Shown here piece by piece: positions 1 to 49,175 of a stretch of DNA of 49,175 bases. The notes beneath the pieces are model-generated. The model had not been told where the DNA came from. It made no database searches and was given only the letters and a program-made list of their open reading frames with translations. Origin of the DNA: Singulisphaera sp. GP187 (GTDB lineage: Bacteria > Planctomycetota > GCA-002687715). Numbering within the stretch: the first letter of the stretch is position 1; every line of letters starts with the position of its first letter. Location of the stretch: contig CAMDTN010000017.1 in assembly GCA_945907755.1 (NCBI GenBank), positions 1 through 49,175 of the forward strand, given 5' to 3'. Position numbers and translations under genes: made by a program.

Positions 1-1349
1 GCTGCAATGCCTGTGAAGCGCCGCGCATCCATGCGCTGCCGTATCGCGGGAAGCACTTTGGTGAATTGTTCGTGACGCCCAAGGCGCCCGAGGAAATCGC
101 CATCGCCACCAGCGAGGCGCACTTCGCGCGCTTCCATGGCCGCACTGCGAATCAGCTCGTGCAGTTCTTGACGGTCTCCACCAGCTTTCACTGCTTCCAT
201 CAGAATCTCTTCTGAAGCGATGGTGGGCAAATGTTCTTCGACGCGCCGCGCCACGACATCTGCGTGCACCACCAAACCGCGCGTGACATTGAGGTACAGC
301 TCCAAGATCGCATCGGCCGCGAGGAATGACTCGCCCGTCGCCAGCCTGCGGTTGGCAGAGTCGTCGAGGGTGCGCTCCAACCACTGCGTTGACGCCGTGA
401 GCGCCGGGTTCTGAGCGATGGTGATCACCCAACGCGCCAGTGCGGCCATGCGTTCGCAGCGCATGGGATTGCGCTTGTAGGCCATGGCGCTGGAACCAAT
501 CTGTCGGCTGCCGAAGGGTTCCTCCAACTCGTTCAGGTGCTGCAACAAACGCATGTCCGACGAGAATTTCCCACCCGATTGTGCGATGCCGCTGAGCCCG
601 CCTAGCACCTGCGCGTCTTGCTTACGCGAATAGGTTTGCCCTGTCAGGGCATACACCTCGCTGAAGCCCATGCGCTGAGACACGCGACGATCCAGTTCTT
701 TCACCTTGCCCGCGTCGCCATCAAACAGCTTCAAGAACGAGTCTTGGGTGCCCGTTGTGCCCTTCACACCACGAAAGCGAAGGCCGGCGTTGATGCGTTC
801 CAGTTCGCGGTGGTCATCGACCAAGTCTTGCATCCACAGCCCCGCACGCTTGCCCACAGTGGTGAACTGCGCCGGCTGAAAGTGCGTCCACGCCAAAGTT
901 GGCAACGCGCGGTGTTCCATAGCAAAACTGCGCAAGCTGCGAATGATGCTGCGCAGCTTGCCCATGAGCAGCTCCAGCCCTGCGCGCATCTGCAGCAGTT
1001 CGCTGTTGTCGGTGACGAAGCAACTGGTGGCACCCAGGTGGATGATCGCGCCAGCCGCCGGGCATTGTTCACGCAGTGCGTGAACATGGGCCATGACATC
1101 GTGGCGCAGTTCGCGTTCGAATTCTTCAGCGCGGGCGAAATCAATCTTGTCCACGGCGCCGCGCAATTGTTCAATTTGCTCTCTTGTGATGTTCAAGCCC
1201 AACTCGGCTTCGCACTCCGCAAGCGCCAGCCAGAGCTTGCGCCACAGCGTGAAGCGATGCCGCGCCGAGAAGATGCGAATCATGGCCGTGCTGGCGTAGC
1301 GCGTGCCCAGCGGGTTTTCGTAACCGTCGTAGGCGTCAACTGCGTTCAT
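1..1349 (-). CDS. purB: adenylosuccinate lyase, 3' end beyond window
   Basis: Fumarase/aspartase-superfamily lyase of purine synthesis; it cleaves SAICAR to AICAR and adenylosuccinate to AMP, releasing fumarate. The reverse-strand translation starts MNAVDAYDGYENPLGTRYAS and runs about 449 residues to the window edge without a stop, so the C-terminus is missing. Visible family blocks are RHDVMAHVHA, GATSCFVTDN, the lid and signature loop GSSAMAYKRNPMR, and TLDDSANRR. From memory these blocks read much closer to the vertebrate-type enzyme (HLGATSCYVGDN, SSAMPYKRNPMRSER) than to the E. coli or B. subtilis type. The ATG overlaps the stop of the preceding gene (ATGA), which indicates translational coupling. 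It is probably the last visible gene of the unit starting at the riboswitch-led sigma factor. Confidence 0.95.
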   Translation of the reverse strand, partial: MNAVDAYDGYENPLGTRYASTAMIRIFSARHRFTLWRKLWLALAECEAELGLNITREQIEQLRGAVDKIDFARAEEFERELRHDVMAHVHALREQCPAAGAIIHLGATSCFVTDNSELLQMRAGLELLMGKLRSIIRSLRSFAMEHRALPTLAWTHFQPAQFTTVGKRAGLWMQDLVDDHRELERINAGLRFRGVKGTTGTQDSFLKLFDGDAGKVKELDRRVSQRMGFSEVYALTGQTYSRKQDAQVLGGLSGIAQSGGKFSSDMRLLQHLNELEEPFGSRQIGSSAMAYKRNPMRCERMAALARWVITIAQNPALTASTQWLERTLDDSANRRLATGESFLAADAILELYLNVTRGLVVHADVVARRVEEHLPTIASEEILMEAVKAGGDRQELHELIRSAAMEAREVRLAGGDGDFLGRLGRHEQFTKVLPAIRQRMDARRFTGIA

Positions 1350-1906
1350 GATGCAGAGCTCTCCGGCCGAGCGGTGTCTTCCGCGCAGCGTGGCGAACAG
1401 AATGTGGGGCGGCCCGCAGGGCAAACCACCAACCGACTGCAACTCGGCGCAGCGCAACCAAGCACGCGGAGCATGCCCGGAGTGGCACCGGGCCAAGCAG
1501 GGTCCGAGATGCGAAAGTCGGCGTACAGCGCAAAGTGAAAGAACGCGCGATGCACCACAGCGCGCAATGCGGCGGTGCCCATGTTGAAACGCTGCCCGTC
1601 GGACCCCGCAAGTAGGACGCCGCGCTCCTGCCCGCCGCGCCGCCGCGGGCTCATGCGCAAGACCACGCCGCTGAGGACGGGGTTGAGCAAGTCATAGTCC
1701 AACGCCTCACCAGACTCCAAACGTTCATGGTTCAAGCGCAGCGCCGCAACATTGTTGTGCAAGTAGGCCAAGCCGCGCTCGCGCGGCCAGTCGCCAGCAG
1801 AAAAATCGCGCGCTTCCGCTGATATGACCGAAAGCATGGCTTCGTCGGTAAGCCAAGACTCTTGGGCGTTGAGCAGCGAAACCCAATGGCTGTGGAGATC
1901 ACTCAT
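1346..1906 (-). CDS. small protein with C-terminal zinc-finger-like cysteines (CGNR-like)
   Basis: About 186 residues, cytoplasmic, with no signal peptide or membrane segment. The C-terminus carries GCAAPSCSRLVVCP followed by PTFCSPRC, two cysteine pairs spaced like a treble-clef or CGNR-type zinc finger, then a short polar tail. The N-terminal 140 residues are helical and not recognised. CGNR/ABATE proteins have this size and layout and are usually nucleic-acid binding, but the CGNR tetrapeptide itself is absent, so the assignment is tentative. The start is ATG at 1906; a GTG three codons upstream (1915) has an equally placed GGAG. The gene lies 57 bases after the VanZ-like gene and overlaps purB by four bases, so it is part of the same transcript. 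Confidence 0.6.
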   Translation of the reverse strand: MSDLHSHWVSLLNAQESWLTDEAMLSVISAEARDFSAGDWPRERGLAYLHNNVAALRLNHERLESGEALDYDLLNPVLSGVVLRMSPRRRGGQERGVLLAGSDGQRFNMGTAALRAVVHRAFFHFALYADFRISDPAWPGATPGMLRVLGCAAPSCSRLVVCPAGRPTFCSPRCAEDTARPESSAS

Positions 1907-1963
1907 CGCAGGCACTTGCTCCGCGTAGGAGCCTACGATTAGCGCCCCCTGCGGGCAATCGTC

Positions 1964-2470
1964 TCAGCCGCGGGTGAGCTGCGTGAGCAACTGCTCTAAC
2001 AAGCCATCCAGTTCGGGAACGGAAGCAGCACCGAAGGCCAACAGCGGGATGCACACGAGTGTCAGCAGCAACGGCAGCAACGCGCTTGGCCGTGCAGGCC
2101 CGCGCGGCCAAGGACTGAGCAGTACAAGAGCGGCGCCAGCCATGTCCAGCAGCAAGTCGCCCACGCTGCAAGAACGCCCCGCGACTGAGAACTGCACAAT
2201 TTCTTCGAACAACCCGTGTGCTGCAGCGAACGCGAACACAGTCCACCCGCAACCTGTGCGCAAGCCGGGCCAAGCCCCAGTGCGCGGGCGCAAGTCGGTG
2301 AAGGCACGCAGCAACAGCAAAGCCAGCACTGCATGCGTGGCAGCATGCAGCATGTTGGCGACACCAGGCGGCCAGCGGCCAGGAAGCTCGTCCGATGGCG
2401 TTGCGGCCAGCAGATGAAGAATCCAAACCCACGCGGCAGCCGCAGTGGCGCAGATCAGACGCAACGTCAA
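1964..2470 (-). CDS. VanZ-like integral membrane protein
   Basis: 168 residues with four hydrophobic segments (roughly residues 5-22, 42-58, 75-90 and 105-120, plus a C-terminal stretch at 130-148). The diagnostic VanZ block is present: HGLFEEIVQF, then GRSCSVGDLLLDMAGA, matching the family pattern of an acidic pair, Q, then GR..S..D....N/D..G. The biochemical role of VanZ-like proteins outside teicoplanin resistance clusters is unknown. The start appears to be TTG ten bases after the sigma-factor stop, so it is co-transcribed with whiG. There is no better ATG upstream, and the first hydrophobic segment needs this start. Confidence 0.75.
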   Translation of the reverse strand: MTLRLICATAAAAWVWILHLLAATPSDELPGRWPPGVANMLHAATHAVLALLLLRAFTDLRPRTGAWPGLRTGCGWTVFAFAAAHGLFEEIVQFSVAGRSCSVGDLLLDMAGAALVLLSPWPRGPARPSALLPLLLTLVCIPLLAFGAASVPELDGLLEQLLTQLTRG

Positions 2471-2480
2471 GTGAGCGTCT

Positions 2481-3332
2481 TCAGGCCAAGAGGCCTTGCT
2501 TGCGCATCACGCGCTCTTTCAGCCGCGTGATGACGTTGCTGTGGATCTGGCACACGCGAGACTCCGTAAGGTCGAGGATGCGCCCGATCTCTTTCATGGT
2601 GAGCCCCTCGTAGTAGTACATGATGATGATGCGCTTCTCTTTCTGCGAGAGGTGGCGGGTTAAGACATCGATGACGTCGCGGCGGTTCAGGTTTTCCAGT
2701 GGGGAATCGGAGCGCGTGTCGGCGATAACATCGGCCTTCTCGAGGCCGCCTTCACCGCGAGAATCATCGAAGCGGTCGGAGAGCGAGTGGATTGAAACCG
2801 CACACGACTCTTCGCGCATCTCGCGATACTCGGGGCTGCTGATGCCCAGTTCCTGTGCCATCTCCTCTTCGGTGGCGGCACGGCCCAGGCGCGATTCCAG
2901 CGCGCGGCACGCGCGAGCGATGCGGTTGGCCTTCAGGCGCACCAAGCGGGGCACCCAGTCCTGCGAACGCAGTTCGTCCAAGATGGCGCCGCGCACGCGG
3001 GTGCTGCAGTAGGTCTTGAACTTGATGCCGCGGGTCATGTCGAACCCGTCGATGGCATCCATCAGACCGAAGAATCCGGACGAGGTGAGGTCGTCCAATT
3101 CGATGCTGCGGGGCAAGGTCGCCAACAAACGCTCGCCGATGTAGCGCACCAGCGGGTAGTACCGCTCCAGAAGCTTGTTGCGCGCTTCCGTGTCGCCGTG
3201 CTCTTTGTAGGCAACCCAGAGCGCTTCGATCGCTAAGGGTTCACCGAAGCCCAGCTTGCCGTCTAAGACCTCGCCGGTGCGACTCACCGCCACCGTTGTT
3301 GCGACCGCCGTTTCCAACGCTTTCATGCTCAT
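2481..3332 (-). CDS. whiG: FliA/WhiG-family RNA polymerase sigma factor
   Basis: 283-residue sigma-28-type factor. Region 2 is seen in ALWVAYKEHGDTEARNKLLE, YYPLVRYIGERLL, ELDDLTSSGFFGLMDAIDGF and KFKTYCSTRVRGAILDELR. Region 3 is LESRLGRAATEEEMAQELGI. Region 4 with its helix-turn-helix is LSQKEKRIIIMYYYEGLTMK followed by EIGRILDLTESRVCQIHS. The family directs motility, chemotaxis or, in actinomycetes, development genes. No flagellar genes are in this window, so the regulon is unknown and the WhiG label means family only. Start ATG 3332 has a clear AAGGGGAAAG ribosome site. The gene has a leader of about 270 bases containing a c-di-GMP-type riboswitch and a terminator, so transcription probably responds to a cyclic dinucleotide. 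The VanZ-like gene follows after ten bases. Confidence 0.93.
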   Translation of the reverse strand: MSMKALETAVATTVAVSRTGEVLDGKLGFGEPLAIEALWVAYKEHGDTEARNKLLERYYPLVRYIGERLLATLPRSIELDDLTSSGFFGLMDAIDGFDMTRGIKFKTYCSTRVRGAILDELRSQDWVPRLVRLKANRIARACRALESRLGRAATEEEMAQELGISSPEYREMREESCAVSIHSLSDRFDDSRGEGGLEKADVIADTRSDSPLENLNRRDVIDVLTRHLSQKEKRIIIMYYYEGLTMKEIGRILDLTESRVCQIHSNVITRLKERVMRKQGLLA

Positions 3333-3386
3333 CGACTTTCCCCTTTTTGCGAGTCAGGGGGGAACCCGTGGGGGCGCGGCAAGCCG

Positions 3387-3431
3387 AAAAAAAGCAATCG
3401 GCCGACTCCGCGCACTCGCGGGAAGTCGACC
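3387..3431 (-). terminator. riboswitch-controlled intrinsic terminator in the whiG leader
   Basis: On the minus strand the arm GGTCGACT (3431-3424) pairs over eight positions, one of them G-U, with AGTCGGCC (3407-3400). The inner stem CC/GG and GCG/CGC closes on an AGTG loop. Six bases later comes a run of seven T (3393-3387). It lies 55 bases before the whiG start codon. Confidence 0.75.
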
Positions 3432-3440
3432 GTAAGGTCG
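3427..3440 (-). promoter_or_regulatory. alternative (antiterminator-type) hairpin competing with the whiG terminator
   Basis: Minus-strand CGACC-TTAC-GGTCG forms a perfect five-base-pair hairpin. Its 3' arm is part of the 5' arm of the terminator stem (3424-3431), so the two hairpins cannot coexist. It sits directly between the aptamer and the terminator, as expected of an expression platform. Which state the ligand favours cannot be read from sequence. Confidence 0.6.
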
Positions 3441-3448
3441 GATCCTCC

Positions 3449-3535
3449 TGCTTCGGCAACTGGCTGCCTTTCCACCTCTCGGTGGTTAAGGCCCTTTAGT
3501 TTTGCGCCCCAGCCTTTCGACTGGTTTGCCCGTTC
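3449..3535 (-). ncRNA. GEMM / cyclic-di-GMP-I riboswitch aptamer
   Basis: The minus-strand RNA contains the conserved GEMM landmarks in order. P1 is GGGCAAACC at the 5' side, with GGCAA pairing to UUGCC in GUUGCCGAAG at the 3' side. P2 is CCAGUC-GAAA-GGCUGG, six base pairs with the GAAA tetraloop that docks in this class, followed by the near-invariant GGGGCGCAAA. P3 contains GGCCUUAA, then CCACC-GAGA-GGUGG and AAGGC. This class binds c-di-GMP; close variants bind 3',3'-cGAMP. The GGG before CAAACC resembles the c-di-GMP form, but I cannot settle specificity by eye. The aptamer lies in the whiG leader, downstream of a good promoter and upstream of a switchable terminator. Confidence 0.88.
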
Positions 3536-3612
3536 GTGCAGCGAACCATTCCACTTTGTCCGCCGGCGTTTCCGCCTGCGGGGCGAAAGCCATACGGCCT
3601 TCACCTGTCGAG

Positions 3613-3641
3613 AGGATAGGCCGGCCAGCGAATGTTGTCAA
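3613..3641 (-). promoter_or_regulatory. sigma70-type promoter of the whiG leader
   Basis: Minus-strand -35 TTGACA (3641-3636), 17-base spacer, -10 TATCCT (3618-3613). An AT-rich tract (about 3640-3660) lies just upstream like an UP element and stands out in this GC-rich DNA. The predicted transcript starts near 3606 and reads through the riboswitch, giving a leader of about 270 bases. The interval 3642-3812, before the next gene end, shows nothing else. Confidence 0.75.
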
Positions 3642-3812
3642 AATTAATTTTCCCAAAACCGGCTATGTGGCGAAATCGCCATGGATGGCATGGACCTTAA
3701 TCTTTTCCTGCGCAGATGTTTGTGGCACTTTCTCTGCCAATCATCCCCACGGTGGACGAGGCAAGTAAGCCCAGAGATCATCCCTGCGCGGAGCGCAGGC
3801 TAGGCGCTGATC

Positions 3813-6704
3813 TCAACGCTGCGATCGGTCTTCATGATGACCGCCACCTCGCGGCGTGGGAGTAGGCGCTGGACTGTCTCCTCGCTCCCGCGGATCGGCG
3901 CGCTGTCCGCCACGCTTCGTCCGTCCATCAGGGCGCTCCCCCAACACTTTTTTGGCGATTGCCCCGGTGGAAAAATTCTGGGTCCAGTAGGCGCCAGCGC
4001 TCGCCTTGCCGCAGCCGAGGTGACTCCAGTTGCCAAGGAGGTTGCGATGGTGCCCTGAGGAGTGACGCCACGCTGCCACGGCGCTCGCGCCGGAAGCCTG
4101 TCCCAAGGCGATGTTCTCAGACACACCGGCGGTCCAGCCTGCAAGTTTGGCGCGCTGCCCAGGCCCCTCGCGCCCCTTGGTCGGAGATGTGTGCGCAAAA
4201 TAGCCCAGCCGCTGCATTTCATCGCTGTGCTCGCGCGCACACGCGACCAAACGGTCGTCGGGCACCACGGGATCGAAACCCATCATGATGCGGTAGGCGT
4301 TGGTTGCAACGATGCAGTCGCGCTCATCCGGCGTCATGGCGCTCTGGCCTTCTACAAGACTCGCCAGATCCAGTCGCCGCTCAATGCGCTCAGCATCTTT
4401 GCCATCCATTACTGCGCTTTGCAAATCGACAAGGCTGTCCACCCAATCCAACAAAGCCGTTGGATCCTGCGGCGGCGCGCCCGCTTCAGCCAAGGCACGC
4501 GCTGTCTCGTCGAGCACTTGATAGGCATCCCGAAGCGCTTCATTCAGGTCCAAGACGCGGCGCGAAGGGTGCAGCCACAAGTCTTCGACTCGCGCAACGC
4601 GCTCATCCACATCTGACTGCACCGCCGCCTGTTCCGGCCCATACGGATAGGGATAGCGCCGTGAGTCTCGAATCAGCTCCAGAGCATGAGCGCGGGCTTC
4701 TTCCAACTCGCGCCGCAACTTTGCGCGCAGCTTCAAGAGCGGCGCACCAGAGAAATCTGCGTTGCTGCGCGCCTGCAATTCCAGCCGCTCGCGCCGCGAT
4801 GACAACGCCGTACGTGCCGCAACCTTCCCGACATCGCCCAGCGCCAACAACTCGTCCAACGCTACGCGCCATTCCAATCCACCACCGCCGTCAACCGTCT
4901 TGGCAGCCTGCTCGATGCGGCGATTCGCCAACAGCGCAGATTTTTCTAACGCTGTCAGAAACGCGCCGCCATGAAATTCAAACCCGGCTAACGGCACCGT
5001 GGCCAAGCCCTTGGCTTCAGCGACCAAGTCCGCCACTTCGCCGCGGAACGCTGCGTCACGCAAGCCCACATCCGCCAACAAAGTCAGTGTCGCCGCTGGC
5101 ACATGCGCTTCCAACAACCACTCCGCCGCTGTGCGCGCATCCTGCCCTTTCAAGCGTGCAGCATGCAACACGAGCGCTTGACGCGCCGGCTCGAAGCGCT
5201 CCCACTCAATGCGCATGCGTGCGCCAACACCGAGTTGAAAATCGAGGCCGCGGCTGTCCACGCCCTTCAAATCTGCACGGCTCTCATTGCCAAGGGAGAT
5301 GCCACGAAACATAGCGGGCTGCGACTGAACGCGTTGATTGAGGACTTGGGGGAAAGCGGCCAGCCGCTCCATGCGCGCCTTGCGTTTCAGGCAAAACTCG
5401 CGCGCTGCTCCCTTGGCAGCAGTTTCCGCCGCGGCTGCAAACGCATTCGCCGCAGCCACGAAATCGCGCTTCGCGGCAAAGCCCTCGGCTGTTGCGATCG
5501 CGTCGCGCACTGCGTTGCCTTCCGCAGGACGCACCTCTGCTGCGGGCACTGCACTCACCGTCGGTTGCTCTTGCAGAGGAATCATCGCCAACAGGGCACG
5601 CAGCTCGCCTTCGTGATCTGTGCCCTCGAAGCGCGGCAGGGCCTGTGTGATTGCGGACTGAGCATCGTTAGGCGCTGCGGAACGCAAACGCGTGCGCAAC
5701 GATTCGAATTCGCCACGCGCTTCCGAATCCACGCGCTCGCGCAAACTGCGTAAACGAAGTCGGCCAGATTCGTCCAAACTGGCGTCACGCGAAGCTTCGT
5801 CCAGCACCCACAAGGCGCGACCGAAACTGCGTCGGCCTAACTGGTCTTGGGCGCGAGCGCGTGCATCGCCAGCTTTGGCTTGAGCTCGCTGGGTGAGGAT
5901 CTCACGTCCCTGGGCCAACAATCCTGTGAACACGTTGTCAGGAATCAGTTGAGCAATGTCGGCGGGCCTTGCTCCGCGCAAAGCGGCTTCGAAAGCTGCA
6001 ATCGATTCGAACTCGGGATGCAACGCGATGGACTGGAGCGTGCCCAAGGCCTCCTCTTGACGCTCTGCAAGAGAAGCCGTTGAGGTCACTGCGGCGTCTA
6101 GCGCTGCCCGCAATTCGGGCGCTAGGCCTGCACGCGCAACCGCCGCCAAGCTTTGGTTGGCTTGTGTGAGGTCGCCGCGAGCCACGTGGGCGCTGGCGGC
6201 ATCAAGAGCGGTTTGGACCTCCATGATCTGGTCTTGGGCTGCGCCGCGCTGGCCCCACCACTGGTGGAGGCCGAACGCCGCTCCAGCGAGGACCATCAGG
6301 TAGAGCGCTGTTGTGACGAGACGCCGCCTCCGATGCGTATCCACGCGACTTGCGGGCGCGCCTTGCGCTGCGAAATCGGCCTTCGCGAGCACTCGGCGAC
6401 CTTCTGACTGCGCACAGAAGCGCATTTCAATATCAGGAGCAATGCGGATGACATCACCATGCTGCACAATGACTTGCGTTATCTCATGACCGTTCACCCA
6501 CGTGCCGTACGAGCTGCCTAAATCGGTCAAAACCCACCCGCTGGACGCGCGACGCAATTGGCAATGGCGGCGACTGACCGAGGGGTCTGTAAGCACGAGC
6601 TCGCAGGACGGGTCGCGGCCAATGCAAGTCTCATCGAACACGGGGTAGCTCGCAGCCAGTCCATCCCCCCCGAGTGGTTGCAGTTCTATGCGTACTTCAG
6701 CCAT
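3813..6704 (-). CDS. FHA - transmembrane - coiled region - CAP/SCP domain protein
   Basis: 963 residues in one polypeptide. An N-terminal FHA domain (about 20-97) shows IGRDPSCELVLTDPSVSRRH and DLGSSYGTWVNG, the phosphothreonine-binding fold, in the cytoplasm. One membrane helix (about 130-148, LVTTALYLMVLAGAAFGLHQ) follows. A long Ala/Arg/Glu-rich helical region (about 155-770) then leads to a CAP/SCP (PR-1-like) domain (about 780-910) with ACAREHSDEMQRLGYFAHTS, GVSENIALG, SSGHHRNLLG and YWTQNF. The last 55 residues are basic and low complexity. The layout suggests a signal-anchored envelope protein: phosphoprotein recognition inside, CAP domain outside. The function of bacterial CAP domains is mostly unknown. 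The start ATG 6704 directly precedes the FHA domain. It is the longest gene in the window. Confidence 0.85.
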   Translation of the reverse strand: MAEVRIELQPLGGDGLAASYPVFDETCIGRDPSCELVLTDPSVSRRHCQLRRASSGWVLTDLGSSYGTWVNGHEITQVIVQHGDVIRIAPDIEMRFCAQSEGRRVLAKADFAAQGAPASRVDTHRRRRLVTTALYLMVLAGAAFGLHQWWGQRGAAQDQIMEVQTALDAASAHVARGDLTQANQSLAAVARAGLAPELRAALDAAVTSTASLAERQEEALGTLQSIALHPEFESIAAFEAALRGARPADIAQLIPDNVFTGLLAQGREILTQRAQAKAGDARARAQDQLGRRSFGRALWVLDEASRDASLDESGRLRLRSLRERVDSEARGEFESLRTRLRSAAPNDAQSAITQALPRFEGTDHEGELRALLAMIPLQEQPTVSAVPAAEVRPAEGNAVRDAIATAEGFAAKRDFVAAANAFAAAAETAAKGAAREFCLKRKARMERLAAFPQVLNQRVQSQPAMFRGISLGNESRADLKGVDSRGLDFQLGVGARMRIEWERFEPARQALVLHAARLKGQDARTAAEWLLEAHVPAATLTLLADVGLRDAAFRGEVADLVAEAKGLATVPLAGFEFHGGAFLTALEKSALLANRRIEQAAKTVDGGGGLEWRVALDELLALGDVGKVAARTALSSRRERLELQARSNADFSGAPLLKLRAKLRRELEEARAHALELIRDSRRYPYPYGPEQAAVQSDVDERVARVEDLWLHPSRRVLDLNEALRDAYQVLDETARALAEAGAPPQDPTALLDWVDSLVDLQSAVMDGKDAERIERRLDLASLVEGQSAMTPDERDCIVATNAYRIMMGFDPVVPDDRLVACAREHSDEMQRLGYFAHTSPTKGREGPGQRAKLAGWTAGVSENIALGQASGASAVAAWRHSSGHHRNLLGNWSHLGCGKASAGAYWTQNFSTGAIAKKVLGERPDGRTKRGGQRADPRERGDSPAPTPTPRGGGHHEDRSQR

Positions 6705-6860
6705 GCTTAGTCATCACACAGCAAGTACTGGGCCGCGAAGTGCGTGCCCTGTCCGTGCGTGAGCCTACTGAAAGTCCATGCCGTGCAACAAGATAAGTAA
6801 GTAACCCAACAAGAGGCTGCACTCGGCGAGGAAAGCAATGCACTTATTGTCAGGTGGGCT

Positions 6861-7409
6861 TTACAGTCCAAGCGCGGCCCACCAACCTAAGAGATGGAAG
6901 TGATACAGCAGCAGCACGCTGTAGAAGGTCAGTAGCAGCCACATGGCAGGCTTCACGAAGGCGAAGGTCTTGTGCAGCACTAAGAACAGCAGGCAAATAC
7001 CCACCACCACGGCCTTCGAGAACAGGAACCAAGTTGTCCCGCAGTCCAGTAGCCAGCGCGCGAGTGGGTTCGCCTCGCGGCTTAGGTCAGTCCCAACGAT
7101 AATCAGAGTGAAAATGGCATCGGCGATGTTCAGCGCCAAGATTGTGATGCCCAGCGCCAAGTCACCTGACTGCAGACGGTCAACATAAATGTTCCGGTGC
7201 TCGCCTTGGCGGCGGCCTCGCTCGCGCAAGCCACTGAACAAGAAGCGACTAAGCAGCGGGGTTGAGACACCCCGGCGATCGACACCCTCGCGCCGATCGA
7301 GCCACGGCCAAGTCTCATAGGGCGAAATTCGGCCCGCATCCCCAGCCGAATGCTCAACGGGGGCCAACGAGGCAGACGATTCGTGAAAATCAGACATGGC
7401 TTTGCTCAT
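6861..7409 (-). CDS. DUF5658-type membrane protein
   Basis: About 182 residues from ATG 7409. A hydrophilic N-terminal half, rich in Arg around WPWLDRREGVDRRG, precedes three hydrophobic segments: ALGITILALNIADAIFTLII, FLFSKAVVVGICLLFLVLH and MWLLLTFYSVLLLYHFHLL. The pattern N-x-x-D in the first helix, then EANPL after it, then F..K in the second, matches the small DUF5658 family, whose function is unknown. Alternative starts are ATG 7397 and an upstream TTG 7460; none has a strong ribosome site. It is followed 156 bases later by the FHA-CAP gene on the same strand and is divergent from the receiver-GGDEF gene. The 156-base gap shows no structure I can support. Confidence 0.65.
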   Translation of the reverse strand: MSKAMSDFHESSASLAPVEHSAGDAGRISPYETWPWLDRREGVDRRGVSTPLLSRFLFSGLRERGRRQGEHRNIYVDRLQSGDLALGITILALNIADAIFTLIIVGTDLSREANPLARWLLDCGTTWFLFSKAVVVGICLLFLVLHKTFAFVKPAMWLLLTFYSVLLLYHFHLLGWWAALGL

Positions 7410-7563
7410 CGTCACAGAGGCTGATGTTACCTGCGGATCAACTGAAGAAGATTCCTGCAAACGCCGAAAATGAACCGCGGCCGACGGAAGCCTTCAGGGG
7501 CACTCGCAGCCAGCTTAGGATCTTGCCGTTGGCGTCCGTCCGATCTGATTCAGGAGAGATTTC

Positions 7564-8523
7564 ATGCCCAAGCAGCTTCAGGTGATGTTGGCCGACTTCG
7601 ATTCCGAGCGCTGCGACGCTCTTGCCGCCGACCTCACCAAGGCGGGCTGCAAGGTGACAAAGGCTGCCAACGGCTTGGAAGTTCTTGAAAATTGCACGCG
7701 CAGCATTCCTGAAGTCTTGGTGATGGAAGCGTTCCTGCCGCGCCGTAACGGCTTTGAAGTGCTGAAGGCTCTGAAGGCGGACGCACGCACTGCAGCGACC
7801 CGCGTGCTGCTGCTCATCGATGAAAGCGACGACTACGGGAATTCGCGCGCGCGACTTTGCGGCGCAGATGCCGTGATGGCGAGGCCAGTCAACAGCGAGG
7901 ATGTGGTAAGCGCGGTTACCGCACCCGTACCAGCTGCAGTGGTGCCTGCCATCGACAATATCCTCGACGCGCTCGACACGCGCGCCCGCGCTGAAAACCC
8001 ATTGGTGCAACACATCACTGATGCTGCCACAGGTTTGTTCAACAGGGCCTATACAGACTTGAAACTGGCTGAGGAATGCAAAAAAGCCCGGCGTTTCCAG
8101 ATTCCTCTGAGCTGCGTGGTGATCGCTTTAGATGACATGGGAGCTTTGGCTTCGCCTGCACATGCCGAGGATTTGCGTTCGGCCATGAACGAGGTTGCTG
8201 GGCTACTGCTCTGCGAATCCCGCGACATCGATCATCTCTCGCGCTACCAAGCGCACGAGTTTATGTTGCTGCTGCCGCACACCGACCGCGCCGGGGCTTC
8301 GGCCATGGCGCGCCGCATTCTCGACAGCATCAGCGCTCGTGGGATGCAAGTTCCAGGAGGCAGCAACCTGACCGCTTCTGCTGGCATCGCTGCGTTCTGC
8401 GCCGAAGACGGCGATGGCGCGGAGGGCCTCGTCACCCGGGCCCGCGATGCCCTCAAAGTGTCGCGCCACTGGGGCGGAAACCGCTTCACTTTGCACTCTC
8501 CTGACACCGCGCCTAAGACCTGA
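7564..8523 (+). CDS. degenerate receiver-GGDEF protein
   Basis: 319 residues. Residues 1-120 have the receiver fold (VMLADFDSERCDALAADL), but the phosphoacceptor aspartate position reads Glu (VLVMEAFLPRRNG). The switch Thr/Ser region reads LLLIDESD and the conserved Lys is Arg (VMARPV). Residues 150-315 follow a GGDEF domain (DAATGLFNRAYTDLKLAEEC through LTASAGIAAF), but the signature GGDEF reads QAHEF. Both halves therefore look catalytically dead, and the Glu may mimic a phosphorylated receiver. A sensor or scaffold role is the likeliest inference. A strong CAGGAGAG site precedes the ATG. The gene is divergent from the DUF5658 gene and lies upstream of the secretin unit, 4 kb from a c-di-GMP-type riboswitch. 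Confidence 0.8.
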   Translation: MPKQLQVMLADFDSERCDALAADLTKAGCKVTKAANGLEVLENCTRSIPEVLVMEAFLPRRNGFEVLKALKADARTAATRVLLLIDESDDYGNSRARLCGADAVMARPVNSEDVVSAVTAPVPAAVVPAIDNILDALDTRARAENPLVQHITDAATGLFNRAYTDLKLAEECKKARRFQIPLSCVVIALDDMGALASPAHAEDLRSAMNEVAGLLLCESRDIDHLSRYQAHEFMLLLPHTDRAGASAMARRILDSISARGMQVPGGSNLTASAGIAAFCAEDGDGAEGLVTRARDALKVSRHWGGNRFTLHSPDTAPKT

Positions 8524-8721
8524 CAGAAAGATCCGTGCGCTCCTTGGCCCAAGTCAATTTTTCCCCAAGACGCAGGTTCCAGATTTAGGTCAGATCCGCT
8601 ACCATGCGATCGTTGCCCCCGAGCTGCGGCCGCTCAATCTTGGCTGCTGAACTTGGATGCAAGAAGGAACAGCGGTCCTACGCCGCCGTTTGACCGATAG
8701 GATTGATAGCGAGTCCGTCCC

Positions 8722-9153
8722 ATGACTACACCAACTATCCGTTCCCCGCGCTTCATGAGCATTGCCTGCGTGCTGGCCATCGTCGGCGGGCTTGGAATGA
8801 CCTTCCTCAACGACGCAACCCCCGTCAACCTGACCGTGAAGAACAGCGCGCGGGTGTACTACCCGACTGATCTATCCACGGGTGACAAGGTGGAGAAAAA
8901 GAAGCCCGGTGTGATTTCCTCGCGCCGCGTTTTCGACGCCACCCCTGAGTACGCTGAGATCAAGCGTCGTGCACTCGATCAGAATTCCGCAGAGTACCTG
9001 CTGCTCATCAAACGTGCCTCCGACCGCTTCCAGACCGCAGTGACACGCTGCGTCGACCGCGGTAGCTACGACCTCATCGCCGAGAGCGGCGCAGTGAGTG
9101 TCGAGACCGGCGAGTTAGCGGACATCACCGACGAAGTGATCAAGGGGCTCTGA
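8722..9153 (+). CDS. OmpH/Skp-like envelope protein
   Basis: 143 residues. An N-terminal hydrophobic segment (about 12-28, MSIACVLAIVGGLGMTFL) acts as signal anchor. The rest resembles the end of OmpH/Skp periplasmic chaperones: RRVFDATPEYAEIKRRAL, a helical middle, and the hallmark ending GSYDLIAESGAVSVETGELA followed by DITDEVIKGL. Skp holds unfolded outer-membrane proteins; here it is about 20 residues shorter than usual. It is placed six bases before a secretin gene, so it may assist that outer-membrane protein (inference). The 198 bases upstream (8524-8721) contain no convincing promoter or structure. Confidence 0.7.
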   Translation: MTTPTIRSPRFMSIACVLAIVGGLGMTFLNDATPVNLTVKNSARVYYPTDLSTGDKVEKKKPGVISSRRVFDATPEYAEIKRRALDQNSAEYLLLIKRASDRFQTAVTRCVDRGSYDLIAESGAVSVETGELADITDEVIKGL

Positions 9154-9159
9154 GCCGCA

Positions 9160-10446
9160 ATGCTGCTTGGTCGCGTGACTCTGCGGCGCATGTCCGTGCT
9201 GGCCGCGTGCGCGGCTGCATTGGCTGCGTGCACAACTGAAGAACCCACTTCGCCCTTAGTCTTTAACGACCCCGTCATCCTTGGAGGCTCGCCGATGGGA
9301 GCAGTCACTGCCCACATCGAGCAACGCTGGGAGTGGCCAGACATCGCGCTGCCCAATGGGCAAAAGACGCGCATCATGTGGATGGAAAAGGGCATGCCGG
9401 CGCAGATGATGGCCATGCTGAAAGAAATGCCGCAGTGGAAAGCCGTGACGGCTTCAGTCGGCGCAGGATTACAAGTCGATCCGAACGCCACAGCGAAATC
9501 GCCGGAGGCATGGGGTGCAATCGCGGGCTCCGATCCGTTGGTACTCACGGGTGAACCGCCGGCTATCGATGCGGTGACAGAGTTGATTACCAGCGTGCTC
9601 ACCAGCATTCCGCAGATTGCGATCGAAGCGCGCGTAGTAGAGGTGCTGGAGGGCGACGAATCGGCTTTGGGGCTGGAGTGGTTCATGTTCAACCGTGGTG
9701 ACAACCCAGCGGTGACGAATCCCATGAACCCAAACACGGTACTGTCGCCATCGGCCACCAATTTCGACCGCGGTTGGTTGGGTAGCGGTGCGCCATTGCT
9801 GCCCGGCGGCAGCGCCTTCATGGTTCCCGATCTGCTCCTGGAAATGGGCACCATCGTGGATGATTTTCAGGTGGAATTGCTGCTCTCAGCGCTGCGCAGT
9901 TTCAACAAAGTGGATGTGGTGAACGCCCCCAATGTCGCGGTGCTCTCCGGCCACATCGCCAGCATTCTCGCAGGCCAAGAAGTGCCGGTGTACCAACTGT
10001 CCTTGCAAGGCGGCACCACTGTCATCAGTACCAGTTTCAAGAACATTGCGGTGTCGTTGGATGTGATGCCACACCTCCTGGCGCCCAACATCATCCGCAT
10101 GGCGGTTTCCGTCCGCGTGCAAAGCGTCACCGGAGGTACGACTGTGAGCATCGGCTCCAGCCAAACCACCAACCCTGTGGTGGCCAACCGCAGCGTCAGC
10201 ACCACGTTGGAAGTGCGCGACGGCGCAACGGTCATGCTGGGCGGCTTGCTGACCACCAACAAACACGATGCGGAATCGCGCGTTCCCATTCTCGGTGACA
10301 TTCCTCTTGTCGGCGCCCTGTTCACCAACACCCACAGCCGCGACCAACGCAGCAATTTGATCTTTTTCATCCGCCCCAAGGTCATCACCCGGGGCAGTTC
10401 CGTTGGCAATGGCGTCATCACGCCGCCGGCAGACCCGCTGAAGTAG
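9160..10446 (+). CDS. short lipoprotein secretin (GspD/PilQ superfamily)
   Basis: 428 residues. The N-terminus VLAACAAALAACTTEE has a lipobox, so the mature protein is probably lipid-anchored (start ATG 9160 or 9190). After about 130 unrecognised residues comes one N-domain-like segment (ITSVLTSIPQIAIEARVVEV). The beta-barrel secretin core follows: DDFQVELLLSALRSFNKVDV, NAPNVAVLSGHIASILAGQE and the C-terminal signature VPILGDIPLVGALFTNTHSR. It is much shorter than GspD (about 650 residues) and lacks several N-domains. It would form an outer-membrane pore for type II secretion or pilus-like export. It lies between the OmpH-like gene and a GspK-like pseudopilin, with gaps of 6 and 1 bases, in an evident operon. 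Confidence 0.88.
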   Translation: MLLGRVTLRRMSVLAACAAALAACTTEEPTSPLVFNDPVILGGSPMGAVTAHIEQRWEWPDIALPNGQKTRIMWMEKGMPAQMMAMLKEMPQWKAVTASVGAGLQVDPNATAKSPEAWGAIAGSDPLVLTGEPPAIDAVTELITSVLTSIPQIAIEARVVEVLEGDESALGLEWFMFNRGDNPAVTNPMNPNTVLSPSATNFDRGWLGSGAPLLPGGSAFMVPDLLLEMGTIVDDFQVELLLSALRSFNKVDVVNAPNVAVLSGHIASILAGQEVPVYQLSLQGGTTVISTSFKNIAVSLDVMPHLLAPNIIRMAVSVRVQSVTGGTTVSIGSSQTTNPVVANRSVSTTLEVRDGATVMLGGLLTTNKHDAESRVPILGDIPLVGALFTNTHSRDQRSNLIFFIRPKVITRGSSVGNGVITPPADPLK

Positions 10447-10447
10447 G

Positions 10448-11827
10448 ATGATGCGACGGGTGCGCGGAAAGCGCGGCCCGTACATGTTCGTCGTCGCCAG
10501 CATGCCTACCGCATCCTCCAATTCTCCGCATCGCAACCAGCGCGGCACCGTAATGGTGCTGGCGCTTCTCATCGTCACGTTGGTCATCGTGCTGGTGGCC
10601 GACGCCACCCAAGTGGCGCTGATGGAGCGTGAAGCCACGCGCAACGCTTCAGTGGACTTGCAATTGGATGCCGCCATGCGCGGCGGCATCGAAATCGCCA
10701 AGGCCTACCTCACCGATGATCAAGTGAATTCCGCCGAGACCGACAGTTTGGTGGAAGAGTGGGCTCTCGCCGAAGGCATCGAAAAGGACTTCGATGCGGA
10801 AGGCACTGCCGGCGCCGCGATGACTTCTGGTGCCGCAGACACCGGTGAACACGCTTTCCCGAAAGTACGCATCATCATTGAAGATGAAGAGCGGAAGTGG
10901 CCGTTGGCATGGTTGAAGATGGGCAGCGACGGCTCGAAGGAACGACGCCGCGAAGGGCTGACCACAGTCCTGGACGACTTCCGCAAGAACACCAAGTACG
11001 ACCTCGACGCAGGTGCGGCCCAGAACTACGCCGAACGCATCGCTGCTTTTGTTGCGCGCAAGGAAGGCGACAACTCTTTCGGGCCCACACCGCGCCCACT
11101 GACCAAGAGTGGCATGCCGCTGCACATCTTGGATCTCGGGCTCATCCCCGGTGTTCCCAAAGACATCGTGTTTCGCCGTATTGATGAAGACAGTGGCGCT
11201 GTCGTTCCTGGGCTGATGGACGTGCTGACGCTTTGGACCGACGGCCGCGTGAACGCCAACACAGCAGGCGAAGCGGTGCTCCGCGGCTTGTTCCGGCGCC
11301 GCGAAGATGACATGAGCGTCGGCACCGACATCTTTGTGCACCGCGACGGCAAGCAGAGGGAATTTGCCGCCAAGGAAGACGCCAGCGGCTTGACCCCTGA
11401 AGAGCGCAGACGCAAGCGCATCGATGAGCGCGCAGAAAACACTGAGCGCGGGCTGGGTGGTGCGGCGGCTGCCGGAGGCGCGCGTCCGAGCGGTGAAACG
11501 ACACCTGAAGAAGAAGGCAACGGCGCTTTCACTTCGCTCGATCAACTGCGCAAAGAAGTGAACACCGTCACAGACCGCATCTTCAGCGAAGTCAGCACTT
11601 CATTAACACTGCAATCCAAGGTGTTTTCAGTGTGGGTTGAAGCAGAAATGAATGGCATCCGCTCGGTGCGCCGCACTGTGTTGCGGCGCGAAGGCCCTCG
11701 CTTTGTGATGATCTTGAGCGAGAAGGTGGACTACCCCTCTTGGCGGCAACTCAGCGAAGAGGAATACGAAGGCCGCCTGACCGAAACGGGCGTCGAGCGC
11801 GGTTCCGGACCAGCTAAGCGCCGATAA
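10448..11827 (+). CDS. gspK: GspK-like minor pseudopilin
   Basis: 459 residues. A short basic leader ends QRG, a prepilin-peptidase-type site, before the hydrophobic helix TVMVLALLIVTLVIVLVADA, continuing QVALMEREATRN and AAMRGGIEIAKAYL. The C-terminal half contains LMDVLTLWTDGRVNANTAGE, the SAM-like motif of GspK. A charged insertion (about 290-360) is rich in Arg and Glu. GspK caps the pseudopilus of type II secretion systems. No gspE, gspF or major pseudopilin is in the window. The start ATG 10448 follows the secretin stop by one base; ATG 10502 is also possible. The 3' end overlaps the convergent gene by 14 bases. Confidence 0.85.
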   Translation: MMRRVRGKRGPYMFVVASMPTASSNSPHRNQRGTVMVLALLIVTLVIVLVADATQVALMEREATRNASVDLQLDAAMRGGIEIAKAYLTDDQVNSAETDSLVEEWALAEGIEKDFDAEGTAGAAMTSGAADTGEHAFPKVRIIIEDEERKWPLAWLKMGSDGSKERRREGLTTVLDDFRKNTKYDLDAGAAQNYAERIAAFVARKEGDNSFGPTPRPLTKSGMPLHILDLGLIPGVPKDIVFRRIDEDSGAVVPGLMDVLTLWTDGRVNANTAGEAVLRGLFRRREDDMSVGTDIFVHRDGKQREFAAKEDASGLTPEERRRKRIDERAENTERGLGGAAAAGGARPSGETTPEEEGNGAFTSLDQLRKEVNTVTDRIFSEVSTSLTLQSKVFSVWVEAEMNGIRSVRRTVLRREGPRFVMILSEKVDYPSWRQLSEEEYEGRLTETGVERGSGPAKRR

Positions 11828-12794
11828 CGCGGCGGGTAGGACGCTGCGGGCGCGTGTCCGGAGCCGGACGCTCCTCCGTGTGGCCACCCCGTGCGCGCCG
11901 AGCGGTGAGGCGCCCGCGGGGGCGTTCCTCAGCTGCGGCCTGCGTATTTGCCACGCGCCTCGATCCCCTGCCTCGCTTCGGCGAATAGGTGCCCGCGTCT
12001 TTGGCGCGCCGTCCTGTAGGAGGCGGTGCCTTCAAACCCTGTGGTTTCTGATCATCCGGCAAGGGATCCATCAAGCGCGCCACATCTGCCGCGCTGAGCT
12101 TGCGCCAACCGCGCTCTTTCAAATTCTCGGTGGTTAGGTGCCCAAGGCGAATGCGCACCACTTTGTCTGCGAGAAGCCCGACCTTCGCGAAAGCGCGGCG
12201 CAACATGCGGTGCTGACTGATAGCTGGGCTGGCCAGCACGGTGGTGACATGCGGGCCGCGGCGCAGTAACTGCACCCAGATGGGGCCTGTGCGCCCATCG
12301 GACAGCCACACACCTTCGCGCAATTGATCGATCTTGTGCGGCGTGCACTCACCGCGCAGTTTCAAAAACCAAGTTTGGCGCAGCGGATGCCCGCGCTTCA
12401 GCACCTTGGCGGACAGGTCTCCATCGTTGGTGACCAAGATGAGCCCTTCTGATTCCTCTTCCATGCGCCCAACCGAAAAGAGCTTCCGCTTGGAACGGTC
12501 ACGCACTAATGCCGTCACGGGCGTGCGTCCGAATTGATCATCGGTGGTGCACACGATGCCGGGCGGCTTGTAAACCACATAGGTCACGGCTGGTTCGCAG
12601 CGCACGACCTGACCATCCAAACGCACTTCTTGGTGGTCAGGATCGATGACCACGCCCATGCTGCGCACCACGCTGCCGTCGAGAGTCACTCGGCCAAGGC
12701 GAATGAACTCCTCGCACTCGCGGCGGCTGGCTGCGCCGCTGCGGGCCAAGAACTTATGCAAGCGTTCGGTGATCGGTTTTGGGGTGTCTTCCAT
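11814..12794 (-). CDS. RsuA/RluB-family pseudouridine synthase with altered catalytic motif
   Basis: 326 residues. An S4 RNA-binding domain (about 8-65, ERLHKFLARSGAASRRECEE) is followed by an RsuA/RluB/E/F catalytic domain (about 68-235) with YVVYKPPGIVCTT and the LTNDG block. A low-complexity Arg-rich tail fills the last 80-90 residues. The family isomerises uridines in rRNA using the Asp of GRLD. Here that motif reads GRMEEESEGL, so the catalytic Asp is replaced by Glu; the enzyme may be inactive or altered. The start is ATG 12794 with AGGG upstream, seven bases after the manA stop; longer reading to 12935 would overlap manA. Last gene of the rsmD cluster; its end overlaps gspK. Confidence 0.85.
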   Translation of the reverse strand: MEDTPKPITERLHKFLARSGAASRRECEEFIRLGRVTLDGSVVRSMGVVIDPDHQEVRLDGQVVRCEPAVTYVVYKPPGIVCTTDDQFGRTPVTALVRDRSKRKLFSVGRMEEESEGLILVTNDGDLSAKVLKRGHPLRQTWFLKLRGECTPHKIDQLREGVWLSDGRTGPIWVQLLRRGPHVTTVLASPAISQHRMLRRAFAKVGLLADKVVRIRLGHLTTENLKERGWRKLSAADVARLMDPLPDDQKPQGLKAPPPTGRRAKDAGTYSPKRGRGSRRVANTQAAAEERPRGRLTARRARGGHTEERPAPDTRPQRPTRRVIGA

Positions 12795-12801
12795 GGTGCC
12801 C

Positions 12802-13782
12802 TCAGCGCGAGGAACTGCGTGGCGCAGTGATGGCAGCGAGGCGAAGTCCTTCGCCTTCAATGCGGGCGATCGTAGCACCGCGAGGCAGCAGGCAAGTCGC
12901 ACCTTTTCGCAGTACGCAGCTATCCCCCATGGCACTGATGCGACCGCAACCTTCCAGCATGTGCAGCACGGTCATCTGCGGCACCAGCACATCTTTCGCG
13001 CCCTGCACCTGCCAGTGCTCCATGCGAAAAGTATGGGTGTTCACGAGGCATTGTTCTGGCGCAGCAAGATCCAATTGTGCGTGCGGCCCTTCAGTGCGCG
13101 GCTGCGCCATCACACGCAGCGCCTGCGCCGGGTGCAAAGTGCGCTCCTGACCGTTGGCGTCGCGCCGCTCCCAGTCATAGACGCGATACGTGAGGTCGCT
13201 CGGCTGCTGCACTTCCAACATCACAATGCCTGGGCCCGGTGCGTGCACAGTGCCTGGTTCGACCAGCCACAACTGGCCCGGCTTCACGGCGTGCTGCTGC
13301 AAGCACGCAATCACAGCACTTGGACCCTGCTTCGTTGCGGCAAGCAAATCATGTGGCGCCTTGCCTGCCGCCAACCCAAACAGGATCCACGCATCAGGGG
13401 CAGATTCCAGCACCAGCCATGCTTCGAGCTTGCCGCACACGGCGTTCTGCTGCGGCGCACCTGCCAGTTGCTGCGCCTGCATATCATTGGGATGCACTTG
13501 CACCGACAACACCTGCTCGCACTGCAGCAGCTTGACTAACAACGGAAACTCCGCGCTGGCCTCGGGCCCAGCAAGATGCGCGCGCTCAGCCGCCCACAGT
13601 GCGCTTAAGGAAAGGCCAGTGCTGGCATCAGCCGATTCCATCCCGGGCATGGCCGAAACTTCCCAGCTCTCCCCCACACTTTCCGTAGCAGCGGCATCTT
13701 TGCCGTAGTGTTTCTGCAACTTGTTGCCGCCCCAAAGCACGCGCTTCAGCGCCGGGCGCAATAGGTAGACGCCGCGCTTCAT
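12802..13782 (-). CDS. manA: mannose-6-phosphate isomerase, class I
   Basis: 326 residues; interconverts mannose-6-phosphate and fructose-6-phosphate in the cytoplasm. The cupin zinc ligands are visible as VQVHPND (Gln and His), the Glu in KLEAWLVL, and the His in VEPGTVHAPGPG. N-terminal LKRVLWGGNKL and GESWEVS are also typical. The length matches the short bacterial class-I form. The ATG overlaps the recN stop by four bases (ATGA), so translation is coupled. The gene supplies or drains GDP-mannose/GDP-fucose precursors; no other mannose gene lies nearby. Confidence 0.92.
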   Translation of the reverse strand: MKRGVYLLRPALKRVLWGGNKLQKHYGKDAAATESVGESWEVSAMPGMESADASTGLSLSALWAAERAHLAGPEASAEFPLLVKLLQCEQVLSVQVHPNDMQAQQLAGAPQQNAVCGKLEAWLVLESAPDAWILFGLAAGKAPHDLLAATKQGPSAVIACLQQHAVKPGQLWLVEPGTVHAPGPGIVMLEVQQPSDLTYRVYDWERRDANGQERTLHPAQALRVMAQPRTEGPHAQLDLAAPEQCLVNTHTFRMEHWQVQGAKDVLVPQMTVLHMLEGCGRISAMGDSCVLRKGATCLLPRGATIARIEGEGLRLAAITAPRSSSR

Positions 13783-15470
13783 GCTCGCGCCTCTGCCAAC
13801 AGCGCCTTGGCTTGCGCGCGCGCCGCGTTGCCGCTGGCATCGCCACCCAACATGGCTGCCAATTCTTGCACGCGCGCCTCGGATTCAAGGGCTTCCACCT
13901 TCGTGACCGTGCGCCCCGCTTGAGTGTGTTTGCTGACGCGCCAGTGTGCCTGCGCATACGCCGCCACTTGCGGCAAGTGTGTGACGGCAATGACCTGCCG
14001 CCCTGCCGCCAACGCTGCCAGATGGCGCCCAAGCGCAGCGCCGACGCGCCCGCCAACGCCGGCATCAATTTCGTCGAACACCAGCAAAGGCACAGGAATC
14101 ACCTTTGCCAAAGCCGTTTCGATGGCCAGCAGCACCCGCGCCGTTTCACCGCCGGACGCCACTCGCTCTAACGGATGCGCCGCTTCGCCCGCATTGGCGG
14201 CCAACAAGAACTGCACGGGGCCTGGCCCGTGCGGCGGCGCAGCGAGAGCGTCGAACTCGGCACCAATGCTGGCGGGTTCGATGGTGATGCTCAACTGCGC
14301 CTGTTGCATGCGCAGTTCTCCCAGCACCGTTTCGACCACTTGCGCAAGCCGCTTCGCCGCACTCTTGCGCTTCGCCAGCATGGTGCGCGCCAACGAACGC
14401 AAGGCATCCGCGCACTGCGCGCGCGCAGTTTCCAAGCGTGCCAATGTGTCGTCGCCCTCTCCCAGTGCCGCCAGCTCCGCTTCGCAGGCCGCCAAGTGCG
14501 CGCCCAGTTCGTTGGCATCGACGCGGTGTTTGCGCGCCAAGGTGCGCAGCAAATCGAGGCGCTGTTCAATGACCATCAGCCCTTCGGGGTCTAGGCTGAT
14601 CTGATCCAACAAGTTGCCGCAAGACCTCGCGAGGTCGCGACATTCTGTCTCCAGAGAGTCCATGCGCAGGACAACTTCTTCAATGCCTGCGTGCCCCGCA
14701 GCCCGCGCACGCAACTGCCGCGCACTGCGCGCGAGTGCATCCGCTAAGGCCTCATCGCCATCGGACAACAATGAGCGTGCGCCATCTAAGTCCGCGGCCA
14801 ACGCCTGGCCACCGGATTGCAAACGATGTTCTTCGCGGAGGCGCTGCTCTTCGCCCTGTTCCACGCCGGCACCACGCAACTCGTCACACATTTGCAACAG
14901 CCACGCTTCGCGTGCGCCGCGTTGATCCATGCTGCTGCGCAGCTCGCGGCAGCGGGCATCGGTGTCTTGCAGTTCCCTGCGCTGAGTGCGCCACTGGGCC
15001 CCAGCATCTTGCAAGCCGGCAAACGCGTCGAGCAATTCTGCTTGACGCGTGGCGTTGTGCAGCAATAAATGCTCGTCTTGGCCATGGAACGCCAACAAAT
15101 GCTGGCCCAACTTCGCGAGGGTTCCCACCGTGCACAGTTTGCCGTCGAGGTAGGCGCGGCTGCTGCCGTCGGGCAGTACGACACGACGCAAAACCAATTC
15201 CCGCGCACTCGCATCGATCAGGTCACACTGCTCAGCGAGTTGCGCTGCAAGCGCAGCGTCCAGCACGAAACGGCCTTCGAGCACTGCTTGCGCGGCGCCA
15301 CTGCGCACCAAACCTTGGCGCGAGCGTGCCCCGGCCAACAAGCTGATGGCCCCAAGCACCAGCGATTTACCATCGCCAGTTTCGCCAGTGAGGACGGTAA
15401 GGCCCGCGCCGAATTCGAGCTGCGCCTGCGCTAACAGCGCGAGATCCACCACGCGCAGCTCTTGCAGCAT
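13779..15470 (-). CDS. recN: DNA repair protein RecN
   Basis: 563-residue SMC-like ATPase of double-strand-break repair. Walker A reads LTGETGDGKSLVL (Asp where Ala is usual), the ABC signature VASGGETARVLLAIE, and Walker B LLVFDEIDAGVGG. Two helical arms (about 155-370) form the coiled coil. Terminal blocks VIAVTHLPQVAAYAQAHWRV and VTKVEALESEARVQELAAML are canonical for the family. Length is normal. The start codon directly abuts the stop of the upstream OB-fold gene (TGA-ATG), and the end overlaps manA. No LexA-type operator can be recognised because the gene sits inside a cluster. Confidence 0.96.
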   Translation of the reverse strand: MLQELRVVDLALLAQAQLEFGAGLTVLTGETGDGKSLVLGAISLLAGARSRQGLVRSGAAQAVLEGRFVLDAALAAQLAEQCDLIDASARELVLRRVVLPDGSSRAYLDGKLCTVGTLAKLGQHLLAFHGQDEHLLLHNATRQAELLDAFAGLQDAGAQWRTQRRELQDTDARCRELRSSMDQRGAREAWLLQMCDELRGAGVEQGEEQRLREEHRLQSGGQALAADLDGARSLLSDGDEALADALARSARQLRARAAGHAGIEEVVLRMDSLETECRDLARSCGNLLDQISLDPEGLMVIEQRLDLLRTLARKHRVDANELGAHLAACEAELAALGEGDDTLARLETARAQCADALRSLARTMLAKRKSAAKRLAQVVETVLGELRMQQAQLSITIEPASIGAEFDALAAPPHGPGPVQFLLAANAGEAAHPLERVASGGETARVLLAIETALAKVIPVPLLVFDEIDAGVGGRVGAALGRHLAALAAGRQVIAVTHLPQVAAYAQAHWRVSKHTQAGRTVTKVEALESEARVQELAAMLGGDASGNAARAQAKALLAEARA

Positions 15471-15860
15471 TCAGCTCACCCGAGTGCCGGGAACAACATC
15501 CCCGTCGGCCCCCAGCGGCAGGACTTTCGCCGTCCCGCGCAACGCCAACATCATGCCTTGGCTTTCGACGCCGCGCAGCATGGCAGGCTTGAGGTTGGCC
15601 AAAACGATAATGGTGCGGCCCACCAACGCTTCCGGTGCCCAGTCAGAGCGAATGCCTGCCACGATCTGACGCGGCGTGGGCTCGCCAATGTCCACTTGCA
15701 GCACCAACAAGCGGTCGGCCTTTTCGTGAGGCGCCGCGCTGATGATGCGACCAGCGCGCAAGTCCACCGCTTTGAATTGCTCGATGTCGATGAACGACGG
15801 AGCTGCGGGCGGGGCTGGAACAGGAACTGGAGTTGCAGGTGGTGGTGTGAGTTCGCTCAT
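15471..15860 (-). CDS. tRNA-binding OB-fold protein (MetG C-terminal / Arc1p-like)
   Basis: About 129 residues. After a Pro/Ala-rich N-terminus (residues 5-22) comes a complete EMAP-II/CsaA-type OB fold: IDIEQFKAVDLRAGRIISAA, ADRLLVLQVDIGE, RQIVAGIRSDW, VLANLKPAMLRGVESQGMML. This domain is usually the C-terminus of methionyl-tRNA synthetase, where it binds tRNA and dimerises. Here it is free-standing, as in split MetRS-beta proteins, and no metG is in the window. The start ATG 15860 (MSELTPP) is chosen because a longer reading would overlap rsmD. It lies ten bases after rsmD and abuts recN. Confidence 0.85.
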   Translation of the reverse strand: MSELTPPPATPVPVPAPPAAPSFIDIEQFKAVDLRAGRIISAAPHEKADRLLVLQVDIGEPTPRQIVAGIRSDWAPEALVGRTIIVLANLKPAMLRGVESQGMMLALRGTAKVLPLGADGDVVPGTRVS

Positions 15861-15870
15861 GGTGTGCAGA

Positions 15871-16470
15871 TTAGCCGTTGCCATCGTCGCTTGGAAGCGG
15901 ATGGTCAGGAAGAGCGCAGGGCCGCACAAGCAGCATCAAGCTCTCGCCGCTGTCGATGTGCCGCAGCACATTGGCCCCCGCAGGCAACGCAGTCTCCGCC
16001 GCCACGCTCGACGGAATGCGATAGACCATGACACCAGTTGGGGGTAGCAGTCCGAGGAATCGCGCTGCCAGTTCCGCCACGCGCTTTGGCGTCGTAATGA
16101 CCAGCGGGAAAGGCGGGTCTAAGAAGACCACTTCCACGGGATGGTCGATGCGGGCTGGGTCGACGCTCCACGCGTCGAATGCCAGTACTCGTGCGCGCTC
16201 TTTGAAGCCGCACTCGGCAATATTGCGCTCTAACACGGGCAAGGCGTGGCGGCCGCGCTCGACAAAGGTGGCGCGTTCAGCGCCCCGCGACAGCGCCTCG
16301 AGGCCTAAACCCCCGCTGCCAGCGAAGACGTCCAGCACCCCGTCGCAGGGGAAGGACTGCATCAGAATATTGAACAGCGATTCTTTTTGCCGGTCCATCA
16401 TGGGGCGCGTCAGCTCCCCCGGCGGGGCGAGCAGGTGCCTGCCGCGGGCTGTGCCAGCGATCACACGCAT
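15871..16470 (-). CDS. rsmD: 16S rRNA (guanine-N2)-methyltransferase RsmD
   Basis: About 199 residues; methylates G966 of 16S rRNA (E. coli numbering) with S-adenosylmethionine. Diagnostic blocks are MRVIAGTARGRHLLAPPG, RPMMDRQKESLFNIL, the SAM loop VLDVFAGSGGLGLEALSRGA, and catalytic DPPF (VEVVFLDPPFPL). The start ATG 16470 fits the family N-terminus; ATG 16482 adds four residues. First gene of the minus-strand cluster rsmD-OB fold-recN-manA-pseudouridine synthase, divergent from pdxJ across 57 bases. Confidence 0.93.
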   Translation of the reverse strand: MRVIAGTARGRHLLAPPGELTRPMMDRQKESLFNILMQSFPCDGVLDVFAGSGGLGLEALSRGAERATFVERGRHALPVLERNIAECGFKERARVLAFDAWSVDPARIDHPVEVVFLDPPFPLVITTPKRVAELAARFLGLLPPTGVMVYRIPSSVAAETALPAGANVLRHIDSGESLMLLVRPCALPDHPLPSDDGNG

Positions 16471-16488
16471 GTGCGCGTCCACGGCGTG

Positions 16489-16515
16489 TTGTCAGCCGCC
16501 GCCGCGGCATAGAAT
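16489..16515 (+). promoter_or_regulatory. possible pdxJ promoter
   Basis: TTGTCA (16489-16494), 15-base spacer, TAGAAT (16510-16515). The -10 is good and the spacer short. Transcription would begin only a few bases before the pdxJ ATG at 16528, implying an almost leaderless message. Confidence 0.4.
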
Positions 16516-16527
16516 GGCGAGCCTTCC

Positions 16528-17265
16528 ATGAGCCCGCAATTGTATGTGAACCTCGACCATGTGGCCACGCTGCGCCAAGCGCGAGGCACGCCCTATCCCG
16601 ATGTGCTCGAAGCGGCGTTGTTGGCGGAGCGCAGCGGGCATGTGGCCGGCATCACGCTGCACCTGCGCGAAGACCGCCGCCATGTGCAAGACCGCGACAT
16701 GGAACGCGTCATGGCTGCGCTGCGTTTGCCCTTCAACTACGAGATGAGCTGCGCAGCGGACATCGTTGCGCACGCGGTGCGACTGCGTCCAGCGCAAGCC
16801 ACATTGGTGCCGGAGCGGCGCGCAGAACTGACCACTGAAGGTGGGCTCGATTTGGACTTGCACGGCGCGTTGGTAGCGCAGACCACCGCACGATTGCAGC
16901 AGGCCGGAGTGCTGGTGTCGCTATTCATCGACCCTGATGTGCACGCGGTGCAACGCAGCCGCGAAATCGGCGCCACCCATGTCGAACTGCACACTGGCAG
17001 CTACGCCCATGCGTGGGGCACGCCCAGCGCCGCGCGCGAATTGCAACGCTTGCAACATGCTGCCGCAGCAGCACGCGCCGAGGGCTTGGCGCTGAACGCG
17101 GGGCACGGCTTGACCGTTGCCAATGTGGGCCCAGTGGCAGCGCTGCCACAAATGAACGATCTCAATATCGGCCATGCCATCGTGGCGCGCGCCGTGTTCG
17201 TCGGATTAGATTCAGCGTTGGCGGAAATGGCAGAAGCCATTCGCCGCAGCGCAAGCAACACCTGA
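16528..17265 (+). CDS. pdxJ: pyridoxine 5'-phosphate synthase
   Basis: 245-residue TIM-barrel enzyme that condenses 1-deoxyxylulose-5-phosphate with 3-amino-2-oxopropyl phosphate to make pyridoxine phosphate. Family blocks: LYVNLDHVATLRQARGTPYP, ITLHLREDRRHVQDRD, FNYEMSC, ATLVPERRAELTTEGGLDL, VSLFIDPD, VELHTGSYA, LNAGHGLTVANV, and NIGHAIVARAVFVGL at the phosphate end. All catalytic positions appear intact and the length is normal. The M20 peptidase gene follows after 12 bases, so the two are probably co-transcribed. Confidence 0.97.
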   Translation: MSPQLYVNLDHVATLRQARGTPYPDVLEAALLAERSGHVAGITLHLREDRRHVQDRDMERVMAALRLPFNYEMSCAADIVAHAVRLRPAQATLVPERRAELTTEGGLDLDLHGALVAQTTARLQQAGVLVSLFIDPDVHAVQRSREIGATHVELHTGSYAHAWGTPSAARELQRLQHAAAAARAEGLALNAGHGLTVANVGPVAALPQMNDLNIGHAIVARAVFVGLDSALAEMAEAIRRSASNT

Positions 17266-17277
17266 AGGAGTCTGGGC

Positions 17278-18651
17278 ATGTCCGCTAGCCGCATCGACCG
17301 CGCCGATATCACTCGCTGGATCAAGGCGCACCGCGCCAGTTTCGAGAGTGACCTGCGCGAATTGGTAGAGATCCCCAGCATTTCCATGGATCCGTCACGC
17401 AAGGGCGACATCGCGCGTTGCGCCGAGGCAGCAGCGGCGCAGATTCGCGCAGCCGGTGGCACGGCGGAAATCCTCACCACCGCGGCCAACCCTGTGGTCA
17501 ACGGCGCATTCCTGTGCGACCCCGCATTTCCTACGGTGACCATCTACAACCACATGGATGTGCAGCCAGCGGACGAACCCACTTGGCGCCAAGACCCGTT
17601 CCGCATGAGCATCACGAACGGCACCTATGGCGGACGCGGCACCACCGACGACAAAGGCCCCGCGCTGACGGCGTTGCACGCCGCGCGCTACGCCAACGAG
17701 AAGGGCATTCCGCTGAACATCCGCTTCTTGTGGGAATTGGAAGAAGAAATCGGCAGCCCCAGTTTCGATGGCTGCTTGAAAGCTCACGCCAAGAAGATGC
17801 CTACGAATTCGGTGGTGGTTTCAGACACGGTGTGGATTGCGCGCGGCAAGCCCGCGGTGTCCACAGGCCTGCGCGGCATGGTCACTGCGCTGCTGAGCCT
17901 CGAGACCGGCTGCGAAGACCGCCACAGTGGACTCGTGGGTGGCCTCGCGCGCAATCCGCTTGCAGAACTGGCGGAAGTCATCGCTGGTTGCGTGGATGCG
18001 CGCAGCGGCAAGGTCCTCATCGAAGGCTTCTACAAGAATGTGCAGAAACCGAAGAAGGCGGAACTCGACGGGTTCTTAGCCTCGGGTTTCCGCACCAGCG
18101 AGTTCCAAAAAGTGCACGGTTTCAAGAGCCTGCGCACCAAAGATCACAAAGCTGGGGCTGCGGCCATCTGGGCGCTGCCTACCTTCGAAGTGCACGGCAT
18201 CACGGGCGGCTACCAAGGCCCCGGCGTGAAGAGCGTGGTGCCACCGCGCGGCGAAGTGAAGGTGAGCATGCGTTTGGTGCCCAATCAAACCCCCGACGAA
18301 GCCTTGCGCCTGCTGACACGCCATGTCAAAAAACTCAACAAGGATGTTGTGGTCAAAGGCCAACACGGGCTGCTGCCGTACCGCGGGCCGAGCGACGGCC
18401 CATTGGCAGACGCCGCCGTGGAAGCGCTGCGCTTCGCCTTCGGACGCAAACCTGCGTTCGTGCGCGAAGGTGGTTCCATCGGTGCTGTAGTCACCATGCA
18501 ACAACGCCTGAAGTGCCCCATCATGTTCATCGGGCTATCGCTGCCCGAGCACGGCTATCACGCACCCAACGAGAATTACGATTGGGAGCAGGCCTCCGGC
18601 GGCATGGTTGCGTTCACACGCTACTTCGAGCAACTCGCAGAGCAGCGCTAG
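17278..18651 (+). CDS. M20-family metallopeptidase (dipeptidase)
   Basis: 457 residues of the M20/M25/M40 di-zinc family, cytosolic (no signal). Zinc and catalytic positions are visible: His/Asp in IYNHMDVQPA, the bridging Asp in GGRGTTDDKG, the catalytic Glu pair in LWELEEEIGS, Asp in VVVSDTVW, and the last His in EHGYHAPNE. The lid domain (about 210-330) carries the RHSGLVGG and GEVKVSMRLVP blocks. It resembles carnosinase/PepV-like dipeptidases; the substrate is not predictable. The ribosome site AAGGAG lies before ATG. It sits between pdxJ and the FHA-vWA gene with gaps of 12 and 15 bases. Confidence 0.9.
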   Translation: MSASRIDRADITRWIKAHRASFESDLRELVEIPSISMDPSRKGDIARCAEAAAAQIRAAGGTAEILTTAANPVVNGAFLCDPAFPTVTIYNHMDVQPADEPTWRQDPFRMSITNGTYGGRGTTDDKGPALTALHAARYANEKGIPLNIRFLWELEEEIGSPSFDGCLKAHAKKMPTNSVVVSDTVWIARGKPAVSTGLRGMVTALLSLETGCEDRHSGLVGGLARNPLAELAEVIAGCVDARSGKVLIEGFYKNVQKPKKAELDGFLASGFRTSEFQKVHGFKSLRTKDHKAGAAAIWALPTFEVHGITGGYQGPGVKSVVPPRGEVKVSMRLVPNQTPDEALRLLTRHVKKLNKDVVVKGQHGLLPYRGPSDGPLADAAVEALRFAFGRKPAFVREGGSIGAVVTMQQRLKCPIMFIGLSLPEHGYHAPNENYDWEQASGGMVAFTRYFEQLAEQR

Positions 18652-18666
18652 TCCAGCGAACTAATT

Positions 18667-20580
18667 ATGGATTCTGGCGCACACCTCCTCCTCCTGTTGC
18701 CCGAGGGAGAGGTGCGCGTCGCGCTGCGCGAAGGCACCACCGCACTTGGCACGGCGCCGGGATCGACCGTGGTTCTGCACGGAGAAGGCATCGCAGCGCA
18801 TCACTGCGTCATTCAGAGCGAAGGCGAGCGCTTTGAAGTTTTCGACTTGTTGTCGCCCGCTGGCACGCTGGTGAATGGTGCGAAGGCCGAAGCACAGATC
18901 TTGCAGCACGGCGATCAGTTGCGCATTGGCCCGTTGCGCTTGGTGTTCTTGCAACCCGATGCGTTGCACGCGGCACCCGCTGCACAGAAAACTCAGACGG
19001 CCGCACATGCGGACACAGCGTTGCCGCCTGCAGATTTCGAAGCCTCGTTCGTTAACACTTTGGGCCGCGTGCCGTTCCACGCTGGCAGCGTGATAGCGCA
19101 TGTGCTGCTGCTGCTGTGTTTCGTGCAGCTCTCGCCTGACAATGCCGATCGCACGGCGGTGCCGCAGACGGTAGGCCTCACACTCGACAGCATGTCGGGC
19201 ACAGCGTTGCCCGCCGACACCGCACGCGAGGCGGAAGCTGTCACGCAGCCTGCCGCAGCGCAGCCCAGCCTCAGCGCACTGTTGACGGAGCAAACAAGCG
19301 CCGCCACCGCCACGGCTCCTCACGAAACCTCCAGCACTGGCCCGCTCAGCCTCAGCGGCGCCAGTTCGCTGCAAGCACTGGCTGCGGCGCAGCACGCAGG
19401 AACCGGAACCGGCAGCGGGCCCGGTAGCAGCAGCGAGACTAGCGCCGCAGAATCGCTCGGGTTCGGCCTGGGGCTCAGCGGCGGCAGCGCCGATTCCGGC
19501 ATAGGCGGCGGAGCTGGAGCCGATGTGGCCTTACGCGCCGGTGGCAGCGCATTCCGGCAGCGCGTCTACGCATTGCAGGGATCGGGTTTGGATGTGGCCG
19601 TGGTCATCGACAGCACTTCGTCCATGACCAGCGTGTTAGATGCGGCGCGCGACGCAGTGGGGGGCATTGTTGCCAGCATTGCAACGCTCGTGCCGAAGTT
19701 TCGCTTGGCGGTGGTCACCTATCGCGACGTGAAGGACGAATATGTCACGCGCCAATCTCCGTTCACTGCATCGCCTTGGACGGCGGTGCACTTTTTGGAA
19801 GGAGTCAAAGCCGACGGCGGTGGCGACGCTCCCGAAGCAGTGTTGGAAGCGCTGAAGACTGCCTTGCAACGCCTCGTTTGGAACCCTGGTTCCAAGCGCG
19901 TGATCTTGTTGGTGGGCGATGCGCCGCCCCACGCAGAAGACCTCGCCGCAATTCAAGCGCTGGTGTCGGCACAATCCGCGCGCACCACAATTCACACACT
20001 CGTGACGCCTCACGGCGGCTTGTCATCCGGGCGCAGCAGCGCCAATCCCCTAACCGTTGCAGCCTTCGCCGACATCGCCAAAGCTGGTAAAGGCGTGTCG
20101 AAGTTGCTGGTCGATGCGAGTGCCGTAGTGCCCGCCATGCTGGCTGGTGCCTTTGGGCCCGATCAAGAGGCCGCATTGCAGCGCGCCATCGCCGCGCTGG
20201 ACAACAGCCTGGCGGTGCGCGGTGCGCGCAGGCTCATTGAACGAGGCGATCTGAACGCACTGTTGGATGCGCTGCAAAAGGAACCGCCGCCGGCGCACTT
20301 GTTGCGACTGCTGTTGGAACAAGCCAAGCCGCCGTTTACGCCGGTGTATTTGCACTTGCTGGAAGACCCAAAAGCCCCGCAGGCTGCGCGCCATGCGGCT
20401 GCAGTGCTGCTGCATCGCGCGCTGCGCCAAGCGCGTGTGGGCCCAGCGGCCCTCGCACTGGTCGCGGCTTTGGACCCGAAAACAGGCTCCGGCAAGTTCA
20501 GCACCCAAGTGCGCGAACTGCGGCGCTTGTTAGAGCGCGACGAACGCAGCGTGCCACTCAACATGCCGCGGCGACCCTGA
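18667..20580 (+). CDS. FHA - transmembrane - von Willebrand A domain protein
   Basis: 637 residues. An N-terminal FHA-like fold (about 10-100; AAHHCVIQSEGERF, SPAGTLVNG, QHGDQLRIGPLRLVF) has a weaker Ser/Arg pair than usual. A single membrane helix follows (about 138-155, AGSVIAHVLLLLCFVQLS), then a Ser/Gly/Ala-rich linker (about 180-300). A vWA domain (about 308-480) has MIDAS DSTSSM and a downstream VVTYRDVKDEY block with GDAPPHAED. The C-terminal 150 residues are helical with Leu/Arg repeats. vWA domains bind ligands through a divalent metal. The design parallels the FHA-CAP protein at the left: cytoplasmic FHA, outer ligand-binding domain. Function unknown. Confidence 0.85.
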   Translation: MDSGAHLLLLLPEGEVRVALREGTTALGTAPGSTVVLHGEGIAAHHCVIQSEGERFEVFDLLSPAGTLVNGAKAEAQILQHGDQLRIGPLRLVFLQPDALHAAPAAQKTQTAAHADTALPPADFEASFVNTLGRVPFHAGSVIAHVLLLLCFVQLSPDNADRTAVPQTVGLTLDSMSGTALPADTAREAEAVTQPAAAQPSLSALLTEQTSAATATAPHETSSTGPLSLSGASSLQALAAAQHAGTGTGSGPGSSSETSAAESLGFGLGLSGGSADSGIGGGAGADVALRAGGSAFRQRVYALQGSGLDVAVVIDSTSSMTSVLDAARDAVGGIVASIATLVPKFRLAVVTYRDVKDEYVTRQSPFTASPWTAVHFLEGVKADGGGDAPEAVLEALKTALQRLVWNPGSKRVILLVGDAPPHAEDLAAIQALVSAQSARTTIHTLVTPHGGLSSGRSSANPLTVAAFADIAKAGKGVSKLLVDASAVVPAMLAGAFGPDQEAALQRAIAALDNSLAVRGARRLIERGDLNALLDALQKEPPPAHLLRLLLEQAKPPFTPVYLHLLEDPKAPQAARHAAAVLLHRALRQARVGPAALALVAALDPKTGSGKFSTQVRELRRLLERDERSVPLNMPRRP

Positions 20581-20595
20581 TTCACGGCGGCGGCC

Positions 20596-20630
20596 GCGCA
20601 GCGCGGCGCATTGGGCCGCGCTCGCTGCGC
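20596..20630. terminator. GC-rich inverted repeat between convergent genes
   Basis: GCGCAGCG-CGGC pairs with GCCG and CGCTGCGC around a seven-base loop with a four-base bulge. It lies between the convergent vWA gene and actF fragment. There is no T-tract, so factor-independent termination is uncertain. Confidence 0.45.
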
Positions 20631-20637
20631 CTCATGT

Positions 20638-21055
20638 TCAGACTTGATGGTGCAGTGACTCGATCATGTAAGGATCGCGTTTGGCCAGCAGCGGGGCGCT
20701 GCCGAGATTGCGGAACAGGACCAGCAAGAACGCGCAGGTGAAGCCGATGAGCACCAGCACATCCGCAACATTGATGCCGCGGTGCAGCGCGCCCGTTGAC
20801 GGTGCGATCTGCATGTAAATATCCAGCCAGCGCGCCGCCAGCATCCACAACGCCACGCGGAATAGGTGCCCCGCGGAACGCTTGGCCGCACGCGGCAGCA
20901 GCACCAAGAACGGAATGGCCCAGCCCGCGATGATGTTCAGCCAGAAGAGGAAAGCCCAGCCACCGCCGAGACGCACCGAGTAGGCGACGGTTTCTTCGGG
21001 CATGTCGGCGTACCAGATGAGTAAGAATTGCGAGAGCCAGTGATAAGCCCACAGG
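20638..21055 (-). CDS. actF: Alternative Complex III subunit ActF, 5'-truncated fragment
   Basis: About 139 residues of the C-terminal part of ActF, the second quinol-pocket subunit of Alternative Complex III (menaquinol:cytochrome c oxidoreductase). Seen are WAYHWLSQFLLIWYADMPEE, four membrane helices, the basic LLPRAAKRSAGHLF loop, LWMLAARWLDIYMQIAP and the family ending DPYMIESLHHQV. The N-terminal two thirds are missing. Reading upstream past WAY (near 21051) the frame runs straight into antisense of the histidine-kinase fragment, with no family resemblance. No other act gene is in the window. Either a rearrangement or an assembly join removed the 5' part. If real, this is a pseudogene. 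Confidence 0.8.
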
Positions 21056-21394
21056 GTGGATGAAGACCATCTCGTGATGGTGCTGGTGAACTTGGTCCTG
21101 AACGCGCTCGACGCCATGCCTCAAGGCGGCGAATTGACCATCGCTGCGCGCAGCATCGGTCCGCATGTGCGCATCAGCGTCAGCGACACCGGGTGCGGCA
21201 TGGACGAAGTCACGCTGCGCCGCTCCACCGAACCGCTGTACACCACAAAGCCAGGCCGCGGCACCGGCCTCGGACTGTCCATCGCTCAAGATGTGTTGCG
21301 CGCTGCACGCGGCAGCTTGGACATCGACTCTGCACCGGGGCGCGGCACCACCGTGCACCTCACCTTCCCCATCATGGGCGCAATTCATGTCTGA
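21056..21394 (+). CDS. histidine kinase, 5'-truncated fragment (HATPase_c domain)
   Basis: About 112 residues covering only the ATP-binding domain of a sensor kinase. The N box is VLVNLVLNALDAMPQGGEL, G1 is VSDTGCGMDE, the ATP-lid region TTKPGRGTGLGLSIAQDVL, and the end DSAPGRGTTVHLTFPI. The histidine-containing dimerisation domain and any sensor are absent: an in-frame stop lies at 21044 and the sequence upstream is the actF fragment on the other strand. The GTG at 21056 is the first possible start but is probably not a real one. The 3' end overlaps the start of the NtrC-type regulator by eight bases, as in an intact kinase-regulator operon, so only the 5' side is disturbed. Confidence 0.8.
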   Translation: MDEDHLVMVLVNLVLNALDAMPQGGELTIAARSIGPHVRISVSDTGCGMDEVTLRRSTEPLYTTKPGRGTGLGLSIAQDVLRAARGSLDIDSAPGRGTTVHLTFPIMGAIHV

Positions 21395-22790
21395 GCACCT
21401 CTTGGTTGTGGAAGACGAAGAACCTCTGCGCCGCAACCTTGTGCGTTTCTTGGAGCGCGAAGGACACACCGTCACCGGCTACGGCAGCGCCGAAGAAGCC
21501 TTGGCGGCGGAAGGCGTCGAGTTCAGCGCTGCGGTGCTGGACTTGCGCTTGCCCGGCATGGACGGCATTTCATTAGCGCGCGCGCTGGCCGAACGCTCGC
21601 CAAGCACCGCAGTGATCATGATGACCGCGTATTCGAGCGTGCAGTCGGTAGTGGCCGCGTTACAAATGGGCGTGCAGGATTATTTGATCAAGCCCGTGCT
21701 GCTGCGCGACCTTGGCACCAAATTGGAGCGCTTGCTGGCGCACCGCCGCGTGGTGCACGAGAATTCACTGCTGCGGCGCCAACTGGCCGCCGCTCCGCGC
21801 GCGCCAGAAAATATGGTGGCGCGCAGTGCTGCCATGCAATCTCTGTTGGCCTTCGTGCAACTGGCCGCACCCTCCGCTGCCACAGTGCTCATCGAAGGCG
21901 AATCCGGCAGCGGCAAGGAACTGATCGCACGCGCCATTCACTCTGGCAGCCCACGCGCCAACGAGCCCTTCCAAGCCGTGAACATGGCTGCGATTCCAGA
22001 GAACTTGGTGGAAAGCCAACTCTTCGGACACGTGCGCGGCGCTTTCACCGGCGCTGAAACGGCACGCGACGGCCTCTTCCGTAGCGCAGGGCGCGGCACT
22101 TTGTTCCTCGACGAAATCGGCGACCTGCCGTTGCAGCAGCAGGCCAAGTTGCTGCGCGTGTTGGAAACCCGCGAAGTGGTGCCCGTCGGCAGCGACACAC
22201 CGGTGCGCACGGAATGCCGCATCGTCGCTGCTACTAACACGCAACTCATGGAAGCCGTGCAGCAGAAACGCTTCCGCGCCGATTTGTTCTATCGTTTGGC
22301 AACGCTGCGTGTGCGCGTGCCAGCTTTGCGCGAACGGCGCGAGGACATCCCAGCACTGGTGCAACACTTCATCCACATGCACGCCGCGGAGCACAACCGC
22401 CCCGTCATCGGCATCGACAGCGTGGCGTTGGCGCGCTTGATGAGCTGGAATTGGCCCGGCAATGTGCGCGAACTGGCCCACTGCATCGAGCGCGCTACTT
22501 TGGTGAGCAGCGGTTCGATGCTCCTGCTGGCAGACCTGCCCTCGGAAATCGCAGGCGCAGCAGACAGCAGCGGCGGGGGCTACCACGACGCCATGGAAGA
22601 GTTCGAGCGTGCGCTGCTGGCGGCCACACTCGAGCGTTGCGGCGGAGACCGTCGCGAAGCCGCGCGCATTCTGGGCCTCTCGCTGGCCACGCTCTACCGC
22701 CGCATCGAAAAACTGAACCTGAAGACACCACGAACAGACAGTCCCCGCGATCCCTCGTCCCGTGAATCCGGAAAAGGAGCCCTTTCATGA
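21387..22790 (+). CDS. sigma54-dependent NtrC-family response regulator
   Basis: 467 residues. Receiver (about 1-120): VVEDEEPLRRN, phosphoacceptor AAVLDLRLPGMDG, MMTAYSS and LIKPV. AAA+ domain (about 145-375): Walker A GESGSGKELIARAIH, the sigma54-contact loop GAFTGAE, Walker B GTLFLDEIGDLPL and the arginine-finger region FRADLFYRLATL. A C-terminal Fis-type helix-turn-helix (about 425-455) reads GGDRREAARILGLSLATLYR. All key residues are present, so it should activate sigma54 promoters when phosphorylated by the partner kinase. The partner's gene immediately upstream is truncated in this window. The stop overlaps the start of the next gene (ATGA). Confidence 0.95.
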   Translation: MSEHLLVVEDEEPLRRNLVRFLEREGHTVTGYGSAEEALAAEGVEFSAAVLDLRLPGMDGISLARALAERSPSTAVIMMTAYSSVQSVVAALQMGVQDYLIKPVLLRDLGTKLERLLAHRRVVHENSLLRRQLAAAPRAPENMVARSAAMQSLLAFVQLAAPSAATVLIEGESGSGKELIARAIHSGSPRANEPFQAVNMAAIPENLVESQLFGHVRGAFTGAETARDGLFRSAGRGTLFLDEIGDLPLQQQAKLLRVLETREVVPVGSDTPVRTECRIVAATNTQLMEAVQQKRFRADLFYRLATLRVRVPALRERREDIPALVQHFIHMHAAEHNRPVIGIDSVALARLMSWNWPGNVRELAHCIERATLVSSGSMLLLADLPSEIAGAADSSGGGYHDAMEEFERALLAATLERCGGDRREAARILGLSLATLYRRIEKLNLKTPRTDSPRDPSSRESGKGALS

Positions 22791-23320
22791 CCACCGCCAT
22801 CAGTAATGCCGTGCGTGATTCCATCCTGCAACAACTGGCTGCCGACCCATTGGCGCGCTTGCCACTGAATGGGCTGGTGGTGTGGACCGAACTCGGCCGC
22901 GGCCTCGCCGGAATGTTGGACCGTAAAGGTGGCAGCGACGCGCTGCTACGCCAAACCATCGAAGCATGGTGCACCGCAGAACGCGCATTGGAAGTGGATC
23001 TGACGACGCTGTTGCCGCAGATGGATCCAGCGCAACGGTTGTCGCGCGAGCACCTCGCCGCTCTGCTGGCATCTATTCAGGGTGCCATCGAAGAGCATGT
23101 GGCCGCTGTTGAGGAGAAGGGTGTGAACGACGGCGGGCGCGCGCCGTGGATGTGCGCGGTGAAGGGTTGGTTCCCTGCAGGCTTGGCGATCTTCGCTAGT
23201 CTCGATTCCCTGCGCACCGCTTCCGAACAACAACGCCTTGGCGCGCTCCGCGCGTGGAGCCGCCGCTACTTCCCCGCCGACATGTCCGGCCCCAAAGACC
23301 TCGGCGTCCGCGCCGTCTGA
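22787..23320 (+). CDS. unknown protein coupled to the NtrC-type regulator
   Basis: 177 residues, predicted mostly helical, with no signal peptide, no clear membrane helix and no motif I recognise. Notable stretches are ADPLARLPLNGLVVWTELGR, IQGAIEEHVAAVEEKG and MCAVKGWFPAGLAIFASLDS. It begins at ATGA overlapping the regulator stop with GGAGCC upstream, so it is translationally coupled and presumably acts with the two-component pair. Its 3' end faces nnrD with a ten-base gap. Product and function unknown. Confidence 0.7.
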   Translation: MTTAISNAVRDSILQQLAADPLARLPLNGLVVWTELGRGLAGMLDRKGGSDALLRQTIEAWCTAERALEVDLTTLLPQMDPAQRLSREHLAALLASIQGAIEEHVAAVEEKGVNDGGRAPWMCAVKGWFPAGLAIFASLDSLRTASEQQRLGALRAWSRRYFPADMSGPKDLGVRAV

Positions 23321-23330
23321 AACGCTGCGC

Positions 23331-24185
23331 TCAGGCGCTGTGCGAGCTGCACTCTTGAATCACTGGCGCCAAGGCGTCAATCACATCTTGCGGCGTCATG
23401 CAGCGCTCCCCGTGGGCGGCGGCGACCCGATCGGCTGCGGCAGCATGCACCCAAACGGCGGTGCAGGCTGCGGCGTGAGGCGCCAACCCTGCGGCCAGCA
23501 GCGCACCGATCGTCCCCGCGAGCACATCGCCACTGCCGCCACGAGCAAGGCCGGGGTTGCCCAAAGTGCAACGCTGCACACCGTCGCCATCTGCCACCAG
23601 AGTGCCGCGGCCTTTGAGAACCACGACGCCGTCGGTCAAGCGCACCAATTCTCGTGCCGCCGCCACGCGGTCGCCCTGCACTTGTTCCAGCGTGCACCCA
23701 AGGAGCCGCGCCGCTTCAGCCGCATGAGGTGTCCACACCGCACCGGCATGGCGCGGCAGCGGCGCGCCAGCAAGAGCATTCAGCGCGTCCGCGTCCAAGA
23801 CCAACGAGCCAGTCAAACGCGGCACCAACGCGCGCAGCAGCGCTACGGTTTCTTCGTGCAGCCCCAATCCCGGGCCAAGCACACTTGCGTGATTCTGCGC
23901 GCAGCGCTCCACCAACAACGGCAGCGCACGAAAAGCGAAAGCACCGCTGAGCGTCGCTGCCATTCCCTCCACCATCAACGCTGCATCCGCCGCGCACTCG
24001 GCCCGTACCGGCAGAGGCACCGCGAGGCGCACCAAACCGCAGCCTGTGCGTAATGCTGCCGCGCCTGCGAGCCGCGCAGCACCCGCTAACCCGATAGATC
24101 CTGCAACTACAAGCAGACGCCCACGCGCATGCTTGTGAGCATCGCGGTCCAGTGGTGGAAAGCTCGGGCGCGCAAGTTCTTGCAT
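23331..24185 (-). CDS. nnrD: ADP-dependent NAD(P)H-hydrate dehydratase
   Basis: 284 residues of the YjeF C-terminal (CARKD, ribokinase-like) family, which repairs damaged NADHX/NADPHX. Family blocks: HKHARGRLLVVAGSIGLAGA (GxxGxxGA), VLGPGLG, LVLDADALNAL, VWTPHAAEAARLLG, VVLKGRGTLV and the catalytic GNPGLARGGSGDVLAG. Many bacteria carry a fused N-terminal epimerase (NnrE); here only the dehydratase half exists and no nnrE is nearby. Convergent with the 177-aa gene and divergent from tRNA-Ser. Confidence 0.93.
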   Translation of the reverse strand: MQELARPSFPPLDRDAHKHARGRLLVVAGSIGLAGAARLAGAAALRTGCGLVRLAVPLPVRAECAADAALMVEGMAATLSGAFAFRALPLLVERCAQNHASVLGPGLGLHEETVALLRALVPRLTGSLVLDADALNALAGAPLPRHAGAVWTPHAAEAARLLGCTLEQVQGDRVAAARELVRLTDGVVVLKGRGTLVADGDGVQRCTLGNPGLARGGSGDVLAGTIGALLAAGLAPHAAACTAVWVHAAAADRVAAAHGERCMTPQDVIDALAPVIQECSSHSA

Positions 24186-24207
24186 CGATATCTCGAAGCC
24201 GGAGCGC

Positions 24208-24235
24208 TTGTCCCCGGATGCTCGTACCCTACAAT
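24208..24235 (+). promoter_or_regulatory. promoter of tRNA-Ser(TGA)
   Basis: TTGTCC (24208-24213), 16-base spacer, TACAAT (24230-24235). The expected start lies just before the tRNA at 24248. Confidence 0.65.
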
Positions 24236-24247
24236 GTCGCGCCGACC

Positions 24248-24333
24248 GGAGGGTTGGCAGAGTGGTCTATCGCGGCGGTTTTGAAAACCGCTGACCGCAA
24301 GGTCCGGGGGTTCGAATCCCTCACCCTCCGCCA
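24248..24333 (+). tRNA. tRNA-Ser (anticodon TGA)
   Basis: Class II tRNA with a seven-pair acceptor stem GGAGGGT/ACCCTCC, discriminator G and an encoded CCA end (24331-24333). The anticodon loop TTTGAAA lies in stem GCGGT/ACCGC and presents TGA. It has a long variable arm with GACC/GGTC and a GGTTCGAAT T-loop. All arms are intact. Confidence 0.95.
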
Positions 24334-24433
24334 TTCAGCGGCCGTCGTGGACAAGGCACTTTCAAGTGGCTTGCTCGTGAGGGTCGAATCGAAAGATGCC
24401 ACCTGCGACCCCTTGGGGCTGCGGATGGACGAC

Positions 24434-24450
24434 GAAGGGTGGAACCCTTC
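24434..24450 (+). repeat. perfect small inverted repeat between the two tRNA genes
   Basis: GAAGGGT-GGA-ACCCTTC, a seven-base-pair stem with a three-base loop, without a T-run. It might be a processing or pausing hairpin in a joint tRNA transcript. The rest of the 132-base spacer (24334-24465) shows nothing clear. Confidence 0.4.
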
Positions 24451-24465
24451 GAAGTGTGACAACCA

Positions 24466-24556
24466 GGAGAGATGGCAGAGTGGTCGAATGCGCCGGTTTG
24501 CTAAATCGGTGTACCCTATAAATTGGGTACCGAGGGTTCGAATCCCTCTCTCTCCG
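24466..24556 (+). tRNA. tRNA-Ser (anticodon GCT)
   Basis: Class II tRNA with acceptor stem GGAGAGA/TCTCTCC and discriminator G. The CCA end is not encoded (TTTG follows). Anticodon loop TTGCTAA presents GCT. The long variable arm, GTACCC/GGGTAC around TATAAATT, and a GGTTCGAAT T-loop confirm a serine tRNA. A lipoprotein gene starts a few dozen bases downstream. Confidence 0.95.
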
Positions 24557-24609
24557 TTTGCATGTTGACGAACGCAAGCGCATGCCGGCGCCCCCGGTGC
24601 CGCGCCCAA

Positions 24610-25119
24610 ATGCTGTGGATGTTTCTCCTGGCCACGGCGTTGCTGGCGCTGCCAAGCTGCGCCTCGCGTGTGCTGTTGATCGAATCCGAGCCCTCAGGTG
24701 CCGAGGTGGTCCTCGACGGACGCGTGGTTGGCATCACTCCCGTGAGCGTGCCTTTCCGCTATGGCGGCAGCAGCGAGGTCATCCTCCTAGCCGCAGGCTG
24801 CAAGCCTGCCATCGTGTTTCATGACAGCGCACGGTTTTGGCGCGACACCCCGCCTTTTGACGCCGTGACCGATTTGCTTGCCGGCAGCGAGCAACAAGTC
24901 CTGCGGGTCACGCTGGATCCAGAGCCCTCTCTGGCTGCATGGGACGCCGACAAGGACGGGCTGCTGCGCGGGTTGCGCGAGCGCGCCGCCGCACTGAAAG
25001 CTCGGGCCGAAGCTGCCATCTTGGAAGCAGCGCCGCGCGAGGCCCCTCCCGCGCGTCGCCTCGCCAAAGTTCCTTCACGGACTTCACTTGGAGCGCAGGA
25101 ACCCCTGCTGATACGGTGA
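24610..25119 (+). CDS. PEGA-domain lipoprotein
   Basis: About 169 residues. The N-terminus MLWMFLLATALLALPSCASR is a lipoprotein signal with Cys at position 17. A PEGA domain follows: IESEPSGAEVVLDGRVVGIT, PVSVPFRYGG and EVILLAAGCKPA, a beta-rich surface fold named for its PEGA motif (here PSGA). The C-terminal part is helical and Ala/Arg-rich. Probably anchored in the envelope; role unknown. ATG 24562 would add 16 basic residues before the signal; ATG 24610 gives a standard signal peptide. It is the first protein gene after the tRNAs and lies 25 bases before mcsA. Confidence 0.75.
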   Translation: MLWMFLLATALLALPSCASRVLLIESEPSGAEVVLDGRVVGITPVSVPFRYGGSSEVILLAAGCKPAIVFHDSARFWRDTPPFDAVTDLLAGSEQQVLRVTLDPEPSLAAWDADKDGLLRGLRERAAALKARAEAAILEAAPREAPPARRLAKVPSRTSLGAQEPLLIR

Positions 25120-25144
25120 TGGCCCTGTCGGAGCCTGTTGCAGA

Positions 25145-25678
25145 ATGATGTGCCAAGCCTGCCAAAAGGCCGAAGCCACGGTGACGCTGAAGCAAGTCAT
25201 CGCCGGCCACAAGGACGAGCTTGCGCTCTGCGCGCGCTGCGCTGCAGAGTTAGGCGCCGCCATCGCTCCAGAGCTCATCTTGCAGCATGTGGCCCAACCG
25301 GCACCGCTCGATGCGCCCGACACGCTCGGCACCGCAAAGAAACGGCCGTCCAAATCCAAGCGCGCTCGCCCCGTGCTCACTTGCAAGTCTTGCGGCTCGA
25401 CTTTGGCGCAACTCAAAGAAACCGGGCGCTTGGGCTGCGCCGAAGACTACAAAGTGTTTGCCACAGCCATCACCCGGCTGTTGCTGACTGTTCAAGGTGC
25501 CACCGAACATCGTGGACGCCAACCAGCGCGCGTTGCGGCGCGCCAAGCGCACGAGCGGCGTGTGGCTGCGCTGAAGATCGAGTTGGATCTGGCCATCTTC
25601 AAAGAAGATTATGAACGCGCAGCAACGCTACGCGACATGCTGCAATGCCTCGAAGATGGAGGCGCCGCAAGTGCGTGA
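25145..25678 (+). CDS. mcsA: McsA-like zinc-finger/UVR protein, activator of McsB
   Basis: 177 residues. Paired cysteines MCQAC and LCARC form the first zinc site; TCKSC and a single Cys in RLGCAEDY form the second. In McsA proteins the last pair is normally CxxC, so one ligand is replaced by Asp here. The C-terminus has a UVR motif (AALKIELDLAIFKEDYERAA, then TLRDML), shared with UvrB, UvrC and ClpC. McsA stimulates the arginine kinase McsB and bridges to ClpC. It overlaps mcsB by 23 bases, and the order mcsA-mcsB-clpC matches Firmicutes, without ctsR in front. Confidence 0.85.
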   Translation: MMCQACQKAEATVTLKQVIAGHKDELALCARCAAELGAAIAPELILQHVAQPAPLDAPDTLGTAKKRPSKSKRARPVLTCKSCGSTLAQLKETGRLGCAEDYKVFATAITRLLLTVQGATEHRGRQPARVAARQAHERRVAALKIELDLAIFKEDYERAATLRDMLQCLEDGGAASA

Positions 25679-26729
25679 ACCTGAAGCCTACTCGGGCCAA
25701 GATGGCTGGACGCGCGGCAACGGCCCAGAGGCCGATGTGGTGCTGAGCACGCGCGTGCGTCTCGCCCGCAATGTCGCCGACTTCCACTTCCCCGCGCGGC
25801 TCGACGACGAAACGCGCACGCGCCTGCAAGCGCGCATGATCACGGCCATCGACGACGCCAAGCTCGCCGATGACGTGCGTCACGAAGACTTGACCCAATC
25901 CAACGCGCTGCACCGCCAACTGTTATGGGAGCGCAACCTCATCAGCCGCGAAGCCATGCAAAGCAAGGGCGTGCGCGGCGTCAGTTGGTCGCCCGCCAAA
26001 CAGTTCAGCATCATGACCAACGAAGAAGACCACCTCCGCATCCAAGCGCTGCGCGCGGGTCTTGCAACGGCGGAAGCCCTTGCCTGCGCGCTGGAAGTCG
26101 ACACGCGCTTGGACGCGCGCCTCGAATACTCATGGAGTCCGCAACTGGGCTATCTCACCGCCTGCCCCACCAACGTTGGTACAGGGCTGCGCATCAGCGT
26201 CATGTTGCATGTCCCCGCACTGGTCCAAACGCGCCAGTTGGACAAGGTGAACAAGGCCACTGCAGAAGTCGGATTGACAGTGCGCGGATACCACGGTGAA
26301 GGCAGCAAGGCCTTGGGCGATGTGATCCAGATTTCCAACCAACGCACCCTTGGTAGTTCGGAGGCAGAGCTACTGGAAACGGTGCAGACCATGTTGGTGA
26401 AGGTGGTCGAGTACGAACGGCTGATGCGCGAGAAGCTGCTCGCGGAGTCGAAGACCTCCGTTGAGGACCATATTTGGCGCTCGGTGGGCACCCTGCGCCA
26501 CGCTCGAAAGCTGGCGATGGAAGAGACCCTCGGGCTGCTATCGGCAGTGCGTCTTGGGATCAACCTAAAGCTGCTTCCGACCATGGGTTTGGACGCTATG
26601 AACGAGTTGGTCGTGCTCAGCCAGCCCGCCCATCAACAATCGCTGCACGGAAAGGCCATGGACGCCGATGACCGGGATATAGCTCGGGCGGCGTGGCTGC
26701 GCGATAGGTTTAAGCCCGAGTCGAATTGA
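25656..26729 (+). CDS. mcsB: protein arginine kinase McsB
   Basis: 357 residues of the phosphagen-kinase fold that phosphorylates arginines in proteins, tagging them for ClpC. Visible are VVLSTRVRLARNVADF (ATP phosphate binding), GVSWSPAKQFSIMTNEEDHL, TACPTNVGTGLRISVMLHV with the catalytic Cys region, and GYHGEGSKALGDVIQISNQR. Near the C-terminus RDIARA matches the RDxxRA phospho-arginine binding motif known in McsB. The start ATG 25656 (MEAPQVREP) lies inside the mcsA end. A gap of 188 bases separates it from clpC, with no CIRCE or CtsR-like operator visible. Confidence 0.95.
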   Translation: MEAPQVREPEAYSGQDGWTRGNGPEADVVLSTRVRLARNVADFHFPARLDDETRTRLQARMITAIDDAKLADDVRHEDLTQSNALHRQLLWERNLISREAMQSKGVRGVSWSPAKQFSIMTNEEDHLRIQALRAGLATAEALACALEVDTRLDARLEYSWSPQLGYLTACPTNVGTGLRISVMLHVPALVQTRQLDKVNKATAEVGLTVRGYHGEGSKALGDVIQISNQRTLGSSEAELLETVQTMLVKVVEYERLMREKLLAESKTSVEDHIWRSVGTLRHARKLAMEETLGLLSAVRLGINLKLLPTMGLDAMNELVVLSQPAHQQSLHGKAMDADDRDIARAAWLRDRFKPESN

Positions 26730-26917
26730 ATACGGCCCGCGCTTTGCGTTGAGATAGGTGCTGAGCGGCTGTCGCCGCGGCAACGTATTCTCTCTTAGGC
26801 TGATTCCTGCTGGATCCACACGGTGTGTGGGGGGAAAAGGCCGATGGTGTCTGCAACATTCCTGCCACGACGGCAGGACTGGCTGACGGCGTGGCTGACC
26901 ACGCTGGGAGGTCTGCG

Positions 26918-29434
26918 ATGTTTGATCGCTACACGGATAGGGCGCGCAAAGTCATGGGTCTGGCTCGCCAAGAGGCGCAGCGCCTGAACCATGAGTACAT
27001 CGGCACCGAGCATGTCTTGCTTGGGCTGCTGCAAGAGGGCAGCGGCGTGGCCGCTGGCGTGCTGAAGAACTTGGATGTGGACCTCAAACGGGTCCGCCAA
27101 GAAATCGAGAAGATGGTGAAGATGGGCTCGGGCATGATCACCATGGGTCAGCTCCCCTTCACACCCCGCGTCAAAGTGGTGCTGGAACTAGCCCTCGAAG
27201 AAGCTAGTAGCTGCGGCCATAACTATGTGGGAACCGAACACTTGCTGCTCGGCCTGATCAAAGAAAAGGACGGCAAGGCCGCCAAGGTTTTGCAGTCCCT
27301 CGGAATCAAGCTGGAAGCAGTGCGCGAAGAAGTGCTGGAGTTTCTCGGCTCTGATGTGCCAGGACCCGACGGTGAGAAAGACCCAGCCGCTGGGCCTCCC
27401 GGCCAACCGCCAGCGGGCCCCGCTGGGACGGCAACCACCGGCAAGTCGAAGACGCCCGCGCTGGACAACTACGGACGCGACCTGACCGAGATGGCCCGCG
27501 AAGGCAGCCTCGACCCGGTGATCGGCCGCGCCAAGGAAATCGAACGCGTGATCCAGATCTTGTCGCGCCGCACGAAGAACAACCCGGTGCTCTTAGGCGA
27601 AGCCGGCGTGGGCAAGACCGCCATCGTCGAAGGCCTCGCACAATCGGTGATCAAAGGCGATGTGCCCGAAGTGTTGTTGGAAAAGCGCATCGTAGTTTTG
27701 GACTTGGCCATGATGGTGGCCGGCACCAAGTACCGCGGCCAGTTTGAAGAACGCATCAAAGCCGTCATGGCCGAAGTGCGCCGCAACCGCAACATCATTC
27801 TGTTCATCGACGAGCTGCACACGTTGGTGGGCGCAGGTGGTGCCGAAGGGGCCATCGACGCCAGCAATGTGCTCAAGCCCGCACTGTCGCGCGGCGAAGT
27901 GCAGTGCATCGGCGCCACAACCCTCGACGAGTACCGCAAGTACATTGAAAAGGACGGCGCACTGGAACGCCGTTTCCAAACCATCATTGTCGAACCACCC
28001 AGCCGCGACGAAGCGCTGGAGATTCTGAAGGGTCTGCGCGATCGCTACGAAGCGCACCACCGCGTGCGCTACACCGACGACGCGCTGGAAGCCGCCGTGG
28101 AGTTCTCCACGCGCTACATCGTCAGCCGTTTCTTGCCGGACAAAGCCATCGATGTGATGGACGAAGCCGGTGCGCGCGTACGCCTGAAGGCCATGACGCA
28201 GCCGCCCAACCTGAAGGAGTTGGAGGCCGAGATTCAGCGTGTAGACAAGGAGAAGGACGAAGCTGTCAACAACCAGGACTTCGAGCGCGCAGCCCAACTG
28301 CGCGACACTTCTTACAACCTGCGCAAGAAGAAGGACGACATCCAGGCTGACTGGAAAGAGCAGACGCGCAACCGCGATCTCGTGGTGGACGGTGAAGTCA
28401 TCGCCGAAACCGTCTCGAAGATGACTGGCATTCCGCTGCAACGCTTGGATTGCGGCGAGGCCGAACGCCTGCTGCACATGGAAGATGAGTTGCACCGCAC
28501 GGTCATCTCGCAAGACGAAGCCATCAAGGCCATCGCCAAAGCAGTGCGCCGTTCGCGCTCGGGTTTGAAAGATCCACGCCGCCCCATGGGCTCGTTCATC
28601 TTCTTAGGCCCCACGGGTGTGGGTAAGACGCACTTGGCCAAGCAGCTCGCCAAGTTCATGTTTGGCAGCGAAGACGCGCTGATTCAGATCGACATGTCTG
28701 AGTACAGCGAGAACTTCAACGCCAGCAAGCTGGTGGGAGCGCCCCCAGGCTATGTGGGCTACGAAGAAGGCGGGCAACTGACCGAGAAGGTGCGCCGACG
28801 CCCCTACTCCGTGGTGCTACTCGACGAAATCGAGAAGGCCCACCACGACATCTTCAACATGCTCCTCCAGATCATGGAGGAAGGCCGCCTCACCGATTCC
28901 TTCGGGCGTCACATCGACTTCAGGAACACCATCCTGATCATGACCTCGAACATCGGTGCCAGCATCATCAAGAACAAGTCGACATTCGGCTTCAGCGCAG
29001 ACAGCACCGCCGATCAAGACCGGGCGCGTATGAAAACCATGCTGAGGGGCGAGGTCGATCGCTTCTTCCGCCCAGAATTCTTGAACCGCGTCGACGACAT
29101 GATCTTCTTTTCGCAACTCGGCCGCGACGACCTCAAGCAGATCGTGGATGTGCAGTTGAAGGATTTGTACGCACGCCTCAAGGTGCGCGAAATCGAGCTG
29201 GTCTTGGGTGACGACGCCAAGGAGTTCTTGCTCGAGAAGGGCTACTCCCCAGAGTTTGGCGCCAGACCCATGCGCCGCGCCATCGAGCGCTTCATCGAAG
29301 ACCCGCTGAGCGAAGAAATTCTCCGCGGCCATGTGAAGAACAAAATGCGCATCGAAGTGGAAGTTCGCCCCGACGAACTCGCATTCCATGCACAACCACG
29401 CGAGCAAACCGCGCCTCTACCCATTCAGCCATAA
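26918..29434 (+). CDS. clpC: ATP-dependent Clp protease ATP-binding subunit ClpC
   Basis: 838-residue Hsp100 unfoldase. The N-domain (1-145) has double Clp_N repeats, [20 protein letters not shown] and [21 protein letters not shown] Pro/Gly linker (about 150-185) follows. The D1 AAA+ domain has Walker [16 protein letters not shown] and Walker [20 protein letters not shown]-type middle region (about 440-480, [13 protein letters not shown]) marks ClpC rather than ClpB. D2 has Walker [17 protein letters not shown] and [20 protein letters not shown]. The ClpP-contact loop appears as FGF (about 690). A strong GGGAGG ribosome site sits before ATG 26918. It would degrade arginine-phosphorylated proteins with ClpP, which is not in the window. 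Confidence 0.97.
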
Positions 29435-29506
29435 TGCAGCGTGATAAGGTGCGGCCCCACTGAACGCGGCCGCCCCTGCCGACGCTAATGCCAAACGGGG
29501 GCCCCC

Positions 29507-30484
29507 ATGGAGGCTCCCGTTCTCATGCGCTATGTCGGCTTAGGACTGGTTCTCTCGTTGCTCTGCGCCGCCGCTGTTGTGGTGCTGGTCGATCGCTCCC
29601 GCGGTGGGCCCCCGCCATCAGCGGAGCTACTGGAAGGCCTAGAGCGGCGCCTTGCTGCGCTGGAGCAGCGCTTGGCAGCCCCAGCCCGCGGCAACAACGA
29701 CCCGCGCACTCTCGCGGAAATCGCGCAGTTGTGTGAGGACACCCAAGGTTTGGTGCTGGACGGCGAGCGCGGCCTGCGGCGCGATCTGCAAGGGATCTAC
29801 GAGCGCTTGCTAGCGCGGCTCGACGAGATCAGCCTGCGCAATGCGGCAGCGAGTGCCGCTGCAGACCCAGCCGCGCGCGAGAAAGTGCATGCGCGCCTCA
29901 CCGAACTGGGCATCATCTTGCGCTTGGATGTCGGCGAAGTGGAATTGAGCGGCGCATTCTCTGAAACCGATCGCCCCTTGGAGTTCCTCGCCGTCGCGCC
30001 GGGCGGGCGCGCCTACGAAGCGCTGTTCTTGATTGATGTAGCGCCGGCAGCCTTGAAGGTAGCCATCGAAGAACTGGGTTTCGCAGAAAATGACCCCGAC
30101 CCCGAGACTTTTCGCTGGGCGGACAGCACGCGTGGCGTGTTCGTGTATGCACAGTGGGAAGGCCAAGCGCACCCATGCCGCGTTGAAGACTTGGTGTGGA
30201 ATCGCGAAACCGACACGATCATGCAACGCACGCCATGGATGTTCACTGCCTCGCGCTTCTTTACCGACACGCGCACTTGGGAGCGCCACTTCGCGGCTGA
30301 GCTCTACAAAAACTTGATGGCGTTGTCCCTGACCTATGCCGCCGAAGCCCTGCTTGCCAATCCGTTGGAGTGCGCATCCAACGAGAACATCTTCTTCCCC
30401 AACAAGGACCGTTGCCCGAAAAGCGGCACCAAAGCGAAGTTGATCTTGCGGAAAGAAGCGCAGCCCGAGTGGGACAAGCCCTGA
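29507..30484 (+). CDS. membrane-anchored YdjY-domain protein
   Basis: About 325 residues from ATG 29507, or 319 from ATG 29525 (MRYVGLG), which follows GGAGG. One N-terminal helix (VGLGLVLSLLCAAAVVVLVD) anchors it. A coiled region (about 38-120, rich in Leu/Arg/Glu) follows. A YdjY-like domain (about 130-240) reads LGIILRLDVGEVELSGAF, PLEFLAVAPGGRAYEALFLI and DVAPAALKVAIEELGF. The C-terminus is unrecognised (SRFFTDTRTWERHFAAELYK, NIFFPNKDRCP). YdjY domains are common in planctomycetes, function unknown. It overlaps the following Ala-rich gene. Confidence 0.75.
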   Translation: MEAPVLMRYVGLGLVLSLLCAAAVVVLVDRSRGGPPPSAELLEGLERRLAALEQRLAAPARGNNDPRTLAEIAQLCEDTQGLVLDGERGLRRDLQGIYERLLARLDEISLRNAAASAAADPAAREKVHARLTELGIILRLDVGEVELSGAFSETDRPLEFLAVAPGGRAYEALFLIDVAPAALKVAIEELGFAENDPDPETFRWADSTRGVFVYAQWEGQAHPCRVEDLVWNRETDTIMQRTPWMFTASRFFTDTRTWERHFAAELYKNLMALSLTYAAEALLANPLECASNENIFFPNKDRCPKSGTKAKLILRKEAQPEWDKP

Positions 30485-31614
30485 GAGGGCCCGGACTGCC
30501 GCTTGGAATCCCGCCGAGCGACGAACTGAATGCGTTGCTGCGCAAGGCCGCTCGACGCGCGCGCTGCAGCGCAGCGCTGGAAGTGAGCGCGTGGCCGTTG
30601 CTGCTGCTGGCCTCTGCCGTGTTCCTGTGGGAAACGCTGGCGCGAGTGGTCTGGATGCCGCAAAGTTCCGGCCTTGCCTTGGGGCTAGGCATGATTGGAT
30701 TGGGCGCTGGACTGCTGCGTGCCAGTCGCACGCCAACGGCATGCGCAGTGCTGCACGAAGCCGGCAACATCGCTGGCAGCCCGCTGCTTTTTGCGAGCCT
30801 CGAACACAGCGAGAACAGTGCGTTGGGGGCGCTCGTAAGAGCACGCGCGGCAGCGCAGGCCGCCGCGCCCTCGGCCACCACAGCACCTCCCCCGAAACTC
30901 GCGGTGCGCTTGCTGCCGTTGGCTTTGCTGTTGGCGGTTTTGGCCGCGGCAGTTCCGGGCCGCGAGGCGCGCGCGACGCCCTACGCAGACAGCGCACACA
31001 GCGTCCGAGCCGCGCTGGATGCAGCGCGTGCGACGCTTGTTTACCAAGCGCCGCAGAGCGCGAATGTCCTGACCGCAGACCCTGCCAAGAAGCCCGCAAT
31101 GCTGACGGCGGAGGCCGCAGCAGTGGAAGCAGCGCTGCAAGCTGATGTGCGCGCCTTGGCCCGCGTCGCCGCCGCGTTGCCCGTGGCTGATGCCGCCACG
31201 ACAGCACAAGCACTGGCAGCACTCGCAGAAAAGCTGCGCAGCAACGCCGCGTCGCAAGAAGAACGCGAAGCGCTCAGCACCGCGATCAGCGCTGCGCGCA
31301 CGGTGGTGCCAAGCGGCGAAGTTGCGGCGCTGTTGGCTCGCTTGCAACAAGAGCTTGCTGCGGGCTCCAGCGACGGCGCTGCGTCGGCATTGGCTGCACT
31401 GGCAGCGGCCGCCGCAGCACGCGCGCCAGCGTTGGACGCGGTGCAGCAGTTGCAATTCGTTTTGCGCGCAACACACACGGGCGCGCCAACAACCAGCGAA
31501 GCGCAAGAGCGCGATGACTTGCGCTCAGCCGACAGAAACGGCGCGCGCAGCAGCACAGCAGAGCGCCAACGCGAACCGCAACATGCACGCGTGCTCGAAC
31601 GCTATTTCCGCTGA
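30469..31614 (+). CDS. Ala-rich membrane protein, unknown
   Basis: About 381 residues from a GTG at 30469 that overlaps the YdjY-domain gene by 16 bases; no ATG gives a sensible start. Two hydrophobic segments come early (about 37-53, WPLLLLASAVFLWETLA; 61-80, SGLALGLGMIGLGAGLL) and a third at about 140-157 (LLPLALLLAVLAAAVPG). The remaining 220 residues are extremely Ala-rich with heptad-like Leu/Arg/Gln, predicted helical or coiled. The tail is polar (RSSTAERQREPQHARVLERY). I do not recognise the family. It is probably co-transcribed with clpC or the YdjY gene, since a terminator follows at 31689. Confidence 0.6.
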   Translation: MGQALRGPGLPLGIPPSDELNALLRKAARRARCSAALEVSAWPLLLLASAVFLWETLARVVWMPQSSGLALGLGMIGLGAGLLRASRTPTACAVLHEAGNIAGSPLLFASLEHSENSALGALVRARAAAQAAAPSATTAPPPKLAVRLLPLALLLAVLAAAVPGREARATPYADSAHSVRAALDAARATLVYQAPQSANVLTADPAKKPAMLTAEAAAVEAALQADVRALARVAAALPVADAATTAQALAALAEKLRSNAASQEEREALSTAISAARTVVPSGEVAALLARLQQELAAGSSDGAASALAALAAAAAARAPALDAVQQLQFVLRATHTGAPTTSEAQERDDLRSADRNGARSSTAERQREPQHARVLERYFR

Positions 31615-31650
31615 GCTTTGCGCACGGCGAGATACAAACAACTAAGCGCG

Positions 31651-31660
31651 TGTCTCGACA
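31651..31660 (+). repeat. TGTCTCGACA repeat, copy 1
   Basis: TGTC-TC-GACA, a near-palindrome, followed directly by GCACAT. A second copy lies 115 bases downstream; a 9-bp inverted repeat sits between them. Confidence 0.5.
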
Positions 31661-31688
31661 GCACATATCTGGGCGTGATTACGGCGAG

Positions 31689-31739
31689 AAAACGCACCTA
31701 TCCGCCTTGATTACCTTCATTTCGTGAAAGTGCGTTTTT
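31689..31739 (+). terminator. terminator after the clpC-side genes
   Basis: AAAACGCAC (31689-31697) pairs perfectly with GTGCGTTTT (31730-31738) and a fifth T follows. The 32-base interior holds a small TTCA/TGAA hairpin. A-rich and T-rich arms suit bidirectional intrinsic termination. Confidence 0.6.
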
Positions 31740-31765
31740 GGCACGGAACTTGGCAAATGCGCCTT

Positions 31766-31799
31766 TGTCTCGACAAAGCTGCACATGCCCCCTTATCCT
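31766..31799 (+). promoter_or_regulatory. candidate promoter with TGTCTCGACA copy 2 over the -35
   Basis: Second TGTCTCGACA at 31766-31775, followed after five bases by GCACAT. Its TCGACA serves as a -35 (five of six to TTGACA), then an 18-base spacer and TATCCT (31794-31799), the same -10 as the whiG promoter. The leader to ATG 31850 contains CTGCAG-TCG-CTGCAG and GCAAT-GA-ATTGC inverted repeats. The repeat overlapping the -35 would suit a repressor site. Confidence 0.45.
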
Positions 31800-31849
31800 G
31801 CCCTGCAGTCGCTGCAGGTTCGCAATGAATTGCAACGAGGAGGACGCCC

Positions 31850-32902
31850 ATGGCCACCCCTGAGCCAAAGCCAGATGCCAAGTTAGATGCCCTTCCGCCC
31901 TCCGTGCAAGGCGAAGAAGCGGATGAATTGTTGGCCGGTTGGTTTGATGGCCACCGTGCCGGACGCGCCCAGACTTTTAACGAGGTTGCCGATTGCTTGG
32001 CTCCTCATGGCTACTCCATAGAGCACGACGAACTGCTGCGCTGTGGTGGCGAACCATCGCCCCGCTGCGTGGTTCCTGCCCCGGACAACGACGGCAACGA
32101 CCCGCGCTACGCCGAAGGCTATGAACAGGGCTTTGCTGCGGCACGGGCGCGCCTCGTGATGCATGTGCGCGAGCAGTTGGCGCAAGACGGACATTTTTTG
32201 TCGGATGGCTTGCGTGTGCTGACACATGCGGAAGCCTCTGATTTTGTGGATGGGCTCTGCCCTGTCCAAGACCTGCCGCACCGGAACGATCTGGCCGCCG
32301 CCATTCCGGAGGGAGGAATGTGGAATATGGTTGTTCGAAGCTTCACTCGTAGGGCAGCGATCATTACCGTTGGCACCACCATCGTCGCAGCCAGCCTTGG
32401 CTGGATCGGGGCCATGCAATTGGCCCGCCCAGCGCCCGCACCACCGCCACCCACTTGGACGCCGCCGAGTTGCTGGGATGCAACCGGCGCTTTGCCACGG
32501 CAAATGCTGCTGGCCATCGACGAGACTGCCTTCAACTTAGAACAAGCAGAGGGCGTTCCCTCTCCGACGCTGCTGACGCACATGCAGCAGATATTTGCAT
32601 TGCAAGATTCTGTAGGGGAGCTCGGCAGGAGTCTGTATTGCCGTTGGATTGGCGAGCGCGACCGCAGCGAGTATGTGGCGGCTCTGCTGACACAACTGAA
32701 CCCCACGCTGCAAGGTGCACCGGCACGCGGCGGCATCTTGAAGGCCGTCGGGCTGCTGCATCACAACAACCTGCCCAGCATCATCACGACGGCGCACCGC
32801 CAGACGCTACAGGCCTACCAAGCCAGCCAACTGGAAAACGACGAACACAACTGGGACATCCTGGAGCGGCTTGTGGAGGCGCTTGTAGCCGCGGGGATCT
32901 AA
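31850..32902 (+). CDS. unknown single-pass membrane protein
   Basis: 350 residues. The N-terminal 160 residues are soluble and acidic (ADELLAGWFDGHRAGRAQTF, DPRYAEGYEQGFAAARARLV). One membrane helix spans about 168-190 (RRAAIITVGTTIVAASLGWI). A Pro-rich hinge (ARPAPAPPPPTWTPP) leads to a helical C-terminal domain (about 210-350) with two Cys (PSCWD, SLYCRW). There is no signal peptide, so the N-terminus is probably cytoplasmic. A very strong GAGGAGG ribosome site precedes it. The Ig-like 84-aa gene follows after four bases. I recognise no family; base use looks slightly less GC-skewed than its neighbours, which might indicate acquisition. Confidence 0.65.
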   Translation: MATPEPKPDAKLDALPPSVQGEEADELLAGWFDGHRAGRAQTFNEVADCLAPHGYSIEHDELLRCGGEPSPRCVVPAPDNDGNDPRYAEGYEQGFAAARARLVMHVREQLAQDGHFLSDGLRVLTHAEASDFVDGLCPVQDLPHRNDLAAAIPEGGMWNMVVRSFTRRAAIITVGTTIVAASLGWIGAMQLARPAPAPPPPTWTPPSCWDATGALPRQMLLAIDETAFNLEQAEGVPSPTLLTHMQQIFALQDSVGELGRSLYCRWIGERDRSEYVAALLTQLNPTLQGAPARGGILKAVGLLHHNNLPSIITTAHRQTLQAYQASQLENDEHNWDILERLVEALVAAGI

Positions 32903-32906
32903 CCCC

Positions 32907-33161
32907 ATGTCCATCACAAATGTCACCTATGACCCAAACCCGCCTCGCGCGGGCCAGCCGGTGACGATCACTTTCGAAACACCCCAAAGCATGTATCCGA
33001 CTCCGGATGTCAGACTCAAGGTGGGCCGAGAACTGGAGACTCCCCTGCCCGTAACCCGCACCAAGAGCAACAAGTGGCAGATCACGGTCACCGCTACGAC
33101 GCCGACCTCCGGCAGCATCACCATTGTGCAAGGCACGATGATCAAGATCTTGAGCATCTGA
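32907..33161 (+). CDS. 84-aa Ig-like beta protein, unknown
   Basis: 84 residues, a single beta-sandwich-like unit: ITNVTYDPNPPRAGQPVTIT, then FETPQSMYPTPDVRLKVG, KWQITVTATTPTSGSITIVQ. The opening N-P-P-x-x-G-x-P-V-x-I pattern is typical of IPT/Ig-like bacterial domains. Unusually it has no signal peptide and stands alone. It is separated by four bases from the membrane protein before it, so the two probably work together. Function unknown. The downstream 46 bases are unremarkable. Confidence 0.6.
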   Translation: MSITNVTYDPNPPRAGQPVTITFETPQSMYPTPDVRLKVGRELETPLPVTRTKSNKWQITVTATTPTSGSITIVQGTMIKILSI

Positions 33162-33207
33162 TTCACTCGATCTCGGATGCTGCGCGGCGCAGCTTCGCGC
33201 GCTTGGC

Positions 33208-33717
33208 TCAGCGCACGCGCGGTGTGAAACTCAAACTGGCGCTGTTGATGCAGTAGCGCAAATGCGTCGGCGGCGGGCCGTCTTCGAACACATGCCCAAG
33301 ATGGCTGTCGCAGCGCGCGCAAGTGACTTCCGTGCGCACCATTCCGTGCGAAATGTCGCGATGCTCGGCGATGCGACCGGGTGCCACCTGCTCGAAAAAA
33401 CTGGGCCAGCCGCAACCGGCATCAAACTTCGCATCGGAAACGAACAAGTGCGTGCCGCAACCAATGCACGCATACAAGCCGGCGTCTTTGACATTCCAGA
33501 ACGCGCCACTGAAAGCGCGCTCGGTGCCTTTCTTGCGCGCCACGTCGAATTGCTGCGGCGTTAGTAGCGCGCGCCATTCCGCCTCGGTCCGCGAGATCTT
33601 GTCTGCCGCCACGGGTGAATCCTCCTTGGGCTGCAAGCGTGGCGAGCCGTGTTCATCGACGCCGCCGCAAGCCGCCAACAGCAGTCCAAACAAAACGCAT
33701 AGTTTCTTGCTGCTCAC
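33208..33717 (-). CDS. msrB: lipoprotein peptide-methionine (R)-S-oxide reductase
   Basis: About 169 residues from GTG 33717. The N-terminus [16 protein letters not shown] is a lipoprotein signal, so this MsrB acts at the envelope. The catalytic domain shows CIGCGTHLF and [16 protein letters not shown], two zinc CxxC pairs, GCGWPSFFE, and the catalytic Cys in [12 protein letters not shown]. It reduces methionine-R-sulfoxide in exported proteins. GTG starts a few codons upstream are possible. Divergent from lutA across 66 bases. Confidence 0.9.
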
Positions 33718-33783
33718 AGGCACCAATGATAGCCGCACGCCGCGCTTCACAGACGCGTACTCAGCAGGCACAATCCGTAGCGC

Positions 33784-34521
33784 GTGCGCACGGCTTTGTT
33801 CATCACTTGCTTGGCAGATCAACTGCGCCCTTCTATCGGAGTGGGATTGGTGCGTGTTCTAAGGCGTGCGGGCGTGCAACCAGAGTTCCCAGCGGCGCAA
33901 GGCTGTTGCGGGCAACCCGCGTGGAACTTGGGCCACGCCAGCGTGGCTCAGGCGGAGGCCGAACGCATGCTGCGCGTGTTCGAGCCCTACGACGCCGTGG
34001 TCACTCCATCGGGCTCGTGCGCTGCCATGGTGCAGCACTACGAAACCGTGTTTGGTACAGCTCACTCCCTCGCTGCGCAGGCCCGCGCACTCGCAGCCAA
34101 AACCCACGAATTCTCCGCCTTCATCGTGAATCAACTGGGTGTCACAAAAATGCCAGGACGCTTCCCGCAGCGCGTCACTTGGCATGCCGCATGCCATGGC
34201 ACGCGCTTGGCGCAGGTGCGCAACGAACCGCTGCAGTTGCTGTCGAGCATCGAGGGTCTCGAGTTAGTGCCCCTGCCGCGCGTCGAAGACTGCTGCGGGT
34301 TTGGCGGAGCGTTCTGCGTGAAATTTCCTGAGATTAGTAGCGCCATGGGAGCCGAGAAATGCGCCCATGTGCACAGCACGCGCGCTACGGTGCTGGCAGG
34401 CAACGACGCCGGCTGCCTGCTGCATTTGCAGGGCTTGCTGGCGCGCGCTGGGCCAGCACCCCGCGTACTGCACCTTGCGGAATTGCTGGACGAAGCCGCA
34501 ACAGGGCGCCCCACATGCTGA
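33784..34521 (+). CDS. lutA: L-lactate oxidation iron-sulfur protein LutA
   Basis: 245 residues of the CCG-domain family. It begins [20 protein letters not shown] from a GTG and continues [20 protein letters not shown]. The second CCG unit is [19 protein letters not shown]. These cysteine-rich units bind iron-sulfur clusters. With LutB and LutC it oxidises L-lactate to pyruvate in the cytoplasm. First gene of a seven-gene operon; its stop overlaps lutB (ATGCTGA). Confidence 0.93.
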
Positions 34522-35933
34522 GCCCCCAAGGCCACTTCGCAGAGCGCGCCAAAGAAGCCGTGGCCGATGCGCACTTGCGTGCTGCGGTGCGCCGCACGGT
34601 GGATCGCTTGCGAGACTTGCGCCGCACTACGGAAGCCAACGACAGCGCCATGCCGCTTCGTCGCGAGAAAGCGCGCTTGGTGCGCGAGCATTCGGTGGCT
34701 GCGCTCCCGCACTTGCTGGAGCAGTTCACCCAGGCTTGCCGCCGCAATGGCACCGTCGTGCACCGGGCCGCGGATGCTGCTGAGGCCTGCGGCATCGCGC
34801 TCTCGCTACTGCGCACGCACGCAGCGCGCCGCGTGGTGAAGTCGAAATCCATGGTCACAGAAGAGATCGGGCTGAACGAAGCACTGGAACGCGATGGGAT
34901 CGAAGTGACCGAGACAGATTTGGGCGAGTGGATCATCCAACTCGCTGGGGAGAGGCCCTCGCACATCATCTTGCCGGCAATCCATAAGACGCGCCATGAT
35001 GTGCAGCGTTTATTCGAACGCGAAAGCGGCACCACGCTTTCTCCGGACACGGCGCGTTTGTGCGCTCACGCGCGCATCAGACTGCGCGAGAAATTCTTGC
35101 AAGCAGATGCCGGCATCAGCGGCGCCAATTTCGCGGTGGCTTCTACCGGCAGCATCGCGTTGTTCACCAACGAAGGCAACGGACGCTTGGTCACTACGCT
35201 GCCGCGCGTGCATATTGCCTTCATGGGCATGGAACGCGTAGTGGCAGACCTCGACGCTCTTGCCAGCATGGCCGAAGTGCTGCCGCGTTCGGCGACGGGC
35301 CAGAAACTGACCAGCTACTGCACTGTCATCACAGGACCGCGAGGCCCCGGTGAACTCGACGGCCCCGAGCACTTGCATGTGATCATCGTCGACAACGGGC
35401 GCAGCGCGGTGTGGCGCGACCCAGAGTTTCGCGATGTGCTGCGTTGCATTCGCTGCGCGGCCTGCCTGAATGTGTGCCCGGTGTATGCGCAAGTGGGCGG
35501 CCATTCTTACGGCGGCACTTATCCAGGGCCTATCGGCGCAGTGCTAACGCCACTGCTGCGTCCAGAGCAACGCAGCGCAACCGAACTGGCCGAAGCCAGC
35601 ACGCTTTGCGCCGCCTGCACCGAAGCCTGCCCCGTGGGCATTCCGCTGCACGACATGCTGGTGCGTTTGCGCCGCCGCGAACAGGCGTTGCATCCGCACC
35701 GCGTGCAACGCCTGATGTTGCGCGTGGCCATGCGTTTCGCACGCAGCGCCAAGGCAGGGGCCCTTCCTGCGCTGTTGCGTGCCGCCAGCCACGGCGGCAC
35801 AGCAATCGTGTTGCGAAAATTGGTGCCCGCACTGGACCACTGGCAACGCACTCGCGCCTTACCTCCAGCACCAGCGCAGACTTTCCGCGCGCTGTGGCCG
35901 CAACTGGCGCAGGAGGCCATGAATGAGCACTAA
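34515..35933 (+). CDS. lutB: L-lactate oxidation iron-sulfur protein LutB
   Basis: 472 residues. The N-terminal LUD domain includes VKSKSMVTEEIGLNEALERD, ISGANFAVASTGSIALFTNE and NGRLVTTLPRVHIAFMGMER. The middle holds two 4Fe-4S ferredoxin motifs, RCIRCAACLNVCPVY and CAACTEACPVGIPLHDML. The GGHSYGGTYPGPIGAVLTP block is typical of LutB/YkgF. The helical C-terminus binds partners. Electron-transfer core of the Lut complex. ATG 34515 overlaps lutA; the end overlaps lutC by 11 bases. Confidence 0.95.
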   Translation: MLSPQGHFAERAKEAVADAHLRAAVRRTVDRLRDLRRTTEANDSAMPLRREKARLVREHSVAALPHLLEQFTQACRRNGTVVHRAADAAEACGIALSLLRTHAARRVVKSKSMVTEEIGLNEALERDGIEVTETDLGEWIIQLAGERPSHIILPAIHKTRHDVQRLFERESGTTLSPDTARLCAHARIRLREKFLQADAGISGANFAVASTGSIALFTNEGNGRLVTTLPRVHIAFMGMERVVADLDALASMAEVLPRSATGQKLTSYCTVITGPRGPGELDGPEHLHVIIVDNGRSAVWRDPEFRDVLRCIRCAACLNVCPVYAQVGGHSYGGTYPGPIGAVLTPLLRPEQRSATELAEASTLCAACTEACPVGIPLHDMLVRLRRREQALHPHRVQRLMLRVAMRFARSAKAGALPALLRAASHGGTAIVLRKLVPALDHWQRTRALPPAPAQTFRALWPQLAQEAMNEH

Positions 35934-36519
35934 CGCAAGTGCGCGCGCGGCCAGCACCCTGGCTGCGAACAGTTTCCGAGAAGCGCTGCTGGCCGTCGGT
36001 GGCGAAGTGCATTTGGTGCACACTGCTGCAGAAGCCCAAGCCTGCCTGCAAGCCGTGCTTGAAGAGGCACATGTGCGTGAACTCGTGCATCACGCAGCCG
36101 AGACGCTCGCACCACTGCAACTGTCGGCTTTGGCGCAACAGCTGCAACTGACTGGGCCGCACGGCATCGGGCCGCAAGCTCATCGCGAACACTGCGCGCG
36201 CGCAGGTGCCGGCCTGACGGGTGCCATCGCAGGCATCGCAGCCACAGGCACGCTGGTGCTGGCTGCCGCTGCAACCACGCCACGCTCCACCAGTTTGTTG
36301 CCGCCGTTACATGTGGCGCTGTTGCACAGTGCTCGCATTGTGCCCGACATCGCGGCGGCGCTGCTCCTATTCCCTGCGCAGGCGCTGCCATCGCAGATAA
36401 TCAACATCACAGGCCCCAGTCGCACCGGCGATATCGAACACGACCTCACCACTGGCGTGCACGGCCCAGCGCGCCTCGTGGTGATCCTGCTGCACCCAGA
36501 GTCGGAGCATCATCCATGA
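35923..36519 (+). CDS. lutC: LUD-domain protein LutC
   Basis: 198 residues, LUD domain. Key blocks are AGLTGAIAGIAATGTLVLAA, LLPPLHVALLHSARIVPDIA, and the signature ITGPSRTGDIEHDLTTGVHG then PARLVVILL. It completes the LutABC L-lactate oxidising set. The ATG lies in the end of lutB and its stop overlaps the SDR gene (ATGA). Confidence 0.92.
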   Translation: MSTNASARAASTLAANSFREALLAVGGEVHLVHTAAEAQACLQAVLEEAHVRELVHHAAETLAPLQLSALAQQLQLTGPHGIGPQAHREHCARAGAGLTGAIAGIAATGTLVLAAAATTPRSTSLLPPLHVALLHSARIVPDIAAALLLFPAQALPSQIINITGPSRTGDIEHDLTTGVHGPARLVVILLHPESEHHP

Positions 36520-37292
36520 GCCCAGGACAACTTGAAGGCAAATGCGCACTGATCACCGGCGCAGGCAGCGGCATCGGCGCCGCCATTGCTCGCAGCTTCG
36601 CGCAGCAAGGCGCGCAGGTGGCGCTGCTGGATATTGATGCCAGCGCTGCCGCGCATGTGGCCCACAGCATTCGCGACGCGGGTGGCACCGCCCACGCATG
36701 GCCCTGCGATGTTGGCGCCGAAGCCAGCGTCAACCACGCCGTAGACCAAGCGCTGCAATGGGCTGGGCGCGTGCACATCTTGGTGAACAACGCTGGGATC
36801 GCTCATGTCGGCAGCGCGCTGGACACCACCGAGGCAGACCTCGACCGCATCTATCGCGTGAATGTCAAAGGTGTGCACTTCTGCACGCGCCGCATGCTCC
36901 CGCATTTCTTGAGCAATGGCGGCGGCTGCATCTTGAACATGTGCAGCATCGCTGCGCTCGTGGGCATCGAAGCGCGCTTGGCCTATTCCATGTCCAAAGG
37001 CGCAGTGCTGGCCATGACACGCAGCGTGGCGGTGGACTACATGGCCCAAGGCGTGCGCTGCAACTGCATTTGCCCTGCCCGTGTGCACACGCCTTTCGTC
37101 GATGGTTTCTTAAAGGCCAACTACCCGGGCCGTGAAGCCGAAATGTTCGCACAACTCGCGGCCTATCAGCCCATGGGGCGCATGGGCACGCCAGAAGAAG
37201 TGGCGGCCATGGCCGTGTACCTTGCTTCCGACGCCGCGAGCTTTGTGACAGGCCAGGCATTTCCCTTGGATGGCGGTGTGTTGGTGCGCTGA
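36516..37292 (+). CDS. short-chain dehydrogenase of deoxysugar catabolism
   Basis: 258 residues, classical SDR. The nucleotide loop is ALITGAGSGIGAAIARSFAQ, NNAGIAHVG follows, catalytic Ser lies in NMCSIAALVGIEARLAYSMS, and the Tyr-x3-Lys motif is YSMSK. Asp after beta-2 (LLDIDAS) favours NAD over NADP. CICPARVHTPFVDGFLKANY is the substrate-loop region. In context it is most likely the 2-keto-3-deoxy-L-fuconate (or L-rhamnonate) 4-dehydrogenase, or the L-fucose dehydrogenase; sequence alone does not decide. Overlaps lutC by four bases; the FAH gene follows after 14. Confidence 0.85.
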   Translation: MSPGQLEGKCALITGAGSGIGAAIARSFAQQGAQVALLDIDASAAAHVAHSIRDAGGTAHAWPCDVGAEASVNHAVDQALQWAGRVHILVNNAGIAHVGSALDTTEADLDRIYRVNVKGVHFCTRRMLPHFLSNGGGCILNMCSIAALVGIEARLAYSMSKGAVLAMTRSVAVDYMAQGVRCNCICPARVHTPFVDGFLKANYPGREAEMFAQLAAYQPMGRMGTPEEVAAMAVYLASDAASFVTGQAFPLDGGVLVR

Positions 37293-37306
37293 AAGGACAT
37301 GTCGCG

Positions 37307-38188
37307 ATGAAGCTGATTCGATTCGGGCCCGCAGGCGCAGAAGCCCCTGGGCTGCAACTGGAGAATGGCCGCCGCATCGATGCGCGCGGCTTCGCGCCCG
37401 ATTGGAATGAGCAGTTCTTCGCAAGCGACGGCCTCGCGAAGCTGGAGCAGTGGGCGCAACAGCATGCGGCCACTGCGCCGGAAGTGACGCAGAATGTGCG
37501 CCTCGGGCCGTGCATCGCGCGCCCGAGCAAGATCATTTGCATAGGACTGAACTATCGCGACCACGCGGCCGAGACTCATGCGAAGTTGCCCGCGGAGCCG
37601 GTGATCTTTTTCAAGTCCACCACCGCACTGTGCGGCCCCAACGACCCCGTGGTGATTCCGCTGGGCGGCACCAAGGTGGACTGGGAAGTGGAACTCGCTG
37701 TGGTCATCGGACGAACCGCGCAACACTTGAGCGAAACAGAAGCGCTCGCGCATGTGGCTGGCTACTGCCTCCACAACGACTACTCCGAACGCGCTTTCCA
37801 ACTGGAACACTGCGGCCAGTGGGTGAAGGGCAAAAGCTGCGACACCTTTGCACCGCTTGGCCCGTTCATGGCCACCCGCGACGAAGTGCGCGACCCTCAA
37901 GCGCTGGAACTGTGGCTGCGCGTGAATGGCATCGAGATGCAACGCTCCAACACACGCGAGATGTGTTTCGGTGTGGCAGGCTTGGTGGCTTACATCTCGC
38001 AATTCATGACGCTCTTGCCCGGAGATGTCATCAGCACGGGCACGCCTGCTGGCGTGGGTCTGGCCAAAGACCCGCCGCAATACTTGCAAGCAGGTGATGT
38101 GGTGGAATTGGGCATTGATGGACTGGGCACGTCGCAACAACGCGTAGTGCAACATCCGCTGGCGCGCACGAGGAGTAGCGGAGCATGA
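37307..38188 (+). CDS. fumarylacetoacetate-hydrolase-family enzyme, likely 2,4-diketo-3-deoxy-L-fuconate hydrolase
   Basis: 293 residues. FAH blocks are IICIGLNYRDHAAETHAKLP, EPVIFFKSTTALCGPNDPVV, WEVELAVVIGRTAQHLSE (metal Glu pair), GYCLHNDYSERAFQLEHCGQ, WVKGKSCDTFAPLGPFM and GDVISTGTPAGVGLA. The stretch DYSER..Q.E..GQW.KGK is characteristic of the 2,4-diketo-3-deoxy-L-fuconate/rhamnonate hydrolase group, which releases pyruvate and L-lactate. That product is the substrate of the LutABC proteins encoded upstream. AAAGGA ribosome site before ATG; stop overlaps the next start (ATGA). Confidence 0.88.
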   Translation: MKLIRFGPAGAEAPGLQLENGRRIDARGFAPDWNEQFFASDGLAKLEQWAQQHAATAPEVTQNVRLGPCIARPSKIICIGLNYRDHAAETHAKLPAEPVIFFKSTTALCGPNDPVVIPLGGTKVDWEVELAVVIGRTAQHLSETEALAHVAGYCLHNDYSERAFQLEHCGQWVKGKSCDTFAPLGPFMATRDEVRDPQALELWLRVNGIEMQRSNTREMCFGVAGLVAYISQFMTLLPGDVISTGTPAGVGLAKDPPQYLQAGDVVELGIDGLGTSQQRVVQHPLARTRSSGA

Positions 38189-39288
38189 GCTTGAAGATCA
38201 CCGGAGTAGAAACGGTGCTGCTGCGGGTGCCGCTCAAGCAACGCACGATCACCGATTCGCAGAGCAGCGTCACGGATGTCGAGTTTCTGCAGGTGGTGTT
38301 GCGCACCGAAGGCGGGCTGACGGGCTATGGCATGAACTGGAGCTACACGCCAGGGCTGAAGGCCGCACAAGTGGCGTTAGACCAGAACTATGCGCCGCTG
38401 CTGATGGGTGCCGACGCAGTGCAGCGCCGCGAATTGGTGCGCCAGATGTTTTTCTCGAACCACTTCATCGGCCGCGTCGGCGCCACGCGGGTGGCCATTG
38501 CCGCTGTGGAATTCGCCTTGTGGGACTTGGCCTGCAAGGCTGTGAATTTGCCGCTGTGGAAGATGTTGGGCCCTGCGCGCACGCGCGTGAAGGCATATTC
38601 CACCGACGGCGGCTGGCTGAGCTGGAGCACCGACGAATTAGTGCGCGACGCCACACGCTTGGTGGAACGTGGCTTCGATGCCGTGAAACTGAAACTTGGG
38701 CTGCCCGATCCGCTGGAAGATCTCGCACGCATCGCAGCGGTGCGCAAGGCCGTCGGCCCCAAGGTACAGATCATGACGGATGTGAATTGCGCATGGACTT
38801 TGGCCACTGCACGACGCATCGCCCCGCGCTTGGCCGAGCACGATGTCACTTGGCTCGAAGAGCCGATGATGCCCGAAGATGTGCGCAGCCACGCAGTGCT
38901 GCAGCGCGCCATCAGCACGCCGCTGGCAGTGGGTGAAACGCTGTACACGCTGCAGAGTTTTCGCGACTACATCGCCGAAGGGGCCTGCACCTTCGTGCAA
39001 GCCGACGCGACCAAGTTGTTAGGCATCGACGAATGGCTGCAAGTAGCGGCGCTGGCCGCTGCGTGGAACCTGCCCGTGGTGCCGCACACCAATGTGCAGC
39101 AGAAGCTGCATGTGCAACTAGCAGCAGCCACGCCCAACGCGTTGATGGTGGAGAACTGCTACGAATCGCTGAACGAAATGTGGGTCGAGCCCATCTATGT
39201 GCGCGACGGGCACTACAGCCTGCCGCAAGAACCTGGGTGCGGCCTGCAGATCCGCGATGAGGTGATCCGTGACCACCGTATCGGCTGA
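38185..39288 (+). CDS. enolase-superfamily sugar-acid dehydratase
   Basis: 367 residues of the mandelate racemase/muconate lactonising group. Capping domain: ITGVETVLLRVPLKQRTITD. Barrel catalysts are the Lys pair in AVKLKLGLPD, metal ligands in MTDVNCAW, TWLEEPMM and AVGETLYTL, and His in VVPHTNVQQKLH. In this operon the natural role is dehydration of L-fuconate (or L-rhamnonate) to the 2-keto-3-deoxy acid. It is shorter than the characterised Xanthomonas L-fuconate dehydratase (about 440 residues), so the exact acid is uncertain. Overlaps the lactonase gene by 20 bases. Confidence 0.85.
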   Translation: MSLKITGVETVLLRVPLKQRTITDSQSSVTDVEFLQVVLRTEGGLTGYGMNWSYTPGLKAAQVALDQNYAPLLMGADAVQRRELVRQMFFSNHFIGRVGATRVAIAAVEFALWDLACKAVNLPLWKMLGPARTRVKAYSTDGGWLSWSTDELVRDATRLVERGFDAVKLKLGLPDPLEDLARIAAVRKAVGPKVQIMTDVNCAWTLATARRIAPRLAEHDVTWLEEPMMPEDVRSHAVLQRAISTPLAVGETLYTLQSFRDYIAEGACTFVQADATKLLGIDEWLQVAALAAAWNLPVVPHTNVQQKLHVQLAAATPNALMVENCYESLNEMWVEPIYVRDGHYSLPQEPGCGLQIRDEVIRDHRIG

Positions 39289-40123
39289 GCGCCGCATCGA
39301 CGCGCACCAGCACTTCTGGATTCACTCTCCCAAAGTGCACACTTGGATGACGCGGCGCCAGGGAATGGAGCCGCTCATGCGCGACTTCTTGCCGCGCGAT
39401 CTGGCGCCACTGCTACGCGGCAGCATGATCGATGGCTGCGTAGCCGTGCAAGCAGCATCCACTACGCACGAAACGCGCTGGCTGTTGGACCTCGCCAGCG
39501 CCCACAGTTTCATCCTTGGAGTGGTTGGTTGGGCAGATCTCGCGGCACCGGATTGCGCCGACCAACTCGCAGCGCTGCCCGAGCGCTCACGCCTGAAGGG
39601 TCTGCGCCACTTGGTGGAAGACGAAGCCGACCCGCACTTCTTGGCGCGCAGCGACATCGTTGCTGGCATCGCGTGCTTGCAGCAAGCGGGCTTGGTGTTC
39701 GATCTACTGCTGCGCCTAGATCAATGCGAAGCAGCTCTGAAATTGCTGGCGCGCTTGCCGCAGCAACGCTTTGTGCTGGACCACTGCGCCAAACCACCGG
39801 TGCGCAGCGGCGCACTGGAACCTTGGGCTACGCAATTGCGCGCGCTGGCGCGTCATCAAAACCTGGTATGCAAACTCAGTGGGCTTGTCACCGAAGCGGA
39901 ATGGCGCACCTGGGATGAACGCGAATTCTCTCCCTTCACAGAAGTCGTGCTCGAGGCCTTCGGTCCACAACGCTTGATGCTGGGGTCGGATTGGCCTGTG
40001 TGCACTTTGGCGGCTCCTTATGGCCGCGTGTTCCATTTGATGGAACCCTTGCTGCAGCAGTTGAGTTACGCCGAGCGCGCGGCCATCCGTGGCGGAACAG
40101 CGGCGCAGGTTTACGCGCTGTAA
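39269..40123 (+). CDS. amidohydrolase-2 family lactonase (L-fucono/rhamnono-lactonase type)
   Basis: 284 residues from GTG 39269. Metal or active-site blocks are RIDAHQHFWIHSPK (HxH), FVLDHCAKPPV and LMLGSDWPVC, in the order typical of L-fuconolactonase and L-rhamnono-1,4-lactonase. GLRHLVEDEADPHFL is also family-like. It would open the sugar lactone to the acid used by the dehydratase. Last gene of the lut-deoxysugar operon. A 100-base gap follows with no clear terminator. Confidence 0.87.
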   Translation: MTTVSAERRIDAHQHFWIHSPKVHTWMTRRQGMEPLMRDFLPRDLAPLLRGSMIDGCVAVQAASTTHETRWLLDLASAHSFILGVVGWADLAAPDCADQLAALPERSRLKGLRHLVEDEADPHFLARSDIVAGIACLQQAGLVFDLLLRLDQCEAALKLLARLPQQRFVLDHCAKPPVRSGALEPWATQLRALARHQNLVCKLSGLVTEAEWRTWDEREFSPFTEVVLEAFGPQRLMLGSDWPVCTLAAPYGRVFHLMEPLLQQLSYAERAAIRGGTAAQVYAL

Positions 40124-40223
40124 TTTTTTGCGTCCCTCATCCTAGGCGGTTTCTTTGCCGAAAAGATATACCGGGGCGAACCCGCTCGCCCTATGCACCT
40201 TTGACCAAGGACTAGGAGTTCCC

Positions 40224-41255
40224 ATGCGTATGAACGTCAGGATCGCGATCTGTTTTGCGTGCGGCTTGCTGGCGGCAGTGCCAGCGCAAGTGAGTTTGTC
40301 TTCTACGGCATTGCGCAATTCTGGCGCTGCCACGCTGACGGCTACAGGCCCGGCGGGTTCACCGCTGTGGTTATTGGCCGATGTCACTGCGGGGCCTGCC
40401 GTGTACGGCTCGCTCACCTTTGGCTTGGGCCTGAGCCCTGCGCTGGTGGTGGTGGAATCACCGGCACCATTCGATCCAGCGGGCGCGCTAACGGCCGCCT
40501 TCACATTGGATCCTGCAGTACTTGCTGGCACACCGCTCTGGATGCAGTTGGCCACAATTGACCCAACGGGCCCTAGCGACGGCATGGTGCTGAGCAACAC
40601 AGTGCACCGCGTCGTGCACCCGCGTGACATCGCAGGCCTGGGCACATCGGGTTTTTGCAGCGGTACGAACCCAGCCTTTCTCGCCAACGACGAAGTGGCC
40701 ACCGTGCCGCTTGGCATGACCTTCCAGTACTACGGCGTCGACTTCACCGAAGTGATGGTCGATTCCAACGGCCTCGTCACTTTCGGCACTAGTGCCGTCA
40801 GTGACCCGCTCGCTTCTGCCACACGCCTGAGTGCGAAGAGCGCTGTTATCGCTGTGCTCTGGGCAGACTTGGACCCCAGCGTGCTGCAGCCCGCAGGCGA
40901 CCCACGCAATAAGATTCAGATCGACCGCGAAACCGGCAGCCACTGCCGCTTTACTTGGAATCAAGTGCAGCGCCCAGGCGACCCTGCGGAAAGCAGCGCA
41001 TCGCTGAGCTTGTGGTGTGACGGCAGCATCACCATGGAGTGGGGCGCGGTCAGTGGACCCGTCACCGTAGGCATGAATGCACTAGGTGGCAGCGGCATCG
41101 CAAGCGTGGACATCTCCGCCTCGGATAGCGGCGTCCTGCCAGCCTTCGTCGGGTTCGCACAGGAGTTTGCTTCCGCTGGGGCGTTCGACCTAAGCAGCAG
41201 CATACTGACGCTGCGTCCCAACGGGCTTGGCGGATACCTGACGAGGATCAACTGA
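40224..41255 (+). CDS. secreted beta-rich protein, unknown
   Basis: About 343 residues. Signal peptide MRMNVRIAICFACGLLAAVP followed by AQ. The first half (about 25-140) is a beta domain with SPLWLLADVTAGPAVYGSLT and AGTPLWMQLATIDPTGPSDG, like modules repeated in secreted planctomycete proteins. The second half (about 150-330) includes FTEVMVDSNGLVTFG and KIQIDRETGSHCRFTWNQV, reminiscent of nidogen/PKD-type surface proteins. Function unknown. The TAGGAG site before ATG 40224 fixes the start over longer readings. It is followed by a TAGTGCGCATTCA repeat. Confidence 0.7.
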   Translation: MRMNVRIAICFACGLLAAVPAQVSLSSTALRNSGAATLTATGPAGSPLWLLADVTAGPAVYGSLTFGLGLSPALVVVESPAPFDPAGALTAAFTLDPAVLAGTPLWMQLATIDPTGPSDGMVLSNTVHRVVHPRDIAGLGTSGFCSGTNPAFLANDEVATVPLGMTFQYYGVDFTEVMVDSNGLVTFGTSAVSDPLASATRLSAKSAVIAVLWADLDPSVLQPAGDPRNKIQIDRETGSHCRFTWNQVQRPGDPAESSASLSLWCDGSITMEWGAVSGPVTVGMNALGGSGIASVDISASDSGVLPAFVGFAQEFASAGAFDLSSSILTLRPNGLGGYLTRIN

Positions 41256-41266
41256 GTCTGATGCAG

Positions 41267-41279
41267 TAGTGCGCATTCA
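41267..41279 (+). repeat. TAGTGCGCATTCA dispersed repeat, copy 1
   Basis: TAGTGCGCATTCA preceded 13 bases upstream by GAGTCTGAT, in the 113-base gap before the isocitrate dehydrogenase gene. The same pair occurs at 45003-45029. Confidence 0.4.
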
Positions 41280-41368
41280 AGTTCGACGCCCTTCCGCACC
41301 GCGTGCTGAGGCGTAGGATCCGGGCGCGCGTTCGCAGCGAATGGTCGCTGCAACGCGCGCCACTGCAT

Positions 41369-42583
41369 ATGAAGAAGATTCGCGTTTCCACTCCGCTCGT
41401 CGATATTGATGGCGACGAGATGACCCGCATCATCTGGGCACTCATCAAGCAGAAACTGATTCTGCCCTACCTCGAAGTTGACTTGCTGAGCTTCGACCTC
41501 GGCATCGAGAACCGCGATCGCACCAACGATCAGGTGACAGTGGACGCGGCTCACGCAATCCAGAAGCACGGTGTGGGCGTGAAATGCGCCACCATCACTC
41601 CCGACGAAGCGCGCGTGAAAGAGTTCGGCCTGAAGGAGATGTGGAAATCTCCGAACGGGACCATCCGCAATATCCTTGGCGGCACAGTGTTTCGCGAGCC
41701 GATCATTTGCAAGAATGTGCCGCGCTTGGTGCCTGGCTGGACGCAGCCGATCATCATTGGCCGCCACGCTTTCGGCGATCAGTACCGCGCTACGGATTTT
41801 CGCGTCAACGGCCCCGGCAAGTTGACCATGACTTTCACGCCTGCCGACGGCAGCGCCGCGCAGACCCACGAGATCTTCCAATTCCCAGGCTCTGGCGTGG
41901 CCATGGGCATGTACAACCTCGACGATTCCATTCGCGGTTTCGCGCGTGCGTGCCTCGCTTATGGGTTGGCGCGCAATTACCCGGTGTACCTCAGCACCAA
42001 GAACACCATTCTGAAACGCTACGACGGCCGCTTCAAAGATCTGTTCGCCGAGGTGTACGAAGCCGAATTCGACGCGCGCTTCGCCGCCGCGAAGATCACC
42101 TACGAACACCGCCTCATCGACGACATGGTGGCCGCTGCGCTCAAGTGGGAAGGTGGCTTTGTGTGGGCCTGCAAGAATTACGACGGTGATGTGCAGAGCG
42201 ACACCGTGGCGCAAGGCTTCGGCTCGTTGGGCCTGATGACCAGCGTGTTGATGACGCCCGATGGCAACACCATCGAAGCGGAAGCAGCGCATGGCACAGT
42301 GACGCGCCACTACCGCGAGCATCAAGCCGGTCGCCCCACTTCGACCAACCCCATCGCTTCGATTTTTGCGTGGACGCAGGGGTTAAAGCACCGCGGCCGC
42401 ATGGATGCCACGCCCGATGTGGTGCGCTTTGCCGAGACTTTGGAAAAAGTCTGCGTGGACACGGTTGAAAGCGGCGCCATGACCAAAGACCTCGCCATCT
42501 TGATCAGCAAGAACGCACCGTGGCTGACCACAGAACAGTTCTTGATCGCGCTGGACAGCAACCTCGCCAAACGCCTCGGGTAG
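41369..42583 (+). CDS. icd: NADP-dependent isocitrate dehydrogenase, eukaryote-like type
   Basis: 404 residues; converts isocitrate to 2-oxoglutarate and CO2 in the TCA cycle. Visible are [40 protein letters not shown] (substrate loop), [74 protein letters not shown], and [20 protein letters not shown] for NADP binding. This reads like the homodimeric eukaryotic/type II IDH rather than E. coli Icd. The start ATG 41369 (MKKIRVSTP) fits the family N-terminus. Confidence 0.95.
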
Positions 42584-42628
42584 CATCGGCGCGCTGGCAA
42601 CGACCCGCTAGCGCCCACCGGAGCTGCA

Positions 42629-43516
42629 ATGACATTTTCCACTCGCCGGAATTTCCTCGCCGTGACGGCCAGCACCGCCGCGGCGCTTTCGTTGACTGAC
42701 TTGGTGCGCGGCAAGACGCCGATAACTGGAGCCCCGCGCCCTTCGTTCAAAACGCGCTTCGCCGTGAATGTGGAAATGTGGTGGGGCGGCGTGCCCTTCA
42801 TGGAGCGCGTGCGCAACACCCATGCCGCCGGTTTCCCTGCCATCGAATTCTGGCCGCACCAAGGGAAACCGCTGGACGAACTGGCGGCGTATTGCTCCGA
42901 GACCGGTTTGGAAGTTGCGCAGTTCACTGCGTGGGGTTTCTCGCCAGGGCTCAACGACGCAGCAAATCACGACCAGTTCGTGCGCGCCACTGAAGAAGCG
43001 CTGCAAGTGGCGACGAAGCTGCGCTGTCGCAAGATGACCGTTGTGGCAGGCAACGATCGCAAAGGTGTGTCGCAACGAGAAATGCACGACCAAGTGATTG
43101 CTGGGTTGAAGCGCGCTGCGCCGCTGGCGGAAGCTGCCAAAGTCATGCTGATCTTGGAGCCGATGAACATTCGCAAGGACCACAAAGGGCATTGCCTCTA
43201 CGGCAGCACCGACGCGCTGCGCATCTGCCGCGAAGTGAATTCGCCCATGGTGAAGATCAACTGGGATCTTTACCACATGCAAATCAGTGAAGGCGATTTG
43301 TGCCGACGCCTTGGTGAAGGCTTCGATCAATTGGGCTATGCGCAGGTGGCGGACAACCCTGGACGCAACGAGCCCGGCACTGGCGAAGTGCATTACGCGC
43401 GGGTGCTGCGCGCGCTGCATGAATTGGGCTACCACGACTATGTCGGTCTGGAGTGTTCGCCATTAGACGGCGAAGACAAAGCCATTGAGCGCTTGCGCAT
43501 CGTGGACACCTGGTAG
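42629..43516 (+). CDS. Tat-exported xylose-isomerase-like TIM-barrel protein (hydroxypyruvate isomerase-like)
   Basis: 295 residues. Twin-arginine signal STRRNFLAVTASTAAALSLT. TIM barrel of the AP-endonuclease-2/hydroxypyruvate isomerase family: FPAIEFWPHQGKPLDELAAY, MTVVAGNDRKG, LILEPMN, NWDLYHMQISEGDL, and the hallmark AQVADNPGRNEPGTGEV followed by YVGLECSPL. Metal ligands Glu/Asp/His/Glu appear intact. Export of such proteins is frequent in planctomycetes; the substrate (a sugar or keto acid) is not predictable. Good RBS is not obvious. The following membrane-protein gene starts eight bases later. Confidence 0.85.
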   Translation: MTFSTRRNFLAVTASTAAALSLTDLVRGKTPITGAPRPSFKTRFAVNVEMWWGGVPFMERVRNTHAAGFPAIEFWPHQGKPLDELAAYCSETGLEVAQFTAWGFSPGLNDAANHDQFVRATEEALQVATKLRCRKMTVVAGNDRKGVSQREMHDQVIAGLKRAAPLAEAAKVMLILEPMNIRKDHKGHCLYGSTDALRICREVNSPMVKINWDLYHMQISEGDLCRRLGEGFDQLGYAQVADNPGRNEPGTGEVHYARVLRALHELGYHDYVGLECSPLDGEDKAIERLRIVDTW

Positions 43517-43524
43517 TTCGCGAC

Positions 43525-44976
43525 ATGACGCCGCAGCGCGCCGTGATTCTCGTTGGAGTTGCACTCACGCTGTCGCTTTGGATCGGTGCTTGGCATGGTG
43601 CACTCAGCAGCGATTTCGGCAGCGGTTTCTTCGGTGCTAATGGTGCTGGCTACAGCGGACGCATCGCATCCAATCTCGCGACGCATCCTTTGTCGCTGAC
43701 GCGCACCGGCGCACCTTGGTTTGTGTTGCGCGCACAGGAACCGCTTGTGCTTCAGTACAGCAACCATCCACCCGGATACATGCTGGTTCAGGGGTTTCTC
43801 TACGGCGTCTGTGGCATTGAACCACTGGTTCTGAAGCTGTTCGCGCTGTTGCTGCACGCTGGCACAGCACTCGTGCTGCTGTTGTTTTTTCTGCCGGACC
43901 GCCCTGCTGCGGCTGCGGTGGCAGGCATTTTCGGAGCAACCTTGCCAGTAGCGGCGCACTACGGCTTCATGTGTTCGGCCTTCGGCCCATGCACGCTGCT
44001 GCTGGCTGCAACGCTGCTGTTGTGGCGGCGCCATGGGCGCGTGGGCGACGCCGCGTCGCTGCGCTGGTTGTGCTTGCTTGCTGGCTTCAATGCGTGGTTG
44101 GATTGGAACGGGCTCGCGATGTTGCCATGCCTCGTCGTAGCGGCGCTTTTGCAGCGGCGGCGCGCGCTGGCCACGGCGTTGGGCATCACACTTGCGGCCA
44201 GCCTTGGGATGTTGTTGGTGCACTGCTCGTATGTGCTCGGCGGTCCCAGTGCGCTGCTGCATGAAATGCAGCGACTGGCAGGAGCCACGGGTGACGGCCT
44301 GCGTTGTGGCGATGCTGCGTGGTGGCTCGCGATGGCCGGCCACCTGCAATCGCAGTTCGGAGCGATTGCATTAGTGCTCGCGCTTGGTGGTTGGCTGCTG
44401 GCTCCGCGAGAACTGCGTTCCTTCGCGCTGCTGTCCGCTGCACCGGGGCTGCTGTTGATCTTCGCACTGCAACATCACGCAGCAGTTCATGACTACTGGG
44501 TGCAGCCGCTGTTGCCCGCAGTGGTCTGGGGAGCAGCGCTCGCGTGCGAGCGCGCGCTGTGTCACGCCAACAAGTTGGTGGCAGTGGCTGCAGCAGCAAC
44601 AGTGGCCTTCGTCGCCGTCGTCGGCCTGATGGCGGCCTCGTCATCACTGGCGGCATCCCTCGCACCTGACGGCGCGCGACAGATTGCGCAAGCAGTCGAT
44701 TCGCTGGCCACGCCTGACGACACAGTGCTCTTGCCGCTCGCCAACTTGGAGAATGTCGGCGGCTACACCACGCGCCAAGTGATGGTGGGCGTCGACAGCG
44801 TGGCCGAGGTAGACGCCATCACTGCATCGATTCGTGCCAGACGACCGCTCGGACGCGTGCTTCTGTTGCTGCCCACGCCTTGGAAAGACCCTGCATTTGC
44901 GATGGCCATGGAAGTGCGCGCCCCTTCGAAGCGCATCGGTAGCGCGCGCCTGCATGTGCTGCTCGCGCCGCAGTGA
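43525..44976 (+). CDS. multi-pass glycosyltransferase-like membrane protein (GT-C type)
   Basis: 483 residues with about ten hydrophobic helices. A first helix (AVILVGVALTLSLWIGAW) is followed by a loop with an acidic residue (SSDFGSGF), then YSNHPPGYMLVQGFLYGVCG, the HPPG motif typical of ArnT/PMT-like GT-C proteins. The C-terminal soluble part (about 385-483) has SLATPDDTVLLPLANLENVG. Such proteins transfer sugars from lipid carriers at the outer face of the membrane. Exact donor and acceptor unknown. It is co-directional with the TIM-barrel gene eight bases upstream. Confidence 0.75.
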   Translation: MTPQRAVILVGVALTLSLWIGAWHGALSSDFGSGFFGANGAGYSGRIASNLATHPLSLTRTGAPWFVLRAQEPLVLQYSNHPPGYMLVQGFLYGVCGIEPLVLKLFALLLHAGTALVLLLFFLPDRPAAAAVAGIFGATLPVAAHYGFMCSAFGPCTLLLAATLLLWRRHGRVGDAASLRWLCLLAGFNAWLDWNGLAMLPCLVVAALLQRRRALATALGITLAASLGMLLVHCSYVLGGPSALLHEMQRLAGATGDGLRCGDAAWWLAMAGHLQSQFGAIALVLALGGWLLAPRELRSFALLSAAPGLLLIFALQHHAAVHDYWVQPLLPAVVWGAALACERALCHANKLVAVAAAATVAFVAVVGLMAASSSLAASLAPDGARQIAQAVDSLATPDDTVLLPLANLENVGGYTTRQVMVGVDSVAEVDAITASIRARRPLGRVLLLLPTPWKDPAFAMAMEVRAPSKRIGSARLHVLLAPQ

Positions 44977-45016
44977 TTCCCCGCCGCTCCGCAGCCGATC
45001 CCGAGTCTTATTGGAT

Positions 45017-45029
45017 TAGTGCGCATTCA
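45017..45029 (+). repeat. TAGTGCGCATTCA dispersed repeat, copy 2
   Basis: Identical 13 bases to copy 1, preceded 14 bases upstream by GAGTCTTAT, inside a CCGCAGC/GCTGCGG inverted repeat (44989-44995 and 45033-45039) between convergent genes. A shorter TTAGTGCGCA copy lies at 49078. Confidence 0.45.
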
Positions 45030-45058
45030 GTCGCTGCGGCTGCTTTCCACCGCCAGCG

Positions 45059-46321
45059 CTACTGCAACTCTTTCACTGCGAGGTTGCGAAATTCCACAGC
45101 GTCGCCGTGCCCGCCAAAGCCAATGTGACCGCTGCTGCGTTCCAAACCCGGATGGGGTGTGTCGTGCAGCGGTTTGGTCACTTCTGCATCAAGGATGACG
45201 GTGCCGTTCAGTTCCACCGTGAGATGGCGGCCCTTTAGCGTAATGCACTCGTGGTTCCACGAACCCGTAGGCCGCAGATAGCCTCGTGCAGCAGGCACGA
45301 TGCCGTAGGCAGAACCATGCATCTGCCAAGCTTGCAGACCGGCGTACTTCGAATGGCCGTCGTCTAACACTTGAACTTCACAGAAGCCGTCATAGGCGCC
45401 GTCACCTTTGCCTGGATAGCGCAGCAGAATGCCATTGTTGCCGCCAGGCGGCAGGCGGAAATCGAAACGAAAACTGAAATCGGCGTAGCTCTGTGTGGTC
45501 CACAGATTGCCGCCGCTGCCCTGCTTGCAACGCAAAACGCCACCTTCAGCGCCGTACCCCTGCTTGTCACCAGAGAATGCGGAGTGCGTGGCGTCCACAG
45601 CAATGACTGCCCAACCATCGCCCTCTTGAGCCCTCAAGGCGGCGTCCGCTTCAGCGTGGTCTAACGCGCGCACGGCAAGGTTGCGGAAGCGGATTTCGCC
45701 GCCGTGAGTTTGCAATTGCAGCGGCCCGCGCGGCGGCAATGGAAGCGACGGTTCGAAGTAGTTCTCCATAGGCACGGCGTCCACCGTCAAGTGCTCATTC
45801 AACCAAACCCAAGTACGCGCACCCACTTGGCGGATCTTCATGCTGTTCCATTCGCCGAATGCTTGGTCTGCCTTCACCAGCGGATCGCGTGGGTGGCGCT
45901 TGTTGTTCCATAAACCAGCGCTGCCTTTGTCGGCACCAAGGTTCCATTTGCCACCAGCTTCTGTGGTGTCCCAAATCTGCACTTGCGGATTCGCGCGCAA
46001 GTAGATGCCGCTGTCCGCCAGCGCCACTGTGCGGTACTCAAGCTGATACTCAGCATCTGCGAAATCGTTGTTGCTGGTGAGGTATGCGCCGTGGCCGTCG
46101 TTGATCAGCTCAGCGCCGCTCGCGCTCCAATGCGCTCGCACTTCAGCGTCGAATTCGGCTTGTTTGGCTGCGCGCGTTGGTTCGTCCCACGCAGCCTCCA
46201 ATTTCGGATCGAGGTGCGGGCGCCCGCGCCAAGCAGTGACACCATGGCCAGCAGGCAAGGGCACGGTAGAGCACGCCGCGACAAGAATGAGCACTAATGC
46301 CAGCGCAAGTTTCAATTTCAT
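45059..46321 (-). CDS. double-DUF1080 (3-keto-disaccharide hydrolase-like) lipoprotein
   Basis: 420 residues. Lipoprotein signal MKLKLALALVLILVAACSTV with lipobox VAAC. Two tandem DUF1080 concanavalin-like domains: about 30-225 (YLTSNNDFADAEYQLEYRTV, GIYLRANPQVQIWDTTEAGG, EWNSMKIRQVGARTWVWLNE) and about 235-418 (LWTTQSYADFSFRFDFRLPP, GNNGILLRYPGKGDGAYDGF, EVQVLDDGHSKYAGLQA). The domain is abundant in planctomycetes and Bacteroidota and is linked to sugar hydrolysis of 3-keto glycosides. Anchored to the envelope. ATG 46321 follows AAGGAA. Divergent from the BtuF-like gene. Confidence 0.87.
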   Translation of the reverse strand: MKLKLALALVLILVAACSTVPLPAGHGVTAWRGRPHLDPKLEAAWDEPTRAAKQAEFDAEVRAHWSASGAELINDGHGAYLTSNNDFADAEYQLEYRTVALADSGIYLRANPQVQIWDTTEAGGKWNLGADKGSAGLWNNKRHPRDPLVKADQAFGEWNSMKIRQVGARTWVWLNEHLTVDAVPMENYFEPSLPLPPRGPLQLQTHGGEIRFRNLAVRALDHAEADAALRAQEGDGWAVIAVDATHSAFSGDKQGYGAEGGVLRCKQGSGGNLWTTQSYADFSFRFDFRLPPGGNNGILLRYPGKGDGAYDGFCEVQVLDDGHSKYAGLQAWQMHGSAYGIVPAARGYLRPTGSWNHECITLKGRHLTVELNGTVILDAEVTKPLHDTPHPGLERSSGHIGFGGHGDAVEFRNLAVKELQ

Positions 46322-46389
46322 CGCGAGGGTTCCTTTTGCGCAGCGCGCGAGCGCGACCTTATCCGATGGCGTTGCTATCGTCGCGGCCC

Positions 46390-47328
46390 ATGCGCCGCCA
46401 CTTGCTGCTGATTTGTGCCTTGTTGGCGCTTTCTTCGGGTTGCAGTGATGCTGCGCCACGACCTTCGGTGCCAACGCCGCGAGTGTGGCATGCTGCTGTC
46501 GCCGACTTGCCCTTGCCGCAGTTGCGCGCTCCGTTGCCGGCACTGGGTCCGAATGCGCCGCAGCGCATCGTCAGCCTTGTGCCCAGTGTCACTGAACTCG
46601 TTTGTGTGCTGGGGTTGCAGGACCGTCTGGTTGGCCGCTCGCGCTGGTGCGATTCCCCTGCTTCGGTGCGAGACCTGCCCGACCTCGGCGGATTGCAAGA
46701 TTTTCAAGCAGAACGCATCGCCGATTTGCGTCCAGATCTCGTTTTGCTGTTCGACACCTTGCCCGGGCTGCAAGAGACTCTCAGCAAGCAGTTCCATCTG
46801 CGCTGCGTGGCGCCGGCCACTGAACGCGAAGACGATGTGTTCGCGGGCCTTCACACTGCAGCGCTGGCGCTGGATGCGGCTGCGCGCGGCGAATCGCTGG
46901 CGGCGGATTTGAAAGAGCAGTTATTGCGCCTGCAACAGGCCCATGCCGCTGGGCCTCATCCGACCGTATTGGTGGTGCTGGACCGCAGCCCGCCATTTGC
47001 CGCATGCCCGGGCTCGTTCGTCGACTTGCTCATCCGCACTGCGGGAGGGGTCAACGTCGTGCGCACACCGCCGCAAGAGCGCCCTTGGTGCGCACTCTCC
47101 GTGGAGACCATCCTCGACCTCGCCCCAGAAGTGATCGTTGACCTATCCGTCGGCGACGGCGCCGATGCCGCGATCAAGGCTGGAGCAGAATTCTGGGCGG
47201 CGCTGCCAATGTTGCCGGCTGTGCGCAACGGCCGGGTGCATCTCCTGCAAGCGCCGGCTCTTGCGCGCCCTGGGCCGCGAATTGCCGAAGCCGCCAAACT
47301 GCTCGCGCAAGTCATCCACGCACGCTGA
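46390..47328 (+). CDS. BtuF-like ABC transporter substrate-binding lipoprotein
   Basis: 312 residues. Signal MRRHLLLICALLALSSGC with lipobox Cys. BtuF/FepB fold: QRIVSLVPSVTELVCVLGLQ, DRLVGRSRWCDSP, LPDLGGLQDFQAERIADLRP, DLVLLFDTLP, then a helical backbone and VVLDRSPPFAACPGSFVDLL, LIRTAGGVNVV and PEVIVDLSVGD. Such proteins capture cobalamin, haem or siderophores; the opening resembles BtuF. No permease or ATPase gene is adjacent, so it is an orphan binding protein here. Confidence 0.85.
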   Translation: MRRHLLLICALLALSSGCSDAAPRPSVPTPRVWHAAVADLPLPQLRAPLPALGPNAPQRIVSLVPSVTELVCVLGLQDRLVGRSRWCDSPASVRDLPDLGGLQDFQAERIADLRPDLVLLFDTLPGLQETLSKQFHLRCVAPATEREDDVFAGLHTAALALDAAARGESLAADLKEQLLRLQQAHAAGPHPTVLVVLDRSPPFAACPGSFVDLLIRTAGGVNVVRTPPQERPWCALSVETILDLAPEVIVDLSVGDGADAAIKAGAEFWAALPMLPAVRNGRVHLLQAPALARPGPRIAEAAKLLAQVIHAR

Positions 47329-47390
47329 AGCGCAAGAAATCTGCTTGGGGGGAGCGCAACACTGCGGGCTTCCGCGGGTTAGAGCATTGC

Positions 47391-48998
47391 ATGCGCAACT
47401 CCTCCACCTTCGCGTTTGGTTGCTTCGCCTTGGCACTGTTTTCATTAGCAAGCCGCGGCCAGGCCCCCGCGCCAGGCCTGCGGCTGTACTGCCAGAACAG
47501 TTCGCTTGTCACACAACTCGTGGATGTGAATGGCACGGCGATCCACACTTGGACCAGCGCCTATAACCCCGGGCTAGGCCTGCGCATGCTCAGCGATGGC
47601 AAGTTGCTGCGCAGCGCGCGCATTGTTGGTGGTCCGGCCATCGGTGGCCTCGGCGGCGCGGTGCAGCGCTTTGCGCTGAACGGCACGCTGGAGTGGGAAT
47701 TTCATTACCACAACACGCTCCACTGGAGTCATCACGATGTCGAGCCACTACCGAATGGCAATGTGCTCATCATCGCATGGGATAACTGGACGGTGGCGGA
47801 GGCGACCGCCTTTGGCCGCACGGCGTCGCTCATCACTGGCACTGTGGTGCGCACCGATCACATCATTGAAGTGCAGCCCACGGGACCAACAACAGGCACC
47901 ATCGTTTGGGAATGGCACGTGAAGGACCATCTCATCCAGGATGCGAATGCAAGTGCGGGCAACTTTGGCGTCGTTGCGCAGCATCCAGAATTGGTGGACA
48001 TCAACTTCCCTGCAATCGCGAGCCAAGCCGCAGACATCAACCATGCGAATGGGCTCTACTACGATGCGCAGCACGACTGGATCATCATTAGCTCGCACAA
48101 TCAAAACGAGATTTGGATCATTGATCACAGCACCACCACGGCGCAAGCGGCGGGACACACTGGCGGCCAACGCGGGCGCGGTGGCGATTTGCTTTACCGC
48201 TGGGGCAATCCGCAGGCCTATGACGCGGGCACTGCTGCGAATCAAATGCTCTACGGCCAGCACAATCCACGGCGGATTCCGACGGGCTACCCCGGCGCTG
48301 GCAACGTGACGGTGTTCAACAACAACTACCCCGGTGGATCGCGCGCATGGGAGATCAGTTTGCCCATGGACAGCTCCGGCAATTTTGCATTAGTGCCCGG
48401 CAACGCCTACGGGCCTGCGGCACCTGTGTGGTCGTACTCCGCAGCAGGGTTCACCTCCGCAAACATTTCCGGATGTCAACGCCTGCCTAATGGCAACACA
48501 ATGATTTGCAGCGGTGCGCAGGGGCGCATCTTCGAAGTCACTCCCGCGGGAACGTTGGCGTGGAATCACCAACCCGGTGGCACGATTTTTCATGCGCAGT
48601 ATGTCGACCGCGCACTTTGGTCATCTTCACCTACGCTCACATTGTCCGGCGGCGGCGTGGTGGATTTCAATCTGCTCACGGGAACTAACCACGCGAACGA
48701 AATGTACATCGTGCTCGCGTCGACCAGCGGAACCAGCCCCGGCTTTTCCCTAGGTGGTTCTGTACTGCCGCTGAACATGGATGACTTGATGCTTTTCACA
48801 CTGAACAGCGCCAACTCTGCAATGCTCGTGAACACCTTTGGAGTGCTGAACGCTCAGGGCGAAGCGCAAGCGAGCCTCGTACTGCCACCACTCGCAGGGT
48901 TGCCCGCAGCTTTGCAACTCCACTTCGCCGCAGCGCTTTTCAACGCCAGTACCATCACCGCTACCAGCATCGCCGTTCCGCTCACAATCCTTCCCTAA
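47391..48998 (+). CDS. secreted arylsulfotransferase-like propeller protein with C-terminal beta module
   Basis: 535 residues. Signal peptide MRNSSTFAFGCFALALFSLA, ending before RGQAPAPG. The body (about 30-410) is an ASST-like six-bladed propeller: GTAIHTWTSAYNPGLGLRML, HHDVEPLPNGNVLIIAWDNW, DINHANGLYYDAQHDWIIIS, GQHNPRRIP and GCQRLPNGNTMICSGAQGRI. The last 120 residues form a separate module (NEMYIVLASTSGTSPGF through LHFAAALFNASTITATSIAV) seen in secreted planctomycete proteins, perhaps a sorting or surface-attachment domain. Enzymatic activity is unproven. The 177 bases after it hold only a TTAGTGCGCA element (49078). Confidence 0.75.
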   Translation: MRNSSTFAFGCFALALFSLASRGQAPAPGLRLYCQNSSLVTQLVDVNGTAIHTWTSAYNPGLGLRMLSDGKLLRSARIVGGPAIGGLGGAVQRFALNGTLEWEFHYHNTLHWSHHDVEPLPNGNVLIIAWDNWTVAEATAFGRTASLITGTVVRTDHIIEVQPTGPTTGTIVWEWHVKDHLIQDANASAGNFGVVAQHPELVDINFPAIASQAADINHANGLYYDAQHDWIIISSHNQNEIWIIDHSTTTAQAAGHTGGQRGRGGDLLYRWGNPQAYDAGTAANQMLYGQHNPRRIPTGYPGAGNVTVFNNNYPGGSRAWEISLPMDSSGNFALVPGNAYGPAAPVWSYSAAGFTSANISGCQRLPNGNTMICSGAQGRIFEVTPAGTLAWNHQPGGTIFHAQYVDRALWSSSPTLTLSGGGVVDFNLLTGTNHANEMYIVLASTSGTSPGFSLGGSVLPLNMDDLMLFTLNSANSAMLVNTFGVLNAQGEAQASLVLPPLAGLPAALQLHFAAALFNASTITATSIAVPLTILP

Positions 48999-49077
48999 AC
49001 CACTATCTACCTGCCCACGCCCTCCTCCGCACCCTTCTGCATCCGCGCAAACCTCCTGCCCCTCCCCAAAACCACGA

Positions 49078-49087
49078 TTAGTGCGCA
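49078..49087 (+). repeat. TTAGTGCGCA element, partial copy 3
   Basis: Shares TTAGTGCGCA with copy 2 at 45016 and diverges afterwards (ATCG). The surrounding 48999-49175 shows no gene. Confidence 0.3.
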
Positions 49088-49175
49088 ATCGAAATTGCCG
49101 TTTTCCTTCACCCTGTTCTCGGCAGTTCGTGGACTCCGATCAGCCCGTGCCGGCGCCACCCCTCCGTCAGCATCC

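Follow-up and report, generated by a model that had tools for sequence, protein, structure and literature searches.

The closest described systems place a FliA/WhiG-family sigma factor under c-di-GMP either through an RNA or through a protein. In Clostridioides difficile the flgB operon, sigD included, is controlled by the Cd1 (Cdi-1-3) riboswitch (PMC6366702), a proven OFF switch in which aptamer and terminator coexist and an antiterminator competes with both (PMC9262584). In actinobacteria the link is a protein, RsiG: a c-di-GMP-bound anti-sigma acts on the WhiG protein, so that high c-di-GMP keeps a sigma factor for sporulation or, in Rubrobacter, for type IV pili inactive (PMC8325347). We analyzed a locus on the minus strand of a contig of 49,175 nucleotides from Singulisphaera sp. 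GP187 (Planctomycetota; CAMDTN010000017.1), the whole of which we call the window. Like Cd1, this locus has a class I aptamer, here predicted to turn expression off by intrinsic termination; its aptamer, switching and terminator strands compete, by folding, as those of Cd1 do (PMC9262584); and a FliA-family sigma, SigD in C. difficile, would be placed under c-di-GMP (PMC6366702). Whereas Cd1 controls a 23-kb flagellar operon of which sigD is one gene, and its sigma is flagellar, the gene here stands alone, away from the flagellar cluster, and encodes a paralog of FliA. The likeness to RsiG-WhiG lies in a FliA/WhiG-family sigma that high c-di-GMP would keep from acting and that may serve functions other than flagella; the difference is that control here is predicted at the level of RNA, before the protein is made. 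An earlier note on this DNA had proposed such an RNA route as a different solution from the anti-sigma protein; RNA-level control is what we also predict, but it is not unprecedented, given C. difficile sigD under Cd1 (PMC6366702).

RESULTS

For this locus we computed the aptamer, the promoter, the terminator, the alternative pairings of the leader, and the conservation of the aptamer-sigma pair. Read along the minus strand from 3641 to 3330, the order is promoter, leader, aptamer (3540-3452), platform (3451-3387), and sigma start (3332); all of the elements that the earlier note had placed at 3332-3641 (minus) were present. The regulated gene (2481-3332, minus strand) encodes an RNA polymerase sigma factor of the FliA/WhiG family, 283 aa long with Sigma70 regions 2, 3, and 4, and a probable ribosome-binding site, AGGGGAAAG (3336-3344, minus), can be read from the sequence 5' of its start codon. 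The protein passed TIGR02479 (FliA/WhiG family) with 247.9 bits against a cut-off of 189.6 but did not reach that of the WhiG equivalog PRK06288 (257 versus 343 bits). Thus, the name WhiG/FliA sigma, which the note had used, holds for the family, with WhiG as a family label only, and the protein is a paralog of the FliA linked to flhA. That second FliA-family sigma is encoded beside flhA in the flagellar cluster (C3:96555-97235) and is 37% identical to the window sigma. A supported branch (97/91) in a tree of 63 sigmas separated all of the flhA-linked rows, several of which have long branches, from all 32 aptamer-linked rows, which lay together with ten aptamer-less relatives. The window sigma showed neither linkage to flhA or flagellar genes nor grouping with the flhA-linked FliA; the riboswitch-linked sigma is a paralog, not the flagellar FliA. 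The aptamer-linked sigma was present without detected flhA in genomes G003, G004, G009, G011, G023, G037, G051, and G054 (86-94% complete). Because it forms a separate clade and occurs in these eight genomes, the simplest reading is that its role lies outside the core flagellum, and we infer that it drives a different regulon from that of the core flagellar genes.

The flagellins and flhA encoded in the window's genome would suit a second flagellar sigma as well, in which case c-di-GMP would shut down flagella, as it does in C. difficile, and would regulate motility alone; the promoter specificity common to FliA and WhiG (PMC8325347) and the fitness of OFF control for motility also speak for this. 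We consider it unlikely, since a separate FliA of a different clade adjoins flhA, the riboswitch-linked sigma is retained in eight genomes without detected flhA, and its neighbors are not flagellar genes. 

To the 3' side of the aptamer, folding of the window leader gave two alternative hairpins. P1 is extended by the 5' strand CUGC (3538-3541, minus), which pairs with GCAG (3451-3448). The switching strand, GCAGGAGG (3444-3451, minus), would be the P1 3' strand in the ligand-bound RNA and the 5' strand of the antiterminator in the ligand-free RNA. In the antiterminator (3418-3451, minus) this strand, at 3451-3444, pairs with CUUCCCGC (3425-3418) around CGACC (3440-3436) and GGUCG (3431-3427); the CGACC/GGTCG hairpin of the earlier note was found where claimed, but it is only the inner half of this larger structure. 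The computed energy was −15.1 to −16.8 kcal/mol, and 3 of 1000 prefix shuffles were equally stable. The intrinsic terminator (3387-3432, minus) consists of the hairpin CGGUCGACUUCCCGC - GAGU - GCGCGGAGUCGGCCG (3432-3399), then AUUGC and U7 (3393-3387), so that the terminator with seven T was also as described; its hairpin had −22.8 to −23.9 kcal/mol, and none of 40 shuffles was as strong. A simple terminator scan did not report it, because five bases lie between the stem and the T run. Seven bases of the terminator arm pair with the first 9 nt 3' of the aptamer, and the 3' half of the antiterminator is common to the terminator 5' arm, which makes the two hairpins mutually exclusive, as the note had said of their arms.

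Before the terminator 3' arm has been made, the antiterminator fold was favored over aptamer plus P1 (−52.7 versus −46.0); once that arm was included, aptamer plus P1 plus terminator reached −61.7 versus −60.3 for the antiterminator fold. As the antiterminator fold wins before the 3' arm exists, the ligand-free default would be ON. At low c-di-GMP the RNA that follows the aptamer would fold into the long antiterminator, using the P1 3' strand, the terminator would be blocked, and the sigma factor would be made. At high c-di-GMP the bound ligand would lock P1 (CUGC:GCAG), and the antiterminator would lose its outer strand; the U7 terminator could then form, and transcription would end before the sigma gene.

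An antiterminator of the Cd1 type, drawing on the P1 3' strand and incompatible with the terminator, was obtained by folding in every one of the nine leaders from families f1 and f3, whose sequences have diverged (besides the window, G001-G005, G007, G009, and G011). When the 5' part was shuffled, only 1 to 90 of 1000 sequences per leader reached the stability of the antiterminator, and pairing of the terminator arm with the leader's own P1 strand was individually common in shuffles (97 to 549 of 1000); the case for P1-strand pairing rests on recurrence across leaders, not on rarity in a single one. Because the strand logic is the same as in Cd1 we predict the OFF direction, and because nine genomes from two families share the antiterminator although their sequences have diverged, c-di-GMP most likely turns the sigma gene off. 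The terminator-based platform that had been claimed for the sigma gene is thus supported, and its architecture further predicts its direction. Control of the opposite sign, in which binding of c-di-GMP would prevent termination and raise sigma expression, is improbable here: homologous GEMM-I aptamers do work as ON switches elsewhere, for example Bc2 of Bacillus thuringiensis (PMC6366702), and so does the cGAMP-sensing pilM riboswitch (PMC9262584), but the pilM terminator uses an aptamer strand, whereas in the window the P1 3' strand goes to the antiterminator, leaving aptamer and terminator free to form together.

The OFF architecture is a property of f1 and f3. In the f2 genomes G006, G008, and G010 we found a terminator-like hairpin and a T run, and folding gave no clear antiterminator; the T runs of the terminators in G003, G005, G007, G009, and G011 are interrupted. 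Outside the order most families are without a terminator 3' of the aptamer, and therefore the mechanism is not transferable to them; start codons there lie 11 to >300 nt past the aptamer. Occlusion of the Shine-Dalgarno sequence was considered for loci L065, L077, L087, and L091, with start codons 11-20 nt from the aptamer, and was rejected, the folds being inconsistent. The P1 stem itself is supported across loci by the pairing of its strands: with the strands of 51 loci matched the energy was −7.66 kcal/mol, versus −6.69 ± 0.31 when they were re-paired, and none of 300 permutations was as good. The pairings differ by lineage, CUGC:GCAG in the window and GGUC:GACC or GCUUC:GAAGC elsewhere, as compensatory forms.

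The GEMM aptamer of the earlier note, for which a search with RF01051 had been proposed, was matched over its full length (c-di-GMP-I, 3452-3540, minus; model positions 1-87 of 87) at 75.4 bits against a gathering threshold of 35, with an E-value of 4.2e-13, and a genome-wide covariance-model search returned it as the sole match in the 2.68-Mb genome. The residues equivalent to positions 20 and 47 are G (3530) and A (3503). The first G of GGCAAA (position 20) was invariant among the 28 aligned planctomycete aptamers, and GGCAAA and GCAAA occurred in the window and all aligned relatives, giving G20 and A47, the ligand-contact residues of the c-di-GMP form. The change that confers cGAMP binding on GEMM-I riboswitches is G20A (PMC6274999); no A stands at this position in the window or in any of the 28 aligned sequences. 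Since G is invariant at position 20 and the motif is GCAAA, not GCGAA, we infer from these specificity residues that the ligand is c-di-GMP and not cGAMP. The earlier note had left these two to be compared within a c-di-GMP-type switch; the GEMM-I assignment stands, and the choice narrows to the former. Binding of 3',3'-cGAMP, or of an unknown ligand recognized by a variant class of GEMM-I, is quite improbable. Within the order, some leaders are listed under the variant model RF03167 (c-di-GMP-I-GGC) rather than RF01051, and L010, L014, and L058 score above its gathering threshold; yet the G that distinguishes this variant (GCGAA, replacing A47) is missing, L001, L010, L014, and L058 all having the canonical GCAAA, and the genome encodes ordinary cyclases with an intact GG[D/E]EF motif (three of its five GGDEF-domain proteins). 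A response regulator with a GGDEF domain lies within the window itself (7564-8523, plus strand), about 4.2 kb from the sigma gene; from its signature, QAHEF, it is probably not an active diguanylate cyclase.

The claim of a consensus promoter was close to the mark: the sigma-70-type promoter of the leader (3613-3641, minus) has TTGACA as its −35 element (3641-3636), a 17-nt spacer, and TATCCT as its −10 element (3618-3613), with 10 of 12 consensus matches, and one such site was found where shuffles gave an expectation of 0.1. It is retained in the same-genus genomes G001 and G002. Between promoter and aptamer on the minus strand lie about 70 nt of leader with two stable hairpins of their own, the AGGCCGUAUGGCUUUCGCC region and CCGCAGGCGGAAACGCCGGCGG (3545-3606). 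That aptamer-like and hairpin-like sequence was assembled by chance in a G+C-rich leader, where hairpins are common, has a negligible probability and is ruled out by the aptamer's E-value and by its retention throughout the phylum, in every case on the coding strand and immediately 5' of the sigma gene.

The related contigs are Planctomycetota metagenome-assembled genomes, a caveat on all genome-wide statements made here. Within the order the aptamer preceded the same sigma gene in 12 of 12 genomes, the window included, and the pair was also found in seven genomes of other families (G023, G026, G029, G037, G045, G051, and G054). Among 80 relatives of the sigma from public Planctomycetota genomes, 51-54 had an aptamer on the coding strand just upstream, the higher figure counting matches to our own model with E-values up to 0.1, three of them (L061, L089, and L090) weak. 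As this model, R1, kept only 8 base pairs, its matches were spot-checked with Rfam, which confirmed 14 of 15 and missed L089; no Rfam match was found upstream in the 16 aptamer-less sigma loci checked. The earlier note had set a conserved leader in relatives against whiG without one, and it was the conserved leader that we found. The aptamer-less loci belong mostly to one sister clade, which includes Planctomycetes bacterium Poly30. In this clade (L085, L092, and L095-L110, including CP036434) the same sigma occurs, with no upstream Rfam riboswitch in the loci checked, and it looks like the aptamer was lost or replaced. The aptamer-sigma pair has outlived its expression platforms, because outside the order terminators are mostly missing and the distances to the start codon vary. 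A separate observation concerns G058, of the same phylum (3.6 Mb, 99% complete; loci L194-L213), which had 36 c-di-GMP-I aptamer matches versus 1-3 in each of the other positive genomes; of the matches inspected, several precede genes for proteins predicted to be exported, a sensor kinase, a response regulator, or a tail-sheath-like protein (names assigned by eye).

A search for the regulon with TAAA-N14-16-GCCGATA promoters was abandoned: it gave one exact site each in the window's genome and G001, otherwise none conserved, and reversed-pattern controls occurred at least as often. These two sites of the genus, TAAAG-N15-GCCGATA at L163 (G000:C1:27434-27460) and L162 (G001:C22:54053-54079), precede orthologous 329-aa exported proteins that are 71% identical, and are possible targets of one of the two FliA-family sigmas, either one. 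No TAAA-type site stood out before ten pilin-like genes, type IV pili being the WhiG target in Rubrobacter, and the anti-sigma FlgM, a short and divergent family, gave no match at E up to 1. Upstream of the sigma gene are genes for a phosphoribosyltransferase, arginyl-tRNA synthetase, and CAP and FHA proteins; downstream are those for VanZ and HDOD proteins. As a clue to the regulon the neighbors were rejected, with nothing flagellar and nothing constant across loci. CAP and FHA proteins do recur upstream of the sigma gene in several relatives, and in the window a 963-aa protein (3813-6704, minus) has an FHA domain joined to a C-terminal CAP (SCP-like) domain. The earlier note's contrast with control of single genes is not supported as stated; the switch precedes one sigma gene.

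DISCUSSION

We consider it likely that a class I c-di-GMP riboswitch forms the leader and that it turns off, at the level of transcription, a FliA/WhiG-family sigma gene that stands alone. Neither the aptamer nor its way of switching is new in kind, and C. difficile sigD provides a precedent. In the part of the literature covered, mostly titles and abstracts, we found no account of a riboswitch controlling a sigma gene that stands alone, nor any of this pair in Planctomycetota; to that extent a stand-alone, apparently flagellum-independent sigma held under a c-di-GMP riboswitch across a phylum appears to be undescribed.

We put forward, with confidence evenly divided for and against, that this is a Planctomycetota-wide module in which a c-di-GMP riboswitch became the dedicated regulator of a FliA/WhiG-family sigma freed from flagellar control, with RNA as the sole link from c-di-GMP to a non-flagellar lifestyle regulon, the platform having been replaced several times and the aptamer-sigma pair kept. 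If true, it would be the RNA counterpart of the actinobacterial RsiG-WhiG switch, a parallel reached by an independent route. The usual route from c-di-GMP to gene sets is through protein receptors, and c-di-GMP riboswitches mostly precede structural genes or operons. One retained on a sigma gene throughout a phylum would let the level of the second messenger set how much of a promoter-specificity factor is made, with no anti-sigma protein involved. For c-di-GMP signaling in Planctomycetota it would offer an entry point, a single RNA and a single sigma factor with a regulon that can be mapped.

What the first reader, a model, noticed from the sequence alone, without database searches (positions are those of the whole stretch)
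31615..33161. Isolated two-gene cassette of unknown function with repeated operator-like leader
A single-pass protein (acidic cytoplasmic domain, Pro hinge, outer helical domain) is followed after four bases by a free 84-aa Ig-like unit with no signal peptide. The leader holds two TGTCTCGACA copies, one overlapping a -35 element, plus GCACAT after each, with a terminator between them. The strong ribosome site and independent promoter mark it as a self-contained, separately controlled unit. No known family is recognisable.
Basis: partly seen in the sequence, partly recalled or inferred. Interest (0 to 1): 0.58.

Follow-up and report, generated by a model that had tools for sequence, protein, structure and literature searches.

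The report
Lineage-specific membrane-protein and Ig-partner gene pair
Two tightly linked genes in a little-known group of Planctomycetota bacteria encode a membrane-spanning protein and a small antibody-like partner that always travel together; they belong to no described family and may form a sensor on the outside of the cell membrane, but what they sense is unknown.

Summary
The two-gene unit is real. Gene 1 (31850-32902, 350 aa) and gene 2 (32907-33161, 84 aa) are under purifying selection. The pair sits at the same place in both other genomes of the genus. Homologous pairs occur in two further genera of the family, ten pairs in all, always 3-6 nt apart. Outside that family I found none. 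No curated family matches gene 1. Gene 2 is a free Ig/filamin-like fold. Gene 1 has a duplicated helix+hairpin cytoplasmic domain without a recognised fold, an invariant twin-arginine just before one weakly hydrophobic TM segment, and an outer helical domain. The outer domain and the Ig partner travel as a unit: in one relative, tandem copies have identical 5' halves but outer halves and Ig genes about 50% alike. I propose a Tat-anchored membrane sensor whose outer domain carries the Ig subunit out as a folded 'hitchhiker' (inferred, not shown). A new orphan family of moderate interest; function unproven.

The parts
31615..31849 (+). leader between the upstream ORF and gene 1
31651..31660 (+). 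first TGTCTCGACA copy
   Evidence: not conserved in G001/G002 leaders
31689..31738 (+). terminator-like inverted repeat AAAACGCAC/GTGCGTTTT, 32-nt loop; weak
   Evidence: not supported
31752..31789 (.). 38-bp near-palindrome (18-nt arms, 2-nt centre) around the second TGTCTCGACA copy (31766-31775); possible operator
   Evidence: exact core unique in the genome
31770..31799 (+). promoter-like TCGACA-18-TATCCT, 9 of 12
31802..31818 (.). perfect 7-bp-arm palindrome CCTGCAG-TCG-CTGCAGG just after the -10-like element
   Evidence: read
31837..31843 (+). ribosome-binding site GAGGAGG
31850..32902 (+). gene 1, 350-aa single-pass membrane protein
31925..32041 (+). first repeat of the cytoplasmic domain (residues 26-64, helix + beta-hairpin)
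32102..32221 (+). second repeat of the cytoplasmic domain (residues 85-124)
32348..32416 (+). twin arginine R167-R168 and the following hydrophobic, Tat-like signal-anchor segment
32474..32899 (+). outer helical domain (residues 209-350)
32907..33161 (+). gene 2, 84-aa free Ig/filamin-like protein without signal peptide

Best explanation
Gene 1 and gene 2 encode a two-subunit envelope complex, most likely a membrane sensor. Gene 1 has a cytoplasmic domain made of two helix+hairpin repeats, one membrane segment led by a twin arginine, and an outer helical domain. Gene 2, translated by coupling 3-6 nt after gene 1, is a small Ig-fold subunit that pairs with the outer domain. Because gene 2 has no export signal, I infer that it folds with the outer domain in the cytoplasm and is carried out with it by the Tat system (hitchhiker export). 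Gene 1 then holds the complex at the outer face of the membrane, and the cytoplasmic repeats pass on the state of the outer complex. SHOWN by calls: the pair, its spacing and conservation, the domain layout as predicted, the invariant RR, TatC in the genomes, and the linkage of outer half and Ig gene in one relative. INFERRED: translational coupling, topology, physical complex, Tat route, sensing role.
For: Ten pairs, each with the small gene 3-6 nt after gene 1's stop. Conserved at the same place in both other genus members, with dN/dS about 0.15 (gene 1) and 0.16 (gene 2) against G001, dS near saturation. RR directly before the best TM window in 8 of 8 full-length members at about 23% identity, with S/T before RR in 7 of 8 and modest hydrophobicity, 1.6-2.3. 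TatC found in 5 of 5 genomes. Outer half and gene 2 move together: tandem G003 copies share about 600 bp at 100% (promoter region plus cytoplasmic half), then about 50% in the outer half and the Ig gene (55% and 45% aa). A shortened G003 copy that starts just before the TM segment keeps both outer domain and Ig gene (L042 7992-8942). One lone outer domain has a signal-peptide-like N-terminus (L074 2485-3060, judged by eye). Ig members of G003 (6 of 6) carry Cys21 and Cys81 or 82, and G005 has three Cys; the genus members have none, compatible with a disulfide outside. Precedents: single-pass FecR topology (PMC9249621 passages) and Tat hitchhiking of signal-less subunits (PMC10924467 passages).
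Against: No Tat profile hit: seven TM segments against NCBIfam, E up to 10, gave no Tat model. One shortened copy with outer domain and Ig gene lacks the twin arginine (L042 7992). An internal signal anchor with RR could be an ordinary positive-inside TM helix. The model gives no inter-domain confidence (pTM 0.42), so no complex is shown. No partner gene for the cytoplasmic domain is evident. Gene 2 may simply stay in the cytoplasm.
Confidence: 0.38

Rival explanations
1. Ordinary Sec-inserted single-pass protein whose Ig partner stays in the cytoplasm and binds the cytoplasmic repeats, as a soluble regulator.
For: Gene 2 has no signal peptide and low hydrophobicity; genus members have no Cys; positive-inside residues alone would explain RR; no Tat profile hit.
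Against: The Ig gene co-varies with the outer half, not with the cytoplasmic half, and persists beside a copy that lacks the cytoplasmic half (L042 7992); paired Cys in G003 members.
Confidence: 0.3
2. Defence or conflict module: a membrane sensor with a variable outer part that works with neighbouring immune effectors.
For: In G003, three of four contigs with copies hold defence-type genes nearby: HEC-01A/AAA_21 + DUF4276 and Mrr (C22), CHAT-AAA_16 (C62), SIR2-STAND-FGE (C50); CHAT has 7 and SIR2_2 3 places in that 6.1-Mb genome. Identical cytoplasmic half with divergent outer half.
Against: One genome only. In the window and its two congeners the pair sits beside ClpC and (window, G002) SelR genes, not defence genes, and the neighbourhood of the G005 copy showed none by eye (not family-searched). 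No PADLOC match for either protein. dN/dS below 1 wherever it could be computed.
Confidence: 0.15
3. Structural or adhesive envelope component without signalling role.
For: Nearest folds of gene 2 are filamin, amylase N-domain and beta-glucan-binding CBM56 Ig-like domains (Z 8-10).
Against: Would not explain a conserved duplicated cytoplasmic domain with 12 invariant positions.
Confidence: 0.12
4. The leader repeats are operators of a dedicated regulator that controls the unit (compatible with any of the readings above).
For: 38-bp near-palindrome over the -35-like element, 3 of 500 shuffles as good; exact core unique in the genome.
Against: Repeat absent in the leaders of G001, G002 and G003; 10-mer count near chance; 27 of 1000 shuffles hold a repeated 10-mer; no regulator gene recognised in the two adjacent ORFs.
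Confidence: 0.15

Closest known systems
FecR-type sigma regulators
   Same: short cytoplasmic domain, one TM segment, outer domain; FecR is reported to cross by a Tat-dependent route (title seen as a reference in PMC10924467; that paper itself not held)
   Different: no FecR Pfam match, no sigma factor gene adjacent in the window, outer domain all-helical, separate Ig subunit
Tat hitchhiker complexes (hydrogenases, PaoABC, FAD glucose dehydrogenase)
   Same: one subunit carries the twin arginine, the partner lacks a signal
   Different: those have N-terminal signal peptides and are redox enzymes (recalled); here an internal signal anchor and no cofactor motif known
Bacterial Ig-like domains (Big_3_5, PF16640) and filamin repeats
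   Same: fold of gene 2 (Z up to 9.8) and a weak sequence match (E 9e-4)
   Different: below Pfam's cut-off (20.2 vs 35.5 bits); a free one-domain protein rather than part of a large surface protein
HEAT-like alpha-solenoids (Integrator subunits)
   Same: outer domain aligns over 134 residues, Z 9.5, 4.2 A
   Different: within the range the tool warns is common for helical repeats; no sequence link

Membership tests
FecR sigma regulators | FecR sequence family match | tested here: not met
   no Pfam family for window gene 1 at E<=1; FecR not among the matches of the 8 homologues
FecR sigma regulators | ECF sigma gene next door | tested here: not met
   adjacent ORFs are a 414-aa ORF with no family over cut-off and a SelR gene
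FecR sigma regulators | cytoplasmic N part, one TM, outer C part | tested here: inconclusive
   predicted only
Tat substrate | twin arginine directly before a modestly hydrophobic segment | tested here: met
   8 of 8 full-length members
Tat substrate | match to a Tat signal profile | tested here: not met
   none of 7 segments in NCBIfam, E up to 10; HMMER filters may lose such short matches
Tat substrate | Tat translocase in the genome | tested here: met
   TatC in 5 of 5 genomes searched
Tat substrate | export depends on Tat | not testable with these tools
   needs an experiment
Bacterial Ig-like (Big_3_5) | score over Pfam cut-off | tested here: not met
   20.2 of 35.5 bits
Ig-like fold | Ig beta-sandwich | tested here: met
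   predicted eight strands, pLDDT mostly 74-92; matches Z 8-10 to filamin/amylase Ig-like domains
Known anti-phage defence protein | PADLOC match | tested here: not met
   0 families for both proteins at E<=0.1

The most novel reading that the evidence does not exclude
A recombination-diversified membrane receptor of Planctomycetota. One constant cytoplasmic half, kept identical between tandem copies, is joined to exchangeable outer halves, each with its own free Ig-fold subunit carried out by Tat. Extra outer-half+Ig cassettes lie nearby as a reservoir beside STAND, CHAT and SIR2 defence genes. That would be a two-chain antigen-receptor-like design in bacteria.
Probability: 0.1. Interest if true: 0.72.

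Novelty: new variant of a known kind. Interest (0 to 1): 0.4.

Why it matters
It is an undescribed protein family with a cytoplasmic domain of no recognised fold and a constant small Ig partner that lacks an export signal. If the Tat hitchhiker reading holds, it would extend hitchhiking from redox enzymes to a signal-anchored, sensor-like protein. The RR-to-KK test is simple.

Tried and rejected
Profile searches for gene 1 (Pfam, NCBIfam, PHROGs, PADLOC, PDB sequences): only single sub-threshold chance hits. Single-sequence scan of genome contigs: 48 stretches, none confirmed; the profile scan gave 6 loci from 4 MAGs. Viral contigs and plasmids: none. Foldseek with the cytoplasmic domain: no E<=0.001 in PDB or viral models; best VIA Z 7.1 to a Legionella Dot subunit, within the tool's stated noise range. 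This does not show that the fold is new.

Weak gene-2 profile hits outside the pair (G004, G007, G011): Ig proteins of 116-158 aa with hydrophobic N-termini in other gene settings, dropped. G019 (107-codon frame) and G003:C32 (957-codon frame) also dropped. Weak gene-1 hits in G006 and G011 fall in the TM region of 929- and 733-codon frames, and G052 contains stops; all dropped. A look-alike triplet in G003 (L042 2045-3660) is not detectably homologous.

Considered and rejected: anti-sigma factor (no sigma gene adjacent, no family match); toxin-antitoxin pair (no toxin-like domain, purifying selection); assembly or coding artefact (conserved in five genomes).

Caveats on rows: in alignments A1, A4 and A5 the G001 gene-1 row starts three codons before its ATG, and in A2 and A4 its gene-2 row starts one codon after its ATG. 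In one search the MsrB row and the up414 row against G001 gave no dN/dS because of a frame stop, and I use neither.

Full report
WHERE IT IS. The window is contig C17 of a 2.68-Mb, 97%-complete genome. Its two congeners and two same-family members with the gene correspond by contig name and length to Planctomycetota/Planctomycetia MAGs and an 'uncultured bacterium' MAG: Baikal-deep-G176 (G001), F1-140-MAGs146 (G002), RBC034 (G003) and ARS1434 (G005). The class holds only 12 genomes in the collection.

THE OBSERVATION. Gene 1 (31850-32902) and gene 2 (32907-33161) are as described, with TAA-CCCC-ATG between them and GAGGAGG before gene 1. The unit follows a 414-aa ORF by 235 bp and converges on a SelR (MsrB-type) gene that ends at 33208. 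Both genes are under purifying selection (dN/dS about 0.15 and 0.16 against G001, dS near saturation).

CONSERVATION. With gene 1 as query, 6 of 59 genomes (the window's own included) matched, one of them (G052) a hit with stops that I drop. With the profile, 5 of 294 genomes drawn from the phylum matched, at most 6 candidates per genome being scored. With the larger profile, 7 of 12 genomes of the class matched at E<=0.01, of which I accept 5 and drop two hits in the TM region of long frames. All five are in one family; its sixth member, G004, has none. The cytoplasmic domain was found only inside gene 1 homologues (8 of 9 matches in 12 genomes; the ninth, in G008, E 0.03, is dropped). In G001 and G002 the pair lies between the same neighbours (a ClpC gene and the ORF or ORFs after it upstream; in G002 the SelR gene downstream, while the G001 contig ends soon after the pair). 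G003 has four full-length copies and G005 one, each followed by a small Ig-like gene. In ten of ten pairs examined the gap is 3, 4 or 6 nt.

ANATOMY. The cytoplasmic part holds two copies of one unit (profile-profile E 5e-7), each a long helix and a beta-hairpin (pLDDT about 90 in the core). Foldseek finds no PDB or viral-model match at E<=0.001, which does not prove a new fold (notes). Then come RR (8 of 8 full-length members) and a segment of Kyte-Doolittle 1.6-2.3, a Pro-rich hinge, and a helical domain whose best solenoid match is Z 9.5 over 134 residues. Gene 2 is Ig/filamin-like (Z up to 9.8), with a weak Big_3_5 match under the cut-off. The structure is that of the G002 orthologues, not of the window's own proteins; one search is the window's cytoplasmic domain.

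WHICH PART DOES THE IG PARTNER BELONG TO? In G003, tandem copies share about 600 bp at 100% identity (promoter region and cytoplasmic half) and then drop to about 50% through the outer half and the Ig gene; amino-acid identity is 100%, 55% and 45% for cytoplasmic half, outer half and Ig. A shortened copy (L042 7992-8663) lacks the cytoplasmic half but keeps outer half and Ig gene 3 nt on. Another (L042 7457-7639) keeps only the end of the outer half and its Ig gene. A third outer domain (L074 2485-3060) starts with what looks to me like a signal peptide and has no Ig gene listed after it. The outer half and the Ig gene are thus the unit that travels, and the outer half is most likely outside. 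Six of six G003 Ig proteins hold two Cys, G005 three, the three genus members none.

HOW IT MAY WORK. The Ig protein has no export signal, yet its likely partner is outside. The invariant RR, preceded by S or T in 7 of 8, and TatC in 5 of 5 genomes suggest Tat export of a folded pair (the Tat consensus itself is recalled). Signal-less Tat subunits that ride with a signal-bearing partner are established (PMC10924467 passages; PaoABC and glucose dehydrogenase from listing and abstract starts). A single-pass protein with cytoplasmic N part and periplasmic C part is known in FecR (PMC9249621 passages). Against it: no Tat profile matched, and the shortened copy at L042 7992 lacks RR. I rate this reading 0.38 and a cytoplasmic Ig regulator 0.30.

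THE LEADER. The repeated 10-mer occurs in 27 of 1000 shuffles of the leader. The 38-bp near-palindrome around copy 2 is rarer (3 of 500). The leaders of G001, G002 and G003 have neither. The genome holds 7 copies of the 10-mer (control 3) and one exact site of the palindrome core. A private operator is possible; a regulon is not indicated. Promoter scans found nothing in the G001 and G002 leaders.

NEIGHBOURHOODS IN G003. Three of four contigs with copies hold defence-type genes: HEC-01A/AAA_21 + DUF4276 and Mrr (C22), CHAT-AAA_16 (C62), SIR2-STAND-FGE (C50); the fourth (C31), cut by the contig end, showed none by eye. CHAT and SIR2_2 have 7 and 3 places in that genome. This is one genome and was looked at after the fact. 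Conflict systems of this general type in Planctomycetes are described in PMC7159879 (passages). In the passages I saw, none matches this pair, and its main text holds neither 'immunoglobulin' nor 'Ig-like'.

NOVELTY. No described family was found in the searches listed. I made seven paper searches, none by a name for this family because it has none, so I make no claim about print beyond those.

Noticed in passing
L016 8771, L018 284, L042 27/160/7386, L041 5435: A REP-like hairpin GCGGATCTGGTGATCCGC occurs 150 times in G003 and lies within about 320 bp upstream of 5 of the 8 gene-1-type places there; about 0.8% per place would be expected by my estimate. Not found in the window, L014, L015 or L019.
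   Followed up: partly
L042:2045-3660: An ORF that reads like a sigma/HTH protein (no Pfam match), a single-pass protein and a small 98-aa protein with Cys form a unit with the same layout but no detectable homology.
   Followed up: partly
window 31802-31818: A perfect palindrome CCTGCAG-TCG-CTGCAGG sits just after the -10-like element of the proposed promoter.
   Followed up: no
window 29507-31614: Two ORFs between ClpC and the pair (325 and 414 aa) have no family over cut-off but counterparts in G002 (68% and 36% aa identity).
   Followed up: no
L059:5259-8372, L060:3907-7144: In G007 and G011 a small Ig-like protein with a hydrophobic N-terminus lies directly after a large ATPase gene of ClpB/ClpC type (by eye), next to a polytopic membrane protein.
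   Followed up: no
L042:7457-8942: Outer-half fragments with intact Ig genes lie in a row in G003, like cassettes left over from recombination.
   Followed up: partly
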